A stretch of DNA of 64,000 nucleotides, from assembly GCA_937922235.1 (NCBI GenBank), contig CAKZVC010000018.1:1-64000 (forward strand), given 5' to 3'. The stretch comes from an uncultured Acidimicrobiales bacterium. GTDB taxonomy: Bacteria > Actinomycetota > Acidimicrobiia > Acidimicrobiales > SHLQ01. Below are positions 1-64,000 of this stretch, piece by piece. The notes beneath the pieces were generated by a model, which saw only the letters and a list, made by a program, of their open reading frames with translations, ran no database searches and was not told the DNA's origin. The position numbers and the translations under genes were made by a program. Position 1 is the stretch's first letter. Each line of letters begins with the position of its first letter.

Positions 1-431
1 CCAAGACCACCTGCACCGGTGTTGAGATGTTCCGCAAGCTCCTCGATGAGGGCCAGGCTGGCGACAACATCGGCGCACTCCTTCGTGGTATCGACAAGGA
101 AGACGTACAGCGTGGACAGGTGCTTGCAGCTCCTGGCTCGATTACGCCTCACACCGACTTCGAAGCAGAGGTATACGTGCTTTCGAAGGAAGAGGGTGGC
201 CGTCACAAGCCGTTCTTCTCGAACTACCGCCCACAGTTCTACTTCCGCACCACCGACGTGACCGGAACGATCACCCTTCCAGAGGGCACCGAGATGTGCC
301 TTCCAGGCGACAACACCAAGATGACCGTTGAGCTCATCGCACCTATCGCTATGGACGAAGGTCTTCGTTTCGCTATCCGTGAGGGTGGCCGTACCGTCGG
401 CGCTGGCGCCGTAACGAAGATCACGAAGTAA
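1..431 (+). CDS. tuf: Elongation factor Tu, C-terminal part (gene enters from the left edge)
   Basis: EF-Tu is the GTPase that delivers aminoacyl-tRNA to the ribosome. Only the last 142 residues are visible; the frame opens at base 3 with no start codon. They match the end of domain II and all of domain [13 protein letters not shown], then [13 protein letters not shown], then the [15 protein letters not shown] segment, the [12 protein letters not shown] strand and the closing [12 protein letters not shown]. The G domain lies outside the window. rpsJ follows after 5 bases, the usual tuf-rpsJ order. Identification is secure. Confidence 0.97.
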
Positions 432-436
432 GACTC

Positions 437-754
437 ATGGCTGCAGCATCACAGAAGATTCGTATCCGCCTCAAGGCCTACGACCACACCCAGATCGATC
501 AAGCAACTAAGCAGATCGTCGAGACCGTGCGTCGTACTCAGGCAGAGGTTCGGGGTCCTATCCCATTGCCAACCGAGAAGCACCGTTACACGGTGGTTCG
601 TGGACCGTTCAAGGACAAGGACTCACGCGAGCACTTCGAGATGCGAATCCACAAGCGTCTTCTCGACATCGTCGAGCCATCGCCAAAGACAGTCGATTCG
701 CTTCAGCGTCTCGACTTGGCGGCTGGTGTCGACATCGAGATCAAGATCCAATAA
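437..754 (+). CDS. rpsJ: 30S ribosomal protein S10
   Basis: S10 (105 residues) is a component of the 30S head and, in other bacteria, a partner of NusB in antitermination. The sequence shows the family's [11 protein letters not shown] opening, the [19 protein letters not shown] loop and the [12 protein letters not shown] strand. The length is typical. It starts 5 bases after tuf, so the two are co-transcribed. In most bacteria rplC follows directly. Here two hairpins and a gene on the opposite strand follow instead, so rpsJ ends its transcription unit. Confidence 0.97.
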
Positions 755-787
755 GTCCTAGGCCTTCGGCCTAGAACGAAGATCAAC

Positions 788-829
788 AGAGAAGCCCGGG
801 GCCATGCGCCTCGGGCTTCTCTCGTTTTG
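788..829. terminator. Strong terminator after rpsJ, shared with the convergent gene
   Basis: A perfect 11-bp stem (788-798 with 812-822, AGAGAAGCCCG arm) is followed by a T-rich tract at 823-830. On the other strand it can also serve the convergent gene ending at 831. A second small hairpin (758-764 with 768-774, TTC loop) lies just upstream and lacks a T tract. Confidence 0.85.
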
Positions 830-830
830 G

Positions 831-1274
831 TTACTGCTCTTTGTCTCGGGCCCGGAGAATGATGAGCGCCGTCGTGATGATGGGGATGCCGATCATGGCG
901 AGAATCGGCAAAGAGAAGAAGATCAATGATGCGATCGGGCGTTGGGCTGAGGTCTCGAAGAACACGCCACCAGCGCCGTCGGTAGTGCTGGGAACCTTGT
1001 CCTCGAGCAGTTGGAGCTCCTTGTCAGACACGGTTGGCCCCGTGGTCGAGATCTCGACGTTGGGTGCCTCGACTAGGAAGAAGCGGATGTCGCCTGTGGT
1101 GTTGTTGCGGATGACTCGTTCGACTTCACCCTCCTCGAGATGGCTCAGATACTCGTCGTAGGTTGCTTCTTCGCCGGTCGACGTGAGCGCCACCCCCAGC
1201 GAGACAACCAGCGTGGCGATGAGAAAGAGCAAGGCTCCTGTTGGGAGACGTATCATCGTGGAACGTGAACGCAT
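831..1274 (-). CDS. Small membrane protein resembling a stand-alone FtsH extracytoplasmic domain
   Basis: 147 residues with a membrane helix near residues 12-32 and a second at about 112-138. The region between them resembles the ectodomain that lies between the two N-terminal helices of FtsH: TYDEYLSHLEEGEVERVIRNN aligns in style with [21 protein letters not shown] of the FtsH encoded at 43845. No AAA+ or zinc-protease part follows. It could bind or modulate full-length FtsH, but this is inference from one weak similarity. It lies convergent with rpsJ and divergent from the thioredoxin-like gene at 1353. Confidence 0.6.
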   Translation of the reverse strand: MRSRSTMIRLPTGALLFLIATLVVSLGVALTSTGEEATYDEYLSHLEEGEVERVIRNNTTGDIRFFLVEAPNVEISTTGPTVSDKELQLLEDKVPSTTDGAGGVFFETSAQRPIASLIFFSLPILAMIGIPIITTALIILRARDKEQ

Positions 1275-1352
1275 CGTCGTAGGTTACGGGGTGGGGCCGG
1301 TCGAGGCGGGTCGCGACCGAGCGCGAAGCGATCTGCCGGTTACGCTTTCGGT

Positions 1353-1955
1353 ATGCGTCGTTGGCTCTTCTCGATCTTGGCCTTGGTGGCGATCGTCGCG
1401 TCTGCCTGTGGCGGGACCGATTCGGTTGAAGCTGCGGTAGAGCCGGTGACCCAAGAGATCCAGCTCGTAGAAGCTGATGAGCAACACGATGCCGGGGACA
1501 ACCAGTCTGAGGCCGACCTCGTCGAGGAACCCACCGAGGTAGTCGAAGAGTCGGTCGAGCCAGCACCGTTGCGAACTGGTCGTGAGGCGATTCTCGCCAA
1601 TCACACCGAAGGTAAGCCGTATGTGCTCTGGTACTGGGGAGCGCATTGAGGCATCTGTCGTGAAGAGTCCGCTGCGGTCGCATGGGCATCAAGACAGAAC
1701 ACCGGCGTAGAGATCATCGGTGTGCCAAACCCCGACGATGGCGACGATGCCGATCGTCAGAAGTTCATGGATCAAATGAGCACCCAGGTCAGCCACGTGC
1801 TCGACGACCCGGACGAGTTCTGGCGTGCCCATGGCGTGTTCGGCAACCCAGCATCGGTGTTCGTCTCCGCCGACGGCTCAACCGAGGTTCATCTCGGAGC
1901 CTTAGGTCCTCAGGAATTCGTCGAGCGCCTCAAACAACTCGCCGCCACCGCCTAG
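1353..1955 (+). CDS. Candidate selenoprotein: thioredoxin/TlpA-like lipoprotein with in-frame UGA at the active site
   Basis: Two open segments share one frame, separated by a single TGA at 1647-1649. Read through, they give a 200-residue protein with Sec at residue 99. Residues 1-20 are a lipoprotein signal (ALVAIVASAC), then an acidic linker, then a thioredoxin fold. PYVLWYWGAH precedes the UGA and GICREESAAVAWAS follows it, so the redox motif reads U-G-I-C where relatives have C-x-x-C. The fold continues with GVEIIGVPNPDD, the cis-Pro segment FGNPASVFV and a closing helix ending at 1955. The predicted role is an exported thiol-disulfide or peroxide-reducing protein. Alternatives are a nonsense-mutated pseudogene or a sequencing error, but a stop falling exactly on the catalytic Cys codon argues against both. 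A standard gene caller would report only 1353-1649 or a GTG-start fragment at 1722. Confidence 0.72.
1647..1690 (+). promoter_or_regulatory. Possible bacterial SECIS element downstream of the UGA
   Basis: After the UGA (1647-1649) the RNA can form a hairpin whose tip is UGC-[GGUC]-GCA, with loop 1676-1679. Bulged pairing continues below it: C1672-G1684, C1669/C1670-G1685/G1686, G1667-C1687, and A1666/G1665 with U1689/C1690. There is an unpaired U at 1683. The GGUC loop lies 26 nt after the UGA. Known E. coli fdhF SECIS has a GGUC apical loop on a UGC-type stem with a bulged U, 18 nt after its UGA. The lower stem here is imperfect and was paired by eye only. Confidence 0.5.
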
Positions 1956-2002
1956 GCGTATCGAAATTTGATCGATGGTGGGCGGCTACCGCCCATCACG
2001 CA

Positions 2003-3211
2003 TCACAGATCGGTGGTTTCGTCGAAGACTTCACCTTCGGTGGTGTCATCTCCGTCGAGGTCGTGAACTGGCAGCGTGCCGGCAACGACCGATGTACCGC
2101 TCGGAATCGGCGGTCCGAGACGTGTCAGCGGGCCTTCCTCGATGGCATAGCGCTCGCCCGATGCGGAGATGATGCCCTGTGCAGTCGCCGCTGCGGGGAG
2201 CGCGAGCAGCGCTCCAACCGGTCCGAGAACCGACGCCCCAGCAAGGACCGAGCCGAACGACACCGCCGGGTGAATCTTGAGTGTTCGTGAGTCGATGCGG
2301 GGCGCGAGGAGGTAGTTCTCGAACTGCTGGTACCCAATCATGAACAGCACTGCCCACAGTGCCTTGGTTGGGGATTCGAGCAGGGTCAATATCAGCGGTA
2401 GCGAACCGGCAATGTACACACCGACGACCGGCACGAACTGGCTGACCACGCCAACCCAGATCGCGAGTGCCAGGGGGAAGGGCACGCCGATGATCGAGAA
2501 CGCAATCCAGGTGATGAACGAACTGATCAACGCAAGCAGCGTTCGAGACAGGATGTAACCGCCGGTCTTTTGGATGGCGAGATCCCATACGCCGAGCACT
2601 CGACGCTGGCGATCGGGCTTGAGACGCGCGCAGATCGTGCGCCGAAGGCGAGGTCCGTCGGAGGTGAGGTAGAAGGTGAAGAGCGCAACCGTGAAGATGT
2701 CGAAGACAAGCCCGACGACGGTGGCGCCGAGCCCGACCACGTTGTTCGCAAGCCCGGTCAATTGCTGGCCAAGACCATCGTCGGAGAGGAAGCGGTCGCG
2801 CACCTGATCGAGGTCGACACTTTCGTCGAGGTTTCGCTGCAACCACGCTTCTGCATCATCGATGATCTGGGGTGCGTCCTTCACGAACTCGGTTGTCTGC
2901 TCGGCAAGCACCCGACCAACGATCCAGCCGAATGCGACAATCGCCGTAAGCGCCAGACCGAACATGATGAGCGTGCCGAAGCCTCGGCGTACTCCTCGAC
3001 GCTCGAGCCAGTTCACGGCTGGTTCGAGAGCGAACGAGAAGAAGAACGAGATCAGGATCGTGACCAGGAAGTTCGAGAGACTCTCAAAGAGACGTTGCAA
3101 CACCCATATCGCAATGAGCCCAAGCCAGAACAAGGCCACGGCCCGAGGAACCCAAGGGGGCATCTTGTTGTCGTCGGGGAGCTGCTGCGCCACCGGCGCT
3201 TCCGTCGTCAT
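2003..3211 (-). CDS. AI-2E family transporter (PerM/YdiK-like permease)
   Basis: A 402-residue polytopic inner-membrane protein of the AI-2E exporter/PerM family, whose characterised members export autoinducer-2 or act as Na+/H+ antiporters. An N-terminal helix cluster near residues 20-95 includes the LEPAVNWLERRGVRRGFGTLI segment. A central soluble stretch (about 105-165) follows. The C-terminal half has the family's hydrophobic runs GVPFPLALAIWVGVVSQFVPVVGVYIAG and QQFENYLLAPRI plus LGPVGALLALP. Substrate cannot be told from sequence. The hydrophilic tail (365-402) is acidic. It is monocistronic, convergent with the gene at 1353. Confidence 0.88.
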   Translation of the reverse strand: MTTEAPVAQQLPDDNKMPPWVPRAVALFWLGLIAIWVLQRLFESLSNFLVTILISFFFSFALEPAVNWLERRGVRRGFGTLIMFGLALTAIVAFGWIVGRVLAEQTTEFVKDAPQIIDDAEAWLQRNLDESVDLDQVRDRFLSDDGLGQQLTGLANNVVGLGATVVGLVFDIFTVALFTFYLTSDGPRLRRTICARLKPDRQRRVLGVWDLAIQKTGGYILSRTLLALISSFITWIAFSIIGVPFPLALAIWVGVVSQFVPVVGVYIAGSLPLILTLLESPTKALWAVLFMIGYQQFENYLLAPRIDSRTLKIHPAVSFGSVLAGASVLGPVGALLALPAAATAQGIISASGERYAIEEGPLTRLGPPIPSGTSVVAGTLPVHDLDGDDTTEGEVFDETTDL

Positions 3212-3372
3212 GGCCCGAGACTACTTGTCACACCGCCACAGCTGCGGGAGGACACGCACTCAGAAGCCAAGAATTGGGATCGGCGAAACACCACAAGTGG
3301 GTAGGAAAGAACTACTTCTCGACCACTCCGCGTGACACACTAGAAATCGTACGGTGTGGAGGGTGGTTGTAC

Positions 3373-6105
3373 ATGAGCGTGGCTGGGGTTATTGGGCATG
3401 GGCGGATCGCGCGCGACGCGCGTCGAGCGTTGCTGATCGTTCTTGGACTGGGCGTTCTGTTCGCAGCGCTCTCGGCGCAGATGAGAGGGGCCGAAGCCGG
3501 CAATCCGCCGCCTGAGTTCGCCGATATTGTGATCGCCGACGAGATCTTCTCGCCGATCTCGATGGGTATGGCCCCCGATGGACGCTTGATCGTTCTTGCC
3601 GACGCCGGCGTGGCCTACATGGTCAAGAACGACCAGCTGCTTCCGACGCCGGTGTTCGACATCCGTAATCGCGTCGACGATGCCGCCGACCGTGGCCTCC
3701 AGAGCATTGCATTCGACAACAACTTCGCCGTTAATGGCTACATCTACGTCGTCTATACCTTCGACACGAACGGCGCCGACGATGGCGTCGGCAAGAATCG
3801 AATCGCCCGGTTCACCATGAACGGCGACGTCGCGACGAACGAAACGCTGATCTTCAACGGCTTCCCCGATGCGGACGCGACGTTCCACTACGGCGGTGGC
3901 ATCGAAATGGGCAATGACGGAAAGCTCTACACCACCGTGGGTGACTACCTGCTTGGCGCGAATGGGCAGGACCGGACGAACATCAAGAGCACCGTGCTCC
4001 GGCTCAACCCGGACGGCTCGATCCCGACTGACAACCCGTTCTACAACGAGCTCAGTGGCAACAACCGGGCCATCTACGCCTATGGCCTTCGGAACCCGTG
4101 GCAGACCGCGAAGAACCCGGTCGACGGAACGATCTACATCAGCGACGTTGGTGGCGATCTGTATGAAGAGCTCAACGTGCTCGAGCGTGGCGCCAACTAC
4201 GGCTGGTTTCTCGCCGAAGGTCCGAAAGACCCGAACGATCCGGCCGAGGCGAACTTCACCGACCCCTTCTGGTCGTATCAGCACTCCGACAACAACCCGA
4301 ATGCACCGTTCGCTGGTTGCGCGATCATCGGCGGTTCGTTCTACGAGACACCGAACCCCACCTTCCCCGAGCAGTACCGCGGGAAGTACTTCACCGGCGA
4401 TTACTGCCAGGGCACGATCAACACGGTCGACACGGTCACTGGTGTGCCCCAACCATTCATGGACGGCTTCGGGTTCGGTCTCGTCGACATGGCGGTGAGC
4501 CCTGTCAACGGAGACTTGTACTACATCGACCAATCGTTCAACGGCGACAACACGTTCCCCGCTGGAGGCATCGGCAAGATCACCTACGTTGGCCCACAAA
4601 CGGACATCACGATCACCACACCGCCGAGCGATGTGTCGATTGCGGTCGGAGGCGACGCGTCGTTCTTTGTCGGCGTGTCAGCGCCGGGCGATGTGACCTA
4701 CCAGTGGCTGAAGGGTGGCGTTCCGATCCCCGGAGCGAATGGCCCTCGCCTCACAATCCCGAACGTACAGGCGTCCAACAACTTCGACCGGTACAAGGTC
4801 GAGATCAGCAATGGTCAGCAAACAATTCGCAGCGAGTCGGCGGTTCTTCGCATCACAAACAACACCGTGCCGCAGCCATCGATCTCCTTTGGCGGAGCGA
4901 ACGGCGGGTATCGGGCAGGTCAGCCAATCACCTTCACTGGCTCAGCGACCGACGCTGAGGACGGAACGATTCCATCGGCGAACCTGCGTTGGGAGATACG
5001 CCTCAATCACGACGACCATGATCACGCACTAGTTAACAACGTGATTGGTTCGAACGGCTCGTTCACCGTGCCTCCAGCGATCGAGATCTCGACGAACGTC
5101 TGGGTGACGCTCTACCTCACGGCAACCGATTCAGACGGAACCTCGACAACCGTGACTCAGCGGATCGACCCGAAGATCGTCAACATCACGTTGGCCAGCA
5201 GCCCAACCGGCTTGAACCTCGGCCTTGATGGCAGTAACCAGCGAGCGCCGTTCACCTTCGACAGCGTGGTTGGTGTTGTTCGAGAGATCTCTGCCCCAGC
5301 GTCGCAGACACTCAATGGCACGACTTACACGTTCGACAATTGGTCGGACGGCCGGGGTCGCAATGCCACCCGGGTTACGCCGAACGGAAACGTCACCTGG
5401 ACCGCCAGCTACAACGGCGGCGGGGGAGGCGGCGAAGTCTGCACTGCAACCGCGACTGCGGGAGGCGTTCGAGTCGACTGGACGAACAAGCGTGGCACTG
5501 AAGTGGTTCGCAACAACGATGGTTGGGTCACCACGCCTCCGGGTGGAACGCTCAGCTACACCGAGCCTGGTGGCAATGTGAACAACGGGTGGCTTATCCG
5601 GCGTGATGGTGTCGACGAGCAATGTCGGGTCGTCGGAACACCGCCACCGGCTGGTGACTGCGTAGTGACGACGGTGGCAACCGGCCAGCGCGTCGATTGG
5701 GAACCTGTTCCAGGCGAGACCCGCTACGCCGTTCGACGAAACGGCTCGTGGGTAACCACGGTGGCCAACCGCACGGACTACGTCGATACCGCTGGCGATA
5801 CCAACGACAACTACGTCGTTCGCTATGACCTCGAAGATGGCAACGGTAAGCAGACCATCGACTGCACCCGCGGTGGAACGCCGCCGCCCACGAACGTGTG
5901 TTACGTGACGAGCCGAGCTGCAGGTGGCGTTACCATCACCTGGCAGAACAAGCAGGGCACCGAGGTGCTCCGAGACAGCAATGGCTGGGTTGCGACCCCG
6001 CCCGCTGGCACGCTGAGCTACGACGCACCGAACGGCAGCTTGAACGATGGCTGGCTCATCCGACGCGACCGAGTCAACAACGAAACCTGCCAAGTCCTCC
6101 AGTAG
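3373..6105 (+). CDS. Secreted glucose/sorbosone dehydrogenase-like propeller protein with Ig-like and repeated C-terminal domains
   Basis: The ATG at 3373 is preceded at 9 bases by GGAGGG, so it is preferred over the longer frame from 3274. The product is 910 residues. Residues 13-40 form a signal peptide. About 45-420 is a GSDH-type beta-propeller, the fold of PQQ-dependent soluble aldose dehydrogenases (RGLQSIAFDNNF, TVGDYLLG, YAYGLRNPW, ISDVGGDLYEELN, GANYGW). An Ig-like domain (about 425-500, VTYQWLKGGVPIPGA), a PKD-like domain and a linker ending in a Gly run follow. Three Cys-bracketed modules then repeat near 695-910 (GTEVVR..GWV..PPGGTLSY..GWLIRRD). It probably oxidises or binds sugars outside the cell; cofactor residues were not verified. 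Confidence 0.8.
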   Translation: MSVAGVIGHGRIARDARRALLIVLGLGVLFAALSAQMRGAEAGNPPPEFADIVIADEIFSPISMGMAPDGRLIVLADAGVAYMVKNDQLLPTPVFDIRNRVDDAADRGLQSIAFDNNFAVNGYIYVVYTFDTNGADDGVGKNRIARFTMNGDVATNETLIFNGFPDADATFHYGGGIEMGNDGKLYTTVGDYLLGANGQDRTNIKSTVLRLNPDGSIPTDNPFYNELSGNNRAIYAYGLRNPWQTAKNPVDGTIYISDVGGDLYEELNVLERGANYGWFLAEGPKDPNDPAEANFTDPFWSYQHSDNNPNAPFAGCAIIGGSFYETPNPTFPEQYRGKYFTGDYCQGTINTVDTVTGVPQPFMDGFGFGLVDMAVSPVNGDLYYIDQSFNGDNTFPAGGIGKITYVGPQTDITITTPPSDVSIAVGGDASFFVGVSAPGDVTYQWLKGGVPIPGANGPRLTIPNVQASNNFDRYKVEISNGQQTIRSESAVLRITNNTVPQPSISFGGANGGYRAGQPITFTGSATDAEDGTIPSANLRWEIRLNHDDHDHALVNNVIGSNGSFTVPPAIEISTNVWVTLYLTATDSDGTSTTVTQRIDPKIVNITLASSPTGLNLGLDGSNQRAPFTFDSVVGVVREISAPASQTLNGTTYTFDNWSDGRGRNATRVTPNGNVTWTASYNGGGGGGEVCTATATAGGVRVDWTNKRGTEVVRNNDGWVTTPPGGTLSYTEPGGNVNNGWLIRRDGVDEQCRVVGTPPPAGDCVVTTVATGQRVDWEPVPGETRYAVRRNGSWVTTVANRTDYVDTAGDTNDNYVVRYDLEDGNGKQTIDCTRGGTPPPTNVCYVTSRAAGGVTITWQNKQGTEVLRDSNGWVATPPAGTLSYDAPNGSLNDGWLIRRDRVNNETCQVLQ

Positions 6106-6106
6106 A

Positions 6107-6155
6107 GATTTGTGCAGAAAAAGGAACCGCATAGGTCACTTTTTCTGCACAAATC
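6107..6155. terminator. Bidirectional terminator between convergent genes
   Basis: A perfect 17-bp inverted repeat (6107-6123 with 6139-6155) with a 15-base loop. One arm ends in an A run and the other begins with a T run, so U-rich tracts occur on both transcripts. It sits exactly between the stop at 6105 (+) and the stop at 6159 (-). Confidence 0.85.
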
Positions 6156-6158
6156 CTG

Positions 6159-7007
6159 TCAGGAGCGTGGATCGATCTCGGCGGAGCGGTCGAGGGCCTC
6201 GGCCACTCCGTCGTCGTCGACGTGCGCAACGTGGTAACGGGCGAGTGCCGTCACCTCTGGGGCTGCGTTGCCCATCGCAACCGGGTGGCCAACAGCTTCG
6301 ATTGCTGGCAGATCGTTGAGGCCATCGCCGATCATCATGACCTGATCGATCGTGAGCCCAAGCTCGTCGCAAATGCTGCTGATGCCGGTGGCTTTCGTGA
6401 TGCCCTGCTTGGTTGCCGACACAAACGCGGTGCCGGGCATGATCGGCGATGTTGCCGAGGTCATCGACAGGCCGAGGGGTTCAGCCGCAGCCATCACTTC
6501 GTCAATCGCCGGTTCGGGAACCACGAACTGCGTCCGAACGATCGAGTCTTCGGTTTTGAGGAAGTCGTCGAATGCGGTCGTCTCGAAGGGAACTCCCATG
6601 AGCCCGGCGTGGTCGACCGCTGGGGTTGACTCGTCTTCGACGGCGTAGGCCCCAGGCGAATACAGCTCGAGAACCCACTTCTGAGATTCGGCCAATTCTC
6701 GGCACTGCGCCACCTGATCTTCGCTGATCGAATGGCCGCGAGCCTCGCCGGTGCCGGTGTGTACCGTGGCGCCCCCAGCGTGAAAAACGTGCCACCCAGA
6801 AGGGTCGAGACGCTGGGCCATCTCCCACGACGAGGCAAAAGCACCCCGTGCAGTACTGAGGGCGAGGTGTTGTCCACGGTCCAATGCACGGTCGACAGCG
6901 TCCCAGACAGGGTTACTAACCTTGCCCGATCTACTCACGAGTGTGCCGTCTACGTCGATACAGATGAGAGGAATCACATGGCAAGGGTAGTGATCTTTGC
7001 TAAACAT
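6159..7007 (-). CDS. HAD-superfamily (Cof-type) phosphatase
   Basis: 282 residues from ATG 7007; GTG at 6977 is an alternative that would start VIPLICIDVDG. The HAD motif I, DVDGTL, contains both catalytic Asp residues. Motif IV, MIGDGLNDLPAIE, is near residue 230. A type IIB cap lies between them, with LMGVPFETTAFDDFLK inside it. The Cof family dephosphorylates sugar phosphates, FMN or other small phosphoesters; the substrate here is unknown. The open frame runs upstream to 7439, but that part overlaps the coding start of the divergent gene at 7068 and is not credible. Confidence 0.85.
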   Translation of the reverse strand: MFSKDHYPCHVIPLICIDVDGTLVSRSGKVSNPVWDAVDRALDRGQHLALSTARGAFASSWEMAQRLDPSGWHVFHAGGATVHTGTGEARGHSISEDQVAQCRELAESQKWVLELYSPGAYAVEDESTPAVDHAGLMGVPFETTAFDDFLKTEDSIVRTQFVVPEPAIDEVMAAAEPLGLSMTSATSPIMPGTAFVSATKQGITKATGISSICDELGLTIDQVMMIGDGLNDLPAIEAVGHPVAMGNAAPEVTALARYHVAHVDDDGVAEALDRSAEIDPRS

Positions 7008-7067
7008 CAGTGTGGTTCTCAGGCGTAGCGTGCGCCGGTTTCCCGATGTAGGAGAGAGTCGACCAAC

Positions 7068-8729
7068 GTGCTGAGCGAGCTTCCAGATTTTGACGAAGAA
7101 ATCTCGTTCGTTGTGGACCACGGTGCGTCCGTGGGCCCTATGCCGATGCGCGAGATCATTGCGAGCGTTCGCGATGGCCGCCGTGATGCGTCTGTCTTGG
7201 TTTGGTGGTCTGGCGCAACCGATTGGATCCGCTTCGACTCCGACGGTGACTTGCTTGCACTTTCGCAAGAGCAGGTGGCCGATCTGCCTGTTGTCGATGA
7301 TGCCGAGAGCGCCCCAAGCGTCTTCGAACCCGCCGCCCTCACACCCGCTCACGCGAGCCCTGAGCCTGACGTGTTCGAGCCACAGGCGGCTGTAGAGCCC
7401 GACCCTGAACCAGCAGTATTTGCGCCGCAGGCGACCCACGAACCAGTAGCGGAGCCAACCGCACTCGAATCGGCACCCGCTGCGTATGAACCCGAGGTGG
7501 TTGCCGAGCCACAGGCCACCACTGAGCAGGTAGTTCAGCCCGCATCATTCGAGCCAGCGGCAACCTCCCAGCCAGCGCCACATGAGCCTGCTCGACAGTC
7601 GTTTGCGATGGCTACCGACGACGACGGCTGGTCTGTCATTCCCGACCTCGCCGACCCGCTTCCCGCGGCCCAAGCGCCAGTGCAGGAAACGGTTATCCCC
7701 GATGCTGCGGCGCCGCTCGCACAAGCACCGCAAGCAGCTCCGGCACCACTTGGCGACGATGCCTTCTCGTTCAACTTGCCAACACGTGAGGCCGGTGAAC
7801 CAACCGAGTCGATGAAGGGTAAGCCGGCAATCACTGGCTTGTTCAGCTCCGGTGCTCGCACCGACGCTGACGGAACTGAAGCTCCCACACCTTCTCCAGA
7901 TGCGCTTGACGCCATCCTCGCCGCACGTAGCTCGCTCGAGAGCGTCGGTGCCCGCATCGAGGCACTGAGCTCGGCGACAAAGGCTTCGCTCACGCCCGAG
8001 CAGATCCAGACTGGCATGGACGACATCGAACAGGCTCCAGCAGTCGAACAGCCAGTACACGAAGTGGCTGTGGCGACGCAGGCACCGGCAGCCGATGCTC
8101 CGGCCGGTTCGTGGACATCAGTCGAGTCTGAGGCAGCCGCACAAGATGCGACGATGACCTCAACTGTCGACCAGAGCGCGGCCCGCGCAGAACTCACCGC
8201 TCGCTTCAACGAGATGGTAGAGAAGTCAGATGAACATCAGCGTCGCATCGAATGGGTGACTCGTGTCGACGAGTTGCTGTTGAGCGCATGCATCACCGCC
8301 ATTGCTGACAGTGGCTTTGTTGCGATCGATCTCGATTCTCGTGAGAGCGACCATACGGTGTTGTTCAACCACAACGACGACTCACGCAAGGTGCGCCTCC
8401 GTCTCGCGCCACTCGAAACGGTGAGTGCCCGTCTTGGCCGTCATGTGACGTTCGGGCTGGCGTGGGGCCGTGACGTGTCCGACCCCGATCGTGCGTTCGA
8501 AATCGTTCGCCAGAACACCGACGATGCGCCAATTCCTCCAGGGGTCATCACTCCCGAGGCGGACATGGCCTCGTCCTCGGTCTCGACGCAGGTCAGTCTC
8601 ATCCTCGCCGCTGACGACTTTGTTAAGGACAACTACAGCGTTGATCGCCCGTTGCTCGACTCAGCGATTGCTGCAGCGCTGCACGCGCTCGAAGGGCACT
8701 GGCACACGCTGTTCGACAGCGTTCAGTAA
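7068..8729 (+). CDS. GYF_2-like domain protein with long acidic Ala/Pro linker
   Basis: 553 residues. The N-terminal ~60 residues resemble a GYF_2 (DUF4339) domain: FVVDHGASVGPMPMREIIASV then LVWWSGATDWIRF, a fold usually used for protein-protein contacts. Residues about 80-360 are an Ala/Pro/Glu-rich low-complexity linker. The last ~180 residues form a compact alpha/beta domain (ARAELTARFNEMVEKSDEHQ, then VTFGLAWGRDVSDPDRAFEIV, then NYSVDRPLLDSAIAAAL) that I do not recognise. There is no signal peptide, so it is probably cytoplasmic. It is divergent from the HAD gene with about 60 bases between the starts. Confidence 0.65.
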   Translation: MLSELPDFDEEISFVVDHGASVGPMPMREIIASVRDGRRDASVLVWWSGATDWIRFDSDGDLLALSQEQVADLPVVDDAESAPSVFEPAALTPAHASPEPDVFEPQAAVEPDPEPAVFAPQATHEPVAEPTALESAPAAYEPEVVAEPQATTEQVVQPASFEPAATSQPAPHEPARQSFAMATDDDGWSVIPDLADPLPAAQAPVQETVIPDAAAPLAQAPQAAPAPLGDDAFSFNLPTREAGEPTESMKGKPAITGLFSSGARTDADGTEAPTPSPDALDAILAARSSLESVGARIEALSSATKASLTPEQIQTGMDDIEQAPAVEQPVHEVAVATQAPAADAPAGSWTSVESEAAAQDATMTSTVDQSAARAELTARFNEMVEKSDEHQRRIEWVTRVDELLLSACITAIADSGFVAIDLDSRESDHTVLFNHNDDSRKVRLRLAPLETVSARLGRHVTFGLAWGRDVSDPDRAFEIVRQNTDDAPIPPGVITPEADMASSSVSTQVSLILAADDFVKDNYSVDRPLLDSAIAAALHALEGHWHTLFDSVQ

Positions 8730-8787
8730 CGAGCGGGCAGGCTGACGGGCCTGTCTTATTCAGACTACGGCTTGTCGCCGCATCGAA

Positions 8788-10641
8788 TTACCAGGTCGTG
8801 GTCGACCGGAGTTGCTGAATTAGCGCGTCCTTTGGGCCCGGTTCGGCAAACAGGTATCCCTGGCCCCAGTCGACCTTGAGGGCGCGGAGCCCGGCGAGCT
8901 GATCGCCATTCTCGATGCCCTCCACGGTGGCGGTCATCTCGAGCGCGTGGGCCATAGCGACAGCTGCGCTCAGAATCGGTGCGCCACTGCCATCTCGTTC
9001 GAGGCCGTCGATGAACGCCCGATCGACCTTGACGATGTTCACAGGGAGCTGCTGCACATAGGCGAGCGACGAGTAGCCGGTGCCGAAGTCGTCAATGGCG
9101 AGGCGGACACCGGCGTCTCGAAGGGCGTTGAGACGTTCGATGATCGTGTGATCGGCGAGGATCGATTCGGTGAGCTCGACGATGAGATGTCGCGGTGCTA
9201 GGCCGTGCGAGTTGAGGGCGGTCGAAATGACCTCGGCGATGTCGGGTCGGGTCAGCTGTGTGGCTGACAGGTTGACCGCAATGCTGAAGTCCTTGCGTTC
9301 CTCGACGAAGCTCAGGCCGTCGGCGATGGCCTTGTTGATGATCAGGTCGCTGAGCTCGTTGATCAGGCCAGATCGTTCGGCGGTGCCGATGAACTGGTGC
9401 GGGCCAACGATGCCGAGGGTCGGGTGCTGCCATCGCACGAGCGCTTCTGCGCCGGCGATGGTTCCGCTCTCGAGATCAACCTTGGGCTGCCAGAAGATGA
9501 CGAACTCTTCGTCGTCGATCGCTTGGCGAAGCTGCTGTTCGCGGTCGAGGCGGTCGCTGGCGCCGGTGTCAAGCACTCGGTCGTGTTCGGCGGTCGAGCC
9601 GCGGCCGGTCTGTTTGGCTCTCACGACGGCGGCGTGGCCTTCGTCGATGAGCTGCAGCGGGGGAGTGCCGTTGCGCCCGAGCGTGATGCCGATTGACACG
9701 GTCGTGGTCAGCGTGTTGCCAGCGATCTCGATCGGTTCGGCGATGGCCCGGCGAATTCGTTCGGCAACGGCTCGGGCATCGGCGACGCTTTGGATGTCTT
9801 CGAGGACGACGATGAACTCGTCGCCGCCGAATCGGACAACTGCGTCGGAACGCATGAGCTGGTCACGGATGCGGGCAGCGGTGGTAGCGATGATCGTGTC
9901 GCCGACCGTGTGGCCGAGCGAGTCGTTGACGAGCGTGAGGTCGTCGATGTCGACGAACAACAGCCCGACTGCTGGCCCGTCGGCTTGGGTGTTTGCGAGC
10001 GATGATCGAAGGTGATCTTCGAGGCCGTCGCGGTTTTCGAGGCCGGTCAGCGGGTCGTGCCGGATTCGGTCGAGGAATTCTCTCGTGTGCTGGTCTCGGC
10101 GGATGGCAAGGCCAGCGAGTTCGGCGACCTCGTCGAAGATGTCGAGCTCGTTCTCGTCGAGGATGCGAGGGTCTTGGAGGTAGAGGTAGAGCGCTCCGGC
10201 GACCAGGTTGTGGCGGCCGCGGAGCGCGAGGGCGCGAGAGGCTTGGAGGCCGTGCTCGACGAGAATCGCTCGGTGCTCGCGGTAGAGGCTGCTGTTGGCC
10301 ACCTCCGGCACGACGATTTCGGTCTGCCGATTGATCGCAGCCGACCAAGCCCCGAACCAGTTTCGAGGTCGAGTTCCGTGGATGAGGCGACTGATTTTCT
10401 GCGGAGCATTCGAGGCGCGCACCCGTGGGCAGCCGTCGTCATCGAGCGTGATGATCATGGCGTGGCTGCGCTTGACGCGGGTGTTCATCGCTTGGATGAG
10501 ACCCTCGAGAACGGCGTCGATTTGGCGTCCTTCGGCGATGTCGACCGCAACCGAGGCGCGCAATTGCAGCAGCCAGTCGTTGTGGTGTGGATCAGGTTCT
10601 TGAACCAGATCGATCGCGTAGTCGGCCATGTCACTCTCCAT
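8788..10641 (-). CDS. GAF-GGDEF-EAL cyclic-di-GMP turnover protein
   Basis: 617 residues without membrane helices. About 20-180 is GAF-like (ALALRGRHNLVAGALYLYL). The GGDEF domain follows with LLFVDIDDLTLVNDSLGH and an intact RFGGDEF active-site loop. The EAL domain has AEALVRWQHP, then VNLSATQLTRPD, then DDFGTGYSSLAYVQQLP and VKVDRAFI, so both catalytic halves look intact. The inhibitory I-site is degenerate (MRSD in place of RxxD), so product inhibition may be weak. Such hybrids make or degrade c-di-GMP; net direction cannot be read here. A PilZ-like receptor is encoded at 35031. ATG 10641 is used; a second ATG lies 4 codons in. Confidence 0.9.
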   Translation of the reverse strand: MESDMADYAIDLVQEPDPHHNDWLLQLRASVAVDIAEGRQIDAVLEGLIQAMNTRVKRSHAMIITLDDDGCPRVRASNAPQKISRLIHGTRPRNWFGAWSAAINRQTEIVVPEVANSSLYREHRAILVEHGLQASRALALRGRHNLVAGALYLYLQDPRILDENELDIFDEVAELAGLAIRRDQHTREFLDRIRHDPLTGLENRDGLEDHLRSSLANTQADGPAVGLLFVDIDDLTLVNDSLGHTVGDTIIATTAARIRDQLMRSDAVVRFGGDEFIVVLEDIQSVADARAVAERIRRAIAEPIEIAGNTLTTTVSIGITLGRNGTPPLQLIDEGHAAVVRAKQTGRGSTAEHDRVLDTGASDRLDREQQLRQAIDDEEFVIFWQPKVDLESGTIAGAEALVRWQHPTLGIVGPHQFIGTAERSGLINELSDLIINKAIADGLSFVEERKDFSIAVNLSATQLTRPDIAEVISTALNSHGLAPRHLIVELTESILADHTIIERLNALRDAGVRLAIDDFGTGYSSLAYVQQLPVNIVKVDRAFIDGLERDGSGAPILSAAVAMAHALEMTATVEGIENGDQLAGLRALKVDWGQGYLFAEPGPKDALIQQLRSTTTW

Positions 10642-10715
10642 CGGCGAGGGAGCGGTTCTTCTAAGACAATCACCTGTCGGTAACTGCTGCCAGAGCTGCT
10701 ACCGTTTTGGCCTAC

Positions 10716-10788
10716 GCCCGGGTAGCTCAGTTGGTAGAGCAATTCACTCGTAACGAATAGGTCAGGAGTTCGATTCTCCTCCCGGGCT
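10716..10788 (+). tRNA. tRNA-Thr (anticodon CGT)
   Basis: Cloverleaf by eye: acceptor GCCCGGG (10716-10722) pairs with CCCGGGC (10781-10787). The D arm is GCTC..GAGC. The anticodon loop CTCGTAA carries CGT, reading ACG. The T arm AGGAG-TTCGATT-CTCCT is perfect. One A-C mismatch closes the anticodon stem. The discriminator is T and no CCA is encoded. Partial copies of this gene recur between 10.83 and 14.22 kb. Confidence 0.93.
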
Positions 10789-10799
10789 CAAGTACTGAA

Positions 10800-10826
10800 G
10801 ACTCAACGATTCCTGTCGATTGAGTC
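10800..10826. terminator. Possible hairpin terminator after tRNA-Thr
   Basis: A 7-bp stem (GACTCAA 10800-10806 with TTGAGTC 10820-10826) extends inwards by CGA/TCG with one bulged base. There is no T tract, so its role in ending the tRNA transcript is uncertain. Confidence 0.4.
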
Positions 10827-10835
10827 ACCTCGACC

Positions 10836-10872
10836 AGTTAGCACAGCGGTCGTAGAGCGATTCACCTAGAAC
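10836..10872 (+). repeat. Degenerate tRNA-Thr 5'-half copy (unit D)
   Basis: TTAGCACAGCGGTCGTAGAG then CGATTCAC matches the D arm and anticodon-stem start of the tRNA upstream (TAGCTCAGTTGGTAGAGC then AATTCAC) with scattered substitutions. It lacks the acceptor stem and T arm. It is the first of five related units in the island. Confidence 0.55.
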
Positions 10873-10970
10873 TTGACCGCACCTGCGGTCTGGCTAGCGC
10901 TTTCCGTCACGCTGCAAGCGCCGATAGGGATGTGTGATTCTCTTCGCTTTCTACTTCTCTTTGGGCAGTC

Positions 10971-11663
10971 GTGGTTGAGGTCCACGACCCGTACAACTTC
11001 GCTCCGCTGGTGGATCCGAAGTACCTCGTCTTGGGGTATTTGCAAGAATATATGGGTCGAGACATCGGCCCCGACCAGGACGAGGCTGCTGGCATAGACG
11101 TAGTCAGCCCCACTGCTGATGAGCGCCTGCGCAGGGTGGAGACTTTCTTTCCATCCGAAGAGAGCTTGGTCGATGGCTTCTGCGAAGCGTTGACTTCGTG
11201 GGCCGCCATCACGGGTGTGGAACTGAGGCTTGAGGTCGAACGCGGACCCCAAGGGCATGTAACTGTGCTGGATCCTGCGGCGAATCGTCTCATCAATAGC
11301 TGTTACGCATCTGCATCGCGGGTGGGCTTGCGAGGTGAGCTTGGCATTCATGAAGGAATGTTCCCGGAATGGCCGCCCGTTCGTTCCATCGAAGCAACTC
11401 AGGAGAGCGTCGATGCTCGCTTCTCATTTCTGCTTGGATGTCATCGACGTTTCGGAGCGGGAGCTGAGTTCTTGTTCTCGAATTCCACACACAAACTTGA
11501 TCTCGTCGTGGCCTTTCTCCAACAGATTGGGTGTGAGTGGCTGGAAACGGAGTGGTGGACGCAGACGGTACCTCGGCTCACGAAGGTTCGATTTACTCCC
11601 TCGCACCTTCTGGCGGAGTGGCTAGAGATCGATCGAGAACCGCCTCCAGTGGCTCGTCGATAG
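10971..11663 (+). CDS. Hypothetical island protein
   Basis: 230 residues from a GTG start with no clear ribosome binding site, so the start is uncertain. I do not recognise a family. Visible features are an N-terminal segment VDPKYLVLGYLQEYMGRDIGPDQDE, a central alpha/beta region (VELRLEVERGPQGHVTVLD) and a Trp-rich C-terminal part (CEWLETEWWTQTVPRLTKVRF). No signal peptide or membrane helix is seen. It is the first gene after tRNA-Thr, inside the tRNA-repeat island. It may be an accessory or immunity-type gene, but nothing in the sequence proves that. Confidence 0.5.
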   Translation: MVEVHDPYNFAPLVDPKYLVLGYLQEYMGRDIGPDQDEAAGIDVVSPTADERLRRVETFFPSEESLVDGFCEALTSWAAITGVELRLEVERGPQGHVTVLDPAANRLINSCYASASRVGLRGELGIHEGMFPEWPPVRSIEATQESVDARFSFLLGCHRRFGAGAEFLFSNSTHKLDLVVAFLQQIGCEWLETEWWTQTVPRLTKVRFTPSHLLAEWLEIDREPPPVARR

Positions 11664-11716
11664 GACGTCGCTGTCCCGTGGATCCGCATTCCTGAGCGAG
11701 CCCGTTGTCCACTTGT

Positions 11717-12031
11717 TCAGTCCCAGTTCATGGAAAGATCAAGCTCCAGGCCAACTAGTTCGACTGATCCGTCCTGACTCTCTACGCCGATGACTTCCAT
11801 CGCTCGCACCAGCAGTCCGTTCTTGACGAGAACGCGATAGTCGGGTCGGCCGTCGAAGAGCGGCGGTATCGAGTCGAGTCGTGTAGCGAACCACTCGACG
11901 ATCTCAAGCATGTCGATCGAAAGGAAGTCTGCGGACGAGGGTTGGCCGAGTGCTCCGCGTTGTGGGCCGAGTTGCCGATCGAGATCTTCGAAGAAGGAGA
12001 CAGCTACCCGAACGTCTCGGCGGTCGCTCAC
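11717..12031 (-). CDS. Putative toxin of a toxin-antitoxin-like pair
   Basis: 104 residues. The arrangement DVRVAVSFFEDLDRQL, then DFLSIDMLEIVEWFATRLDSIPP, then DYRVLVKNGLLVRAMEVI and DGSVELVGLELDL resembles the small RelE/ParE-like fold (helix hairpin followed by a strand sheet with a conserved YRVL). Its start overlaps the stop of the upstream 59-residue gene by four bases (ATGA), the classic antitoxin-toxin arrangement. I infer a TA module. The catalytic residues cannot be assigned. Confidence 0.5.
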   Translation of the reverse strand: MSDRRDVRVAVSFFEDLDRQLGPQRGALGQPSSADFLSIDMLEIVEWFATRLDSIPPLFDGRPDYRVLVKNGLLVRAMEVIGVESQDGSVELVGLELDLSMNWD

Positions 12032-12207
12032 GAAGTAGACGGTTGCTCGTTCTCCGCCATATGACGCCGCGCTGAGGTTCGGGCACGTTCAAGGAAATCG
12101 GGATCCACTTCAGATAGATCGGTCACGATCGCTGCCCGAGAGATCTCCCGTTGCTGCGCTGGGCTCATCTTCTCGAGTTCTGCTGCGGTCCAGATCTTCC
12201 GTTCCAT
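12028..12207 (-). CDS. Putative antitoxin partner
   Basis: 59 residues from ATG 12207, chosen over the upstream ATG at 12258 because AAGGTGA lies about 5-10 bases ahead. The protein is small, charged and helical (WTAAELEKMSPAQQREISRAA then DPDFLERARTSARRHMAENE), as expected of an antitoxin with a disordered C-terminal tail. It overlaps the downstream toxin-like gene by ATGA. No recognisable DNA-binding motif was confirmed. Confidence 0.5.
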   Translation of the reverse strand: MERKIWTAAELEKMSPAQQREISRAAIVTDLSEVDPDFLERARTSARRHMAENEQPSTS

Positions 12208-12266
12208 ATTGGTCACCTTACCCGAGTGCCCTGACATCGGACTTGGCGGGACGGCCACAGCAAAGA

Positions 12267-12387
12267 GCTTTGACCACAGCGCTCCTAGAGCTCACCCATG
12301 ATCGTTGGCGTTCTGTGAGGTAGCACAGCGCTGAGGGCGGAACTTCTCGCAACGAATAGGTCAGGATTCGATTCCCCTCCCGGGCTC
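12267..12387 (+). repeat. tRNA-Thr-derived island repeat, unit A
   Basis: About 120 bases. An initial CTTTGACCACAGCGCT box is followed near 12320 by a GTAGCACAGCGCTGAGGGCG box. A near copy of the tRNA-Thr 3' half then follows (CAACGAATAGGTCAGGATTC, ending CTCCCGGGCTC). It aligns end to end with unit B at 13062 at roughly three positions in four. Confidence 0.75.
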
Positions 12388-12462
12388 TCCAAGATTCCTT
12401 CGCTGGACGGCATTGCTTGCCACATCCCGCAGGAATTTGTCTTTTTGGCTCGGCTGAGCACG

Positions 12463-13068
12463 ATGGATGTTTGCTCATGCTCTACTTGTTCGATGTCCGG
12501 ATATTTCGACTTTGAGTTTCGTCAGTTGATTCGCGCGATCAAGAGGTTCACGGAGCGAGACATGGATCAGTGGGCAAACTGGCGATTGGACAGCATGTAC
12601 GGCGCGGTGTTCGTTTCCATGAGTCGGCAACCGTTTCCGGGTGTAGCTGTCGACTCCTACGATGACGTCAACCAGTGGGCAGAGAACAGAGAGCCACACG
12701 TGCGCGGAACGGGAATCGATGACTTCCCTAAGCACTTTGAATGGGTGCGTGACCACATCTCAATGGTGCTCGGTCCAGAAGTGACTTTTGAAAGGGCAGT
12801 TGCCTATGTCCAGGGCGTTGACGATGCAACCGACTTTCTCGATGGCTTTCATTACTGGTTGGTTGATCGACTCGGTGGGGGAAACTCGCTCTTCTGGTCT
12901 GCTTTGGCCCGACACGACTACTTGGGAACGGAGCCCGTGCACCACTCGACCGACCTCCCAGCCGACTGGAAGCAACGCAATATCGACCAAGACCCACAGC
13001 TTGTGGACCACCTCTTCGCGCTAATCGATTCGTTCCTCAAGGAGCAAAGCCAAAGCCAACAACTTTGA
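12463..13068 (+). CDS. Hypothetical island protein with Cys-rich start
   Basis: 201 residues if started at ATG 12463; the frame is open from a TTG at 12445, and ATG 12493 is a third option. The first residues MDVCSCSTCSMSG are Cys-rich. The remainder is Asp/Trp-rich and soluble (FTERDMDQWANWRLDSMYGAVF, then VTFERAVAYVQGVDDATDFLDGFHYWLVDRLG). I do not recognise a family. Its stop codon lies inside the opening box of repeat unit B, so the repeat supplies the end of the gene. Confidence 0.5.
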   Translation: MDVCSCSTCSMSGYFDFEFRQLIRAIKRFTERDMDQWANWRLDSMYGAVFVSMSRQPFPGVAVDSYDDVNQWAENREPHVRGTGIDDFPKHFEWVRDHISMVLGPEVTFERAVAYVQGVDDATDFLDGFHYWLVDRLGGGNSLFWSALARHDYLGTEPVHHSTDLPADWKQRNIDQDPQLVDHLFALIDSFLKEQSQSQQL

Positions 13069-13184
13069 GCACAGCGGTACGGCGAGTTGTCCGACTCCAT
13101 TGGTCTCCGGCGAGCTAGCACAGCGCTGAGGGCGAACTTCTCGTAACGAATGGGTCAGGAGTTGGATTCTCCTCCCGAACTCAA
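13062..13184 (+). repeat. tRNA-Thr-derived island repeat, unit B
   Basis: CTTTGAGCACAGCGGT at 13064 opens the unit. GAGCTAGCACAGCGCTGAGG and GAACTTCTCGTAACGAAT follow, then a T-arm copy (AGGAGTTGGATTCTCCT) and CCCGAACTCAA, matching the last ~50 bases of tRNA-Thr plus its flank. The acceptor side is mutated and the upstream acceptor strand is absent, so it is not a functional tRNA. Confidence 0.75.
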
Positions 13185-13255
13185 TGTTTCTCGCAAATTT
13201 GTGCACTTCGCCACCTGCAGCGTGGTCGACTACACAAATGTTTGGTCTGGTGCCT

Positions 13256-13594
13256 CTAAGTAGGCCTGTCGTGCGCCTTTTCCTTTAGTCGTCGAACCTC
13301 GTTGATCAGCCTGGGGATGTCCTCCCGTGCGTGAGCGATGAAACTTGCGTCCTCTTCCCATCGCCCAGCTTCGTGATCCACATACCGAGGTTGCTGCACG
13401 AGAGTCGCAGCGACGATTTTCTTGTAATCGAAGTCCGGCCACCGAGCCTTGGCCGGTTTCCCGGCGTTCGTGCTGACTACGATTAGCGACATTGCGTGGT
13501 CGTCATCGAGGTAGTTCACATACCAAGGGCCACGTGTCGCAGCGGCGGCGCGTCCTGACATTGCTTCAAGCACTTCTTCAGTTAGTTCATCCAT
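13256..13594 (-). CDS. Small conserved hypothetical of the phage/actinobacterial 'REDIP' type
   Basis: 112 residues from ATG 13594 (an upstream ATG at 13615 adds seven residues). The pattern ARAAAATRGPWYV near the N-terminus and DASFIAHAREDIPRLINEVRRL near the C-terminus is, to my knowledge, shared by a widespread family of small proteins in actinobacteria and their phages. Its function is unknown to me. It lies on the opposite strand to its island neighbours, between repeat units B and E. Confidence 0.55.
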   Translation of the reverse strand: MDELTEEVLEAMSGRAAAATRGPWYVNYLDDDHAMSLIVVSTNAGKPAKARWPDFDYKKIVAATLVQQPRYVDHEAGRWEEDASFIAHAREDIPRLINEVRRLKEKAHDRPT

Positions 13595-13643
13595 CGGTAA
13601 CGAATGGTGGCACATAGCTGATGCACGAGAAAGGCTGTGCGAC

Positions 13644-13684
13644 GGTCAGAACAGCGCTCGTCGAGCAGCTCATTCCGGTAACGT
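13644..13684 (+). repeat. Degenerate tRNA-Thr-like copy (unit E)
   Basis: CAGAACAGCGCTCGTCGAGC then AGCTCATTCCGGTAACG parallels the D arm to anticodon arm of the tRNA (TAGCTCAG..TAGAGC then AATTCACTCGTAACG). It is shorter and more diverged than units A and B. Confidence 0.45.
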
Positions 13685-13690
13685 CAGCCA

Positions 13691-14110
13691 ATGTCTGAAA
13701 TTGAGTATCGGATGCGCGAGTTTGCAGAACTTGGCGTACCTGTCCGATGGCTTGACGACGAGCATGCACTGAACGCATTCACCTATGCCTCGACCTTCTA
13801 CAGCACCGAGCGATTCGGCGAACGGCTTCTGAGTGTTGAAACTGTCGGTGAAATTGAACGGCACGTGGTGCGTAGCGCGACCGTTGCCTACCAGTGGCTT
13901 CGGGATCGATTTCCTTCGGAGGGCACGGTCCAGGTTCTCTTCGGCAAAAGAGAGGTGGCGGTGCTCGATGCCAAAGTGTTTCTTAGCACTTGGCAGGATT
14001 TGTTCCTCCCAGGTCGCGACGACGCAATTGTTCTTCACAACGTGGAGAATCACGTTGGGTTCTACTGGCACGAAGATGAGCTCGAAGTTGGGCGACGTCA
14101 CAGCACATAG
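13691..14110 (+). CDS. Hypothetical island protein
   Basis: 139 residues from ATG 13691. It opens with MSEIEYRMREFAELGVPVRWLDDEHALNAF and ends with a strand-rich segment (VQVLFGKREVAVLDAKVFLS, then IVLHNVENHVGFYWHEDELEVG). The size and alternating sheet suggest a small soluble protein of the kind often seen as immunity or accessory genes in islands. No family is recognised. It is followed at once by repeat unit C. Confidence 0.5.
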   Translation: MSEIEYRMREFAELGVPVRWLDDEHALNAFTYASTFYSTERFGERLLSVETVGEIERHVVRSATVAYQWLRDRFPSEGTVQVLFGKREVAVLDAKVFLSTWQDLFLPGRDDAIVLHNVENHVGFYWHEDELEVGRRHST

Positions 14111-14220
14111 CTTTGAGCACAGCGTTCGTTCGGTTGGCCCGTCATCGTTGGGCGTTCTGCGAGCTAGCGCAGCGCTCGCGCAGTAATTCACCTTGAGGTT
14201 GCGGGTAATCTGCGTTCGAA
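14109..14220 (+). repeat. tRNA-derived island repeat, unit C
   Basis: Opens with CTTTGAGCACAGCGTT (14111), then ATCGTTGGGCGTTCTGCGAG, CTAGCGCAGCGCTCGCGCAG and TAATTCACC, parallel to units A and B. The 3' part has a T-loop-like GTTCGAATTGCC but not the tRNA-Thr tail. It marks the right end of the island before trmB. Confidence 0.5.
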
Positions 14221-14273
14221 TTGCCTCGAAGCCAGGCGACTCGCTGGGCGCCATGTCGTGGTAAGCCAATTGC

Positions 14274-14933
14274 ATGGACGCCCCCCGCCATATCCGAGGA
14301 ACCTTGAACGGCAGCCGACTGTTCGAGCAGCCACAGTACCGCCACGAGGCAGCACAATTCGTCGACTTTCTTCACGGGCCAGGCCCATGTCTTGTTGAGG
14401 TGGGCTTCGACCACGGTCGACGCATCCTTGATACGGCTGAACGCAACCCAGGCTGGCGCGTCGCTGGACTGGAGGTGCGCAGCAAGCGGGTGCACGGTGT
14501 GGCGGTGCGCGGTGAAGAACGCGGGCTCGACAACCTGTTTGCGTGGCGTGCTGATGCGAGGACTGTGCTTGCGAACGTTGCCCCGCCGAGCAGCTTCGAC
14601 GTTGTCGAGGTCCTCTTTCCCACCCCGTGGTGGAACGCAAAGCTCCGCGCGAAACGACTTCTGCTCACACCGGAATTCATCGAAGATGTCCATCGCTGCC
14701 TGCGCCCCGGAGGACTCCTCCTCATCGCCACGGATGTGGAGCTCTACGCCCGTGAGATCGCCGACCATCTCGAAGCCAGCCCGCTCTCCACGAGCGACGA
14801 CGGATGGGAGCGACGGCCCGCCTGCGACGCGCTCTCACGCCGGGAGCGAAAGTGCGAACGCGAAGGATTGGAGGTGTGGCGTTTCGCTGCGCAGCGTTCG
14901 GCAGACTCGCCCGCCATCGCTGGGGTTCCGTGA
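14274..14933 (+). CDS. trmB: tRNA (guanine-N7-)-methyltransferase, TrmB-like
   Basis: 219 residues. TrmB methylates G46 of tRNA using S-adenosylmethionine. The SAM-binding start reads LVEVGFDHGRRILDTAERNP, followed by VAGLEVRSKRV. The family's FPDPW motif appears as VLFPTPWWNAKLRAKRLLL, then CLRPGGLLLIATDVELYAREI. The Lys/His residues after the PW are altered compared with typical TrmB, so activity is likely but not certain. It lies right after repeat unit C. Confidence 0.85.
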   Translation: MDAPRHIRGTLNGSRLFEQPQYRHEAAQFVDFLHGPGPCLVEVGFDHGRRILDTAERNPGWRVAGLEVRSKRVHGVAVRGEERGLDNLFAWRADARTVLANVAPPSSFDVVEVLFPTPWWNAKLRAKRLLLTPEFIEDVHRCLRPGGLLLIATDVELYAREIADHLEASPLSTSDDGWERRPACDALSRRERKCEREGLEVWRFAAQRSADSPAIAGVP

Positions 14934-14939
14934 CTCTAG

Positions 14940-14986
14940 AAATTTCGTGTATTGAACACACAGGATGTGTTGAAACCACGAAATTT
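14940..14986. terminator. Bidirectional terminator between trmB and the P-loop kinase gene
   Basis: A 10-bp outer stem (AAATTTCGTG 14940-14949 with 14977-14986) encloses a second stem (AACACA 14955-14960 with TGTGTT 14966-14971). A/T-rich arms give U-rich tails in both directions, and the genes on either side converge. Confidence 0.7.
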
Positions 14987-15020
14987 TCTGTTGTTGAGCT
15001 GGTAGAAGCTGAGCCCGCTG

Positions 15021-15554
15021 CTACGTATCGACCGCAGACTCGTCGAGCCGCTCGATGATTTTGGCAACAACCTGAGCTGGGGTCATCGAGGTGGTGTCGA
15101 TCCAGAGCCCCAATCGGGTGGTTCGTTCGCGGATCTCGGCGTCCATCCATTGCCAGGCCTCGACAAATGGGCTGTCGATTGCCTTCCACCGGTCGACAAC
15201 GGTGTCGAACGATGGCAACAGCGTCACGAGATGGAATGGGTGACCACCCATTTCCTCGAGGACGTGATGAACCCGGTCGCCGATCAAGATGTCGTCGATC
15301 GTCGCATCGAAGCCAGCAGCGGCAAACGACCGGCCGAGCAGGCAGGCGTTGTGCAGCCGAAGGCGGAGCTGTTGCTCGGCGTCTTCGCTCATGTTGCGAC
15401 CTTCGGGAGACGAACCACCCGAACGAATGAGCTTGTGCATTTCGTCGGCCTCAACGTGGGCTGCCCTCGGCAGCGTTTCGGCGAGGAGTCGAGCCGTGGT
15501 CGTCTTCCCAGCGCCTGGAAGCCCACTTATGACAACAATCCGTCCGTCAGCCAC
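15021..15554 (-). CDS. P-loop AAA_33-type kinase/ATPase
   Basis: 177 residues from GTG 15554, giving VADGRIVVISGLPGAGKTTTARLLAETL. The Walker A GLPGAGKTT lies within the first 20 residues, as in shikimate/gluconate-kinase-like AAA_33 proteins. A later segment (FVEAWQWMDAEIRERTTRLGLWIDTTSMTPAQVVAKIIE) fits the lid and C-terminal helix. These proteins phosphorylate small molecules or nucleotides; the substrate is unknown. The longer frame upstream to 16148 lies antisense to the M20 gene and is rejected. Confidence 0.8.
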   Translation of the reverse strand: MADGRIVVISGLPGAGKTTTARLLAETLPRAAHVEADEMHKLIRSGGSSPEGRNMSEDAEQQLRLRLHNACLLGRSFAAAGFDATIDDILIGDRVHHVLEEMGGHPFHLVTLLPSFDTVVDRWKAIDSPFVEAWQWMDAEIRERTTRLGLWIDTTSMTPAQVVAKIIERLDESAVDT

Positions 15555-15635
15555 GGCCCGAGTTTGGCATGCCTGCCCACCGAGCGGGCCTGCGCCCACT
15601 CGATAGCTGCTGCGCGCGGGCGAGTACGGTTGGGC

Positions 15636-16838
15636 ATGGCCCAGCCCGCGTCTGACCTTCTTCGTGCATCCGCTGCACTTGATACCGCCGTGATTGAGTT
15701 GCGTCGGGACATCCACGCCAATCCCGAGATCGGGTTGCAGCTCCCGGAGACGCAGAGACGGATTCTCGATTCGCTCACTGGCCTCGGGCTCAACATCACG
15801 TTGGGAGAGAGCCTTACTTCGGTCGTTGCCGATCTCGACACCGGCCGCGACGGGCCCACCGTGCTGCTTCGCGGTGACATGGATGCCCTGCCACTCACCG
15901 AAGACACTGACGAGCCGTTCGCGTCCAATATCGAAGGAGCGATGCATGCATGCGGGCATGACTCGCACGTCGCCATGCTCGCAGGTGCAGCCAAACTGCT
16001 GAGCGAGAACCGCGGCGAGCTCACCGGTCGAGTGCGCTTCATGTTTCAGCCTGGTGAGGAGGGGTTCCACGGCGCGCGGTACATGATCGAAGAGGGGCTG
16101 CTCGATGGCGTTGATCGAGCGTTCGCAGTGCACGTAGACACGAACCAAGCAGCTGGGTCAATTCTCTGTCGCAGCGGCGCGATGTATGCCAGCAGCGATG
16201 AGCTTCACATCGACGTCACCGGCAAGGGCGGCCACGCCGCTGCGCCCCACCTGGCACGCGACCCAATCTCGACTGCGGCATCGATGGTCGGTGCCTTTCA
16301 CACCATGGTGACTCGAGAGGTTGCAGCATTCGACCCGGCAGTGGTGACAATCGCTCACATCAACGCGGGTAGCACGAACAACATCATTCCGGAGAGCGCT
16401 CATCTCGAAGGCACGATTCGAGCGTTCAGTGAAGACACCCGCGAGCTTGTGCACTCCGGCATTCATCGCGTTGCCCAGGGTGTTGCCGATACCCACGGCT
16501 GTAGTTGTCACGTGGACATTCGTAAGGGCTATCCCGTGACGGTCAACGACCCGGCCATGGTGCAGTTGGTGGAGCAGGCGACGGGTTCCACACTGGGCGA
16601 AGGCGCCTACCTCGCTGCGTCGAACCCGGATATGGCGGCCGAAGACTTCTCCTACGTGCTTCAGAACGTTCCCGGAGCCATCATGAGCCTCGGCGCATGC
16701 CCCGATGGTTTCGCGAACGCGATGGATGCTCCTGCGCTTCACTCGAACCGCATGGTGCTCAACGAGGACGTTCTCCACCGCGGCGTAGCCATGTATGCCG
16801 CGATGGCGATGGCTCAGCCGAACGTCGAGTCTCAGTAG
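15636..16838 (+). CDS. M20 family amidohydrolase
   Basis: 400 residues from ATG 15636. This is the M20D group of zinc aminoacylase/carboxypeptidase-like enzymes that hydrolyse N-acyl amino acids or related amides. Metal motifs include LLRGDMDALPLTED, MHACGHDSHVAMLAGAAK and the catalytic QPGEEGFHGA. The dimerisation domain follows (LHIDVTGKGGHAAAPH), then INAGSTNNIIPESAHLEGTIR, and NPDMAAEDFSYVL supplies the last ligand region. The divergent kinase starts 82 bases upstream. The stop overlaps the convergent HNH gene by 7 bases. Confidence 0.9.
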   Translation: MAQPASDLLRASAALDTAVIELRRDIHANPEIGLQLPETQRRILDSLTGLGLNITLGESLTSVVADLDTGRDGPTVLLRGDMDALPLTEDTDEPFASNIEGAMHACGHDSHVAMLAGAAKLLSENRGELTGRVRFMFQPGEEGFHGARYMIEEGLLDGVDRAFAVHVDTNQAAGSILCRSGAMYASSDELHIDVTGKGGHAAAPHLARDPISTAASMVGAFHTMVTREVAAFDPAVVTIAHINAGSTNNIIPESAHLEGTIRAFSEDTRELVHSGIHRVAQGVADTHGCSCHVDIRKGYPVTVNDPAMVQLVEQATGSTLGEGAYLAASNPDMAAEDFSYVLQNVPGAIMSLGACPDGFANAMDAPALHSNRMVLNEDVLHRGVAMYAAMAMAQPNVESQ

Positions 16839-18421
16839 CTCTCGCAGCCCCTGCCGTCGTCATCGCCATCGAGCTCGTACGGATCTCGGCCTCCGACGAT
16901 GCGAACACTGAAGCCAATGTCCTTGCAGTTGAGATCGCCAGCCACGTTGGGGACACACGGGTCGTAGTTCGGGTGGCAGTTGCTGGCTGTAGCGGCGGCG
17001 ACCGCGGCGGTTGTTGTGGTCGACACGGTCGTCGTGGTCGAGCTCGTTGTTGTCGTGATCCTGGGGGCGACTGGAAGAACGTTGCCCGCAATCGCGTTGA
17101 TGCCGGAGACCGCCTCGCAGGTGTCGAGCATCTCGTTGAGGGCATCCGCCTCGGCCTCGGTCATGTCGAGCTCCCATCGAGCCTTGATCGAGATCCAATC
17201 GACGGCGTATGCGCACCAACTGCTCTCGAGGCTCGGCCGCCATTCCTCAGGACCCTTGTCGCCCTTTGCCTGGTTCACCTCGGCGCCCACCGCAATATGC
17301 GTGGCAGCAAAGGAGATGTCAGACGCAAACGCTCGCTTCGACGCATCGTCCCATCGCCAGGCTCCTGCACGATGGGCCGCTGCCAGCGGAACCATGTGGT
17401 CGATCGTGACTTGCTGGGCATCGGTGTATTCGGTGCCATCAAAGGCATCGATCCAGCGGCCTGACTCGACCCGACAACCAGCGTCATCCAGAACAACCTC
17501 GACCAGCGACTCCTCGATCAGAATCTCATGACGATCCGACTGGCAGTCGCCATCAGAATCCGGCCACCCGCCACCCGTGTAGCTATCGCGAACGTACTTG
17601 GGAGATTCGGCGAATGCGGGAACCAGCTCGGCCCCTTCAAGTTGTGCCTGAGCTGCCACAAGGTCCTTCTCGCTCACCAGGGCAAGAGCTTCGGGGATCG
17701 GTTCGGACTCGGTGGTGGTGGTGCTGCTCGCGTCTGTCGTCGACGTTTCGACGGCCGTGGTAGGTGTCGTTGGCGTGGTCGGGATCACGATGGCTGGAGC
17801 TGCTGATTGTGTTGCGATGTCGGCGGGAGCCTCTGGTGAGTCCGGGTCGATGAGCGAACCGGCGGCGACGGCAAAAGCGAGCAATCCAGCTGGAATCAGA
17901 ACGCGCTTGCGCGCAAACCATGGCTTCGCTGGTTCCTCGCTCGGGGCCGCAAACTGCGGTTGTGGCGGCGGGCTGTCCAACACCGGATGTCGAACGCTAA
18001 ACGGCGCAACAGGTGGTGGAGGAGGGCTTGATGCTTTTGCCAGGGGTTCCGGGGGCGGTAGCGGAGGGGGTGTGAGCAGATTCGCCTTGCGAGGCGTTGG
18101 ACGTCCTCGAGAAGGCGGGGGAGGTGGCGGCGGAACGCTCGCCAATCGCGCAACGGGCGCTGGAGGCGGAGGCGGAGGAGGAGGTATGACCGGCACCGGG
18201 GGCGGTGTGATGCTGCCGACTGGCGGGGGTGGCGGAGGTGCAGCCGACGCTGGACGCGGAGCGCCGTGACCAACGGTTGGGAGCGGCTGCGTCGGACCTG
18301 TGGGCACAGCGGGATCAAGCGGCGGAGGCTCGCCAAAAAGGATTTCATATTCTTCGGGTGTCAAGAAACCGCGCCTTTCTCGAAACGAAGGAACCACCGA
18401 CCGATGCTTCAAATATCGCAT
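16832..18421 (-). CDS. Membrane-anchored HNH-family (DUF1524-like) protein with Excalibur domain
   Basis: 529 residues. The N-terminus holds PEEYEILFGE and a very Pro-rich region (about 40-165). A single membrane helix lies near 172-192 (VLIPAGLLAFAVAAGSL), so the rest is extracellular. The domain at about 270-450 (KYVRDSYTGGGWPDSDGDCQ, TIDHMVPLAAAHRAGAWRW, NQAKGDKGPEEWRP) matches the HNH/DUF1524 nuclease type with the conserved DH pair. The C-terminus (DPYELDGDDDGRGCE) is an Excalibur-like calcium-binding motif. It is probably a surface nuclease; secreted actinobacterial DUF1524 proteins with Excalibur tails are familiar, the poly-Pro cytoplasmic arm less so. Confidence 0.8.
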   Translation of the reverse strand: MRYLKHRSVVPSFRERRGFLTPEEYEILFGEPPPLDPAVPTGPTQPLPTVGHGAPRPASAAPPPPPPVGSITPPPVPVIPPPPPPPPAPVARLASVPPPPPPPSRGRPTPRKANLLTPPPLPPPEPLAKASSPPPPPVAPFSVRHPVLDSPPPQPQFAAPSEEPAKPWFARKRVLIPAGLLAFAVAAGSLIDPDSPEAPADIATQSAAPAIVIPTTPTTPTTAVETSTTDASSTTTTESEPIPEALALVSEKDLVAAQAQLEGAELVPAFAESPKYVRDSYTGGGWPDSDGDCQSDRHEILIEESLVEVVLDDAGCRVESGRWIDAFDGTEYTDAQQVTIDHMVPLAAAHRAGAWRWDDASKRAFASDISFAATHIAVGAEVNQAKGDKGPEEWRPSLESSWCAYAVDWISIKARWELDMTEAEADALNEMLDTCEAVSGINAIAGNVLPVAPRITTTTSSTTTTVSTTTTAAVAAATASNCHPNYDPCVPNVAGDLNCKDIGFSVRIVGGRDPYELDGDDDGRGCESY

Positions 18422-18546
18422 ACCGGCAACCGAAATAGTTGGCTATCGACGAATCGTTGACCAGCCCTATGCAAACGCGCACCTCAAGCGTCCAGAAACG
18501 GCGATCTCATCACGGCTAGCAAGGTCATGGAAGGTAAGTTCCGGGG

Positions 18547-19461
18547 ATGGAACGCTTCTACCCGATAGGCACGCCCGGCGAGCCCTGGACCGACGAAGAG
18601 CGGAGGCAATGGTACGAGGCCCGCACCATCGAGCGCAGCTACGCCGACGAGGTGCTCGCAAAGCTCGATCGACTTGACGACGCGTTCGAGATCTCGCACT
18701 ACGGAGCCCTGCCGCTCGACTCGGATCGCTACCCCCTGATGGCAGTCACGTTGGCGTCCACAGCGCCCGACGCTCCTTGGGCACTCATCACCGGTGGAGT
18801 CCACGGATATGAGACCAGTGGAGTGCAAGGTGCTCTTCGCTTCCTGCTCGCTTCGGCACCTTCGTACCGTGATCGACTCAACCTGTTGGTGGCACCGTGT
18901 GTTAGCCCGTGGGGATACGAAGTCATCAACCGGTGGAACCCGAACGCCCACGACCCCAACCGTTGCTTCTACGCCGACAGTCCATCCGAAGAAGCGGCGT
19001 CGCTCATGGCACTCGTTGCTGGTCTGGGCATCGAACCGCTAGTCCACCTCGATCTGCACGAAACTACCGACTCCGACGAGACCGAGTTTCGACCCGCGGT
19101 CTCGGCCCGCGACGGAAAGACATACGAGCGCGGCATCATCCCCGACGGGTTCTACACCGTTGGCGACAGCGCCAACCCGCAACCCGACTTCCAAGCTGCG
19201 ATCATCGCCGGCGTGGCTGAGGTGACCCACATTGCGCCGGCCGACGACAACGGTCAGATCATTGGCTCCGATGTCACCCAACCCGGTGTCATCAACTACC
19301 CGTGCAAAGAACTCGGGCTTTGCGCAGGTATCACCAACGCGACCTTTACGACCACCACCGAGGTCTACCCCGACAGCCCGAACGCGACCGACGAAATCTG
19401 CATCGACGCGCAGGTTGCGGCTGTTCGGGCCGGACTCGATTTCGCTCTCGCCAACGCCTGA
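18547..19461 (+). CDS. M14-type zinc carboxypeptidase/deacylase
   Basis: 304 residues, with GGAAGGTAAG about 10 bases before ATG 18547. The zinc site is visible as TGGVHGYETSG (HxxE) and, about 110 residues later, HLDLHETTDSDETEF. The pattern fits the M14 metallocarboxypeptidase fold. NRCFYADSPSEEAASLM and CVSPWGYEVINRWNPNAHDPN are typical surrounding segments. There is no signal peptide, so cytoplasmic peptide or amide hydrolysis is likely. The substrate is unknown. Confidence 0.8.
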   Translation: MERFYPIGTPGEPWTDEERRQWYEARTIERSYADEVLAKLDRLDDAFEISHYGALPLDSDRYPLMAVTLASTAPDAPWALITGGVHGYETSGVQGALRFLLASAPSYRDRLNLLVAPCVSPWGYEVINRWNPNAHDPNRCFYADSPSEEAASLMALVAGLGIEPLVHLDLHETTDSDETEFRPAVSARDGKTYERGIIPDGFYTVGDSANPQPDFQAAIIAGVAEVTHIAPADDNGQIIGSDVTQPGVINYPCKELGLCAGITNATFTTTTEVYPDSPNATDEICIDAQVAAVRAGLDFALANA

Positions 19462-19467
19462 CGGTTA

Positions 19468-19800
19468 CTACCCTTCGGCGACAATCCACCCTCGACGCTG
19501 AAGCTCGGCAGCGAGCTCCTCGGCTGGGTACTTGCGCAACGCCTGCTCGGCAGGGGACAGCTTCTTCACCTTCTGAACAGGTGCGAGGCTTTCATCTTCC
19601 ATCTCGCTCTGCTCTTGGAGCTTCTCGATGAACTCATCGGCCTCGTCACGGGTGAACTTGCCACCGGCCTGACGTTGGGTGAAGTCCATTGGGTACCGAG
19701 CTTCCTTGAAGCTCTCGAACCCGTTGCCGGCCAAGAGCTCGAGGAGCTCGTCGAGCTGACGGTGGGTTGCTGGGGGTCCTGATGCTTGTCCGAAGGCCAT
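19468..19800 (-). CDS. Conserved hypothetical helical protein
   Basis: 110 residues. The N-terminal half (ATHRQLDELLELLAGNGFESFKEAR then FTRDEADEFIEKLQEQSE) is helical. The C-terminal half (LSPAEQALRKYPAEELAAELQRRGWIVAEG) is charged and helical. I have no function for it. It is convergent with the M14 gene (6 bases between stops) and divergent from the methyltransferase at 19889, so it has its own promoter. Confidence 0.65.
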   Translation of the reverse strand: MAFGQASGPPATHRQLDELLELLAGNGFESFKEARYPMDFTQRQAGGKFTRDEADEFIEKLQEQSEMEDESLAPVQKVKKLSPAEQALRKYPAEELAAELQRRGWIVAEG

Positions 19801-19888
19801 GCTTCAGTATCGCACAAGTGTTCGATCGATGAAACGTTCACTCGAAGTTCTCCCCGAGTATTGCAAAGGGGCGCCCTAGCCTGTCCGA

Positions 19889-20758
19889 ATGACGATCACG
19901 CTCCTCGACGGCGGAATGGGAAAGACACTGCAGGCCAACGGTGCGCCGTTCCGTCAGCCTGAATGGTCAGCGCTTGCGTTGATGGAGAGTCCTGGCCACG
20001 TCGCTGAGGCACACGAGCAATTCGTGGCTGCTGGAGCCGACATCATCACGACCAACAACTACGCCATCGTGCCCTTCCACATCGGGGAAACGTTCGAGTC
20101 CGACGGCGCAGCACTCACCGAACTTTCGGGCAAGCTCGCTCGAGATGCGGCCGGCCCAAGTGCCCGCGTTGCTGGGTCGATTCCACCTCTTTATGGCAGC
20201 TACCAGCCCGAGCTTTTCAACCCGGCAACAGCACCGCAATACCTGAAGCTCATCGTCGATGCGCTCGCCCCACACGTCGACTTCTTTCTCTGCGAAACCC
20301 AATCGTCGATCGAAGAAGCAACGCACTCGATGGCTGCAGCGGCGCCGCACGGGTTGGCGACGTGGGTCTCGTACACGCTCGATGACGAGTCGATCGACGT
20401 ATCGCTGTTGCGTTCGGGAGAGTCGCTCGAGGATGCCATTGCGACAGCAGCTGATGGCGGCGCAGAAGCTGTTCTGTTCAACTGCAGTCAGCCAGAGATT
20501 CTGACGGCAGCTATCCCACGTGCCGTCGAGCTGAGCGGCGACCTTGCGATCGGTGGATACGCCAACGCCTTTGTCCCGAAGCCGGAAGAGTATGCGGCGA
20601 ACGAAGTAGTGCTCGGGCACCGCGAAGACCTCGACCCAGCTGGCTACATGAGCTTTGTTTCCACGTGGATCGATGCTGGCGCAACGATCGTCGGCGGGTG
20701 CTGTGGCATCATGCCGCCACACATCTCTGCTCTCCGAGAGTTCCTCAGCTCGCGCTAG
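19889..20758 (+). CDS. Homocysteine S-methyltransferase family protein
   Basis: 289 residues. These enzymes transfer a methyl group from S-methylmethionine (or a related donor) to homocysteine to give methionine. It begins with LLDGGMGKTL. The zinc-binding Cys residues are present in VLFNCSQPE and in the GGCCGIMPPHI motif near the C-terminus. GADIITTNNYAI is the usual second strand. The family also includes relatives with other substrates, so I leave the symbol blank. Its stop overlaps the convergent acyltransferase by 14 bases. Confidence 0.88.
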   Translation: MTITLLDGGMGKTLQANGAPFRQPEWSALALMESPGHVAEAHEQFVAAGADIITTNNYAIVPFHIGETFESDGAALTELSGKLARDAAGPSARVAGSIPPLYGSYQPELFNPATAPQYLKLIVDALAPHVDFFLCETQSSIEEATHSMAAAAPHGLATWVSYTLDDESIDVSLLRSGESLEDAIATAADGGAEAVLFNCSQPEILTAAIPRAVELSGDLAIGGYANAFVPKPEEYAANEVVLGHREDLDPAGYMSFVSTWIDAGATIVGGCCGIMPPHISALREFLSSR

Positions 20759-21590
20759 CAAGCGCCAGCGTTGTCTGGCGAAGGTACCTGGCGAGCTCGA
20801 CGTTGCTGCCGCCAAAGGCGGTGATCGCGGATGGTGAGATCGGTTCACCAACCACCGGACGTTGCGGAACACCACAGGCGTGCACCACCTCATGCAACAG
20901 CAATCCCTGGCGAGCCGTTGATGAGACCTTGTTCGCCACTTGATAGGCGCGCGAGTTCTGGCCCGGGAAGTACACGGGGACGACCGTGGCGCCTTCGCGT
21001 TTGCAGAGCTTTCCCGTGAACGCGTTCCAGTCCTGTTCGATCGCGGGCCCGAGCCACGATGACGAGCTCGCCACTACTCCTGCTGGAAAGAGCGCAAGAA
21101 GGCCTCCGTCATCAAGGTGGCGGCGGGCGACCTTTCGCATTGCGAGGCTGGCTTCGCGGGCGCCAGGTTCATGAGGGAACGGCACCGGGATGAGGTAGGG
21201 CTCGAGTCCTTCCACCTCGGTCAGCAACGATCGAGCGAGGATTTTGTAGTCGTTGCGGACCCGCCCAAACATGTGCGCCAGAACCATGCCGTCGACCAGA
21301 CCATGCGGATGATTGGCGACGACAACGACTGGCCCGGTTGCAGGTATGCGGTCGAGTTCATCCGCTGGGGTTTGCACATCGATGCCCATGATCTTCAGCG
21401 CTTCGACGAAGAAGTCGCGCCCCTCGACCGGCCCGAGCGCCTCGTACTTGCGGACCATTTTGAGTAGGGCGACCTTGCCGGTCATCCACTCCATCGTCCG
21501 GATCACGCCCGCCTGCACCGGATTGGTGAAGGTGGCGGCGTAGCTGATCTCGCGTTTGTCGTATTGAGGATGAACCTTGGTCATGCGCAC
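20745..21590 (-). CDS. PlsC-like acyltransferase
   Basis: 281 residues. The acyltransferase H(x4)D box appears as VVVANHPHGLVDGMVLAHMF. A second block, LALFPAGVVASSSSW, fits motif III, and GATVVPVYFPGQNSRAYQ follows. The protein is closest in feel to haemolysin/lysophospholipid acyltransferases that acylate glycerolipids or ornithine lipids at the membrane. The start is ATG 21590, with a second ATG two codons in. Confidence 0.82.
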   Translation of the reverse strand: MRMTKVHPQYDKREISYAATFTNPVQAGVIRTMEWMTGKVALLKMVRKYEALGPVEGRDFFVEALKIMGIDVQTPADELDRIPATGPVVVVANHPHGLVDGMVLAHMFGRVRNDYKILARSLLTEVEGLEPYLIPVPFPHEPGAREASLAMRKVARRHLDDGGLLALFPAGVVASSSSWLGPAIEQDWNAFTGKLCKREGATVVPVYFPGQNSRAYQVANKVSSTARQGLLLHEVVHACGVPQRPVVGEPISPSAITAFGGSNVELARYLRQTTLALASAS

Positions 21591-21740
21591 CGCCTGAGCT
21601 CACCTTATGCGGTGACGTCCGAGTCGCATCTCACATGGCGACTGGATAGGTCGCCGAACACCACCTTTAGTGGAATTGCCCGCACTGATGGCGACTTCGC
21701 GCGGCCCTATGGCTTCAGAAATGCGCTTAACTGGCCGAGG

Positions 21741-21767
21741 TGTAACGCGCGGGTCGTATCAGACATA
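21741..21767 (+). promoter_or_regulatory. Candidate ECF-type promoter of the membrane-fused sigma gene
   Basis: TGTAACGCG begins at 21741 and GACATA lies at 21762-21767, with 15 bases between TGTAAC and GACATA. The same pair with the same spacing recurs at 23715-23741 before the neighbouring gene. GACATA ends 8 bases before the GTG start at 21776, so a transcript from this promoter would be leaderless or nearly so. Confidence 0.55.
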
Positions 21768-21775
21768 GGTGATAT

Positions 21776-23686
21776 GTGACGTTCACTGAAGTTTCGATCA
21801 CGGGCGACCCCCAGGTGATCCAAGAAGCAAAGTCCGATCCTCAGCTCCGGGTCGCTCGCCTGTACGAGCGGTATTCCCCGCAGATCAGCGCATACGCAGC
21901 GCGCCGGGCCAAGCACGGTGACGCCGCCGATGTTGTCGCCGAGACGTTCCTCACCGCATGGCGTCGCCATGAGGACGTGCCAGCGGAGCCCGAGACGCTG
22001 CCGTGGCTGTATGGCGTGGCCCGAAAAGTGCTGGCAAACCAGCGGCGCAGCGAAAACCGTCGCAAGCATCTCCACGACCGACTTCGCTCCGAAACCCCAA
22101 CCTCGTGTTCGTCGACCTGTCGCCTTGAGAGCAGCGAACAGTTCGAGCGGATGGTTATTGCACTTGACGATCTGAGTGAGGAAGACGCCGAGCTTCTCCG
22201 ACTGACGGCGTGGGAGGGGCTCACCCCATCGGAAATCGCTTCGATTATGGGTATCGAAGCCAACGCGGCCCGCCAGCGTCTCTTCCGAGCGCGTGGCCGA
22301 CTGCAGAACGAACTCGACAACGGGCGCGCCAGCACCGCCAAGATTTACGCCATGCGCGCAGCCGTCGTGCTCATCGCTGCCTGCCTGACGGTGGCAGCAC
22401 TCATCGCCAGCGGCTTCGGGCAGAGCGACATCGTCGAGACAGACTTCATCGACGAACCTAACGACGAACTCGACGAGCCCGATGTCGTCGACGGTGATAA
22501 TGGTCGAACGTTGGTGGTGGTTCCCGACTCCGACACATTGGAGTCGGGCGCTCCAACACGAGCGCTCCTCGACCCGGATCCGACCGAAGATGCGCCGGTG
22601 GTCGCCGCCGAGTCCAACAGCGGTATCCCGACCGTACGCGAGTCAGCCGTCGACGATGAGGCAAGCGAGACTACGGTTGCGCCCTCGGTCGTGCCCGATG
22701 CACCCACAGCGCCAGTCGTTGGTCGCGAAGTCGAACCGGTGGCCAACGACGAACCCGCGACTGACCCGGCCACGGCACCGACCGGCACGCCAGCCGAAGC
22801 ATCTTCACCCGCTGCTTCTTCGACAACCGCAGCTCCCTCGACGACCGTGGCTCCCGCAACAACAGCGGCAGCTCCAATGACGGTCAGTTCAACGACAACG
22901 GCATCGACGGTGATCACGGAAACCACAACCACGGAGCCGGACACGAGCGAGTCAGCAACTGCTGCATTGCCGACGGGTGGCCCATTCGCTGGCGGAACCG
23001 ACCTGCTCACGGTCCACCTCGACTTCGCCAACAATGACGACGCTCATGCTGCGGTGGCTACCGCAGAGGTCACAAAAACGATGGGCGTCGAGGCCCTCGT
23101 GGTTGCTGCTACACAGGCCGAGGAGAGCACAAACTACGTTCAGCCATACGACGACGTGCTTCAGGCCGCCTGGGGCGACGACTGGATCGATGCTGGCGGG
23201 AGTCGAGCTGACGCCGTCAACCAAGCAGCGGACGAGTGGCTCGCCACGATCGACAATGGCGGTCGGGTGTGGGTGGCTGAGGGTGGCGTTTCGGACTTCA
23301 CTGCTGAGGTGCTTCGCGAGATCGTTCGACGCCGTCCTGAACTTGAAGCGACGCTTGTCGACCGGGTGCAAATCGTGCATCACAACCACCGAAACATGAA
23401 CGAAACTCACGCCGATGAGCTCAGCTTTGTGCAGTCGGCGTCGTCGTTTGAGAAGATCGACGATGGCAACGGAGAGAACAAGTCCGCCAAGCTCACAGGA
23501 GCCACCGACGGCTTCGAAACTGCAGCCGACACCGGTGAACTCTCCGATGCATGGTCGGCGGCCTTCGCAACCCGACCAGCGTCCGAGCTCGACTTCTCCG
23601 ACGTGGTGACTGTGCTGCACGTCCTGGGCGTCGGACTCGACGAAGTAGCCACACCAAGCGACTTTGCCGATTCGTTCATGAACTAG
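21776..23686 (+). CDS. ECF sigma factor fused to a membrane helix and extracellular domain
   Basis: 636 residues from GTG 21776. About 20-185 is an ECF sigma factor. Region 2 has RLYERYSPQISAYAARRAKH, VVAETFLTAWRR and LPWLYGVARKVLANQRR. Region 4 has DLSEEDAELLRLTAWEGLTP then SEIASIMGIEANAARQRLFR. A membrane helix follows near 198-215 (AAVVLIAACLTVAALIASGF), then a Thr/Ala/Pro-rich linker to about 395. A folded domain of about 230 residues closes the protein (LTVHLDFANNDDAHAAVATAE, VWVAEGGVSDFTAEVLREIV). The last domain weakly resembles nucleoside-hydrolase-like (DUF1593) proteins; that is a guess. No separate anti-sigma gene is adjacent, so the sigma may be held at the membrane and released by proteolysis. 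Confidence 0.75.
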   Translation: MTFTEVSITGDPQVIQEAKSDPQLRVARLYERYSPQISAYAARRAKHGDAADVVAETFLTAWRRHEDVPAEPETLPWLYGVARKVLANQRRSENRRKHLHDRLRSETPTSCSSTCRLESSEQFERMVIALDDLSEEDAELLRLTAWEGLTPSEIASIMGIEANAARQRLFRARGRLQNELDNGRASTAKIYAMRAAVVLIAACLTVAALIASGFGQSDIVETDFIDEPNDELDEPDVVDGDNGRTLVVVPDSDTLESGAPTRALLDPDPTEDAPVVAAESNSGIPTVRESAVDDEASETTVAPSVVPDAPTAPVVGREVEPVANDEPATDPATAPTGTPAEASSPAASSTTAAPSTTVAPATTAAAPMTVSSTTTASTVITETTTTEPDTSESATAALPTGGPFAGGTDLLTVHLDFANNDDAHAAVATAEVTKTMGVEALVVAATQAEESTNYVQPYDDVLQAAWGDDWIDAGGSRADAVNQAADEWLATIDNGGRVWVAEGGVSDFTAEVLREIVRRRPELEATLVDRVQIVHHNHRNMNETHADELSFVQSASSFEKIDDGNGENKSAKLTGATDGFETAADTGELSDAWSAAFATRPASELDFSDVVTVLHVLGVGLDEVATPSDFADSFMN

Positions 23687-23714
23687 CTGTCACGCCACGC
23701 TCTCGACGTGGACC

Positions 23715-23741
23715 TGTAACGCGAGCACTCGAGCGGACATA
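23715..23741 (+). promoter_or_regulatory. Candidate ECF-type promoter, twin of the one at 21741
   Basis: TGTAACGCG at 23715 and GACATA at 23736-23741, again with exactly 15 bases between TGTAAC and GACATA. It lies 32 bases ahead of ATG 23774 and leaves room for the GAAAGGGA ribosome binding site. The match suggests that the upstream sigma factor drives both genes. Confidence 0.55.
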
Positions 23742-23773
23742 ACGAGGTAGCGGGCGCTCGCGAAAGGGAACAC

Positions 23774-25432
23774 ATGAGATCGTTCACACGACAGCGGATC
23801 GACAGAAGAGGAGGGGAGCAGCGGCTGGTCTGGCCGATGTTCATCGCTCTCCTGGCAACTGCCTTGCTGGCATCCCAGCTGGGCGGCGGCCTGGTTTCGG
23901 CAGGAGCTCAGGCCGAAGAGTGTGTGGTTGCCGCACCGACGCTTCGGCAGGCGAGGGCCGACTACGCCAACACCTGCACTGAGCCCCGGGTTGACTGCGA
24001 CCAGCTCGACGCAACGTGGTACTGCTCGGACCGAGTGATCGGAGCATCGGCGCCCGGCGGAGCGCGAGGCCCAGCGAGCTCGATCGGTGTCACCCCGCCG
24101 ACGACAGAAGCTCCCGGCAAGCAGGTTGGATCGGAAACCCCGGATGCCCCCGACGTCCCAGAGGTCGCCGTACCAGCGACTCCGACGCCGGTTGCGAACA
24201 ACGCGTGCACGGCCGAGGGTGCGAACCTGCGCCAAGCCAAGCAGCGTTACGCCAGCCAATGCACGGAGCCCCGTGCAGATTGCGATCCACTCCCGGCCGG
24301 ATGGTTGTGCTCGAGCGAGAAGATGGATGGTGCTCCGGTGCCGTCACCCACGCCAACTACCGAACCGCCGACTACGCCTCCAACTACCGAACCACCACCT
24401 ACGCCAGCCCCCACGCCGGTAGGCGACTGTGATGTGGTCTCGCTTGAAGCTGAGGCACTCGAGCTCACGGGTGCCTGGTCCGTCAAGAGCGACAGCGGGG
24501 CCAGTGGCGGCCAGTACATCGTTTGGGAAGGACTCGCACGGGAGAAGAACAACAACAGTCCAGCCGACTCCATGCGGGCATCGATTTCGATCGCCGACGC
24601 CGGCACGTATCGGTTCATCTGGGCCATGCGTCAGCCGAGCGATGTTGCTGGTGACAAGGCCAACGATTCGTGGGTCAACTTCCCTGACGCCGAGCGCTTT
24701 GGCCCAACGACTGGCGGAACCTACAACGGGTTCGTCAAGGTCTACGGAAACGCAACGGTCGACTTTGACTACCGAGCGCAAGCTGACGTGAACTCGAAAC
24801 ACTCCGAGATTGCGATCGAGTTCTCCGCTCCTGGCACGTACACGATGGAGCTGGCTGGCCGTTCACACGGACACCAGATCGACCGCATCATCATCTACCG
24901 CGATTCGGTCAGCAAGGCCGATGCGATCGCTTCAACCAGATGTGCCAGCAATCCGGCTCCCGTTCCAACGCCGTCACCGGAGCCAGAGCCAACTCCGTCA
25001 CCGGAGCCAGAGCCAACTCCGACACCGTCACCGGAGCCAGAGCCAACTCCTGACGATGATGTTGTCGACGGCGATACGCATCCCGACATCGTCAAGACCA
25101 TCGACGTCCCGGGACGGAACCCCGGCGGTCGAAGCTGGGCTGACAGCTATTCGGTCGGCAACGCGTGCTACTGCGTGACGACGTTCGACCACAACATCGG
25201 TGGCATCGTCGTCGACACTCCCGACGGTCCAAAGACCGTGCGGGAAGTTTGCGACATCATCGGTGATGGCCCTGGGATCGAAGGTCGCCCGATCTACAAC
25301 GACATCCAGTGTGGCAATGGCCCACCGAACGATGCTGGTGATGAGGACGATTGTCCTGGCCGTGTCGACATCGGGCGAGAGGGCTGCGGTCAGATTGGCC
25401 CGATGTGGAACTTCGCAGCCGCCAGAAGATGA
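23774..25432 (+). CDS. Secreted protein with duplicated Cys modules and a carbohydrate-binding-like domain
   Basis: 552 residues. A signal peptide covers about 20-45 (FIALLATALLASQL..VSAGAQA). Two related ~40-residue Cys modules follow (LRQARADYANTCTEPRVDCD and LRQAKQRYASQCTEPRADCD), each with a W-x-C-S ending. A Pro/Thr linker leads to a domain at about 218-375 (EAEALELTGAWSVKSDSGAS, GGQYIVWEG, GTYTMELAGRSHGHQIDRIII) that looks like a CBM6/malectin-type beta-sandwich. A PEPTPSP repeat linker and a Cys-containing C-terminal domain (SVGNACYCVTTFDHNIGGIVV) end it. It is probably a surface polysaccharide-binding protein in the same regulon as the adjacent sigma. Confidence 0.7.
   Translation: MRSFTRQRIDRRGGEQRLVWPMFIALLATALLASQLGGGLVSAGAQAEECVVAAPTLRQARADYANTCTEPRVDCDQLDATWYCSDRVIGASAPGGARGPASSIGVTPPTTEAPGKQVGSETPDAPDVPEVAVPATPTPVANNACTAEGANLRQAKQRYASQCTEPRADCDPLPAGWLCSSEKMDGAPVPSPTPTTEPPTTPPTTEPPPTPAPTPVGDCDVVSLEAEALELTGAWSVKSDSGASGGQYIVWEGLAREKNNNSPADSMRASISIADAGTYRFIWAMRQPSDVAGDKANDSWVNFPDAERFGPTTGGTYNGFVKVYGNATVDFDYRAQADVNSKHSEIAIEFSAPGTYTMELAGRSHGHQIDRIIIYRDSVSKADAIASTRCASNPAPVPTPSPEPEPTPSPEPEPTPTPSPEPEPTPDDDVVDGDTHPDIVKTIDVPGRNPGGRSWADSYSVGNACYCVTTFDHNIGGIVVDTPDGPKTVREVCDIIGDGPGIEGRPIYNDIQCGNGPPNDAGDEDDCPGRVDIGREGCGQIGPMWNFAAARR
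24968..25050 (+). repeat. In-gene tandem repeat encoding a Pro/Glu/Thr linker
   Basis: A unit containing CACCGGAGCCAGAGCCAACT recurs three times and codes for SPEPEPTP repeats. It forms the linker between the binding-like domain and the C-terminal domain, and is prone to copy-number change. Confidence 0.85.
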
Positions 25433-25465
25433 TGCCGAATCGTCAAGTCAAACGTGTCTAACCAC

Positions 25466-25493
25466 GGCCCCGTCAGCCCGAGCTGGCGGGGTC
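25466..25493 (+). terminator. Hairpin terminator after the secreted protein gene
   Basis: A 12-bp stem with G-T pairs (25466-25477 with 25482-25493, loop CCGA) lies 34 bases after the stop at 25432. Only a short T-containing tail follows, so it may be inefficient. Confidence 0.55.
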
Positions 25494-25501
25494 GTTCGGC
25501 C

Positions 25502-25714
25502 TTTGGTGCCAGGTACAAAAACGGAGTTTGGTGCCAGGCACCGCTCGCGGTCGCGACTCCAATTTTGGGGAGATTGATCTTTCTGGGAACCTCAGCGCCC
25601 TTGTGGTCGTCGTATGTACATCCTCAACGTGAAGGCGGGAAGATGACTAAGCCGCCGAGGGCGGCTAGTTGACCGATCGTGCCTGGCACCAGATGGCGAT
25701 TTGGTGCCAGGTAC
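25502..25714. repeat. Cluster of four GGTGCCAGG-type short palindromic repeats
   Basis: This fills most of the 298-base gap between genes. TTTGGTGCCAGGTAC occurs at 25502 and again at 25700. Between them lie the palindromes GGTGCCAGGCACC (25530-25542) and GTGCCTGGCACC (25679-25690). The layout resembles REP sequences in paired units. No transposase gene is seen in the window, and no convincing ORF lies in the gap. Confidence 0.65.
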
Positions 25715-25730
25715 ACCTCTGCGTGAAGTG

Positions 25731-26084
25731 TTAGGGGAGTGCTGCGGTGATGGTGATCTCGACCAAGAGCCCCGACCGTGCCATATGCGCTTCCACGCAT
25801 GCTCGTGTTGGGGCGTGGCCGCTCGGAACCCAGTCGTTCCACACTTCGTTCATGAGGGCGAAGTGGTTGTCGATGTCGCGCAAGTAGATGGTGGCGGTGA
25901 GCAGGTGCTCGCGAGTTGTTCCGGCTTCGGCGAGCTTTGCATCGATTCGAGCCAAGGTCGACCGGGTTTGGTCTTGGATGTCTGCGCCGGGATCTTCGGC
26001 AACGTGACCTGACAGATACACCACGCCGTTATGGATAACGATGCCGCTGGCGCGTTCGGATGTATGCATGCGAGTGATTGACAT
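25731..26084 (-). CDS. RidA family (YjgF/YER057c/UK114) protein
   Basis: 117 residues from ATG 26084. RidA proteins are trimeric deaminases that hydrolyse reactive enamine/imine intermediates; some members have other roles. The pattern VVYLSGHVAEDPGADIQDQT, then LARIDAKLAEAGTTREHLLTATIYLRDI, then APTRACVEAHMARSGLLVEITITA is typical. The Arg of the usual R-x-C-V-x-V signature is present as TRACVEA. The gene is close to and divergent from the acetyltransferase at 26163. The upstream part of the open frame (to 26648) is a shadow. Confidence 0.88.
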   Translation of the reverse strand: MSITRMHTSERASGIVIHNGVVYLSGHVAEDPGADIQDQTRSTLARIDAKLAEAGTTREHLLTATIYLRDIDNHFALMNEVWNDWVPSGHAPTRACVEAHMARSGLLVEITITAALP

Positions 26085-26162
26085 AGCTCGCACGATACTG
26101 CGCTCTCGGTCGGCCAGCGATGGCGACCTGAACGCTCTCACCTGCATGACTACGGTGTCGCA

Positions 26163-26693
26163 ATGGCGACGCTCCAAGACGAGATCCGAACCGAACGGCT
26201 CCTGCTCCGACCTCCCACACTCGACGACGCACCGCGCATGGCCGAGCTTGCGAACGACGAGCGGATTGCTCGCAACCTGACCCCAGTATTTCCGCACCCG
26301 TACACGCTCGCTGATGCTGAAGAGTTCATACCCACTGCAGAGGGGTTGGCCATTACGACACTCGATGCGGTCGGCAACCTCACCCCTGGCGTGATCGGTG
26401 TAGTCGGCTCCAATGTCCTGGCGGGTGAACACACCGGCGTGCTCTCGTTCGGCTACTGGCTTGCGGTTGAAGCGTGGGGGCAGGGCTTTGGAACCGAAGC
26501 CGCACGGGCGTACCTCGATGCGATCATTCCGATCGTTCAACCGCGCCGAGTCGAGGCGATGGTGTACGGCTGGAACCCGGCCTCGGCTCGCATTCTCGAG
26601 AAGCTCGGGTTCACGCTCGAAGCTCGATGTCGCGAACGTGTCCAACACTTCGGCGACGTCACTGACGAGCTGATCTACGGGCTGGTCCTCTAA
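26163..26693 (+). CDS. GNAT family N-acetyltransferase (RimJ/RimL-like)
   Basis: 176 residues. It opens with IRTERLLLRPPTLDDAPRMAELANDE, typical of RimJ/RimL-type transferases. The acetyl-CoA loop reads LAVEAWGQGFGTEAARAYLD (a variant of the Q-x-x-G-x-G/A signature). NPASARILEKLGFTLEARCRE is the conserved C-terminal part. It may acetylate a protein N-terminus or a small amine; the substrate is unknown. Its stop lies within 2 bases of a long palindromic repeat. Confidence 0.88.
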   Translation: MATLQDEIRTERLLLRPPTLDDAPRMAELANDERIARNLTPVFPHPYTLADAEEFIPTAEGLAITTLDAVGNLTPGVIGVVGSNVLAGEHTGVLSFGYWLAVEAWGQGFGTEAARAYLDAIIPIVQPRRVEAMVYGWNPASARILEKLGFTLEARCRERVQHFGDVTDELIYGLVL

Positions 26694-26726
26694 GTGGCGG
26701 ATTAGGGACTGTCCCTAATTCGTCAC
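26692..26726. repeat. Long palindromic repeat around GGGACTGTCCC, copy 1
   Basis: AAGTGGCGGATTAGGGAC, a central T, then GTCCCTAATTCGTCACAC. The same element occurs as a perfect 37-base palindrome at 51966-52002. Both sit directly after a stop codon. It can act as a terminator-like hairpin, and this copy lies between convergent genes. Confidence 0.75.
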
Positions 26727-27754
26727 ACGCCGAACCATTGGGGCTTGGCGTACCGGTGGATCAGTACGTTCATGATCATCGGTAGTGCAATACCGAGGCC
26801 CACGCCGACGACGAGGTGAATCGGTAGGAAGTCGATCCCGACCTTCTGCAGCACGATGCGAATCGACGCGGTGAAGATCGTGTGAGCCAAGAAGATCGGC
26901 ATCGACGCTTTGCCCAGAGCAAGCAGGCCGGCGTGCGCAGGTGAGGTCTCCGAACTGAGGCGCGACATCGCAGCCATCAACGACAGGCTGAGAACCAAAC
27001 CAAGGCCTAGGGCAAGAGCGGGAGCCTCAAACCATGGCTGTACCGCGACGCCAACAGCGAACACGGCGAGGCCAGCGGCAGCGAGTGCTGCAGATGCAGG
27101 GCGCACCATCTTGTAGTTGCCGATCAGCAAGCCAGCAACGAAGTACGGCAGGAACGACAACACGTCGTTGGTCAGGCGGTTGACGTCGTCGGGCAAGCTG
27201 CCGGCCACGATCGCGCCAACGATGCTGAACGCAAACAGACCCCACAGGGCCGGAGTCCGCCGCGAATCCGAGGTCAACAACGGACGCAGCGCGAGCAAGG
27301 TGATGTGCATCAGGAACAGTGCCCACAAGAACCAGAACTGCCACTTGCCGGGGATCGGGAACAGCGGGATGTCGCCAGCCTCCAGCGGCTTGTTGGCGAA
27401 GCTGCCCGCAACGAGCTTGCTGGCAACGAACAGGTAGGTCCACAGCAGTAGCGGCCACAACAGTCGGGTCACACGGCTCGTAAAGAACTTGCCGGGCGCT
27501 GACCGTTCAAGACTCGGCAAAAGAAACAGCCCAGACAACAAGAAGAACAGCGGCATATGAAAGGCGTAGATGCGAGCGTCGACCGCATCGAACAATCCGC
27601 TCGGCATTCCATCGAACAAACCCGCCTTCTCACTGCCGCGCCAGGCATGGCCAAAGACAACCAGGACAATGGCAACGCCCTTCACCATGTCGACCCAGTC
27701 GGTGCGGGGCTTCGTGGACGGGCGAGCGTCGGGGGGAGTAGCGGTCACGGACAC
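26723..27754 (-). CDS. Acyltransferase 3 family membrane protein
   Basis: 343 residues with about ten hydrophobic helices. The first segment DWVDMVKGVAIVLVVFGHAWRG carries the family's catalytic-type His after the first helix, followed by IYAFHMPLFFLLSGLF. This is the classic opening of O-acyltransferases that modify surface polysaccharides or lipids (OafA/fucose acetylase group). It is a single gene. Its substrate may be an exported glycan, in line with the sugar transferases at 57-60 kb, but no link is shown. Confidence 0.85.
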   Translation of the reverse strand: MSVTATPPDARPSTKPRTDWVDMVKGVAIVLVVFGHAWRGSEKAGLFDGMPSGLFDAVDARIYAFHMPLFFLLSGLFLLPSLERSAPGKFFTSRVTRLLWPLLLWTYLFVASKLVAGSFANKPLEAGDIPLFPIPGKWQFWFLWALFLMHITLLALRPLLTSDSRRTPALWGLFAFSIVGAIVAGSLPDDVNRLTNDVLSFLPYFVAGLLIGNYKMVRPASAALAAAGLAVFAVGVAVQPWFEAPALALGLGLVLSLSLMAAMSRLSSETSPAHAGLLALGKASMPIFLAHTIFTASIRIVLQKVGIDFLPIHLVVGVGLGIALPMIMNVLIHRYAKPQWFGV

Positions 27755-27843
27755 AGTGTTTCCAGTGTACGCGCCGGGTCAGGCCGGGTTAATGCGCCAC
27801 ACGCCCTATGTGAAAACGGCGGTCCGGAGCCTCGGTGCGTGCG

Positions 27844-28851
27844 CTAGCGGCTGAGCTTGTCGATGTCGGCGAGCACGCGCCGGAGCTCGACGGTGATCTT
27901 GTCGGCCTTGGTGTGCGTCTCTACTCCAGGGTCGAGAGGCACACCCTTCATCACGAGCTGTTCGAGGAGCTCTCGGTCTTCCCGGCCAACTTCTGACTGA
28001 AACGCAATGTGATCTTCAGGCTGTTGGCGGCCGTCCGCAATGTTCTCGGCCAAGGCGTACGAGTACATCGTGGTGTGCTCGTCGTCGACAGGCTGGTGGA
28101 AAAAGAGAAGGACCAGGTCGCCGTCATCGCCGTAGTCGATGTGCAGACGGACGTGATGCGGCGCATCGCAACGGAATGTCATCGTCCGGTGGAACGTCTC
28201 GAAGCTGTCGGTCTCACCCGACTGTGCGTCGTAAAGGACCTTGCTTGAATGATGATGCTCAGCGCTGAACGACCAACCGTCGCGCACGACCTCGTAGTCG
28301 CCCACAACGAGGTCGTTCGGGTCGCCGATCGTGCCAAGGTGGGTGAACGGGAAATGAGCGACATCGAGAAAGTTGTCAGCCATCTGCGCCGCGCTTGCAT
28401 TCCACGTCTGTGCCGGAATCACGGCGAGTCCGAAGCCGTCGTCATCCCATTCGGGGTTGACCGGTATCGGCGTCAACGGTTCATCGAGCGCAACCCAGAT
28501 CAGCCCGTACTGCTCTTCGACTCTCGCCGCTGCCTCGAGATGTGCAGACGGTGGGATCGTCGACCCGGAGTCGATCGCCGGGATGTCGACACACGTTCCC
28601 GACGAAGCAAAACACCAACCGTGGTACGCACACTCGAGCCGACCGTCCACGATCTTGCCCGCGCTCAACGGGGCAAGGCGGTGAGGGCATGCAGCGGGAA
28701 GGACCGACCATGAGTCGAGCTTGACGAGCACGTAGTCGTCGCCAAGAAGTCGGATCGAATGCGGACCGGGGCCGCCGAGGTCGGCCACACGCGCAACTGG
28801 ATGCCAGAACTGTCGAAGGGCGGGGTGTTCATTTGTGAACCAGCGAGTCAC
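27844..28851 (-). CDS. Rieske-type aromatic ring-hydroxylating oxygenase, alpha subunit-like
   Basis: 335 residues. The Rieske [2Fe-2S] site is AACPHRLAPLSAG then CAYHGWCF (C-x-H ... C-x-x-H) near residues 32-56. The mononuclear iron site is visible in DNFLDVAHFPFTHLGTIGD, with the bridging Asp and two His. The layout fits the VanA/pheophorbide oxygenase-like group, one-subunit oxygenases that demethylate or hydroxylate aromatic rings. No reductase or ferredoxin gene is adjacent, so electrons must come from elsewhere. Confidence 0.88.
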   Translation of the reverse strand: MTRWFTNEHPALRQFWHPVARVADLGGPGPHSIRLLGDDYVLVKLDSWSVLPAACPHRLAPLSAGKIVDGRLECAYHGWCFASSGTCVDIPAIDSGSTIPPSAHLEAAARVEEQYGLIWVALDEPLTPIPVNPEWDDDGFGLAVIPAQTWNASAAQMADNFLDVAHFPFTHLGTIGDPNDLVVGDYEVVRDGWSFSAEHHHSSKVLYDAQSGETDSFETFHRTMTFRCDAPHHVRLHIDYGDDGDLVLLFFHQPVDDEHTTMYSYALAENIADGRQQPEDHIAFQSEVGREDRELLEQLVMKGVPLDPGVETHTKADKITVELRRVLADIDKLSR

Positions 28852-28964
28852 GTGCGCTCTCCAAACGTCCGATCAGCCGTGGTCATACGGTACGCGAGTA
28901 GCCGAGCACAAACCTTGTTCAGTCTCACTTGGAGGGATTTCGGTGGGTGTGTCAGGATTGCTAC

Positions 28965-29327
28965 ATGAGTGCAATTCCGGTGGAGCACCACTATCAGCGG
29001 TGGGAAAATGATGGTGTAGATCTTGCGTTGATTGGCGCGGCTCTCTACGAGCAAGACACGAAGGTGCGAGTGCGACTTCCGCGTGAACTCGCCGACGCTG
29101 CGCTGCAGGCGTGGCAACGTGAGGACGAAGATTCTGAGGATCTCCATACCTACGAAGAGTCGGTATCTGAACAGCGGGTTCGCCAACGCGCAGGAACGCT
29201 CGCCTTGATCGGTGCGAGCCTCGAGAACGCCCCAATTCAGATCAGTGGCGATTATGTAATTGCCGAGATCGACTCGTGGTACGTCGGTGAGGCTCTACAA
29301 GCCGCCGACGACGCCCGCCTTATCTAG
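28965..29327 (+). CDS. Conserved hypothetical protein
   Basis: 120 residues from ATG 28965, chosen because homology-like composition begins there (MSAIPVEHHYQRWENDGVDLALIGAALYEQD). Central KVRVRLPRELADAALQAWQRED and later RQRAGTLALIGASLENAPI suggest an alpha/beta protein with an acidic middle. No family is recognised. It is divergent from the Rieske gene and ends about 170 bases before the convergent coiled-coil gene. That gap holds small inverted repeats (for example around 29380) but no ORF I would support. Confidence 0.6.
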   Translation: MSAIPVEHHYQRWENDGVDLALIGAALYEQDTKVRVRLPRELADAALQAWQREDEDSEDLHTYEESVSEQRVRQRAGTLALIGASLENAPIQISGDYVIAEIDSWYVGEALQAADDARLI

Positions 29328-29495
29328 GTATCCGCTCAGCCCTGGCGGGCTTCACGGAACCCGAGTTTCTCACCCAAACGCGAAGCGTTTGCGGGGGCCT
29401 CGAAACATCGCGGAACTCCCAGCGCTAACGGGGAGCGAAGCTCGCGTAGCGACCATGTCGGCTACCGCGGATCTGGGCGGAAGTCCCAGCGAGAT

Positions 29496-32400
29496 TCAGC
29501 TCGCGTCGCGCTGTTCGTACGACTCTTCGAACCACTGCACTTCACTCGGAGCAGCTTCAGGTGGGGCGCCTGGTTCTGGCTGTTGAGGTTCGTGCGATTG
29601 CGGCTGTGGAGGAGCGGTCACCTGTGTTGACGGGATCGGTGGGGGCCCGGCTGGTGCAGGGGTCGGAACCGTAGGGAATGCTGCTGCAACAACCGGTGCT
29701 TGTGGTGCTGGTTGTGTGCCCTGAGCGCCGCGGGCGTGCGCTTCGAGATGGCTGATGCGAGCGAGGGCTGCTTCGAGCTCGTTGCGCAACGCAATGATGT
29801 GGCGCTGGCTGTTGTCCACCGTCTCGTTGGTCGCTGTCAGCGTGTCGGTCAGCTGAGACTCGACCGCAGTATTGCGACGCTGCAGCTGCGTGAGCTGCGA
29901 GATGGTCTGCAGAGCTTCAACAATCTTGCTCTCGAGACCATGGACACGGTCGGCGGTTGCGTACTCGTCGCCCGTTTCGAGGCCAGTGATCTTGGTCTCC
30001 AGGTCGGCGAGCTCCGCGGCAGTTGCGTACTGCTTGTCGGTGTGGAGCTCGGTGATCTTGTTTTCGAGCTCGGCGATCTTGGTGGTGTGCGAGTCATCTG
30101 AAGTCAGTTCGGTGATCTGTGCTTCGAGTGCGGTGACCTGCTGGGCGGTTGCGTACTCGTCGCTCGCCTTCAGTGCATCGACATCTGCTTCGATCGCGGC
30201 GATCTGCTCGATCGTTGCGAATTCGCCCTTCTCGGTGAGCTCGGCGAGAGCCGCGCTGTGCGCTTGGAGCTGGCTCGACTGAGTGAAGAGCTCTCCTTGG
30301 ATTGTGTGGACGATCTCGGCTTGGAGGACACGAAGGTTCTCGGAGAGTTCCTGGGCCTGCTCGGCATTGTGTGCTGCCTGGGCAACATTCTCTTGCAGTT
30401 GTGCGAGGCGCTCTTCGGGGTTGCTTGCACGTTCGACTTCAGCAATGCGCTCGTCGAGACGAGCTTCCACACCGTCGATGCGCTCGTTGACCGATCCACG
30501 AACGTGTTCGTTCTGTTCGGCAGCATGCGACTCGACGCCTTCGATACGGCTTTCGAGCGACTCGAGTCCGTTGGTTACCTCGCTGAGTGAGTTGAGGTGT
30601 GACTCGGTCGAGTCGATGCGGTCGTTCAGGGTCGATTCGGTTGAGCTGATGCGCTCGTTCAGGTTCGACTCGGTCGAGCTGATGCGTTCGTTCAACTCAG
30701 ATTGCGAAGAGGCAATCCGCTCGTTGGCGTGTTCGACATCGCCCGCAGTTTCATCGAGGCGGGCTTCGAGTTCGGCGAGGTCGTCGACGGCAAGTGACGC
30801 CACGGCGTTCGTCTGTGCATCTTCAGCGCGGCGGTTCTCGGCAGCTTCGATCGAGTCGAGTCGTCCGGTGACGTCTTGAAGGTCCCCCGCGACATCGTCA
30901 ACACGTCCGGTGACATCCTGCAGGTGGCCGGCGACATCGTCGACGCGACCGGTGACTTCATCCAGGGAGCCAGCAACGTCATCGACGCGTCCGAACGCCT
31001 CGTCGATCCGGCCATGGGTTGCGTCGACACGGGATTGCGCTTCGTCGATACGGCCCTGGACTTCGGTGATCTTTGTGTGCGCGCTCGATGCGGTCTGGTG
31101 CGCCTCTTCGGCGGTTTCGCGAATCGAGTCTGCGGTAGCAGTTGCGTCGTCTGCAGTTCGCTGTGCTTCCTCCGCGCGCTCGGTTGCCTCGGCGATGCTT
31201 GCTTCGGTGTTCTGAAGCTCGCTGGACAGCGTCTCGAGCTTTCCTTCGACATTCTCGACGTCGATGGTGACCTTGCTGATCCGGCCGTCTGCTCGCTCGA
31301 CTTCGATAGCCACATCGGAGATTCGCGACTCGGTGCCGTCGACGCGTTCGTTTGTTTCGTCGACGCTGCGAAGGGTGTCGGCGACACGTCCGTGCACTTC
31401 GTCAACGCGGCCATGAACCTCGTCTACGCGGCCATGAACTTCATCAACACGACCGTCGACATCATCGATACGGCCGGCTGCCTGGTCGAGCTTGCTGGTG
31501 ACTTCGTGGTCGACCGGTGCGGCAGCGGCTGCAACTGCGAGCGTGTGGTTTCCAAGCTCATCGATCTTGTTGTCGATCTGGTCGAAGGCGTTCTCGATGC
31601 GACCCTTGAGCTCGCTGCGAGTCCGTTCGATCGCTTCGTCGGTTTCCGCGCGATGGGTGTCGAGGTCCTCGGTTGTGGCGAGGCTCTGAAGTTCTTCGCT
31701 AGTGGCGAAACGCTCGGTTGCGACTTCAAATTCCTCAGCCGTGACGAGGCCCTGCTCTTCGAGCTCATCGATCCGGGCATTCGTGGTATCGATGCGGGTG
31801 CGTGCGGTGTCGATACGAGTCTGGGTTGCATCGAGCGTCGCTTCGGCATTGCCGATTCGCTCCTCGAACTGCTGGATGTGGTCTTCGTTGGCCGAAGCCT
31901 GCTCTACCGCGTTGCCTGCGGTTGCAATGCCTTCATCGACACGTGCCCGGAGATCTTCGGTGGTCGAATCGATGAGATCGATTCGCTGAGACATCAGATC
32001 GGCTGTGTCGTTCGCCGACACGATGCGATCGGCGGCTTCGCTGGCGGCCTGGTTCGCTTCGGCTGCAGACTCGAGCGCCTCGTTAACGAGACGGTCGTGG
32101 TCGGCCATCCGGTTGGCGTAGGCCGTGAGTGCAACGTCGGTGCGGGAAATCTCCGTCGCATGCTCGGACAGCAGCTCCGTGGCCGCGTCCAGGATCTCGG
32201 AGTGAACCTCAAGAACCGTTTCGTGGTCGGTGATCTGCGTCTGTACGGCCTCAACCGCTTGATCAGTCTTGGAGATGTCGCTATCGAGAGTCTCGACGTC
32301 GCTGGTGAGCGTGTCGATCTCGGCACCCATAGCTTCGATGTCGTTGGTTACTGCTTCGACGGCCTCAGACGTGGTGGCGAGTGACTCGGCGGCCATCTCG

Positions 32401-34082
32401 ATGGCGCCGGTCGCAGCGTCGACTGCTTGAGCGGTTGCGGTAACTTCGGCTGAGGTCTCGTCGAGCTTGGCTGAGTTGCTCGAGAACACGTCGGTAAGCG
32501 TGTCTACCTTGCTCGCAACCTTCTTGATCTTTGTGGTGTTTGTGGAGGTGTTGTCCGCTTGGGTCTGAAGACGTGCGTTCACGTCGTCAACCGCGTGGCC
32601 AACTCCAGTCAGGTTCTCGTTGAGCTGAGCGAGCGACTCGGCTTGGGCCGACGCGTTGTCTTCAGCATCAGCAAGCTTCGACTGATGGTCAGCAAGGCGT
32701 GAGGTGTGCTCGGCGGTGATGTTCGCTTGAGCATCGATGACGTTCTTGACAACATCGAGGTCGGCGTCGATCGACAAAAAGCGCTGGGTCGTCTGGGGCG
32801 CTTCGACAGTCGGAGCGTCCACCTTTGCTTCGAGCTCGTCGATTCGCTCCTCGGACGAGTCAAGGCGAGATTCCGAAGAGTCGAGGCGGATACGGGCAGC
32901 GTCGAGACGGGTCTCGGCTGCGTTGAGCCGGTTGTCGGTCGTTTCGAGACGACCAGTTGTGACGTTGAGGTGCTCGGTGGTTGCGCGGAGGTGGTCGACC
33001 GTGTCGTCGAGGCGACTGCTCGTCTCGGCAATGCGAGCGTTCGCATCGTCCATGCGGCCATCGCCGAGATCCATCCGCTTGGTTGCGAGGTCGATGCGAT
33101 CGTCGGTTTCGCTGAGGCGCTGTTCGGTAGTAGCGATGCTCTCGTTGACTTCGTCGAGACGCGAGTTGGTGCTGTCGAGGTGCAGCTTGCTCGAGTCGAG
33201 GCGCACATCGGTCGTGTCGACTCGGGCGTTGACACTTTGGATGTCCTCGGCGAGCTGACTCGCGGTGTTGATCTGTGCTGCTTCGATCGCTTCCGAGCGA
33301 GACGTAAGGAACTGGATGCTGGTGGAAACTTCGTCGAGCTCGTAGCTCACCTTGGCTTCGGTCGCAGCACTTCGCTCCTCAAGCCCGCCAATGCGGTTGG
33401 TGAGCGACGACAACATTTCGTTGTTTGCAGCGTCGACAGATTCGGTGGCAGCGTCGACGCGCTTGCTGAGATCCGAAACAACTTCGTTGAGTTCGGCGAC
33501 CGACGAGGTAAGGCCAGTCTGTTGCTCGCTGATCTTGGCTTCGGTGTCGGAGAGGTGGTTGAAGGTCTCGGCACGGGCGGCAGTGTTTGTGCCGCGCTCT
33601 TCTTGGATGAGTTCGGTGAGCGAAACGATCTGGCTGAACGCTTCTTCGACGAACGAGTTGAGTTCGTTGAGCTCCTTGGTGCGAGCGATGCGGGCGTCTT
33701 CAACTTTGACGAGGCGGGCATCAAAGCCATCGACAGAACTGAGAAGCGACGCGGCGGCGGTGTCTTCTGTTGCAGAGACGCGGCTGGCGAGTTCGGCGAA
33801 GCGTGAGGTGGTGCTCGCCAGCTCGTTGTCCATCCGATTGAAGCGATCGAGTAGATCGTCGGGGACCGAGTTCATTGGTGCGTCGAAGATGTGTCGCTCG
33901 AGTGACGCCAATCGCGTTCGCAAAAGATCCAGCTGCGCGGTTACTTCGAGGATGCGGCCATCCTCACTTGCTCGATGCGTGTCGAGCGTAACGGTGCGCG
34001 CGTTGGCGCGAGCGAGGTTGAGATCAGCCGAGAGCTCTGGCCATGCCATTTCTCCCGATGTCGTCCGCTTATCTTGGTCCAT
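29496..34082 (-). CDS. Giant coiled-coil protein (1,528 residues)
   Basis: The start is ATG 34082 with GAGGG about 5 bases upstream; the frame opens earlier at 34145. Almost the whole protein is predicted coiled coil by eye. It contains 7-residue units (RLDSSKL, RVDEVHG tandem), 14-residue units (VTGRVDDVAGHLQD) and 11-residue hendecads (SSTESNLNERI). There is little Pro or Cys. The tail (about 1,460-1,528) is Pro/Gln/Ala-rich and probably disordered. No membrane helix or signal is present, so it is cytoplasmic. It may be a structural scaffold comparable in style to the Streptomyces Scy/FilP polarity proteins; that comparison is inference from architecture only. Confidence 0.8.
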   Translation of the reverse strand: MDQDKRTTSGEMAWPELSADLNLARANARTVTLDTHRASEDGRILEVTAQLDLLRTRLASLERHIFDAPMNSVPDDLLDRFNRMDNELASTTSRFAELASRVSATEDTAAASLLSSVDGFDARLVKVEDARIARTKELNELNSFVEEAFSQIVSLTELIQEERGTNTAARAETFNHLSDTEAKISEQQTGLTSSVAELNEVVSDLSKRVDAATESVDAANNEMLSSLTNRIGGLEERSAATEAKVSYELDEVSTSIQFLTSRSEAIEAAQINTASQLAEDIQSVNARVDTTDVRLDSSKLHLDSTNSRLDEVNESIATTEQRLSETDDRIDLATKRMDLGDGRMDDANARIAETSSRLDDTVDHLRATTEHLNVTTGRLETTDNRLNAAETRLDAARIRLDSSESRLDSSEERIDELEAKVDAPTVEAPQTTQRFLSIDADLDVVKNVIDAQANITAEHTSRLADHQSKLADAEDNASAQAESLAQLNENLTGVGHAVDDVNARLQTQADNTSTNTTKIKKVASKVDTLTDVFSSNSAKLDETSAEVTATAQAVDAATGAIEMAAESLATTSEAVEAVTNDIEAMGAEIDTLTSDVETLDSDISKTDQAVEAVQTQITDHETVLEVHSEILDAATELLSEHATEISRTDVALTAYANRMADHDRLVNEALESAAEANQAASEAADRIVSANDTADLMSQRIDLIDSTTEDLRARVDEGIATAGNAVEQASANEDHIQQFEERIGNAEATLDATQTRIDTARTRIDTTNARIDELEEQGLVTAEEFEVATERFATSEELQSLATTEDLDTHRAETDEAIERTRSELKGRIENAFDQIDNKIDELGNHTLAVAAAAAPVDHEVTSKLDQAAGRIDDVDGRVDEVHGRVDEVHGRVDEVHGRVADTLRSVDETNERVDGTESRISDVAIEVERADGRISKVTIDVENVEGKLETLSSELQNTEASIAEATERAEEAQRTADDATATADSIRETAEEAHQTASSAHTKITEVQGRIDEAQSRVDATHGRIDEAFGRVDDVAGSLDEVTGRVDDVAGHLQDVTGRVDDVAGDLQDVTGRLDSIEAAENRRAEDAQTNAVASLAVDDLAELEARLDETAGDVEHANERIASSQSELNERISSTESNLNERISSTESTLNDRIDSTESHLNSLSEVTNGLESLESRIEGVESHAAEQNEHVRGSVNERIDGVEARLDERIAEVERASNPEERLAQLQENVAQAAHNAEQAQELSENLRVLQAEIVHTIQGELFTQSSQLQAHSAALAELTEKGEFATIEQIAAIEADVDALKASDEYATAQQVTALEAQITELTSDDSHTTKIAELENKITELHTDKQYATAAELADLETKITGLETGDEYATADRVHGLESKIVEALQTISQLTQLQRRNTAVESQLTDTLTATNETVDNSQRHIIALRNELEAALARISHLEAHARGAQGTQPAPQAPVVAAAFPTVPTPAPAGPPPIPSTQVTAPPQPQSHEPQQPEPGAPPEAAPSEVQWFEESYEQRDAS
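30590..31480 (-). repeat. In-gene tandem repeats within the coiled-coil gene
   Basis: Three short arrays. About 30590-30710 has 33-base units (11 residues). About 30860-30990 has 42-base units (14 residues, VTGRVDDVAG). About 31380-31460 has 21-base units (7 residues, GRVDEVH, with codon variation between copies). They encode coiled-coil periodicities and not separate elements. Confidence 0.8.
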
Positions 34083-34328
34083 GCGACCCTCATTAAAATT
34101 AGTGGTGATGCCTACTCGGATTGTCGGCGCAAAGGCGACGACCATGAGGAGTTCGCAGTTTCAACTTTTTCGGAATTTTCCGTGCCTAAACACCCAGTGT
34201 GTTACTTCACCGTGCAGTCGTTAGGAGTTGGATAGCCACCCAAAGCGGTTGACGAAGAAGAAGGTCTCAAGGTTGCCTGCTTATGTGGGATCTGAAGCCA
34301 GAACACCACTCCAAGCGATATTGCGGGA

Positions 34329-35003
34329 ATGCTGATCCGTGACAAGGCTTGCGCCATGCTCTCCGACCTTGCACTCATCGATTGGATCGCCCTGGTGTTC
34401 GCCGCCGTGCTTCTCGCTGCCGCCGCAGCAGCTGCAATTGTTGCCTACGCCACTGCGAAGAACCGGCCTGCAAAGGCCAGCCACCGTCCAGCCCACGCGG
34501 TGTCGACAACGCCTCCACCACCATCTGGAGAGGCAGTGGTCATGTCGTCCGTACGGGCGTCAGCACCCGTTGTCGATATCCCGGCACCTTCGGTCGCCGC
34601 ACGCGCCCCACAGCCCGAGTTCGCTGGTGCAACGTCGGAATCAGGTCATGGCGGACGCCACACCTTGCTTGTCGAGCCATCCTCGGCCGAAGAGTCGGTT
34701 GCGGCACGCGCTGCAAAACTTCGCGGCCGTCCAGTCCCGGACAACAACGCCGGTCGCAAGCAGCGGATTGTCAGCGCTGTCGAACCAAAGCGCATGCCAG
34801 CGCACGCCCCGAACCGTGCGTTCGCTCACGCTGGCGCATCCGACGTTGCCATCGAGATGGGCACCCCGCCGCAAGGGTTTGCCGCCCGGACACCAGGGTT
34901 CTTCGAAGATCCAGTCGGGCGCCACGAGCTTCGTTACTGGGACGGGCATCGCTGGACCGAGTACGTCAAAGAGCACGGTGAGCGCTTCACCGATCCGCTG
35001 TAG
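34329..35003 (+). CDS. Membrane-anchored DUF2510 protein
   Basis: 224 residues from ATG 34329; ATG 34356 (MLSDLALIDW) is an alternative. One membrane helix lies near 17-43 (IALVFAAVLLAAAAAAAIVAY). An Ala/Pro-rich stretch follows, and the C-terminal ~35 residues are a DUF2510 domain (GFFEDPVGRHELRYWDGHRWTEYV), a short actinobacterial module usually at the edge of membrane proteins. The role is unknown. It is divergent from the coiled-coil gene with about 245 bases between the starts, which I read as a shared regulatory region without an ORF. Confidence 0.75.
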   Translation: MLIRDKACAMLSDLALIDWIALVFAAVLLAAAAAAAIVAYATAKNRPAKASHRPAHAVSTTPPPPSGEAVVMSSVRASAPVVDIPAPSVAARAPQPEFAGATSESGHGGRHTLLVEPSSAEESVAARAAKLRGRPVPDNNAGRKQRIVSAVEPKRMPAHAPNRAFAHAGASDVAIEMGTPPQGFAARTPGFFEDPVGRHELRYWDGHRWTEYVKEHGERFTDPL

Positions 35004-35030
35004 TTGTGACGACGCCGAACTGCTCGTGGA

Positions 35031-35432
35031 CTAGGCGAGGCGCGAGGACTCAAAACGAGCGTTGTCGAGCGAATCGACAATCAGCTCTTGAAGCTCAAGA
35101 TCCATCCGCAGGAACGACACACCAAGGCGAGCCTGACCGTTGTCATCAGACACGAGATTGCGGAGCTCCACAATCGCTGCGTGATCGTCGATGTACACCC
35201 GGTACCGCTTACGTAGCCGATAGCGACGGTCCTGCGGCGCAATAACTGCGCCACCACCATCAGACAGTTCGACCAGCAATGCGTCCACGCGGTCAGCCGT
35301 CCGGAACAACCCGTTCGACAGCTCGATGGTTAGCGGAACAGCAAAGTCATAGCGCGCCGCAGTGCGCGTTGTCGTCTCACTCGCGTTTCCGTTCTCCCAC
35401 TTCATAGAAGAACCTTCGGCTTCCCACGCCAA
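35031..35432 (-). CDS. PilZ-like cyclic-di-GMP receptor
   Basis: 133 residues from ATG 35432 (ATG 35405 is also possible). The N-terminal arm has RTAARYDFAVPLTIEL, which contains the RxxxR c-di-GMP switch. The second motif reads ELSDGGGAV, close to D/N-x-S-x-x-G but with Glu in first place. GQARLGVSFLRMD fits the last PilZ strand. It probably senses c-di-GMP made or degraded by proteins such as the one at 8788. The Glu substitution lowers certainty about binding. Confidence 0.7.
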   Translation of the reverse strand: MAWEAEGSSMKWENGNASETTTRTAARYDFAVPLTIELSNGLFRTADRVDALLVELSDGGGAVIAPQDRRYRLRKRYRVYIDDHAAIVELRNLVSDDNGQARLGVSFLRMDLELQELIVDSLDNARFESSRLA

Positions 35433-35469
35433 GACATGACCCTCTCAAACAGTTTTGGGGTCAGACCGT

Positions 35470-36321
35470 CTAGCTGTTGGGGGAGGCGTTGGGTGGAGGG
35501 GGAGGTGGTTGGTTCATCACCGGTCGGGCATCGACGTCGATGGCGTCGTGAATCACCGAATCCTGCACCCCGAAGCCGAGAACGGTGTTGCGGTCGTAGC
35601 GGCTGAAGAACGTGTTGGCCTGCTTCGCAAACTCGCGCATCATGAGGTAGTTAGCACTCCCACCGACCGCTGCGCCCACACCGAACGGCAGCAGCTTGCC
35701 AACGGTTGCTGCGCCCCGACGGGTGCCCCACTTCTTTAACACCTGGGCAACAAGGGTGGTGTTGATCCGGCGAAGTGCATCGATCGTGGCTACCTGGCCA
35801 GCTCCGCCACCGATGGCCTCGCCGGCGACTTCGATCGCGTGACCATCCGACAGCTTCATCCCCATGTCGCGAGCGAGACTTGAGAACTCTTCTGCCGCGT
35901 CGTCGCCGAACGCAAGGACCGCAAGCACCCAGGCGCGTCGTTCTTCTGGTGAGGCTTCGAGATGGCCGTACGCAGCGCCGATCGACATCACCATGTCGGT
36001 CGTGCGCAACGCAACGACGCCGAGCTCGGCGGCCAGCGTTCCCACAGCGATCGACGTGCCAACACCGGGTGCCGCTGCGGTGGCGCCGGCGGCTGCGCCG
36101 AGGGCAGTCATCTTCTTGCGGATCGGCGAGGCGATTGCTCGGGCCTTGACCGACGGTGTCGCATTAGGTGCCGTAGTTCGCGCCACTTCTTGGGCGCGAT
36201 CCCAGCGTGCGACGACCGCACGGTCGATTCCTTCGATCAGTGCCTTGCCCGCCGCGTCGAGAACTGGTGCAGGTACTCGTTGCGTTGCCTGTTTCTCGAT
36301 GTACTTCTTTGCGAGACCCAT
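35470..36321 (-). CDS. EcsC family protein
   Basis: 283 residues. The EcsC-like region has IASPIRKKMTALGAAAGATAAAPGVGTSIAVGTLAAELGVVALRTTDM, a Gly/Ala-rich amphipathic stretch. RRINTTLVAQVLKKWGTRRGAATVGKLLPFGVGAAVGGSANYLMMREF closes the domain, as in this family. The Pro-rich tail is short. EcsC proteins are linked to membrane or protein-secretion functions, but the biochemical role is not known. It is divergent from the sigma factor gene at 36372. Confidence 0.78.
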   Translation of the reverse strand: MGLAKKYIEKQATQRVPAPVLDAAGKALIEGIDRAVVARWDRAQEVARTTAPNATPSVKARAIASPIRKKMTALGAAAGATAAAPGVGTSIAVGTLAAELGVVALRTTDMVMSIGAAYGHLEASPEERRAWVLAVLAFGDDAAEEFSSLARDMGMKLSDGHAIEVAGEAIGGGAGQVATIDALRRINTTLVAQVLKKWGTRRGAATVGKLLPFGVGAAVGGSANYLMMREFAKQANTFFSRYDRNTVLGFGVQDSVIHDAIDVDARPVMNQPPPPPPNASPNS

Positions 36322-36371
36322 GCCTCCAGTGTGCTTGGGCGCAACGGCAGATCAACCGTTAGGCTCGCGAA

Positions 36372-37028
36372 ATGGCAGACCAAGCCTCATTCGCCGAAGC
36401 AGCAATGCCGCTGATGGATCAGCTCTACTCGGCCGCGCTCCGCATGACCCGCAACGCCGCTGACGCCGAAGACCTTGTCCAAGAGACATATATGAAGGCG
36501 TACCGGGGGTACGAGCGCTTTAACGAGGGAACAAACCTCAAAGCGTGGATGTACCGAATCCTCACGAACAGCTACATCAACCGCTATCGAGCAAAGCAAC
36601 GCCGCCCCGACGAGAGCGACATTGCCGACGTCGAAGATATGTACCTGTACCGCCGCTTGGGTGGCGAACACTCCGACATGGGCACCAGCGCCGAAGAGTC
36701 GTTCTTGAACTCGGTCACCGATGATGCGGTGAAGGCCGCCATCGAGGCCATCCCCGAGAACTTCCGCATTGCCGTGCTCCTGGCCGACGTTGAGGGCTTC
36801 GCCTACAAGGAGATCGCCGAGATCCTCGACGTCCCGATCGGCACGGTCATGAGCCGTATCCACCGCGGCCGTAAAGCCCTCGAGAAGCAGCTTCACGACT
36901 TTGCAAGCGAAAGAAATTTGCTACCAGATTCCGAAACCGGGAATGAAGAAGCAGATACCTCTGTTGTGGACGACGCACGTGAAGAGTCCGAAGCAATGGC
37001 AACCGACGGGGAGGTCGCGACGACATGA
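36372..37028 (+). CDS. sigH: ECF sigma factor of the SigH/SigR type
   Basis: 218 residues. Region 2 is [20 protein letters not shown] then [10 protein letters not shown] and [22 protein letters not shown]. Region 4 is [20 protein letters not shown] then [32 protein letters not shown]. The form is that of actinobacterial SigR/SigH, the thiol-oxidative-stress sigma paired with a zinc anti-sigma. The next gene overlaps by 4 bases (ATGA) and encodes that partner. Tail residues after about 180 are acidic and variable. Confidence 0.88.
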
Positions 37029-37426
37029 ACGATGATGCCATGAGTGAGAACCACGAAGTATCCGCACCGGTAAACCAATCCGATGTTTTTGCCCATTCCG
37101 AGCCGTTCGCATCGGCCGATCAACCATTTCTTGGCATCGACGGTTTCAACCCCGCTGGCCCAATGGCATTGTCATCGCCGTTGCAACAGGGATGCCCGGT
37201 CGAAGCCTCGTGTCTCGATGTCCATCGCAGTCTGTCGGTCTACCTCGATGGCGAATTGGCCATCCCACAAGCCAACGCGGTTTCCCAGCACCTCGGAACC
37301 TGCGGTGCATGCCAGAGCGCCCAAGCCTTCCAAATGCAGTTGCGCACCACCGTTGCCGCTAAAGCGCTTGATCCAATGCCCGAAGATGTTCGTAAGCGCA
37401 TTACCCGAGCACTCGGGTTCGAGTAA
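37025..37426 (+). CDS. Zinc-binding anti-sigma factor (RsrA-like)
   Basis: 133 residues. The ZAS signature is HLGTCGACQ (H-x3-C-x2-C), with upstream [18 protein letters not shown], which is the N-terminal helix of the anti-sigma domain. The first ~60 residues are a long, low-similarity N-terminal extension compared with typical RsrA (about 100 residues). By analogy it binds and inhibits the sigma factor and releases it when zinc/thiols are oxidised. It overlaps sigH by ATGA. Only redox sensing by the family is established, not for this protein. Confidence 0.82.
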
Positions 37427-37461
37427 GCCGTTCCCCGGTCGAGAGAGGTAAGCTTTCACCT

Positions 37462-37611
37462 ATGTTCGCAGTTGTTTGGCATTTCTGGATTGCACCGGCT
37501 CTCATCATTGGCACCATCGGTGCGCTCGTGTCGATCATTGGTGGCTACCTCTTCTTCGTGACCTCCAAGCAGTACCCCAGCCGCAAGCAGCGCAAGCAGA
37601 TGAAGCAATAG
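37462..37611 (+). CDS. 49-residue single-pass membrane protein
   Basis: ATG 37462 to TAG 37611, too short for most ORF tables. The product (MFAVVWHFWIAPALIIGTIG, then ALVSIIGGYLFFVTSK) has one or two hydrophobic helices followed by a strongly basic tail QYPSRKQRKQMKQ. A GAGAGAGG sequence about 14 bases upstream may be the binding site. It lies between the anti-sigma gene and the DUF2342 gene, 10 bases before the latter, so it is likely part of that operon. I do not know its function. Confidence 0.65.
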   Translation: MFAVVWHFWIAPALIIGTIGALVSIIGGYLFFVTSKQYPSRKQRKQMKQ

Positions 37612-37621
37612 CGGTTCGATC

Positions 37622-38695
37622 ATGAGCGAATCCGCAACGATCGATTGGGATCTCGCTCGCACGATCGCGGCGAAGGTCAACCGGAACGAACCCGAAATCG
37701 TCGGGGACGAGCGCAAGCGAATGAACGACGATTTCGAAGAGTTCACCGCGCTCGCCGAAGAACTCGTCGCTAACGAAACGGGGCTCCGTTCGCTCGATGG
37801 GAACGCCCGCGGCCGAGTTGCCGATCGGGCCGACTGGGTCGACGCCAACATCCGATCCTTCCAGCGCCTGCTTCGCCCCATGCTGTCGAAGATGGAAGAC
37901 GAAATGACGAGCGGCGTGTTCAGCGCTGTTGGTCCCAAGGTCGCGGGCGCCGAACTCGGTATGTTGCTCGGCTGGATGAGCACCCGGGTGCTTGGCCAAT
38001 ACGACCTGCTCGTCATCGAAGACGAGAACCCCGAAGATCAAGACATGGTCTACTACGTCGGGTCAAACGTGGCAGCGCTCGAAAAGCGCTTTGCCTTCCC
38101 CGAACGCGACTTCCGGTTGTGGCTCGCTCTTCATGAGGTCACTCACCGAGCGCAGTTCACCGGCGTGCCATGGATGCGTGAGCATTTCCTCGGTTTGGTC
38201 GCGACCACGATGGAAGAGGCCGATCCCGATCCGCAGCGATTTATCGACGGGTTGAAGCGTGCGCTCGAAGTCAAGAAGGCCGGCAATGACCCGCTGGAAG
38301 ATGGCGGGCTCGCTGGTGTCTTTGCCTCGGAAAAGCAGCGTGAGACCCTCGATCACATCGGCGGGTTGATGAGCCTGCTCGAAGGTCATGGCGATGTCAC
38401 CATGGATCGTGCCGGAGTTGGCTACGTACAGAACGCCGAACGGTTTGGTCGGGTACTTCGCCAGCGCCGTCAGAACGCCTCGTCGTTCGTGTCGTTGATC
38501 CAACGATTGTCTGGCCTCGAAGCAAAGATGAAGCAGTACGCCCAGGGTGAAGCCTTCATCGAAGCAGTCGAAGATCACGGCGGCCGCGACCTCATGGACC
38601 GTGTGTGGGAAGGTCCAACGATGCTTCCCCTCCTCGCCGAGATTCGCGACCCCGACGTGTGGATCGACCGAGCAGCCCCAGCGCAGGTTGCCTGA
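37622..38695 (+). CDS. DUF2342-type zinc-dependent metalloprotease
   Basis: 357 residues. The zincin HExxH motif appears as LALHEVTHRAQF. The surrounding sequence (RSFQRLLRPMLSKMEDEM, LGMLLGWMSTRVLGQYDLLV, ENPEDQDMVYYVGSNVAALEKRF) matches the actinobacterial family also annotated as 'coenzyme F420 biosynthesis associated'. Its substrate is unknown. In actinobacteria it commonly precedes tilS, as here (4-base gap), which supports the assignment. Confidence 0.87.
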   Translation: MSESATIDWDLARTIAAKVNRNEPEIVGDERKRMNDDFEEFTALAEELVANETGLRSLDGNARGRVADRADWVDANIRSFQRLLRPMLSKMEDEMTSGVFSAVGPKVAGAELGMLLGWMSTRVLGQYDLLVIEDENPEDQDMVYYVGSNVAALEKRFAFPERDFRLWLALHEVTHRAQFTGVPWMREHFLGLVATTMEEADPDPQRFIDGLKRALEVKKAGNDPLEDGGLAGVFASEKQRETLDHIGGLMSLLEGHGDVTMDRAGVGYVQNAERFGRVLRQRRQNASSFVSLIQRLSGLEAKMKQYAQGEAFIEAVEDHGGRDLMDRVWEGPTMLPLLAEIRDPDVWIDRAAPAQVA

Positions 38696-38699
38696 GCCC

Positions 38700-39587
38700 A
38701 TGGAGCTCGGCCGTGCCCTCGAGGCATGGCTCCCGAAGTGCACCTTTCCTGATGGTGCGGTCCGGTGCGGTGTGTCTGGAGGGGCTGATTCGCTCGCGCT
38801 GATGGCGTTAGCCGTAGCGTCAGGGTGCCAAGTCACCGCAGTACACGTCGACCACGGCCAACGTCCCGGGGCGGCTGACGAAGCTGCTCGTGTTCGGACG
38901 TACGCCGAATCGATCGGCGCCGCGTTCGAGGCGGCCACCGTCAACGTTGAGTCCGGCGCAAACCTCGAAGCCCGAATGCGGGCAGCTCGCTACGGCGTGC
39001 TCGGCCCCGATGCGGCAACCGGCCACACCGCCGATGATCAAGCCGAGACAATGATTATCAACTTGATGCGCGGCGCCGGACTCGTCGGCCTCGGGGCAAT
39101 GCAGCCCGGCCCTCGCCGACCGATCCTTTCGCTGCGACGCTCTGACACCGAAGCCATCTGCGCATTGCTCGGCTGGGAGTCGTTCGAAGATCCGTCGAAT
39201 ACCGACGCCCGATTCCAGCGCAACCGGGTTCGTCATGAGATCGTTCCATTGCTGAATGATGTTGCCGATCGAGATGTCGTTCCGCTGCTCGTGCGTTCTT
39301 CGGCCCACGCCCGTGATGCCGCCGAACTTCTCGCGAATCAGGCCGACGCTCTCGACCCGACCAACGCCAAGGCGCTTGCAGCCGCACCCGTTCCGATCGC
39401 GTCGATGGCGATCCAACAATGGGTGCGCTCCGAGACAGGCGATGAGCATCCCATCGACGCAGCGTCGATCGCCAGAGTGCTCGACGTTGCCCGAGGCGCC
39501 GCCATCGCCGCTGAGGTGACCGGCGGCTGGCGGGTGTCCCGCTCGCAACAACGTCTCTCAGTCGGACGAAGTATCGTCGGCCCATGA
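38700..39587 (+). CDS. tilS: tRNA(Ile)-lysidine synthetase
   Basis: 295 residues from ATG 38700. TilS attaches lysine to C34 of tRNA-Ile(CAU) so that it reads AUA. The PP-loop is CGVSGGADSLALMALA. Further hallmarks are VDHGQRPGAADEAARVRTYA, TGHTADDQAETMIINLMRGAG and NTDARFQRNRVRHEIVPLL. It is short relative to E. coli TilS and lacks its C-terminal domain, as is usual in actinobacteria. It overlaps the next gene by ATGA. Confidence 0.9.
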   Translation: MELGRALEAWLPKCTFPDGAVRCGVSGGADSLALMALAVASGCQVTAVHVDHGQRPGAADEAARVRTYAESIGAAFEAATVNVESGANLEARMRAARYGVLGPDAATGHTADDQAETMIINLMRGAGLVGLGAMQPGPRRPILSLRRSDTEAICALLGWESFEDPSNTDARFQRNRVRHEIVPLLNDVADRDVVPLLVRSSAHARDAAELLANQADALDPTNAKALAAAPVPIASMAIQQWVRSETGDEHPIDAASIARVLDVARGAAIAAEVTGGWRVSRSQQRLSVGRSIVGP

Positions 39588-40927
39588 CGAGCAAGGCGGG
39601 GCAGCGAAGTGGCAAGCTCGGCACGAATTACTTCCGTCTGCTCGGCGCTTCGATCGTCTCCAATTTGGGTGATGGCATCGGCACGATCGCCTACCCATGG
39701 CTGGCATCGGCAGTCACCCGAAACCCGATCCTCATCGCCCTCGTGCTCGTTGTGCAGCGTTTACCGTGGCTCCTCTTCAGCCTTCCTGCCGGAGTGATAA
39801 CTGATCGTGTCGACCGCTTCACGCTCATGGTCCGAGCCAATGTGCTGCGCGCTGTCCTCACCGCTGGAGTTGCCGTAGCCGTCTACACCCAGCAGTCCAC
39901 GCTTCCGTCTCCCGACGAGGTCACCGAGCTCGGTGATGGGCTCGAAAGCAACCTGTTCATCTACGTCGTCGTGCTCGCCGCAACCTTCCTCCTCGGTATG
40001 GGCGAGGTGCTCTACGACAACGCTTCGCAAACGTCGATCCCATCGATCGTCGAGTCAGACCTGTTGGAGAAGGCGAACGGGCGAATGTGGAGCTCGGAGA
40101 TGGTGGCCAACACCTTTGTCGGCCCGCCCCTCGGCGCCTTCTTGTTGGCTGTCGCATTTGCCTTGCCGTTTGCGATCGACTCGGTCACGTTCTTCGTGTC
40201 GGCAGCGCTGATTCTGCTGATCGCGAAGAGTCGGCCGCCCAAGGAAGCCGAACCGACCGAAGACAGGCGCTGGCAAGACGAGATGCGTGAAGGCTTCTCC
40301 TGGCTTCGCTCGCACGAACTGCTCTATCCGCTAGCGATCATCCTCGGCATCCTCAATGCGTTGGGGACGATGCCGTGGGCGATCATGGTGCTGTTCGCCC
40401 AGGACGCGCTTGGCATCTCGGCAACGCAGCTTGCCCTCATGTCGACCGGTGGTGCGTTTGGCGGTGTCATCGGCGGCTGGAGTGCTTCGTGGATCGGCAA
40501 GAGGATCGGCGCCGGGCCATCGCTGTGGGTGACGATCGGAACGGGCGTGATCGTGCTTGCAATCATGGGCGTGGCCACGTCGTGGCAGCTGGTGTGGCTC
40601 ATGCAGTTGTTCTTCACGTGGTCGGCAATGTTGTGGAACGTCATCACCGTCAGCCTGCGCCAGACGATCATCCCCGATCATCTGCTCGGCCGGGTGAACA
40701 GCGTGTACCGGTTCTTTGCTTGGGGAGCGATCCCGATCGGTGGTGCCTTTGCCGGGGTGATCGTGTTCTTCGCCGAAGGCCCGCTAACTCGCGAGATGGC
40801 ATTGCGCGTGCCGTTCTTCGTCAGCTCCGCACTGCACATCGTGCTGCTGATATTCGCCGTGCGAATCCTCACCACCGAACGGATCGAAGCAGCGCGAGAG
40901 GCGGGCGCGCCTAAGGTCGAGACATGA
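39584..40927 (+). CDS. MFS efflux transporter (EntS/MefA-like)
   Basis: 447 residues with about 11-12 helices. The opening (RLLGASIVSNLGDGIGTIAYPWLASAVTRNP) and the loop LFSLPAGVITDRVDRFTLMV match the EntS/macrolide-efflux group of MFS exporters. VYRFFAWGAIPIGGAFAGVIV is the C-terminal signature. The substrate may be a siderophore, drug or metabolite; none can be read from sequence. Its start overlaps tilS (ATGA) and its end overlaps the DinB gene, so it is translationally coupled inside the operon. Confidence 0.85.
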   Translation: MTSKAGQRSGKLGTNYFRLLGASIVSNLGDGIGTIAYPWLASAVTRNPILIALVLVVQRLPWLLFSLPAGVITDRVDRFTLMVRANVLRAVLTAGVAVAVYTQQSTLPSPDEVTELGDGLESNLFIYVVVLAATFLLGMGEVLYDNASQTSIPSIVESDLLEKANGRMWSSEMVANTFVGPPLGAFLLAVAFALPFAIDSVTFFVSAALILLIAKSRPPKEAEPTEDRRWQDEMREGFSWLRSHELLYPLAIILGILNALGTMPWAIMVLFAQDALGISATQLALMSTGGAFGGVIGGWSASWIGKRIGAGPSLWVTIGTGVIVLAIMGVATSWQLVWLMQLFFTWSAMLWNVITVSLRQTIIPDHLLGRVNSVYRFFAWGAIPIGGAFAGVIVFFAEGPLTREMALRVPFFVSSALHIVLLIFAVRILTTERIEAAREAGAPKVET

Positions 40928-41445
40928 CCCGACCTCCTGCCCCCGACATTCCGTTCGTCGCCGATGAGCTCACCATGCTGAATGCCTTCCTCGACTACTA
41001 CCGAGCGGCGCTGCTCGATCGGGCGTGGGGTCTCGATGCAGGCCAGCTGGCCGTCCGGCTCGAGCCATCAACGTTGACGATCGGCGGTCTGCTGACGCAC
41101 ATGGCGATGGTTGAGTACAACTGGTATCGATCACGATTCGCTGGTGGCGAACAGCACGAGATGTTCACGTCGCTCGATTGGGACGCCGATCGCGATGCCG
41201 AAATGGCACTGGCGACGACGCTCACCGTCGACGAGATCGTGGCCGTCTTCACCGAATCGGTCGCTGATTCCCGGGCACACGTTGCTGCCGCGGCGTCGCT
41301 CGATGATCTCTCGGCAAAGCCCAACAACGATGGCGAACACTGGAACCTTCGTTGGATCATGATTCACATGATCGAGGAGTACGCCCGTCACTGCGGCCAC
41401 GCCGATCTGATCCGCGAGTCCATCGACGGCGACATCTGCGACTAG
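40924..41445 (+). CDS. DinB/DUF664 family protein
   Basis: 173 residues. The start ELTMLNAFLDYYRAALLDRA, the middle GGLLTHMAMVEYNWYRSRFAGG and the end IMIHMIEEYARHCGHADLIRESIDG carry the three His residues (HxxxxxxY, H-x-x-E, H-x-x-H types) of the DinB-like four-helix bundle. Such metal-binding proteins include thiol-dependent S-transferases (mycothiol- or bacillithiol-dependent), but most are uncharacterised. It overlaps the MFS gene by ATGA. Confidence 0.85.
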   Translation: MTRPPAPDIPFVADELTMLNAFLDYYRAALLDRAWGLDAGQLAVRLEPSTLTIGGLLTHMAMVEYNWYRSRFAGGEQHEMFTSLDWDADRDAEMALATTLTVDEIVAVFTESVADSRAHVAAAASLDDLSAKPNNDGEHWNLRWIMIHMIEEYARHCGHADLIRESIDGDICD

Positions 41446-41451
41446 GGCCAG

Positions 41452-42567
41452 CTATCCGCCGGGCAGTTCCGAGCGGATGTCTTCCACGTAGTCGTGCACG
41501 TACGGGCAATAGAGGCGTAGCGCTGTGGTGCCTATGCTCTCGGATTCTGGTGCTCCGTCGGTGAGTGAGGAGATCCCAGCGTCGAATGCACCAAGACTCG
41601 CCGAGTCACCCACGGTCCAACCAATGGCACAAGTCGACGCGGCGAAGGCGTTTGCGGTCTCATCGTCTTGTGCCGCGAGCCATGGGGAATCTGGGGTTTC
41701 CTCGCGCAGAAGGTCGACCCCTTCGGGCCACCACCAATACTGTGGGTCGCGGAACCCGGGGCCGATCTCTTGGCTTCCGACCGGAGCGACAGTGAGGTCG
41801 CTTTCGAACCCAGCGGCTCGGGCGACCATGATCTGAAGCGCGGTGTTGGTGGCTGCGGTATCCGAGGAGGCAACGAGCAGCACCATGTTCGACACCGTTG
41901 CGCCTTCCACCTCAGTGGCCGTGGTGTTTTCGTTGGTGACCAGAACTGATTCGTACCCGAGCTGATTGCTGGCGGTCTCGATCGTCGGCGGTTTGAACAG
42001 CTCAAAGTAGCCAATCGTTTCCGCCCCGATTTCGTCTACCTTGAATTGGCCTGAGCACTCCGGCAGCGCTCCGCGAAGGTAGTCGAGGGCATTGCCTGCT
42101 TCTTGAGCGGTGTCGTAGACGAAAACTCCGGTGTACAGGAGGTGGTCTCCGAATGCCGCACGGTCGATCCGCCCGATCGGCGGATGGGCCTTCGTGATCG
42201 ATTCGACACCGAGACACAGCTCGGTCGACGCCCCCGATTCCTCAAAGACATAGCCGTCCGCCACGACATCGTCGTCGCGAAGCGCGACGGTAGCTGCGAG
42301 TTCGGACGGGTCTTCGGGCAACTCGATGGGCGTGCCCAAGGTGGGTGCGACCGTTGTCGTGGTCGTCGACGTCGTTGATGTAGTTGAGGTCGTCGACGTT
42401 GGCGCAACACTTGATGCGGTCGATGTTGTGGCAGCGCTCGTAGTCGGAGAATCGTCCGCCGCCGACTCTTCAGATGTCGAGCTACCCGAGCATGCCGCAA
42501 GAATCAGGGCAGCGATCACTACGCGAACAAGAGGTGTGCGAATAGAGGATATGCAAATAGTTGTCAC
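41452..42567 (-). CDS. Lipoprotein with Thr/Ser-rich linker
   Basis: 371 residues. The lipobox LILAAC gives a lipidated Cys near residue 26. A Ser/Thr linker runs to about 75 and a folded region follows (GRIDRAAFGDHLLYTGVFVYDTAQEAGNALDYLRG, NQLGYESVLVTNENTTATEVEGATVSNMVLLVASSDTA). The domain looks like a secreted sensor or binding protein. I do not recognise the family. It is convergent with the DinB gene (6-base gap) and divergent from hpt, so it interrupts the usual tilS-hpt neighbourhood. Confidence 0.65.
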   Translation of the reverse strand: MTTICISSIRTPLVRVVIAALILAACSGSSTSEESAADDSPTTSAATTSTASSVAPTSTTSTTSTTSTTTTTVAPTLGTPIELPEDPSELAATVALRDDDVVADGYVFEESGASTELCLGVESITKAHPPIGRIDRAAFGDHLLYTGVFVYDTAQEAGNALDYLRGALPECSGQFKVDEIGAETIGYFELFKPPTIETASNQLGYESVLVTNENTTATEVEGATVSNMVLLVASSDTAATNTALQIMVARAAGFESDLTVAPVGSQEIGPGFRDPQYWWWPEGVDLLREETPDSPWLAAQDDETANAFAASTCAIGWTVGDSASLGAFDAGISSLTDGAPESESIGTTALRLYCPYVHDYVEDIRSELPGG

Positions 42568-42693
42568 GTGAGGCGACGTTACCTGACTTCACGGGTGAGT
42601 TTGCGCAGCTCTACGGCGCTTGAGGCTGAGCGCGCAATATCGCGGCACGCGGTTGCCCACTCCCACGCGGCAGGCACTAACGTTCGGCTCTGC

Positions 42694-43275
42694 ATGGGCA
42701 CAGACGCACGTTTTGATGGCACCCCAATGACGGGTCGAGCACCGGAATCATCCGTTGGCCGAATTCTGGTGACCGAGGCCGAGATCAACCAACGGGTTCA
42801 TGAGCTTGGTGCGGAGATCACCGAGAAGTACGCGGGTAAGAAGCCGCTGCTCGTCGCCGTGCTTCGTGGCGCGTATATGTTCATGGCCGACCTCTCACGC
42901 GAGATCGATCTGCCGGTCGAGATCGACTTCATGGCCGTGTCGTCCTATGGCAACCAGACAGCATCGTCAGGCGTTGTTCGCATTCTCAAAGACCTCGACG
43001 AAGACCTCGAGGGGCGACATGTCATCGTCGTCGAAGACATCATCGACTCGGGCCTCACGCTCAGCTACCTGCGCCGCAACCTCGAGAACCGTGCTGCAGC
43101 ATCAGTTGAGGTCTGCGCACTCCTCGTTCGAGAAGGACGGCAAAAGACCGACGACGAGATCGAGTACGTCGGTTTCGAGCTGCCGCCGGACTTCGTTGTT
43201 GGCTACGGCCTCGATGCGTCGGGCCACTTCCGTAACTTGCCGTACATTGCGGAGTACCTCGCTCCACCGGAGTAA
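42694..43275 (+). CDS. hpt: Hypoxanthine phosphoribosyltransferase
   Basis: 193 residues from ATG 42694 (ATG 42727 is nearer the usual start; the frame is open from 42568 but overlaps the divergent lipoprotein promoter). HPRT salvages hypoxanthine or guanine to IMP/GMP using PRPP. The PRPP motif is VIVVEDIIDSGLTLSYL, flanked by VLRGAYMFMADLSREI and VGYGLDASGHFRNLPYI. Order hpt then ftsH is the common actinobacterial arrangement, here with one extra gene between. Confidence 0.9.
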   Translation: MGTDARFDGTPMTGRAPESSVGRILVTEAEINQRVHELGAEITEKYAGKKPLLVAVLRGAYMFMADLSREIDLPVEIDFMAVSSYGNQTASSGVVRILKDLDEDLEGRHVIVVEDIIDSGLTLSYLRRNLENRAAASVEVCALLVREGRQKTDDEIEYVGFELPPDFVVGYGLDASGHFRNLPYIAEYLAPPE

Positions 43276-43302
43276 CACGTACCTCGCGGGTAGTCTCACC
43301 TT

Positions 43303-43770
43303 GTGTGGTATCTCGTAGACAATCGTGATCTTGGCGGTCGGGAGGACTCAGCCGAGAAACCACTGTTCCTGGACGCGCTGCAAGCTCCGCTGACGGTGGT
43401 CGCAGCTAAGTACGCACTGTCGAGTGGCTACAGCGAATTCCCGAAAGGGGTCGACTTGCTGTGGTGCACGGGGCTCGTCGCTAGCGACTTCTTGGACGAG
43501 ACCGGTGTCGAACCAATCGAACTATGGCGGGCCGAAGAAGACCGTTCACGCTGCTGGGATATCAACATGAAGTTCGATGAGGTCGCCAAAACGATCCATG
43601 TCGACTTCGAAGGGGAGAGCCTGTTGCATGGCTCTCACGGTCTTCGCCTCTACCAACTTCCGGTTGAGCCCGAATCGCTTGCACTCGGCGCAGACGTAGA
43701 GGTCGCTGCCTCAAATCTGGGTGAACTCCTTGATCAGATGCTGGGTTCGATCCTGAAGACTGCCGTTTGA
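43303..43770 (+). CDS. Hypothetical protein between hpt and ftsH
   Basis: 155 residues from a GTG start 27 bases after hpt. It opens with WYLVDNRDLGGREDSAEKPL and contains VDLLWCTGLVASDFLDETGVEPIELW and HVDFEGESLLHGSHGLRLYQL. No domain is recognised and there is no signal or membrane helix. Codon use looks like the neighbours. Its position suggests it belongs to the operon, but it may be an insertion into an otherwise conserved order. Confidence 0.55.
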   Translation: MWYLVDNRDLGGREDSAEKPLFLDALQAPLTVVAAKYALSSGYSEFPKGVDLLWCTGLVASDFLDETGVEPIELWRAEEDRSRCWDINMKFDEVAKTIHVDFEGESLLHGSHGLRLYQLPVEPESLALGADVEVAASNLGELLDQMLGSILKTAV

Positions 43771-43844
43771 CAGTGTTCCGTTTGAGATTCGCCGTGACTT
43801 CTCGCTGAGCTGTTGGCGCTGTCGCTCGGTAGGTTGAAGCGATC

Positions 43845-45746
43845 GTGAAAAAGGTGTCCGTACGTTCCTGGTTGTTCGTCTGTGCTCTGGCTGCTGTGGC
43901 CACGATTGGCTACACGGTCGCTACGCAAGACCCGCCTCCGACGGAGCTCACATTCTCCGAGTTCGAAGCGGCGATCGCCGACGGTGCTATTGCTGAGGCG
44001 ACGGTGCTCGATCGATCGCATCAGGTTCGGGGCGTGCTCATCGAGGATGACGAGGCGTTCATTGCCAGCTTTCCGAGGGAGTCCACCGACGAGATCTTCA
44101 CCGAACTCCGCGAAGCCGAACCGCCGATCGATCTCGACACCGACAGCGAAGCGACCAGCCTTTGGGCGCAGCTGCTCCAGCAGATGCTGCCGATCTTGTT
44201 GCTCGTTGGCATCTTCTACTTCCTCATCAGCTCGATGGGCCGCGGCGGCGTCATGGGCTTTGGCAAGGCCAAGACCCGAAAGATGTCGAAGGACCAGCCG
44301 CAGGTCACCTTCGACGATGTCGCTGGTGCTGACGAAGCCGTTGAAGAGCTCACCGAGATTCGAGACTTTCTTGCCGACCCCGAACGCTTTCAGAACCTCG
44401 GGGCCAAGATCCCCAAGGGCGTGCTGCTGTTCGGTCCTCCCGGAACCGGCAAGACGCTGCTTGCCCGGGCGGTAGCGGGCGAAGCAGGAGTTCCGTTCTT
44501 TACGATCTCGGGTTCGGACTTCGTCGAGATGTTCGTCGGAGTCGGCGCAAGCCGTGTCCGCGACCTCTTCCAGCAGGCCAAGGATGAAGCGCCTGCGATC
44601 ATCTTCGTCGACGAGATCGACGCCGTAGGGCGCCATCGTGGCGCTGGCATGGGTGGCGGGCACGACGAACGTGAACAGACCCTCAACCAGCTGCTTGTCG
44701 AAATGGACGGCTTCGATGTCGCCACCGGCGTGATCCTCATCGCTGCCACCAACCGCCCCGACATTCTCGACCCGGCGCTGCTGCGTCCGGGGCGTTTCGA
44801 CCGTCAGATCACCGTCGACCGACCCGACCTTGTCGGTCGTCGAGCGATCGCTGCCGTACACGCCAAGGGAAAGCCCCTCGCTCCCGACGTCGACACCGAT
44901 GTCATCGCCCGTCGCACTCCGGGCTTCACCGGTGCCGACTTGGCGAACCTGCTCAACGAAGCTGCGCTGCTGACAGCGCGTCGAGACAAGCGGCTGATCG
45001 GCCAGCTCGAAATCGAAGATGCCATCGACCGGGTGATCGCCGGCCCAGAGCGCAAGAGCCGGGCAATGTCCGAGCACGAGAAAAAGGTCATTGCCTACCA
45101 CGAGGCTGGGCACGCACTTGTTGGTCACGCCCTGCCGCACACCGACCCGATCCACAAGATCTCGATCATCGCCCGTGGCCGGGCGCTTGGCTGGACGCTG
45201 TCGCTGCCGACCGAGGACAAGTACCTGCAAACCCGCAGCGAACTGACCGATCAGATGGCGATGTTGCTCGGCGGGCGTACCGCAGAGGAGTTGATCTTCG
45301 GCGAACCCACCACAGGTGCCAGCGACGATATCGATCGGGTTGCAAGCATCGCCCGTTCGATGGTGACCGAGTACGGCATGAGTGACACGCTCGGCCCACA
45401 TCGCCTCGGCCGGAAGTCCGGTGAGGTCTTCCTTGGCAAAGATCAGGGTCACGAGGCCAACTACTCCGACGACGTCGCGGCACAGATCGACCGTGAGGTG
45501 CAAGAGCTCGTCGATGCTGCCCACGCAGAAGCCCGTGAGATCCTCACGATTCACCGCAACGTGCTCGATCAGCTTGCGGAAAGCCTCATTGAACATGAAA
45601 CCCTTGACGGCGATGAACTAGAAGAGATCTTGGCTGGGGTGGGTAGCACCATTGCTGACTCACCGGGAAGCGTGCAAACGTCTCCCAACCTGACACCCCC
45701 ACAGCCTGCACCTCAGATGCGGGCAGAAGGACCGGACCCACGATGA
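43845..45746 (+). CDS. ftsH: ATP-dependent zinc metalloprotease FtsH
   Basis: 633 residues from GTG 43845. FtsH degrades membrane and unfolded proteins at the cytoplasmic membrane. Membrane helices lie near 8-26 and 106-126 with the ectodomain between. The AAA+ part has Walker [16 protein letters not shown], Walker [16 protein letters not shown] and the SRH segment [16 protein letters not shown]. The protease site is [14 protein letters not shown] with the third zinc ligand in [15 protein letters not shown]. The length is normal. folE overlaps its stop by ATGA. Confidence 0.97.
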
Positions 45747-46348
45747 CCGACCACGACGACCGTCTCGAACCACGAGCAAACACGGTCGACCAGGCCAAGA
45801 TCGAGGACGCCGTTCGCGTCATTCTCGAAGCCATTGGCGAAGACCCAAACCGTGACGGTTTGCTGGATACTCCAGCGCGGGTTGCCCGCATGTATGCCGA
45901 GATCAGCGGTGGTCTGAAGGAAGAGCCAGAAGAGCACCTCCGCAAGGTCTTCGACGTTGATCACGATGAGATGATCATGGTCCGCGACATTCCGATCTAC
46001 TCGATGTGCGAACACCACCTGTTGCCGTTCTACGGAACTGCACACGTGGCGTACATCCCAAAGCCGGGCGGCAAGATCACCGGCTTGTCGAAGATCGCCC
46101 GGATGGTTGATGGCTACGCCCGTCGCCCGCAGGTGCAAGAGCGCCTGACCCGTCAGGTTGCTGACGCGGTGCAGAACGTTCTCGATCCCGCAGGCGTTCT
46201 TGTTGTTGTTGAGGCCGAGCACATGTGCATGTCGATGCGCGGCGTCCGTAAACCTGGTTCATCAACGGTCACCTCCGCAGTGCACGGCATGTTCCGCGAC
46301 AGTGCAGCAACACGCGCTGAAGCAATGCGGTTCATCAGCGGCCGCTAA
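45743..46348 (+). CDS. folE: GTP cyclohydrolase I
   Basis: 201 residues. FolE converts GTP to 7,8-dihydroneopterin triphosphate, the first step of tetrahydrofolate synthesis. The zinc/active-site region has [21 protein letters not shown] and, later, [19 protein letters not shown] with the second Cys and His. [26 protein letters not shown] is the family core. The N-terminal ~25 residues are acidic and variable. It overlaps ftsH by ATGA and is followed at 6 bases by folP, so the folate genes are one operon. Confidence 0.97.
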
Positions 46349-46354
46349 CACGGC

Positions 46355-47215
46355 GTGATGTCAAACGGCTTCGATCAGGGCGGCGGTTTGGCCGCCCTCG
46401 ACCAATCCGGACCCCTGGTCATGGGCATCTTGAACACGACGCCCGACTCGTTCAGCGATGGAGGCAGTTGGGGCACGGTCGATCGAGCGGTGGCGCACGC
46501 CGAGCAGATGCTGGCGGACGGGGCCCACATCATCGACATCGGAGGTGAATCGAGCCGGCCGGGAGCCGACGCCGTGTCACAGACCGAAGAGCTCGATCGG
46601 GTGATTCCGGTCATCGAACGATTGGCTGGCCGATGTGTGATGTCGATCGATACGGCCAAACCTGAGGTTGCTGATGCTGCGCTTCGGGCGGGAGCGCACA
46701 TCGTGAACGACATCACGGCGTCTCTCGAAGAGGTGGCCGGATCACATGCGGCTGGCTGGATTGCGATGCATATGCAGGGCGAACCGCGAACAATGCAAGA
46801 AAATCCCTCCTATGACGACGTCGTTTCCGACATCGCAGCGTCACTAAGTGACTACTCAGAGAGGGGAAATCGCGCTGGTGTTGCCCAAATGTGGGTAGAT
46901 CCGGGAATTGGCTTCGGAAAGACCACATTTCACAACCTGAACCTGCTCCGCGACCTGAAAAACATGACTAATGTCGGCGCAGAGTTAGTCATTGGAGTCA
47001 GTAGGAAGAGATTCGTCGGGGAGATTCACGCGCTGAGTGACCGCATGTCAACCGGAGAAACGGTTGGCGCGGACGATCGGCTCGAGGGTTCAGTGTTCAT
47101 GGCTGTGTGGTCCTGGTGGGAAGGCGCACACATTGTTCGTGTTCACGACGTGCGCGCCACTGCGGCCGCAGCACGGCTTCTCGCCACCTTTCGACCTACG
47201 TCCCAATCCTGCTGA
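46355..47215 (+). CDS. folP: Dihydropteroate synthase
   Basis: 286 residues from GTG 46355 (ATG 46358 is one codon on). FolP condenses p-aminobenzoate with dihydropterin pyrophosphate and is the target of sulfonamides. Hallmarks are VMGILNTTPDSFSDGGSW, the pterin loop IIDIGGESSRPGAD, VMSIDTAKPEVADAALRAGAHIVNDI and IVRVHDVRATAAAARLL. The DPGIGFGKT segment reads WVDPGIGFGKTTFHN. The gene ends 28 bases before the next. Confidence 0.95.
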   Translation: MMSNGFDQGGGLAALDQSGPLVMGILNTTPDSFSDGGSWGTVDRAVAHAEQMLADGAHIIDIGGESSRPGADAVSQTEELDRVIPVIERLAGRCVMSIDTAKPEVADAALRAGAHIVNDITASLEEVAGSHAAGWIAMHMQGEPRTMQENPSYDDVVSDIAASLSDYSERGNRAGVAQMWVDPGIGFGKTTFHNLNLLRDLKNMTNVGAELVIGVSRKRFVGEIHALSDRMSTGETVGADDRLEGSVFMAVWSWWEGAHIVRVHDVRATAAAARLLATFRPTSQSC

Positions 47216-47243
47216 CAACCCCCAGTCGAAACGGAAACTATTC

Positions 47244-47822
47244 ATGGCAAGTAGCCAAAAGCTCAAGGGCAAGTGGGCCCTTGGAATTCAGCCACGCCAC
47301 TTCATGTGGGTCCTCCGAGGACAGTTCGCCGTATGCGAACGTCTCGGCGGGTATGGCGACGCCCATCGCCGCGTGCGCCGTCAAGAAGAGATCATTTGGA
47401 CGAAGGTCAACGGATTTGATCGCATCCTGTCACTCATCCCAAACACGTCGAACCTGCACAACTATGACGAAGAAGATATGGCATGGGTTCATCGCCCGTT
47501 CCGGGGTCCGGAGGACGGCGAGAAGTTCCTCAACCACCTCTACTCCGACATCAACATGCTCACCACGCAGGGATTCAAGATCCTCGTGCATCGCGAAGAG
47601 CTCGGCGATCACGTGACCGGCCTCATTGCTGGCTACCTGGTGTGGACCGAGATGGTTCCTGACCAGCCGAAGGCCATCGTGGCTGTCGAGCAGCTCCTCC
47701 AGCGTCCGATCGGCCCTGTTGGGCGCGAGATTGTCGCCGTTGCAGGCCGCATCGATCGCGAATCGGTGCACAAGCCGGCCAAGGAAACCGAAGCTGAACC
47801 CGAGATCGACCTACGTGACTGA
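47244..47822 (+). CDS. Conserved protein in the folate operon, function unknown
   Basis: 192 residues from ATG 47244 (the frame opens at 47037, overlapping folP). It starts MASSQKLKGKWALGIQPRHF and continues with MWVLRGQFAVCERLGGYGDAHRRVRRQEEIIW. KVNGFDRILSLIPNTSNLHNYDEED is followed by MAWVHRPF. The layout is faintly like an N-terminal portion of dual-specificity phosphatases, but the catalytic C-x5-R motif is absent, so I do not claim it. The product overlaps folB by 8 bases, which argues for co-translation and a folate-related role. Confidence 0.65.
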   Translation: MASSQKLKGKWALGIQPRHFMWVLRGQFAVCERLGGYGDAHRRVRRQEEIIWTKVNGFDRILSLIPNTSNLHNYDEEDMAWVHRPFRGPEDGEKFLNHLYSDINMLTTQGFKILVHREELGDHVTGLIAGYLVWTEMVPDQPKAIVAVEQLLQRPIGPVGREIVAVAGRIDRESVHKPAKETEAEPEIDLRD

Positions 47823-48177
47823 CACGATCGAGCTGCGCGGCCTTCGCGTCCTTGCGTTCTGCGGAATCCTCCCCGAGGAAGTTGAGCGCCGCCAGCCGTT
47901 TGAGATCGACGTAGATGTCGATCTCGACCTGAGTGCTGCGGGCGTCTCCGACGACCTCAGCAATACCATCGATTACGGCGGACTCGTTGCGCAGATCCAA
48001 GCTTTGGCCGACGATGTTCGCTACGGCCTGCTCGAACGCTTCGCGTCAGAGATTGCGGCCGAAGTCCTCAGCCACGACAACGCAACAGCCACGAGAGTCA
48101 CCGTTCGCAAGCTTCGTCCGCCGGTTCCGCAAGACCTCGCGAGCTCCGGTGTGACGGTTCGGCGGGAGCGTTCGTGA
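47815..48177 (+). CDS. folB: Dihydroneopterin aldolase
   Basis: 120 residues from GTG 47815. FolB splits dihydroneopterin to give 6-hydroxymethyl-dihydropterin. The family features LRGLRVLAFCGILPEEVERRQPFEIDVDVDLD and TIDYGGLVAQIQALA (with the Tyr-Gly pair) are clear, and ASEIAAEVL then VTVRKLRPPVPQDLASSGVTVRR is the terminal beta strand block. It overlaps the upstream gene by 8 bases and folK by 4. Confidence 0.93.
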   Translation: MTDTIELRGLRVLAFCGILPEEVERRQPFEIDVDVDLDLSAAGVSDDLSNTIDYGGLVAQIQALADDVRYGLLERFASEIAAEVLSHDNATATRVTVRKLRPPVPQDLASSGVTVRRERS

Positions 48178-48635
48178 CACGCCGAGCCTTTCTTGGGCTC
48201 GGCTCCAACCTTGGAGATCGTGAAGCCCACCTCAATCACGCCGTCGGGCGCATTCCCGACGTCGTCAAGATCTCGTCGATCTGGGAGACCGAGCCCGTTG
48301 GCGGACCCGAGCAGGACAACTACCTAAACGTTGTCGTGCAGCTCTCGACCGATCGAACCGCCCGTCAGCTGCTGACCGTGTGCCGCGAGCGTGAGGAAGA
48401 GGCAGACCGAGTCCGCAAGGAACGCTGGGGCCCGCGCACGCTTGACGTCGATGTGCTGTGGGTTGATGGAGAGAAGATCGACGACCACGACTTGGTTGTG
48501 CCGCATCCGCGGATGTTCGAGCGTGCGTTCGTGCTGATCCCGCTTCGTGAGCTCGCACCCGATCTCATCCCAGATGACTTTGTCGATCCACCGCTCGACG
48601 AAGTGTGGCCGTATGTCCCGGGCGGAGCCGACTGA
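48174..48635 (+). CDS. folK: 2-amino-4-hydroxy-6-hydroxymethyldihydropteridine pyrophosphokinase
   Basis: 153 residues from GTG 48174 (ATP-dependent activation of hydroxymethyldihydropterin before folP). It begins RAFLGLGSNLGDREAHLNHAV. The catalytic region is RWGPRTLDVDVLWVDGEKI, and VVPHPRMFERAFVLIPLRELAPDL is the ATP/pterin-binding end. The length matches the family. It completes the folate set folE-folP-folB-folK on this operon. Confidence 0.95.
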   Translation: MTRRAFLGLGSNLGDREAHLNHAVGRIPDVVKISSIWETEPVGGPEQDNYLNVVVQLSTDRTARQLLTVCREREEEADRVRKERWGPRTLDVDVLWVDGEKIDDHDLVVPHPRMFERAFVLIPLRELAPDLIPDDFVDPPLDEVWPYVPGGAD

Positions 48636-48651
48636 TGGCTGAAGCGATCTA

Positions 48652-49386
48652 GTGTCAGTGCGCCGGTTTTCCCTTGTCGGGCCCGGCCGCGCAGGTATGT
48701 CGCTGCACGCAGCACTGATCGATCTTGGGTGGGAGTGCGCTGCAGTCTTTGGCCGTGATGACGAGAGTGAGCGGGCCGCAGCTGATGTCGATGTGTGCGT
48801 GATTGCGACGGCAGACGCACAGATAGCGACAGTGGCTGGCGCAATCGAGCCGACTAACGCTGTTGTTATGCATTTGTCTGGTGCGACGTCGCTTGCGGTC
48901 CTGGATAGTCATGGCCGAGTTGCTGGTCTTCACCCACTCCAGTCACTGCCGAACCCTGTTGCCGGCGCCGCATCTCTCCGTGACTGCTACTTCGCGGTCG
49001 CCGGCGACCCAATCGCACAAGAGATCGCCGAGGCGCTCAGCGGAAAGTGGTTCGAGATTGCCGATATGGATCGAGCGATCTACCACTGCGCCGCGGTCAT
49101 TGCGTCGAATCACACGGTGGCGCTGCTCGGTCAGGTCGAGCGGCTGGCAGAGTCGATTGGCGTGCCGTTCGAGGCCTTCCGCCCGATCGTCGACGCGAGC
49201 ATCGCAAACACGTGGAACGAAAGCCCCGCCGATGCCCTTACCGGGCCTGCGGCCCGCGGCGACGAAGGAACAATTCACGCCCATCGCACTGCGCTTGTTG
49301 CAAACCTCCCGGACGAGCTGGCCGGCTATGACGCTGTCGTCGAACTGGCACGACGACTTGCAGGCAGAATGGACCCCTCATGCTGA
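48652..49386 (+). CDS. Rossmann-like/DUF2520 protein upstream of panC
   Basis: 244 residues from GTG 48652. FSLVGPGRAGMSLHAALIDLGW is a Gly-rich Rossmann start (GxGxxG variant). AVVMHLSGATSLAVLD, GRVAGLHPLQSLPNP and AVIASNHTVALLGQVERLA follow, as in DUF2520-type oxidoreductase-like proteins that typically lie next to panC in actinobacteria. Role: likely NAD(P)-dependent but not established. Its stop overlaps the panC start by 7 bases. Confidence 0.88.
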   Translation: MSVRRFSLVGPGRAGMSLHAALIDLGWECAAVFGRDDESERAAADVDVCVIATADAQIATVAGAIEPTNAVVMHLSGATSLAVLDSHGRVAGLHPLQSLPNPVAGAASLRDCYFAVAGDPIAQEIAEALSGKWFEIADMDRAIYHCAAVIASNHTVALLGQVERLAESIGVPFEAFRPIVDASIANTWNESPADALTGPAARGDEGTIHAHRTALVANLPDELAGYDAVVELARRLAGRMDPSC

Positions 49387-50231
49387 TCATCCACACCATT
49401 TCTGAGCTTCGTACCGCCCTCGATGCCGAACGTGCCGCCGGAAAGTCGATCGGTTTCGCCCCGACCATGGGCGCCCTGCACCACGGTCACGAAAGCCTCA
49501 TGGTCGCCGCCTCAACCATGTGCGAAGTCGGAGTGGCATCGATATTCGTCAACCCGCTGCAGTTCGCCCCCGACGAAGACCTCGACAGCTACCCTCGGAT
49601 GCTCGACGAAGATGCGGCCAAAGCCGAGGCCGCCGGGATCGACTACTTGTTCGTGCCGTCGGTGCGCGAGATGTATCCCGAGGAGAACTGGACCACGGTG
49701 TCGCTTCGAGTCGTCACCGAGCCGTGGGAAGGCGACAGTCGGCCGACCCACTTTGCGGGTGTGGCTACGGTCGTCAGCAAGCTCTTCAACATCGTTGGCC
49801 CTTGCACTGCATTCTTTGGGCAGAAGGACTTTCAACAACTCGCCATGCTGCGCCGCATGACCACTGACTTGAATTTCCCAGTCGACGTGAAGGGCATGCC
49901 CACCGTCCGAGAAGAAGATGGCCTCGCAATGTCGAGCCGGAACCTTCGACTCACCCCCGAGCACCGAGCACAAGCCCCGACCGTGCAGAAGGCACTGCAA
50001 GCAGGCGTTTCGGCCATCAACTCAGGCGAACGGGATCCGGCGGCGGTTGAAGCTGTGGTGCGCGCTGTTCTGGCAACCGCACCTGCCGCTGACAAGCCTG
50101 ACTACATCGCCGTCGTCGATGCGGCTTCGCTTCGCACCCCCAAGGTGCTCGAAGGCGAGATCCGGTTGCTCACCGCGGTGAAGTTCGGCGACGTGCGATT
50201 GATCGACAACGTCGGTGTCACTGTTGACTAA
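49380..50231 (+). CDS. panC: Pantothenate synthetase
   Basis: 283 residues. PanC joins pantoate and beta-alanine with ATP to make pantothenate for CoA. FAPTMGALHHGHESLMVAA includes the HIGH-type motif (HHGH). FVNPLQFAPDEDLDSYPR and AFFGQKDFQQLAMLRRM are conserved, and DGLAMSSRNLRLTPEHR is the KMSKS-like end. No panB or panD is in the window. CoA synthesis continues with coaX at 53699. Confidence 0.97.
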   Translation: MLIIHTISELRTALDAERAAGKSIGFAPTMGALHHGHESLMVAASTMCEVGVASIFVNPLQFAPDEDLDSYPRMLDEDAAKAEAAGIDYLFVPSVREMYPEENWTTVSLRVVTEPWEGDSRPTHFAGVATVVSKLFNIVGPCTAFFGQKDFQQLAMLRRMTTDLNFPVDVKGMPTVREEDGLAMSSRNLRLTPEHRAQAPTVQKALQAGVSAINSGERDPAAVEAVVRAVLATAPAADKPDYIAVVDAASLRTPKVLEGEIRLLTAVKFGDVRLIDNVGVTVD

Positions 50232-50259
50232 CGCCGCGCTCACGGTTGACTGAACAGCA

Positions 50260-51171
50260 ATGAACGAAGAAGAAGAGGACATCACCATCGTCGAGCCTGT
50301 CTTTGCCCCCTGGGATGGACGTCGCGTGCCAGTCACGCTGCTCGGTGGCTACCTCGGTGCTGGCAAGACGACCGTCATCAACGAAATGTTGGCCCGGGCC
50401 GACCGGCCAATCGCTGTCATGGTGAACGATGTTGGCGACATCAACATCGATGCCAAGCTCATCGAGCGTCAAGACGGAGACACGCTGGACCTCAGCGGCG
50501 GCTGCGTGTGCTGCAGCCTGAAGAACGGATTCCTCGAGGCCTTCGACCAACTGCGTGAACGGCCGACGCCCCCCGAGCTCGTCGTCGTCGAGCTCAGCGG
50601 CATCGCCAACCCATCAGCTGCTGCCGGCATGGCGTCGACGCCGGGATTCGTTCTCGACAGCATCGTGGTCCTCGTCGATCTCGATCAGTTCCTCACGTTC
50701 GAAGACGAATCGTCGGTGGTTGCCGACGCCGTTCGCGCTCAGGTCCGCGCCGCCGACGTCTTGCTTTTGAGCAAGCGCGACCTTGTCGACCAGGAGCGCG
50801 TCGACGTCGTGACCGCTCGCTTGACCGAGCTTGCTCCGCACACCCGAGTGCTGATGGCGGATTCTGCGCACTCCACCGCCGGTCTTGTTGGTCTCGGTGT
50901 GCGGCGCCCAATTCTCGAGGTGGGCCAAGGCGCCAGCTTGTTCGACCAGTTCCAGACCTCGATCATTCCGATCGATGGGACGATCCGACGCCACGAGCTC
51001 GACGAACTGCTTGACGGCCTTCCCAAGAACACCGTCCGAGCCAAAGGCATCGTGCAGATCGAAACCGGTGAGCTGATGCTTATCCAGATCGTGGGCAAGC
51101 GCCGTTCGGTCGAACCGCTTCCCATGGCCGAAACCACCGAACCCACCGACCTCGTGGTCATCACCGCCTAG
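50260..51171 (+). CDS. CobW/G3E-type GTPase (metallochaperone)
   Basis: 303 residues. The P-loop LLGGYLGAGKTTVINEM, the zinc-type CxCC motif GGCVCCSLKNGFLEAFDQL and VVVELSGIANPSAAAG are the G3E family signature. VLLLSKRDLVDQERVDVVTARL matches the NKxD-type region (SKRD). Such proteins insert metal ions, often zinc, into target enzymes, here perhaps folE or another neighbour. That target is inference from gene context. It starts 28 bases after panC. Confidence 0.87.
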   Translation: MNEEEEDITIVEPVFAPWDGRRVPVTLLGGYLGAGKTTVINEMLARADRPIAVMVNDVGDINIDAKLIERQDGDTLDLSGGCVCCSLKNGFLEAFDQLRERPTPPELVVVELSGIANPSAAAGMASTPGFVLDSIVVLVDLDQFLTFEDESSVVADAVRAQVRAADVLLLSKRDLVDQERVDVVTARLTELAPHTRVLMADSAHSTAGLVGLGVRRPILEVGQGASLFDQFQTSIIPIDGTIRRHELDELLDGLPKNTVRAKGIVQIETGELMLIQIVGKRRSVEPLPMAETTEPTDLVVITA

Positions 51172-51183
51172 TACGGTCAAGCA

Positions 51184-51963
51184 GTGCCTTCCTCGCTTAC
51201 CCTCAGCAGCCCGTCTGGTAACGCATCGATCACGGTCGACTGCGTATACGGCGGTCGCCTGTCGTCACTCGTGCTCGACGATCGTGAGCTGCTTATCCGC
51301 TCGGCAGTGAGCCCGCTCGACTGGGGGTTGTACCCGATGGTTCCGTTTGCGGGTCGGGTGCAGAACGGTCTGCTCCGGTTCGACGATGACATCACACAGT
51401 TGCCCGCAAACAACGGGCCCCACGCCATCCATGGCTACGGGTTCATCCGTGAGTGGACGCCAATCGACGAATCCTCGATCGAGTTCGAGTTTGGTGAGCC
51501 ATGGCCGTTCGCCGGCCGAGCCGTGCAACGCTTCGAACTGGCCGACGACTCGCTGACGTGCGTGCTCCGCGTCGAAGCGGTCGACCGGCAGCCAATGCAA
51601 ATCGGCTGGCACCCCTGGTTCCGTCGCGACATCGGCGTCGGCGAGAACGTGGCGCTCGAGTTCGAAGCCGAAGCCATGTTCGTGCGTGGGGACGACGGCA
51701 TCCCGACCGGCGAGCTGATCACGCCGCCGCTTGGGCCCTGGGACGACTGCTTCGATGGCGTCAACACGAACCCGAAGGTGTCGTGGGGCGATATCGAACT
51801 GACGCTGAGCTCTGGCCTTCAGCAATGGACCGTGTTCAACGAACACCCTGATGGCATCTGTGTCGAGCCACAACTCGGCCCACCCAACAACGTCAACTCC
51901 GACCCGATCATCATGGAAGCCGGCGACGTGATCGAGGAGCAGTTCACGATCTCCTGGTCATGA
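51184..51963 (+). CDS. Aldose 1-epimerase family protein
   Basis: 259 residues from GTG 51184 (mutarotation of sugars). VPFAGRVQNGLLRFDDD, NGPHAIHGYGFIREWTP and QIGWHPWFRRDIGV contain the conserved His/Arg residues of the family, and ELTLSSGLQQWTVFNEHPDGICVEPQL covers the end. The specific sugar is unknown. Its stop is followed at 2 bases by a 37-base perfect palindrome. Confidence 0.87.
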   Translation: MPSSLTLSSPSGNASITVDCVYGGRLSSLVLDDRELLIRSAVSPLDWGLYPMVPFAGRVQNGLLRFDDDITQLPANNGPHAIHGYGFIREWTPIDESSIEFEFGEPWPFAGRAVQRFELADDSLTCVLRVEAVDRQPMQIGWHPWFRRDIGVGENVALEFEAEAMFVRGDDGIPTGELITPPLGPWDDCFDGVNTNPKVSWGDIELTLSSGLQQWTVFNEHPDGICVEPQLGPPNNVNSDPIIMEAGDVIEEQFTISWS

Positions 51964-51965
51964 CC

Positions 51966-52002
51966 AAGTGGCGGATTAGGGACTGTCCCTAATCCGCCAC
52001 TT
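51966..52002. repeat. Perfect 37-base palindrome around GGGACTGTCCC, copy 2
   Basis: AAGTGGCGGATTAGGGAC, T, GTCCCTAATCCGCCACTT: 18-base arms around one base. Copy 1 at 26692 shares the left arm and most of the right. It directly follows a stop codon and precedes a GTG start at 52046. It could be a terminator or a mobile REP-type element. Confidence 0.85.
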
Positions 52003-52045
52003 GTCTTTCGTTCGGCTTTCGCGCGGTGGTGCGATCGTCGAGCTC

Positions 52046-53014
52046 GTGCCACTTACGTTTCCCGCCCACCAGGCGGCTGTCCTTCCGTTAAAGCTCTGGC
52101 GACCTCGTTGGTTCGATGGAACCGCGCTCGTCGTCGGATCCGGAGCTCCTGATCTGTTCAACGCCTTCGGCTTCATCGACACCCTCGACTCACATCATTG
52201 GGACGGGGTTGCGCTGGCAGTGCCGTTCACGATCATCTACTCGGTCCTTCTCCGCCGCTACGCCGTCGATGGACTGTTCGGCTCGCTGCCGGACTTCGGT
52301 CCGCTGAAAGCCCGCAGCTACCGCGTCCTCAAGCAGGGTCGCCCCCGGCTACTGGTCACGACACTGTCGGCGTTCATCGGGGTGATGAGCCATGTCGTCT
52401 GGGACAGCTTCACCCACTCGTATCGCATTGGATCGAACCTCCTTGGCCTCGAACGCACTGTGTTCGTTGGACCCGAAGGCCCGGTGTCAGCAGCGAAGTT
52501 CCTGCAGTACCTCGGCCACACGGTTGGATCGCTCATCGGCATCATGATGTTGGTTGCCGTCGTGTCGAGTCGACACCTGGGCGAGTGGTACGGCAAGGAC
52601 GTGATCGCCGCAGCCCGCCGAGCGCCGATTCGAGACAACGCACGGCGGCGGGCGGCAGTGGTCATCGCTGTGTTCCTCTTCATGGGATTCGTCTGGGGAG
52701 TCGCCGAGGGGCGAAACCCGATCTTCCATATGGGCTTCACCATGGTGATGGGCTTCTTGGCGGCAGGCATCGCCAACCGTCCGTCGGCGGCTACTCTCGC
52801 AACGTGTCCAGATACTTGCATCCACCTCACCACGACGTCATCGACACCGTTCGTCGAGCACTCACCGAGGACCTCACACCACTTGGTGACCTCACGGCAT
52901 CGCTCCTCCCGGACGGCACCACGGCCACAGCCACATTCAACGTCCGCCCGGGCGGAGTCATCGCGGGCAGCACGTGCGTCGAAGAGACGATTCGCCAAGT
53001 CGACCCCTCGCTGA
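52046..53014 (+). CDS. DUF4184 family membrane protein, C-terminus overlapping nadC
   Basis: 322 residues from GTG 52046, where VPLTFPAHQAAVLPLKLW (the family's PLTFPxHxAAVLPLK start) begins. Later RPRWFDGTALVVGSGAPDLF and LLVTTLSAFIGVMSHVVWDSFTHS contain the conserved His/Asp residues of this membrane hydrolase-like family. Four to five membrane helices are visible. After about residue 253 (GIANRPSAATLATC) the frame runs on for some 70 residues through the start of nadC. That tail is Ser/Thr/Arg-rich and looks like nadC read out of frame, so a lost stop or frameshift is likely. Confidence 0.7.
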   Translation: MPLTFPAHQAAVLPLKLWRPRWFDGTALVVGSGAPDLFNAFGFIDTLDSHHWDGVALAVPFTIIYSVLLRRYAVDGLFGSLPDFGPLKARSYRVLKQGRPRLLVTTLSAFIGVMSHVVWDSFTHSYRIGSNLLGLERTVFVGPEGPVSAAKFLQYLGHTVGSLIGIMMLVAVVSSRHLGEWYGKDVIAAARRAPIRDNARRRAAVVIAVFLFMGFVWGVAEGRNPIFHMGFTMVMGFLAAGIANRPSAATLATCPDTCIHLTTTSSTPFVEHSPRTSHHLVTSRHRSSRTAPRPQPHSTSARAESSRAARASKRRFAKSTPR

Positions 53015-53670
53015 ACCTCGACTGGATGGTGTCCGACGGCGACATCGTCGAAGCACGGCAAACGCTTGGCACGATCACCGGATCGCTCGAGTCGATTCTC
53101 ATCGCCGAACGAACCGCACTGAACTTCTTGATGTACCTGTCGGGTATTGCGACGAACACCCGGGCCTACGTCGATGCAGCCGACGGTGACGCTCAGGTCT
53201 GGGACACTCGCAAGACCACCCCCGGCCTTCGTTCGCTCGAGAAGGCTGCTGTACGGGCCGGGGGAGCGCGAAACCACCGTGGCAACCTCAGCGACTGGAT
53301 CATGCTGAAGGACAACCACCTCATGGGATTGTCTATCGCCGAAGGCGTGGCCCGAGCCAAGCGCCGGTGGCCGGCCCGAACCGTGCATGTCGAGGTCGAC
53401 CGCATCGACCAGATCGAAGCTGCGGTTACGGCGCAGGCCGATGCGATCCTGCTCGACAACATGGGCCCGGACGTTCTTCGAGAAGCAGTTGCGCTGGTCG
53501 ACTCACTCGTCGGCGACGGACGCCGCCCCATTCTCGAAGCGAGTGGAGGCATCGACCTAACCACGATCGGTCCGGTAAGTCACACCGGCGTCGACATGAT
53601 CTCGACCTCGAAGCTCAGCTTTGGAGCACCCACGCTCGATATCGGCCTCGACATCGTTGCTAACCCATGA
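52804..53670 (+). CDS. nadC: Nicotinate-nucleotide pyrophosphorylase (quinolinate phosphoribosyltransferase)
   Basis: 288 residues from GTG 52804. NadC turns quinolinate and PRPP into nicotinate mononucleotide in NAD synthesis. ALTEDLTPLGDLTASLLPDG, ILIAERTALNFLMYLSGIATNTRAYV and VWDTRKTTPGLRSLEKAAVRAGGARNHR are hallmark, with VHVEVDRIDQIEAAV, LDNMGPDVLREA and EASGGIDLTTI following. The overlap with the upstream DUF4184 frame is 211 bases. No nadA or nadB is in the window. Confidence 0.93.
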   Translation: MSRYLHPPHHDVIDTVRRALTEDLTPLGDLTASLLPDGTTATATFNVRPGGVIAGSTCVEETIRQVDPSLNLDWMVSDGDIVEARQTLGTITGSLESILIAERTALNFLMYLSGIATNTRAYVDAADGDAQVWDTRKTTPGLRSLEKAAVRAGGARNHRGNLSDWIMLKDNHLMGLSIAEGVARAKRRWPARTVHVEVDRIDQIEAAVTAQADAILLDNMGPDVLREAVALVDSLVGDGRRPILEASGGIDLTTIGPVSHTGVDMISTSKLSFGAPTLDIGLDIVANP

Positions 53671-53698
53671 GTCGCCAATTGATGAGTGTCACAAACTG

Positions 53699-54502
53699 AT
53701 GCCTGAACACCTCCTCACCATCGACGTTGGTAACACCCAAACCGTCATTGGTCTCTACGACCACAACGCTCCAGGCGTAAGCGCTGAAGACGGCCTTATC
53801 GAGCACTGGCGTGTGTCGACCGATCACGACCGCACCAGCGACGAGTTCGCCGCGATGCTCGGTGGCTTCTTGAACTTCAGTGGGGTCCGTTTCAGCGAGA
53901 TCGCCGGCGTCGCCTTGTGCTCGGGCGTTCCTCGGGTGCAGGCAATGCTCAAGTCTCTCGCCGAGCGGTACCTCGACTACGAACCGATCGTTATCGGCCC
54001 AGGCATCAAGACCGGCATGCCGATCAAGTACGACAACCCTCGCGAAGTTGGTGCCGACCGCATTGCGAACGCCATCGCCACCTTCGAGCTCTTCGGCGGG
54101 CCGGCGATCATCGTCGACTTTGGCACCGGCAACAACTTCGACATTGTTTCCGAGTCGGGCGAGTTTCTTGGAGGCGCCATCGCTCCGGGAATTGAAGTCT
54201 CGATGGACGCACTCGTTGGCCGAGCGTCGGCCCTCAGCTCGATCGAACTCATCGAGCCGCGAAGCGTCATTGGAAAGTCGACAGTCGAGTCACTTCAGTC
54301 GGGTGCCGTGTACGGCTTCGCTGCGTCCGTCGATGGCATGGTCGCTCGCTTCCAAGACGAGCTCGGTGGAGATGCTGTTGTGGTTGCCACTGGAGGGCTG
54401 GCCCCGGTCATTGCGCCGGTAGCGTCATCTATCGAACATGTCGAGCCGTTCCTGACCCTTCACGGTCTGCGGATCGTCCACTCACGCAACACCGATCGGT
54501 AG
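53699..54502 (+). CDS. coaX: Type III pantothenate kinase
   Basis: 267 residues from ATG 53699. CoaX phosphorylates pantothenate, using ATP and a monovalent cation, and is not inhibited by CoA. The family's start is LLTIDVGNTQTVIGLYDH. PGIKTGMPIKYDNPREVGADRIANAIA, IIVDFGTGNNFDIVSESGEFLGGAIAPGIE and VVATGGLAPVIAP are conserved. The usual GTATTFD strand is changed to GTGNNFD. It starts 29 bases after nadC and ends 4 bases before lysS. Confidence 0.93.
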   Translation: MPEHLLTIDVGNTQTVIGLYDHNAPGVSAEDGLIEHWRVSTDHDRTSDEFAAMLGGFLNFSGVRFSEIAGVALCSGVPRVQAMLKSLAERYLDYEPIVIGPGIKTGMPIKYDNPREVGADRIANAIATFELFGGPAIIVDFGTGNNFDIVSESGEFLGGAIAPGIEVSMDALVGRASALSSIELIEPRSVIGKSTVESLQSGAVYGFAASVDGMVARFQDELGGDAVVVATGGLAPVIAPVASSIEHVEPFLTLHGLRIVHSRNTDR

Positions 54503-54505
54503 TCA

Positions 54506-56083
54506 ATGTCCGAGAACGAACAATCACACGAGACCGCGTCACCTGAGGCCGCGGCCGACGAAGATGCAGCCGACGAGGGCAACTCGTCGGGCATGATCGC
54601 CCCACGCGACTTCGACATCCCGTACCGCTTTGAGGTCACGGCCAAGTCGAACGACTTGCACGCCAAGTACGGCGACCTCGAAGATGGCGCCGAGACCGGC
54701 GACATCGTCTCGGTTGCTGGCCGCCTTATGCTCAAGCGTGGCCAAGGCAAGATTGTCTTCGGCGTTCTCCAAGACGGCGGCGGCCGGGTACAGATCTTCG
54801 CGCAGGCCAAGACGACGCCCGACTTCGAAGGCTTCTCAAAGCTCATGCTCGGCGACTGGATTGGCGTGACCGGCGAGGTCATCAAGACCCGTCGCGGTGA
54901 GCTTTCGATTCGTCCCAACGAGTGGACGGTGCTGGCAGCAACGCGCCGCGCGTTCCCTGACAAGTGGCACGGGATCTCCGACCCTGACACGCGCTACCGC
55001 CAGCGCTACGTCGACATGTGGGTATCGGAAGAATCGAACGCGGCGCTTCGCAACCGCAGCCGCATCATGTCGCTCACCCGCCGTTGGCTCGAAGACCGCG
55101 AGTTCATGGAGGTCGAGACGCCGATCTTCCATGGCATTGCCTCCGGTGCGATGGCCCGCCCATTCACCACGCACCACAACGCGCTCGACATGGACCTCTT
55201 CTTGCGCATTGCTCCCGAGCTCTACCTGAAGCGCCTCACTGTTGGCGGATTCGAGAAGGTCTTCGAGATCGGTCGCGTGTTCCGCAACGAAGGCATCAGC
55301 ACTCGCCACAACCCCGAGTTCACGATGCTCGAGCTCTATTGGGCGTACGCCGACTACAACGACGTCATGGAGCTTGTCGAACAGCTCGTGTCGTACCTCG
55401 CCATGGAGATCCTCGGCACGACGACGATCACCTACGATGAGCGCGAGCTCAACCTCGCCGCTCCGTGGAAGCGCGCCACGATGACCGACCTCATCGCCGA
55501 GCACACCGGCCTCGAGCTCAGCGTCGACATGGATCGCGACGAACTCGCCGCCATTGCTGAGGAGCAGGGTGTCGACGTGAAGAACCACTACGGCACCGGC
55601 AAGCTCATCCTCGAGATCTACGAGAAGACAACCGAGGCACAGATTTGGGGGCCGGTCTTCGTGACCGACTATCCGAAGGAAGTCTCGCCGCTGTCGCGCG
55701 ATCACCGCAGCGAGCCCGGCCTGACCGAGCGGTTCGAAGCGATCGTTGCTGGGCGCGAGCTGTGCAACGCGTTCTCTGAACTCACCGACCCCGACGAGCA
55801 GCTCGCTCGCTTCCAAGGCCAAGAGGCCGACCGTGAAGCTGGCGATGCCGAGGCGATGGGCATGGATCTCGACTACATCCGTGCGCTCGAGTACGGCCTG
55901 CCACCAACGGGTGGCCTGGGCATCGGTATGGATCGCCTTGTCATGTTGCTCACCGGCAGCACCACCATCCGCGACGTCGTCCTCTTCCCAACCCTGCGTC
56001 CCGAGCAAGGCGATATCTCGCCAGTTGCTTCGCAACTGGGAGCGGACGATTCGGGAGACACCGCACCAGGCTCCCAGACGTGA
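54506..56083 (+). CDS. lysS: Lysyl-tRNA synthetase, class II
   Basis: 525 residues. The anticodon-binding OB fold comes first (DIVSVAGRLMLKRGQGKIVFGVLQDGGGRVQI). Motif 1 is the FMEVETPIFHGIASGAMARPFTTHHNALD region. Motif 2 is FEIGRVFRNEGISTRHNPEFTMLE. Motif 3 is GGLGIGMDRLVMLLTGS. All active-site hallmarks of class II LysRS are present. The length is typical apart from short N- and C-terminal acidic tails. Confidence 0.97.
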   Translation: MSENEQSHETASPEAAADEDAADEGNSSGMIAPRDFDIPYRFEVTAKSNDLHAKYGDLEDGAETGDIVSVAGRLMLKRGQGKIVFGVLQDGGGRVQIFAQAKTTPDFEGFSKLMLGDWIGVTGEVIKTRRGELSIRPNEWTVLAATRRAFPDKWHGISDPDTRYRQRYVDMWVSEESNAALRNRSRIMSLTRRWLEDREFMEVETPIFHGIASGAMARPFTTHHNALDMDLFLRIAPELYLKRLTVGGFEKVFEIGRVFRNEGISTRHNPEFTMLELYWAYADYNDVMELVEQLVSYLAMEILGTTTITYDERELNLAAPWKRATMTDLIAEHTGLELSVDMDRDELAAIAEEQGVDVKNHYGTGKLILEIYEKTTEAQIWGPVFVTDYPKEVSPLSRDHRSEPGLTERFEAIVAGRELCNAFSELTDPDEQLARFQGQEADREAGDAEAMGMDLDYIRALEYGLPPTGGLGIGMDRLVMLLTGSTTIRDVVLFPTLRPEQGDISPVASQLGADDSGDTAPGSQT

Positions 56084-56817
56084 CCGACGATCGGCTGGCG
56101 CATCGGCTTGCTGCCGACGCGGCGTCGATGCTCGTTGGCCTTCAGCAAGAGGGCCTGGCTCAGGGCGCCCAGCGCTGGGAGCTCGAACAGATCGGCGATG
56201 TTGCTGCGCATGATTTCATCACCGACGCAATCATCGAAGCTCGCCCCGATGACGGTCTGCTGTCCGAAGAAGGTGCCGACGATGGATCACGCACCGCATT
56301 TGACCGAGCGTGGATCGTCGATCCCCTCGACGGGTCGAGCGGCTTTGGTGTGGGCAACGCCGAATGGGCTGTCCACATTGCGTTATCGGTGAACGGCAAG
56401 CCAGAGGTCGGTGCCGTTGCTGTCCCGGGCATGGGGCTGATCGCTTCGACAGCGGAGCCGTCAACACTTCCCGACGCTAGCGACCGCGGCCCAATCGTTG
56501 TCACTGGCCGAACACGAGCGCACCTCGACGGCGTGGTTGTAGCCGAGGCGCTTGGTGCCGAGTTGGCCGCCTGTAGCTCTGCTGGTGTGAAAGCAATGCT
56601 GGTCATCGAAGGTCAGGCGGACGTCTACGTCCACGACGGTCCGCTGTATGAATGGGACGTTTGTGCACCCGTTGCGGTTGCACTCGCTGCTGGACTCGAT
56701 TGCTGTGACACCAGCGGAAACCCTCTCGTATTCAACAAGAGTCGGCCAGTTGCAGAAAGCTTGCTGATCTGTCGCCCGGAGTACACCGAAGCGGTGATCA
56801 ACGCCCTCCGAAACTAG
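56080..56817 (+). CDS. Inositol monophosphatase/CysQ family phosphatase
   Basis: 245 residues from GTG 56080, overlapping lysS by ATGA. The metal-binding core is LLSEEGADDGS and RAWIVDPLDGSSGFGVGN, with the later EWDVCAPVAVALAAGLDC containing the third Asp. This group includes inositol-phosphatase, histidinol-phosphatase and 3'(2'),5'-bisphosphate nucleotidase; the sequence does not decide between them. It is the last gene of the cofactor block, before a 200-base gap with no ORF. Confidence 0.85.
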   Translation: MTDDRLAHRLAADAASMLVGLQQEGLAQGAQRWELEQIGDVAAHDFITDAIIEARPDDGLLSEEGADDGSRTAFDRAWIVDPLDGSSGFGVGNAEWAVHIALSVNGKPEVGAVAVPGMGLIASTAEPSTLPDASDRGPIVVTGRTRAHLDGVVVAEALGAELAACSSAGVKAMLVIEGQADVYVHDGPLYEWDVCAPVAVALAAGLDCCDTSGNPLVFNKSRPVAESLLICRPEYTEAVINALRN

Positions 56818-57021
56818 GCACACCGTTTCTGCCTTGTTCCGCAAAAAGCCAGCAGTTTCGTCGATGGCGTTGTCACCGACCGTGACAAAAATCGCACCGG
56901 CAATCTGACGCTGAGCCGAAAGACGGGTAGTCTGATCCTTCGAGTAGGGGCGGTTGCTGCGTTCTGCAGTCAATTTTGGGCTTTAGCTATACCGGCGAGG
57001 CGGCCGGAGGAACCCACCGCG

Positions 57022-58485
57022 ATGAAAAACCCACTGACATACTCACCACTGCATGCAAGCAGTGAAGAACGCGCAAAAGAACACGAGGGCCCGCAGGCCT
57101 CAGCTACATCTGACGTCCCTCGTTCGACAACGCACACGCCTCTCGCCGCTGTCGATGCCGCAGCGTCACTACTTTCCGTCGTCCTAGCTACCGGAATGCT
57201 CTACGGTCCGTCAGGCTTCACCACACCTTCACCATTTGTCCTCGGACTTCTGGGCGCTATTGGAATCTGTTTGACCCTTTGGTGGCGAAACGCATACGTG
57301 GTCAGTCGCTCAATCCACTGGGATGGAAACCTCTCGCTCTTGATGAGCTCGATTGTCGGTGTCGGCGTCGCCATGATCGCGTTTGCGTGGCTGCTCAAGC
57401 TCGAGCCTGAACGCTTGTGGCAGCTTCTCGTGCTGGCCCTATGGGCGGCGTCGATGGGGATTGCGCGAATCGTCTTCTCTCGGCGTCGCGAAGATGCATC
57501 GCAGCCGGTCAAGGTGATCGTGGCCGGCAACACTGGCGATGCACTTGCGACTCGGCTGGCACTACGAGCCGATCGCCGTACCTCCTATGAGGTTCAGGGT
57601 TTCGTAATGGATCGGCTCGACGACAACGTTCCTGACACGGTGTCTCAGCTCGCGCTTGGCTCGATCGATCACCTGCCACACGTCGTGAAGAAGACTGGCG
57701 CCGAACTCGTCGTCGTGTGCCTTGGTGCTATCGATGCCGAACGCTTCGCCCCGATGGTGCGCCATCTGAATGTGCTCGGTGTTGATGTTGCACTGAGCAC
57801 CGGCCTTTCCAACGTGGCACTTCGACGCGTCAGCCTCGGGCAGGTCTCCGGCCGCCCACTTGTCCGAGTTACCCCAGCGCCGGTCAGCGGCTGGCATATC
57901 GCCACCAAGCGCGCGCTCGATATCGCCGGTGCCGCAGCCTTGATCGTTGCCACTGCGCCCATCATGATCATGTCAGCGCTCGCAATCCGGATCGAGGACG
58001 GCGGCAGCCCGCTGTTCACGCAGACCAGGGTAGGCAAGGGTGGGTTCCCGTTCACGATCTACAAGTTCCGAACGATGGTGAACAACGCCGAGAAGATGCA
58101 GCTCGATCTGACGAACGATCACGATGGCCCAGTCTTCAAGATGACGAACGACCCACGCATCACGAAGGTCGGCAACCTCTTGCGCAAAACATCGATGGAC
58201 GAGCTTCCGCAGCTCTTCAATATTCTTCGTGGGGAGATGAGCCTGGTGGGGCCTCGTCCGCTCCCCGTTCACGAAGTGGAGGCCGCCCCGGCGAGCTTCC
58301 TCGACCGCCATGCTGTGAAGCCTGGCCTCACTGGCAGATGGCAGGTATCTGGCCGATCCGACACCGGTTTCGACGAGCTCGATGAGCTCGACCGCTGGTA
58401 CGTCGACAACTGGTCCCTTACTCAGGACCTTGAGATCCTTGCCCGAACTGTTCCTGCTGTGCTTCTGGCACGCGGCGCCCGATAG
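57022..58485 (+). CDS. Polyprenyl-phosphate sugar transferase (exopolysaccharide initiating enzyme), paralogue 1
   Basis: 487 residues. A GGAGG site lies 11 bases upstream of ATG 57022. Four membrane helices (about 45-155) are followed by a CoA-binding-like domain. A further helix leads to the catalytic bacterial sugar-transferase domain with [39 protein letters not shown] then [19 protein letters not shown], and [13 protein letters not shown]. The enzyme loads the first sugar phosphate on undecaprenyl phosphate to begin polysaccharide assembly. The neighbour at 58495 is a paralogue. Confidence 0.9.
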
Positions 58486-58494
58486 GAGGCTGAA

Positions 58495-59865
58495 ATGCAC
58501 GCACGCTCCTCACGCACTCGCACCCTTTTCCACATCGTTCTCGATGTGCTGATCCTGTTCATGGTTATGGCCTTCGTGACCTCACGCTTGTGGGGCCCTG
58601 GCCATCTCCTCACCTCCGGCTCGGTTCGACTTGGGGTCCCGGTGGCCATCGGGGTGCTCGGTTACCTCCTATGGGTTGGTCTGTACGACCAGGCTGAGGC
58701 CCGGCGCTGGCCCGCAGCGGTCGGCGAAGTTACACGAGCGGTAATTACTGGCGCGGCTGGCTTCTCGCTTGCTGGCTTCGTCGTCGCAGTCGGTGGTGGA
58801 GCTCGTCGTTGGCTCGTGCTCGTCGCAGCTCTCTGGTACGTCTTCTTGGCCGTTCACCACGGCCTTCGGGCAGCGTTACAGCTGAACCGCAGCCGGGTCA
58901 TCGTGGCTGGTAGCCCGCGCCAAGCCATCGCCATGCGTGACGCACTCCGCCGCGACCGTCGACGCGCCTACCAAGTCGTTGGCTTCGTCGTCGACGAGTC
59001 GATCGCACGCTTGCCCGACCGAGCGTCACGCGAATCGCTCGGTGCGCTCGAAGAACTTCCCGCCCTCGTCGAGCTCCACGATGTCGACCAGGTCATGTTC
59101 TGCATGGACGGTCTAACCGGCGGCAAGTTCGCACCCCTTGCTCGAATGCTCAACCGGCAAGGCATCGAGGTGTCGCTCACCGGCCTCGGTGACATCGCGC
59201 CACGCCGTGTTGGGATCAGTCACGTTGAGGGGCACCCGGTCATCGCCATCAGCCCGTCGATCATCTCGGGCTGGCGCATTGCGGTGAAGCGCGGCGTCGA
59301 CATCGTCATCTCGTTGCTCGCTCTTGTCGCCCTTTCCCCGCTCATGGGCGCAGTGGCACTAGCGATTCGCTTCGTTGACGGTGTCAGCCCGATCTTCCGC
59401 CAAAAGCGCGTTGGTAAGGGCGGCGACCTGTTCACGATCTATAAGTTCCAAACAATGGTGGCTGACGCTGAGGAACTGAAGATCGATCTCACCAACGAGC
59501 TCGACGGACCCGTCTTCAAGATGGAAACCGACCCGCGCATCACCAAGCTCGGCGCGGTTCTGCGCAAGACCTCGATCGATGAACTTCCGCAGCTGATCAA
59601 CGTGCTTCGCGGCGATATGAGCCTGGTTGGTCCGCGACCGTTTGTTGAAAGCGAAGTCGATGCTGCACCGGCGAGCTTCCGACAGCGAGAGGCTGTCACA
59701 CCGGGAATGACTGGCCATTGGCAGGTATCTGGCCGCTCCGACACCGACTTTGGCGAACTCGACGAGCTCGATCGCTGGTACGTCGATAACTGGTCGCTCG
59801 GTGAGGACCTTGGCATTCTGGCCAAGACGGTCCCAGCGGTGCTTCGCCAAAAAGGGGCCCGGTAA
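58495..59865 (+). CDS. Polyprenyl-phosphate sugar transferase, paralogue 2
   Basis: 456 residues, 9 bases after paralogue 1. Three or four membrane helices at the start (VLDVLILFMVMAFVTS...), a CoA-binding-like middle (YQVVGFVVDESIARLPDRAS), and the catalytic domain QKRVGKGGDLFTIYKFQTMV, GAVLRKTSIDELPQLI then [19 protein letters not shown] and [20 protein letters not shown]. Its C-terminal half is very close to that of paralogue 1, which points to tandem duplication. Two initiating enzymes side by side imply two glycans or a preferred substrate switch. Confidence 0.9.
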   Translation: MHARSSRTRTLFHIVLDVLILFMVMAFVTSRLWGPGHLLTSGSVRLGVPVAIGVLGYLLWVGLYDQAEARRWPAAVGEVTRAVITGAAGFSLAGFVVAVGGGARRWLVLVAALWYVFLAVHHGLRAALQLNRSRVIVAGSPRQAIAMRDALRRDRRRAYQVVGFVVDESIARLPDRASRESLGALEELPALVELHDVDQVMFCMDGLTGGKFAPLARMLNRQGIEVSLTGLGDIAPRRVGISHVEGHPVIAISPSIISGWRIAVKRGVDIVISLLALVALSPLMGAVALAIRFVDGVSPIFRQKRVGKGGDLFTIYKFQTMVADAEELKIDLTNELDGPVFKMETDPRITKLGAVLRKTSIDELPQLINVLRGDMSLVGPRPFVESEVDAAPASFRQREAVTPGMTGHWQVSGRSDTDFGELDELDRWYVDNWSLGEDLGILAKTVPAVLRQKGAR

Positions 59866-60179
59866 CTCCCAGTTGTTACCGCCTGGTACCCCCATGTTGG
59901 GGTATTTGTCGATAGAGGTGCACGAGCGCGCAGTTTGTTCGCCGTTCGCTGTTCTGGTTTGTTTTTCGGCCTGGCACCATGTGGGTGGAGACGGTGGATT
60001 CCCTCCGATTCGCCGGGTGCCTTGGATCTGATTATTTGGGTCCTTGCACCCGGTGATCCGAGTTTTAGACCGTCATCGGAGGCGAGCTCGATGAGCCCTT
60101 TTGGGCTTTCTGCGCAGCCCGGCCTGCGCTACTCTCGGCTCTTGAGTTGCCGAAAGACACCCTCGGCGGGGTCCGGTAA
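59866..60179 (+). other. 314-base intergenic region with two weak hairpins
   Basis: No ORF I would support. A hairpin at 59887-59904 (TACCCC/GGGGTA plus TTTG) may end the sugar-transferase transcript. A second at 60093-60107 (AGCCC TTTT GGGCT) is followed by T-rich sequence. The remainder (GGTTTGTTTTTC near 59957, TTATTTGGG near 60033) is the most AT-rich part of this area and may hold the promoter of the regulator gene at 60180. Confidence 0.5.
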
Positions 60180-60956
60180 TTGCCCCCGAACGAGATGCGG
60201 AAGCTCGCTGCAATGGAACTATCGAACGCGATCGACAACGTCAACGATGAGCGATCGGTATTGTCGCGACGCAACGAAGACCTCGAGGAGTTGCTTGCCT
60301 TCGCCGTGCGCCGTCTTGTGCACGAACCGTTCGAGGTGCTTGCGAAGGGACTAAACCCGAGTCGGTTCGAAGGATGGTCGAAGGGGGCACGCAGCAAGGT
60401 TGCTCGACAGTACGGATCGGCTAGCGACCTGGTCGCCGAGGTGCTTCGTCGAGCGAGCACTCCTGAACGGGGCGATCTGGCTGGCACTCTCGAAACTGCG
60501 GCCGAAGTGATCGTCGCAGGCGAACCGTACGAGGTCGTCTCACGCGAGTTCGCCCGGGCGTTCTACAACAATCTCGCAAACGACGATGGGTTCAAGGTCC
60601 AGATCTTGGCGTGGACAGCATCGTCGAATCGTGAGTCACTACGCCAAGACCTGAGCGGGCTCTACGACTCCATGCAGGAACGCATTGCGCTCGGCATCAC
60701 CGCGGTACTCGAATCGGCCGACCGCGAGCTCAAGCCGGGCCTCACCGTTGAGGAGCAGGCCGCAATGCTGCTTGCCGTTACCGAAGGGGCTGTCCTTCAA
60801 GGGGCTGTGCGCGGTCACGATCAGGTGCGGGAGCGCTATGCCGAGTACGTGATCTTCATGATCCAAAATGGCAGTGAACCGCGGACCCAAATCATCCTCA
60901 CCGATGACGCTCCCTCGGCCGTCGTTCATACAACAAGCGATCAAGCAGGTCGATAG
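60180..60956 (+). CDS. TetR-like regulatory protein (probable)
   Basis: 258 residues from TTG 60180; ATG 60195 is equally plausible. An N-terminal helical part (EELLAFAVRRLVHEPFEVLA, then ARSKVARQYGSASDLVAEVLRRA) has the size of a degenerate TetR-type HTH. The rest is helical and resembles a TetR ligand/dimer domain (TAAEVIVAGEPYEVVSREFARAFYNN, LTVEEQAAMLLAVTEGAVLQGAVRG). The last ~30 residues are variable. It probably regulates genes nearby, perhaps the sugar transferases or pgm. The family assignment is weak. Confidence 0.4.
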   Translation: MPPNEMRKLAAMELSNAIDNVNDERSVLSRRNEDLEELLAFAVRRLVHEPFEVLAKGLNPSRFEGWSKGARSKVARQYGSASDLVAEVLRRASTPERGDLAGTLETAAEVIVAGEPYEVVSREFARAFYNNLANDDGFKVQILAWTASSNRESLRQDLSGLYDSMQERIALGITAVLESADRELKPGLTVEEQAAMLLAVTEGAVLQGAVRGHDQVRERYAEYVIFMIQNGSEPRTQIILTDDAPSAVVHTTSDQAGR

Positions 60957-61015
60957 TCAGCCGATAGATCGACCGGGTGCGCCAACCCGAAGACCTGATC
61001 GAGGAGACTTGCCAG

Positions 61016-62650
61016 ATGCACGAACGCGCCGGAACGCTTGCTCAACCTGACGACCTCATCGATGTCGATGCGCTGCTGTCGGCGTACCACGACATCACCC
61101 CTGACCCGACAAATGTCGATCAGCGGGTCGAGTTCGGAACCTCGGGTCACCGCGGATCAGCATTCGACGGGTCGTTCAACGACGATCACATCGCTGCGAC
61201 CACACAGGCGATCGTTGAGTACCGAGCTGGTCAGGGCATCAGTGGTCCGCTCTTCCTCGCCAAGGACACCCACGCGCTGAGCGACCCGGCTTGGGTCACC
61301 GCCCTCGAGGTCCTTGCAGCTAACGACGTCACGGTCATGGTCGACTCGGCTGGTCGGTTCACTCCAACCCCGGCCGTAAGTCATTCGATCTTGCACCACA
61401 ACCGACGCGGGGGAGCGCAGGCGGACGGCATCGTCGTCACTCCATCGCACAACCCACCTCGTGACGGGGGCTTCAAATACAACCCGCCGCATGGCGGTCC
61501 GGCCGATTCCGATGCCACGTCGTGGATAGCGAATCGAGCCAACGAACTGCTCGAAGCCGGCAACGTTGGTGTTAAGCGAATCGGTGAGGCTGCTGCTCGG
61601 GGTGCCGACACTACGCACGCGCACGACTACATGGGCAAGTACGTTTCCGACCTCGGGAGCGTCCTCAACCTCGATGCGATTCGAACAGCAGGCGTACGGA
61701 TCGGCGCTGATCCGCTCGGTGGCGCAGCTGTCGACTACTGGGGTGCGATCGCCGAGACCCACAATCTCGACCTCACTGTCATCAACCCCGAGGTCGACCC
61801 AACGTGGCGTTTTATGACGCTCGACTGGGACGGCAAGATCCGAATGGACTGCTCATCGCCGAACGCAATGGCTTCGCTCGTGGCAGGCCGAGACCGTTTC
61901 GACATCTCGACCGGAAACGACGCCGACGCCGACCGACACGGCATCGTCACTCCCGATACAGGCCTCATGAACCCGAACCATTTCTTGGCCGTCGCCATCG
62001 ACTATCTCTTCGCGAACCGGCCCGAGTGGGGAGCGTCGACCGCAATTGGCAAGACGCTCGTGTCGTCATCGATGATCGATCGGGTCGCCGCCGACTTGGG
62101 GCGCACGCTGATCGAGGTTCCGGTCGGGTTCAAATGGTTCGTGCCCGGCCTTGTCGACGGTTCGGTTGGATTTGGGGGCGAGGAGTCGGCAGGGGCGTCG
62201 TTCCTCCGCAAAGACGGAAGTGTCTGGAGTACCGACAAGGACGGCCTCATCCTGTGCTTGCTCGCCGCCGAGATTCAGGCGGTCACGGGCAAGAGCCCAA
62301 GCGAACGCTACGCCGAGCTCACTGAGCAGCACGGTGCTCCGGCCTATGCCAGGGTCGATGCACCAGCTACCCGGTCGCAAAAGGCCACGCTGAAGGCGTT
62401 GCAACCGTCCGATGTCACCGCAACCGAGATCGCTGGCGAACCAATCGTTGCGACCCACACCGAAGCTCCTGGCAACGGTGCTGCCATTGGCGGTCTCAAA
62501 GTTCAGACCGAGAGCGCGTGGTTCGCTGCCCGCCCATCGGGCACCGAAGACGTCTACAAGATCTACGCCGAGAGCTTCCAAGGTCCAGATCATTTGGCAC
62601 AGGTCCAGGACCAAGCAAAAGCCCTGGTAGATGCGGTTCTACGGGCCTGA
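61016..62650 (+). CDS. pgm: Phosphoglucomutase (alpha-D-glucose-phosphate specific)
   Basis: 544 residues from ATG 61016, chosen because GAGGAG lies 9 bases upstream and MHERAGTLAQPDDLIDVDAL aligns with the E. coli Pgm start. The frame opens at GTG 60977. Pgm converts glucose-1-phosphate and glucose-6-phosphate, feeding nucleotide-sugar synthesis for polysaccharides. The catalytic serine loop is GIVVTPSHNPPRDGGFKYNPP, the metal loop is STGNDADADRHGIVTPD, and VEFGTSGHRGSAF and the phosphate-binding SAWFAARPSGTEDVYKIYAE are clear. The link with the sugar transferases upstream is reasonable. Confidence 0.94.
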   Translation: MHERAGTLAQPDDLIDVDALLSAYHDITPDPTNVDQRVEFGTSGHRGSAFDGSFNDDHIAATTQAIVEYRAGQGISGPLFLAKDTHALSDPAWVTALEVLAANDVTVMVDSAGRFTPTPAVSHSILHHNRRGGAQADGIVVTPSHNPPRDGGFKYNPPHGGPADSDATSWIANRANELLEAGNVGVKRIGEAAARGADTTHAHDYMGKYVSDLGSVLNLDAIRTAGVRIGADPLGGAAVDYWGAIAETHNLDLTVINPEVDPTWRFMTLDWDGKIRMDCSSPNAMASLVAGRDRFDISTGNDADADRHGIVTPDTGLMNPNHFLAVAIDYLFANRPEWGASTAIGKTLVSSSMIDRVAADLGRTLIEVPVGFKWFVPGLVDGSVGFGGEESAGASFLRKDGSVWSTDKDGLILCLLAAEIQAVTGKSPSERYAELTEQHGAPAYARVDAPATRSQKATLKALQPSDVTATEIAGEPIVATHTEAPGNGAAIGGLKVQTESAWFAARPSGTEDVYKIYAESFQGPDHLAQVQDQAKALVDAVLRA

Positions 62651-62741
62651 AGACTCATAGGGTGATGATTCAATCAAAATAGTGCACGGAGAGTGACATT
62701 ATTCTACAGTTGGGGACTCCCCATCAATCGGTCGGATCCCT

Positions 62742-64000
62742 ATGTCTCTCAAAATGGCGCCATCTGCAATTGCACTTGCGATTGCTCTACTCGCAGTCAC
62801 CCTCGTGGTGACTGGTCCAGCAACCCAGGCTTCGGCTGCAGCGGGAGACGGCGGCTGGGTTGATCATCCCGGTCTCGTTCCTGACTCTCCTGAGGGCGGC
62901 TACCCGATCATCCTCAAGACGCCGACCATCTTTGGCGTTAACAACAACTGCCCGCAGGGCTGCGAGGCACCTCGAAAGACGCTGGCCATCGACATGGTCG
63001 GGCCGTACATCGTGTCGGGCGGAAACTTCTTGAACATCGAGTTGCCGAACAACGGCGGCGTCGTCAACCAGCCGTATCTTGCGGTCTTCGACAGTCGCAC
63101 AAAAGGATTGGTCTGCACCGACCTCGACGTAGACAACGAGGTGCTCGCCATTGCGCCTGGTCCACAAGCCAACACCGCGATCATCGGCGGCCGTTTTGAC
63201 AAGGTCACCGGATCCGACGGAGTTGAACGAACACGGAACAAGGTGGCACTCGTCGACCTCGACACTTGCTCGGTCGACAAGACCTGGATCGTCTCCGCCC
63301 TCAACGGCAAGGTCACCGAGTTGGCCGTTACCGGCAACCGCCTCTTCATCGGCGGCGACTTCACCAACGTCGCGGGCACCTCGATCGACCACATTGCTGA
63401 GGTCTCGCACGACGCCGCCGCGCTCAACACGGACTTCGATCCAAACTTTGAGAACGCTCTAAGCCGTGCGGTTGTTGCGATGGAGGCATCACCGGACGGA
63501 TCTCGCCTGGCGATTGTGCACCGCGCCACGCGCATCATGGGGGACGACATGCGCGGGTCGGCGATTTTCGACATCAGCGACCCGGGCGACATCACCCTCA
63601 CCGACCATGAGATGTCGCCGAGCATTGGCACTGGCGACGGTGCAGGAAAGCCGTACGACAACTACTTCGACATCCAAGATGGAACGATCTCGCCCGACTT
63701 CTCGACCATCGTCATCGCTCAGGGCACAGCCACGATTTCTGACTACGTCACGGCCTTGCCGACAACCGAAGACTTTGTGTCGGAAATCTGGCAGAAGTTC
63801 ATGCGCGACTCCAGCTTTGGAGTGGCCGCCACGAACGACATCGTTTACGTCTCGGGTCACTTCTGCAAGATCGACGGCGGCCCAGGTGCGACAGCGACCA
63901 TGGCCCCGAACTCTGGACCTGATGAGTGCACGGGCAGCCGCAACTTCGCCGGCGGCGTCTGGCGAACTCAGCTCGCCGCACTCGACGCCAATACGGGCAC
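62742..64000 (+). CDS. Secreted propeller-like protein (cut by the right edge)
   Basis: 419 full codons are visible with no stop. ATG 62742 starts a signal peptide (APSAIALAIALLAVTLVVTG, then PATQASAA). The rest is rich in short strand motifs such as RLFIGGDFTNVAGTSIDHIAEVS and IVYVSGHFCKIDGG, similar to the repeated VGGxF..xxG units of bacterial propeller/DUF5122-type surface proteins. Disulfide-like Cys pairs are present (NNNCPQGCEAP, GLVCTDLD..DTCSVDK). It is probably an extracellular protein; the C-terminus and anchoring are outside the window. Confidence 0.7.
   Translation, partial: MSLKMAPSAIALAIALLAVTLVVTGPATQASAAAGDGGWVDHPGLVPDSPEGGYPIILKTPTIFGVNNNCPQGCEAPRKTLAIDMVGPYIVSGGNFLNIELPNNGGVVNQPYLAVFDSRTKGLVCTDLDVDNEVLAIAPGPQANTAIIGGRFDKVTGSDGVERTRNKVALVDLDTCSVDKTWIVSALNGKVTELAVTGNRLFIGGDFTNVAGTSIDHIAEVSHDAAALNTDFDPNFENALSRAVVAMEASPDGSRLAIVHRATRIMGDDMRGSAIFDISDPGDITLTDHEMSPSIGTGDGAGKPYDNYFDIQDGTISPDFSTIVIAQGTATISDYVTALPTTEDFVSEIWQKFMRDSSFGVAATNDIVYVSGHFCKIDGGPGATATMAPNSGPDECTGSRNFAGGVWRTQLAALDANTG

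Follow-up and report, generated by a model that had tools for sequence, protein, structure and literature searches.

The window analysed here is the whole 64,000-nucleotide stretch of DNA from an uncultured Acidimicrobiales bacterium (G000:C18:1-64000), whose draft genome comprises 4.40 Mb in 118 contigs and is 87.5% complete. Near the start of the window, on the forward strand at 1353-1955, lies a gene of 200 codons with one in-frame TGA and a terminal TAG, encoding a predicted thioredoxin-fold protein of DsbE/DsbF/TlpA-like type. As an earlier note on this DNA had described, the frame is unbroken but for the TGA at 1647-1649. When this codon is read as selenocysteine (Sec, U), positions 1353-1952 encode 200 residues, of which only residue 99 is U, and TAG follows at 1953-1955. 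The putative Sec codon occupies the first position of a U-G-I-C motif within LWYWGAH-U-GICREES and is followed by the predicted resolving Cys102 (TGT, 1656-1658, forward strand) and by a segment reading FGNPASVFV; these flanks and this segment are as the earlier note had them. The hexapeptide VFGNPA (1836-1853, forward strand), which aligns to the cis-Pro loop of thioredoxin folds in the structures 3ios and 1lu4, contains Pro166, invariant in three of three aligned orthologues.

The N-terminus carries a predicted signal sequence leading to a candidate lipidated cysteine, Cys19 (VASAC; 1353-1409, forward strand). Lipobox consensus sequences have Leu, Val or Ile at position -3, and the candidate MRRWLFSILALVAIVASAC has Ala there. 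The lipobox VASAC is therefore not textbook, but appears plausible. Cys19 is kept in three of three aligned orthologues, in which the linker that follows (residues 20-74; 1410-1574, forward strand) is only weakly conserved; it is variable in sequence, acidic and rich in Ala, Glu and Val. The locus had been proposed to encode a lipid-anchored Sec redox protein. The Sec part of that proposal is strongly supported by the machinery, the UGA and the hairpin described below, while the anchor stands as plausible on the basis of VASAC and its retained cysteine.

A convergent gene for an AI-2E family transporter (2003-3211, reverse strand; PF01594, 7e-66) lies just outside the selenoprotein gene, and a transporter gene of this family adjoins six of the seven loci of the orthologue group defined below (L012-L018, the source locus counted). 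The ribosomal protein gene rpsJ is found at four of the seven, some contigs ending early in both counts. A 147-codon frame on the reverse strand between rpsJ and the selenoprotein gene (831-1274) has a weak FtsH_ext match (E 1.9e-4, below cut-off), and a partial match of this kind also adjoins the L013 orthologue. A promoter and terminator scan of 1200-2100 found neither.

The assignment to the thioredoxin fold was examined with profile, structure and sequence comparisons. The window protein matches Pfam AhpC-TSA (PF00578) at 1.2e-6 (29 bits against a gathering cut-off of 26), and the orthologue P0002 matches only Redoxin, at 16.4 bits, below cut-off. AlphaFold models built from one-sequence and three-sequence input were of low confidence (pLDDT 54; pTM 0.43 and 0.47). 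By sequence, the best solved relatives are the Mycobacterium tuberculosis proteins DsbF (PDB 3ios, 1e-9) and MPT53/DsbE (PDB 1lu4, 1.9e-9), which are, like the window protein (for which export is predicted), exported actinobacterial thioredoxin-fold proteins. Their CxxC aligns with U99-G-I-C102, in agreement with the suggestion that U-G-I-C stands where relatives have C-x-x-C, and the Pro loop matches too. Unlike DsbF and MPT53, which carry C-x-x-C, the window protein has Sec in first place and a long acidic linker after its predicted lipobox.

Membership of a named NCBIfam family is not indicated. Among the NCBIfam models for CcmG/DsbE, ResA and StoA, TIGR00385 gives E 9.6e-8 over the domain but 31.8 bits against a curated cut-off of 123.15, NF002854 gives E 2.2e-8 (34.2 against 170 bits) and NF041202 gives E 3e-5 (24 against 210 bits). 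The selenoprotein models UGSC (NF041046) and HUIPC (NF047660) were unmatched by the window protein (P0001) at E up to 1, and by P0002 and four other members at E up to 0.01. For the window protein and the five relatives scanned, every NCBIfam model stayed below its cut-off.

Conservation of the UGA was assessed by a family search over 98 genomes (the source and 97 relatives), which found matches in 74. Ninety loci were fetched, 30 as automatic picks and 60 picked by hand, mostly from rows flagged for TGA. Of these, 82 gave 84 BLAST rows, three gave partial matches lacking residue 99 and five gave no match. At residue 99 the 84 rows have TGA in 75 cases and TGC or TGT in nine. A profile built from them and run on the eight failed loci and on L106 added 10 rows, eight with TGA (seven of them UxxU) and two with TGC. 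Over all 94 homologue rows that could be placed, the codon is TGA in 83 and TGC or TGT in 11, a ratio that is biased because loci were chosen partly for their TGA flag. No other codon occurs at this site, so that all 94 rows carry a Cys or a putative Sec codon and none the different residue that would have spoken against the earlier note's proposal.

The closest relatives of the window gene form an orthologue group, L012-L018 (L012 being the window gene), in which TGA is present in seven of seven rows and the other six proteins are 52-69% identical to it. These sequences form one clade with support of 100/98 in a tree of the first 84 rows or their TGA rows. As L015 and L016 are nearly identical as proteins, the group amounts to about six independent cases. 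Comparison of the window gene with its six orthologues over the part after the TGA gave dN of 0.17-0.41 and dS of 1.1-1.5, which indicates purifying selection and a region maintained as protein. The UGA is thus conserved in orthologues and aligned with Cys in homologues, a pattern used as a criterion for bacterial selenoproteins. No close orthologue with Cys at site 99 was seen in the 98-genome search or the fetched loci, and among the matches listed a close orthologue is absent from five of the 11 genomes of the source genus.

The placement of TGA at the active-site codon of an intact frame is far beyond chance. This upholds the earlier argument that a stop at precisely this codon is not random, given TGA in six of six close orthologues and purifying selection downstream. 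TGA is also an ordinary stop in this DNA, ending 30 of the 55 stop-to-stop frames of at least 250 codons in the window, counting shadow frames, and apparently also the orthologue on L115. Scanning the window for further read-through TGAs by a crude measure of codon bias gave 11 candidates; since the known TGA at 1647 was not among them, the scan carries no weight in either direction.

The selenoprotein proposal depends on a Sec machinery, and selA, selB, selD and tRNA-Sec(UCA) were all found in the source genome; the joint presence of selA, selB, selC and selD in one genome is a further criterion for bacterial selenoproteins. The selA (451 codons) and selB (570 codons) frames lie on contig C64 and share one base, with selD about 43 kb beyond the pair on the same contig. 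Genes for tRNA-Sec are usually single-copy; the source genome has two with anticodon UCA, scoring 66 and 64.5 bits where the cut-off is 47, at G000:C41:2063-2154 (L001) and 73-164 (L002), in opposite orientation with about 2 kb between them and differing at one of 94 bases. Across the source genome and its 97 relatives, selB was detected in 67 of 98 and selA in 66, of which 65 were above cut-off. Among the matches listed, TGA-bearing copies occur in 40 of the 67 genomes with selB against one of the 31 without detected selB (Fisher p 2.8e-8), the TGA-bearing genomes having been compiled by eye and the TGA position verified in the fetched loci only. Among those matches, 40 of the 41 genomes with TGA-bearing copies have selB, and the remaining one, G012 (84% complete, selB undetected), has selA.

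Downstream of the UGA, the transcript contains a core SECIS-like hairpin, GUCCG-C-UGC-[GGUC]-GCA-UGGGC (1667-1687, forward strand), for which folding, family covariation and synonymous resampling provide the evidence. The core starts 17 nt after the UGA and has eight pairs and a bulged C at 1672, and the loop (1676-1679) lies 26 nt after the UGA. We take the GGUC loop and bulged pyrimidine to resemble the Escherichia coli fdhF element. A 54-nt fold from the UGA (1647-1700) has -19.5 kcal/mol and z -2.11, with seven of 200 shuffles equally good, and other fold lengths are unexceptional (z -0.23 for 81 nt, 0.81 for 44 nt and 0.32 for 36 nt). Since the window's own fold only moderately beats its shuffles, the case for the hairpin rests on the family. 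The published bSECIS model, as given in the accessible part of a recent review, places a 3-9 nt loop with G in its first two positions at 16-37 nt from the UGA, with an upper stem of 4-16 bp and an energy of -7.5 kcal/mol or lower (PMC13188914). The window hairpin fits this model, an outcome in favour of the earlier note, which had proposed a SECIS search of the 60 bases after 1649.

Two hairpin types occur in the family, type A in 51 genes including the window gene and type B in 22. The tree and the hairpin statistics were computed from the 84 BLAST rows, or from the 75 of them with TGA (73 distinct). The division began with the loop sequence, 54 genes having GGTC at the fixed offset and 19 lacking it, and L019, L099 and L102 were then reassigned to B by inspection of sequence and fold. 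Type A has its GGUC loop at a fixed distance from the UGA; the uniformity of its loops (CGGTCG in 50 of 51) and of codon +9 (GCG in 42 of 42) is partly a product of selecting type A by loop, an effect that bears less on the outer stem, on GCA at codon +11 and on type B. In type B a stem of 6 bp carries a loop of 5 nt at 34 nt from the UGA, and this loop starts AGUU in 18 of 22. Examples of type B, including L061, L051 and L019, are found in a related subfamily.

In type A, pairs survive double changes (for example UA to CG or GC, and GC to AU or UA), and cells changed on both sides number 30 against 7.3 +/- 2.1 in shuffles. Pairing also depends on register, with 91.1% of cells paired in type A against at most 54.6% when slid, and 97.7% against at most 50.8% in type B. 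In 2000 synonymous resamplings, type A reached a mean of 263 and a maximum of 282 formed pair cells against the 326 of 357 observed, and type B a mean of 80 and a maximum of 96 against 129 of 132. The observed pairing was thus never reached, which argues that both hairpins are selected beyond the protein code. The Ala codon at +11 is GCA in 41 of 43 type A genes, against 79 of 598 nearby Ala codons. The number of double-change pairs was no higher than in shuffles for type A (4 against 2.7; 102 of 500 as high) or type B (2 against 1.3; 214 of 500), nor was the number of pair types in B (452 of 500). Minimum-energy folding of the 51 nt that follow the UGA recovers the upper stem for 32 of 51 type A genes and, in type B, the stem for 18 of 22; the 22 nt of the type A hairpin folded alone form the stem in 48 of 51. 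In the window gene, one type A pair (columns 26-37) is C-U and unpaired.

These observations bear on how else the in-frame TGA might be explained. A CxxC gene that had acquired a premature stop, or a sequencing error, could be imagined in a draft assembly of 118 contigs and 87.5% completeness, where a single base change turns TGC or TGT into TGA. Against this, the six other orthologues, each from a genome of its own, share TGA at this codon, 83 of 94 homologue rows have it, and purifying selection acts downstream of it. A conserved TGA followed by conserved coding sequence refutes this explanation, to which we attach practically no weight. It is similarly hard to credit that the 98-residue product is the functional one, or that the UGA is a selenium-dependent switch that yields two products. 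Bacteria often insert Sec incompletely, so some shortened product would be expected, but the truncated form would have neither the active site nor the greater part of the domain, and purifying selection acts on what follows the UGA.

Slightly less remote, though still very improbable, is reassignment or leaky reading of UGA, with an amino acid such as Trp, Gly or Cys in place of Sec. The sequence alone is silent on which residue goes in, and the Cys-containing relatives are compatible with Cys insertion. However, TGA is frequent as an ordinary stop in the window, and tRNA-Sec(UCA), selA, selB and selD are all present in the source genome. Moreover, the in-frame TGA lies at a redox-active position with a conserved hairpin after it, in genomes with selB.

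What the DNA itself shows is a gene with a conserved UGA, a conserved RNA hairpin and the Sec machinery; these point to an exported, probably lipid-anchored thiol-disulfide oxidoreductase with selenocysteine as its nucleophilic active-site residue, an interpretation that we consider very probably correct. On reaching the UGA at codon 99, the ribosome would meet a hairpin able to recruit SelB with Sec-tRNA(UCA), and Sec would be inserted. The precursor would then be exported and tethered at Cys19 through the flexible acidic linker. In thioredoxin folds the first Cys of CxxC is the attacking nucleophile. By analogy, Sec99 would attack a substrate disulfide or thiol and Cys102 would resolve the selenenylsulfide, in the manner of the Cys pair of DsbE and DsbF, which are CxxC relatives; a thiol-disulfide oxidoreductase role with a Sec nucleophile is the best reading of these parallels.

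The window gene belongs to a family with many Sec members in this order, and is one of at least five Sec genes of this family in the source genome (C18:1353, the window gene itself; C18:95111; C21:86236; C33:19361; C64:27592). The last of these (L118) is a Sec paralogue reading APWUPHC, with an A-type hairpin, on the same contig as selA, selB and selD. The A-hairpin pattern occurs at three places in the source genome, each UxxC, but the pattern alone proves nothing, since the reversed control gave four matches; the B-hairpin pattern occurs at one place, with no match in its control. The gene at C33:19361 has TGA at both active-site positions (UPTU). In all, 11 such UxxU genes, with TGA in place of the resolving Cys codon, were found in 10 genomes, every one in the source organism's family, f1 (L053 at G000:C33:18400-20600, L065, L069, L085, L087, L104, L105, two at L106, L107 and L108). 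The four present in the tree form one clade (99/98), and the UxxU pair could possibly form a diselenide.

A sample of the phylum gave matches in 86 of 296 genomes. Nine further loci taken from it yielded 10 rows, five with TGA and five with TGC. The seven loci that lie outside the order gave TGA four times and TGC three times; the Sec form therefore also occurs beyond the order. At another locus within the order (L122, G249:C154:60448-61698), a UxxC copy adjoins a CxxC copy, a natural Sec/Cys pair.

Selenoproteins of this general kind have been described before. The accessible text of the GOS marine metagenome survey lists UxxC selenoproteins in Trx-like 1 (COG0526) and Prx-like 1 (pfam00578), with UxxU in a different family, Prx-like 2 (PMC2398784). 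By description, Trx-like 1 and Prx-like 1 are like the window protein in domain class and in having UxxC with Sec first; as described there they are metagenome reads, whereas the window protein has an assigned order, gene neighbourhood and SECIS family. The word "Actinobacteria" is absent from the text of that paper. Table 1 of the 2026 review includes a Prx-like thiol:disulfide oxidoreductase (PF00578; UxxC, UxxU) and a thiol-disulfide isomerase-like protein (cd02966; UxxC) (PMC13188914). Likened by description, the review's Prx-like class corresponds to what is seen here in its PF00578 match, in the UxxC of the window protein and in the UxxU of its paralogues. Words beginning Acidimicrobi, Actinobacteri, Actinomycet or DsbE are absent from the text of the review.

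UxxC thioredoxin-like and Prx-like selenoproteins are thus already catalogued, and the window protein joins them. Less to be expected were several Sec paralogues in a genome, two types of hairpin and 11 UxxU paralogues. Sec use in other Actinobacteria has been published, according to the accessible part of PMC5029168. In the open-licence literature, searched by titles and abstract openings, we found no paper on selenoproteins of Acidimicrobiia or Ilumatobacter, and nothing in that literature that treats MPT53 together with selenoproteins; the Sec use of this lineage seems little described. Whether the Acidimicrobiales possess a selenium-based extracytoplasmic thiol-disulfide network, with several Sec DsbE/DsbF-like paralogues per cell, two SECIS hairpins and a UxxU subfamily in free-living Actinomycetota, is a proposal that we hold to be evenly balanced.

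Free-living Actinomycetota of this kind are mostly taken as aerobic. Aerobic bacteria rarely retain selenoproteins, according to the accessible part of the 2026 review (PMC13188914), and should these organisms prove aerobic, the lineage would put that rule to the test. As standard gene calling cuts genes at UGA, the annotation of this predicted surface redox class is probably wrong in many Acidimicrobiales genomes. As a natural experiment, the family has Sec and Cys forms of one fold within one order, two SECIS types inside one protein family, and a subfamily in which a second Sec was gained.
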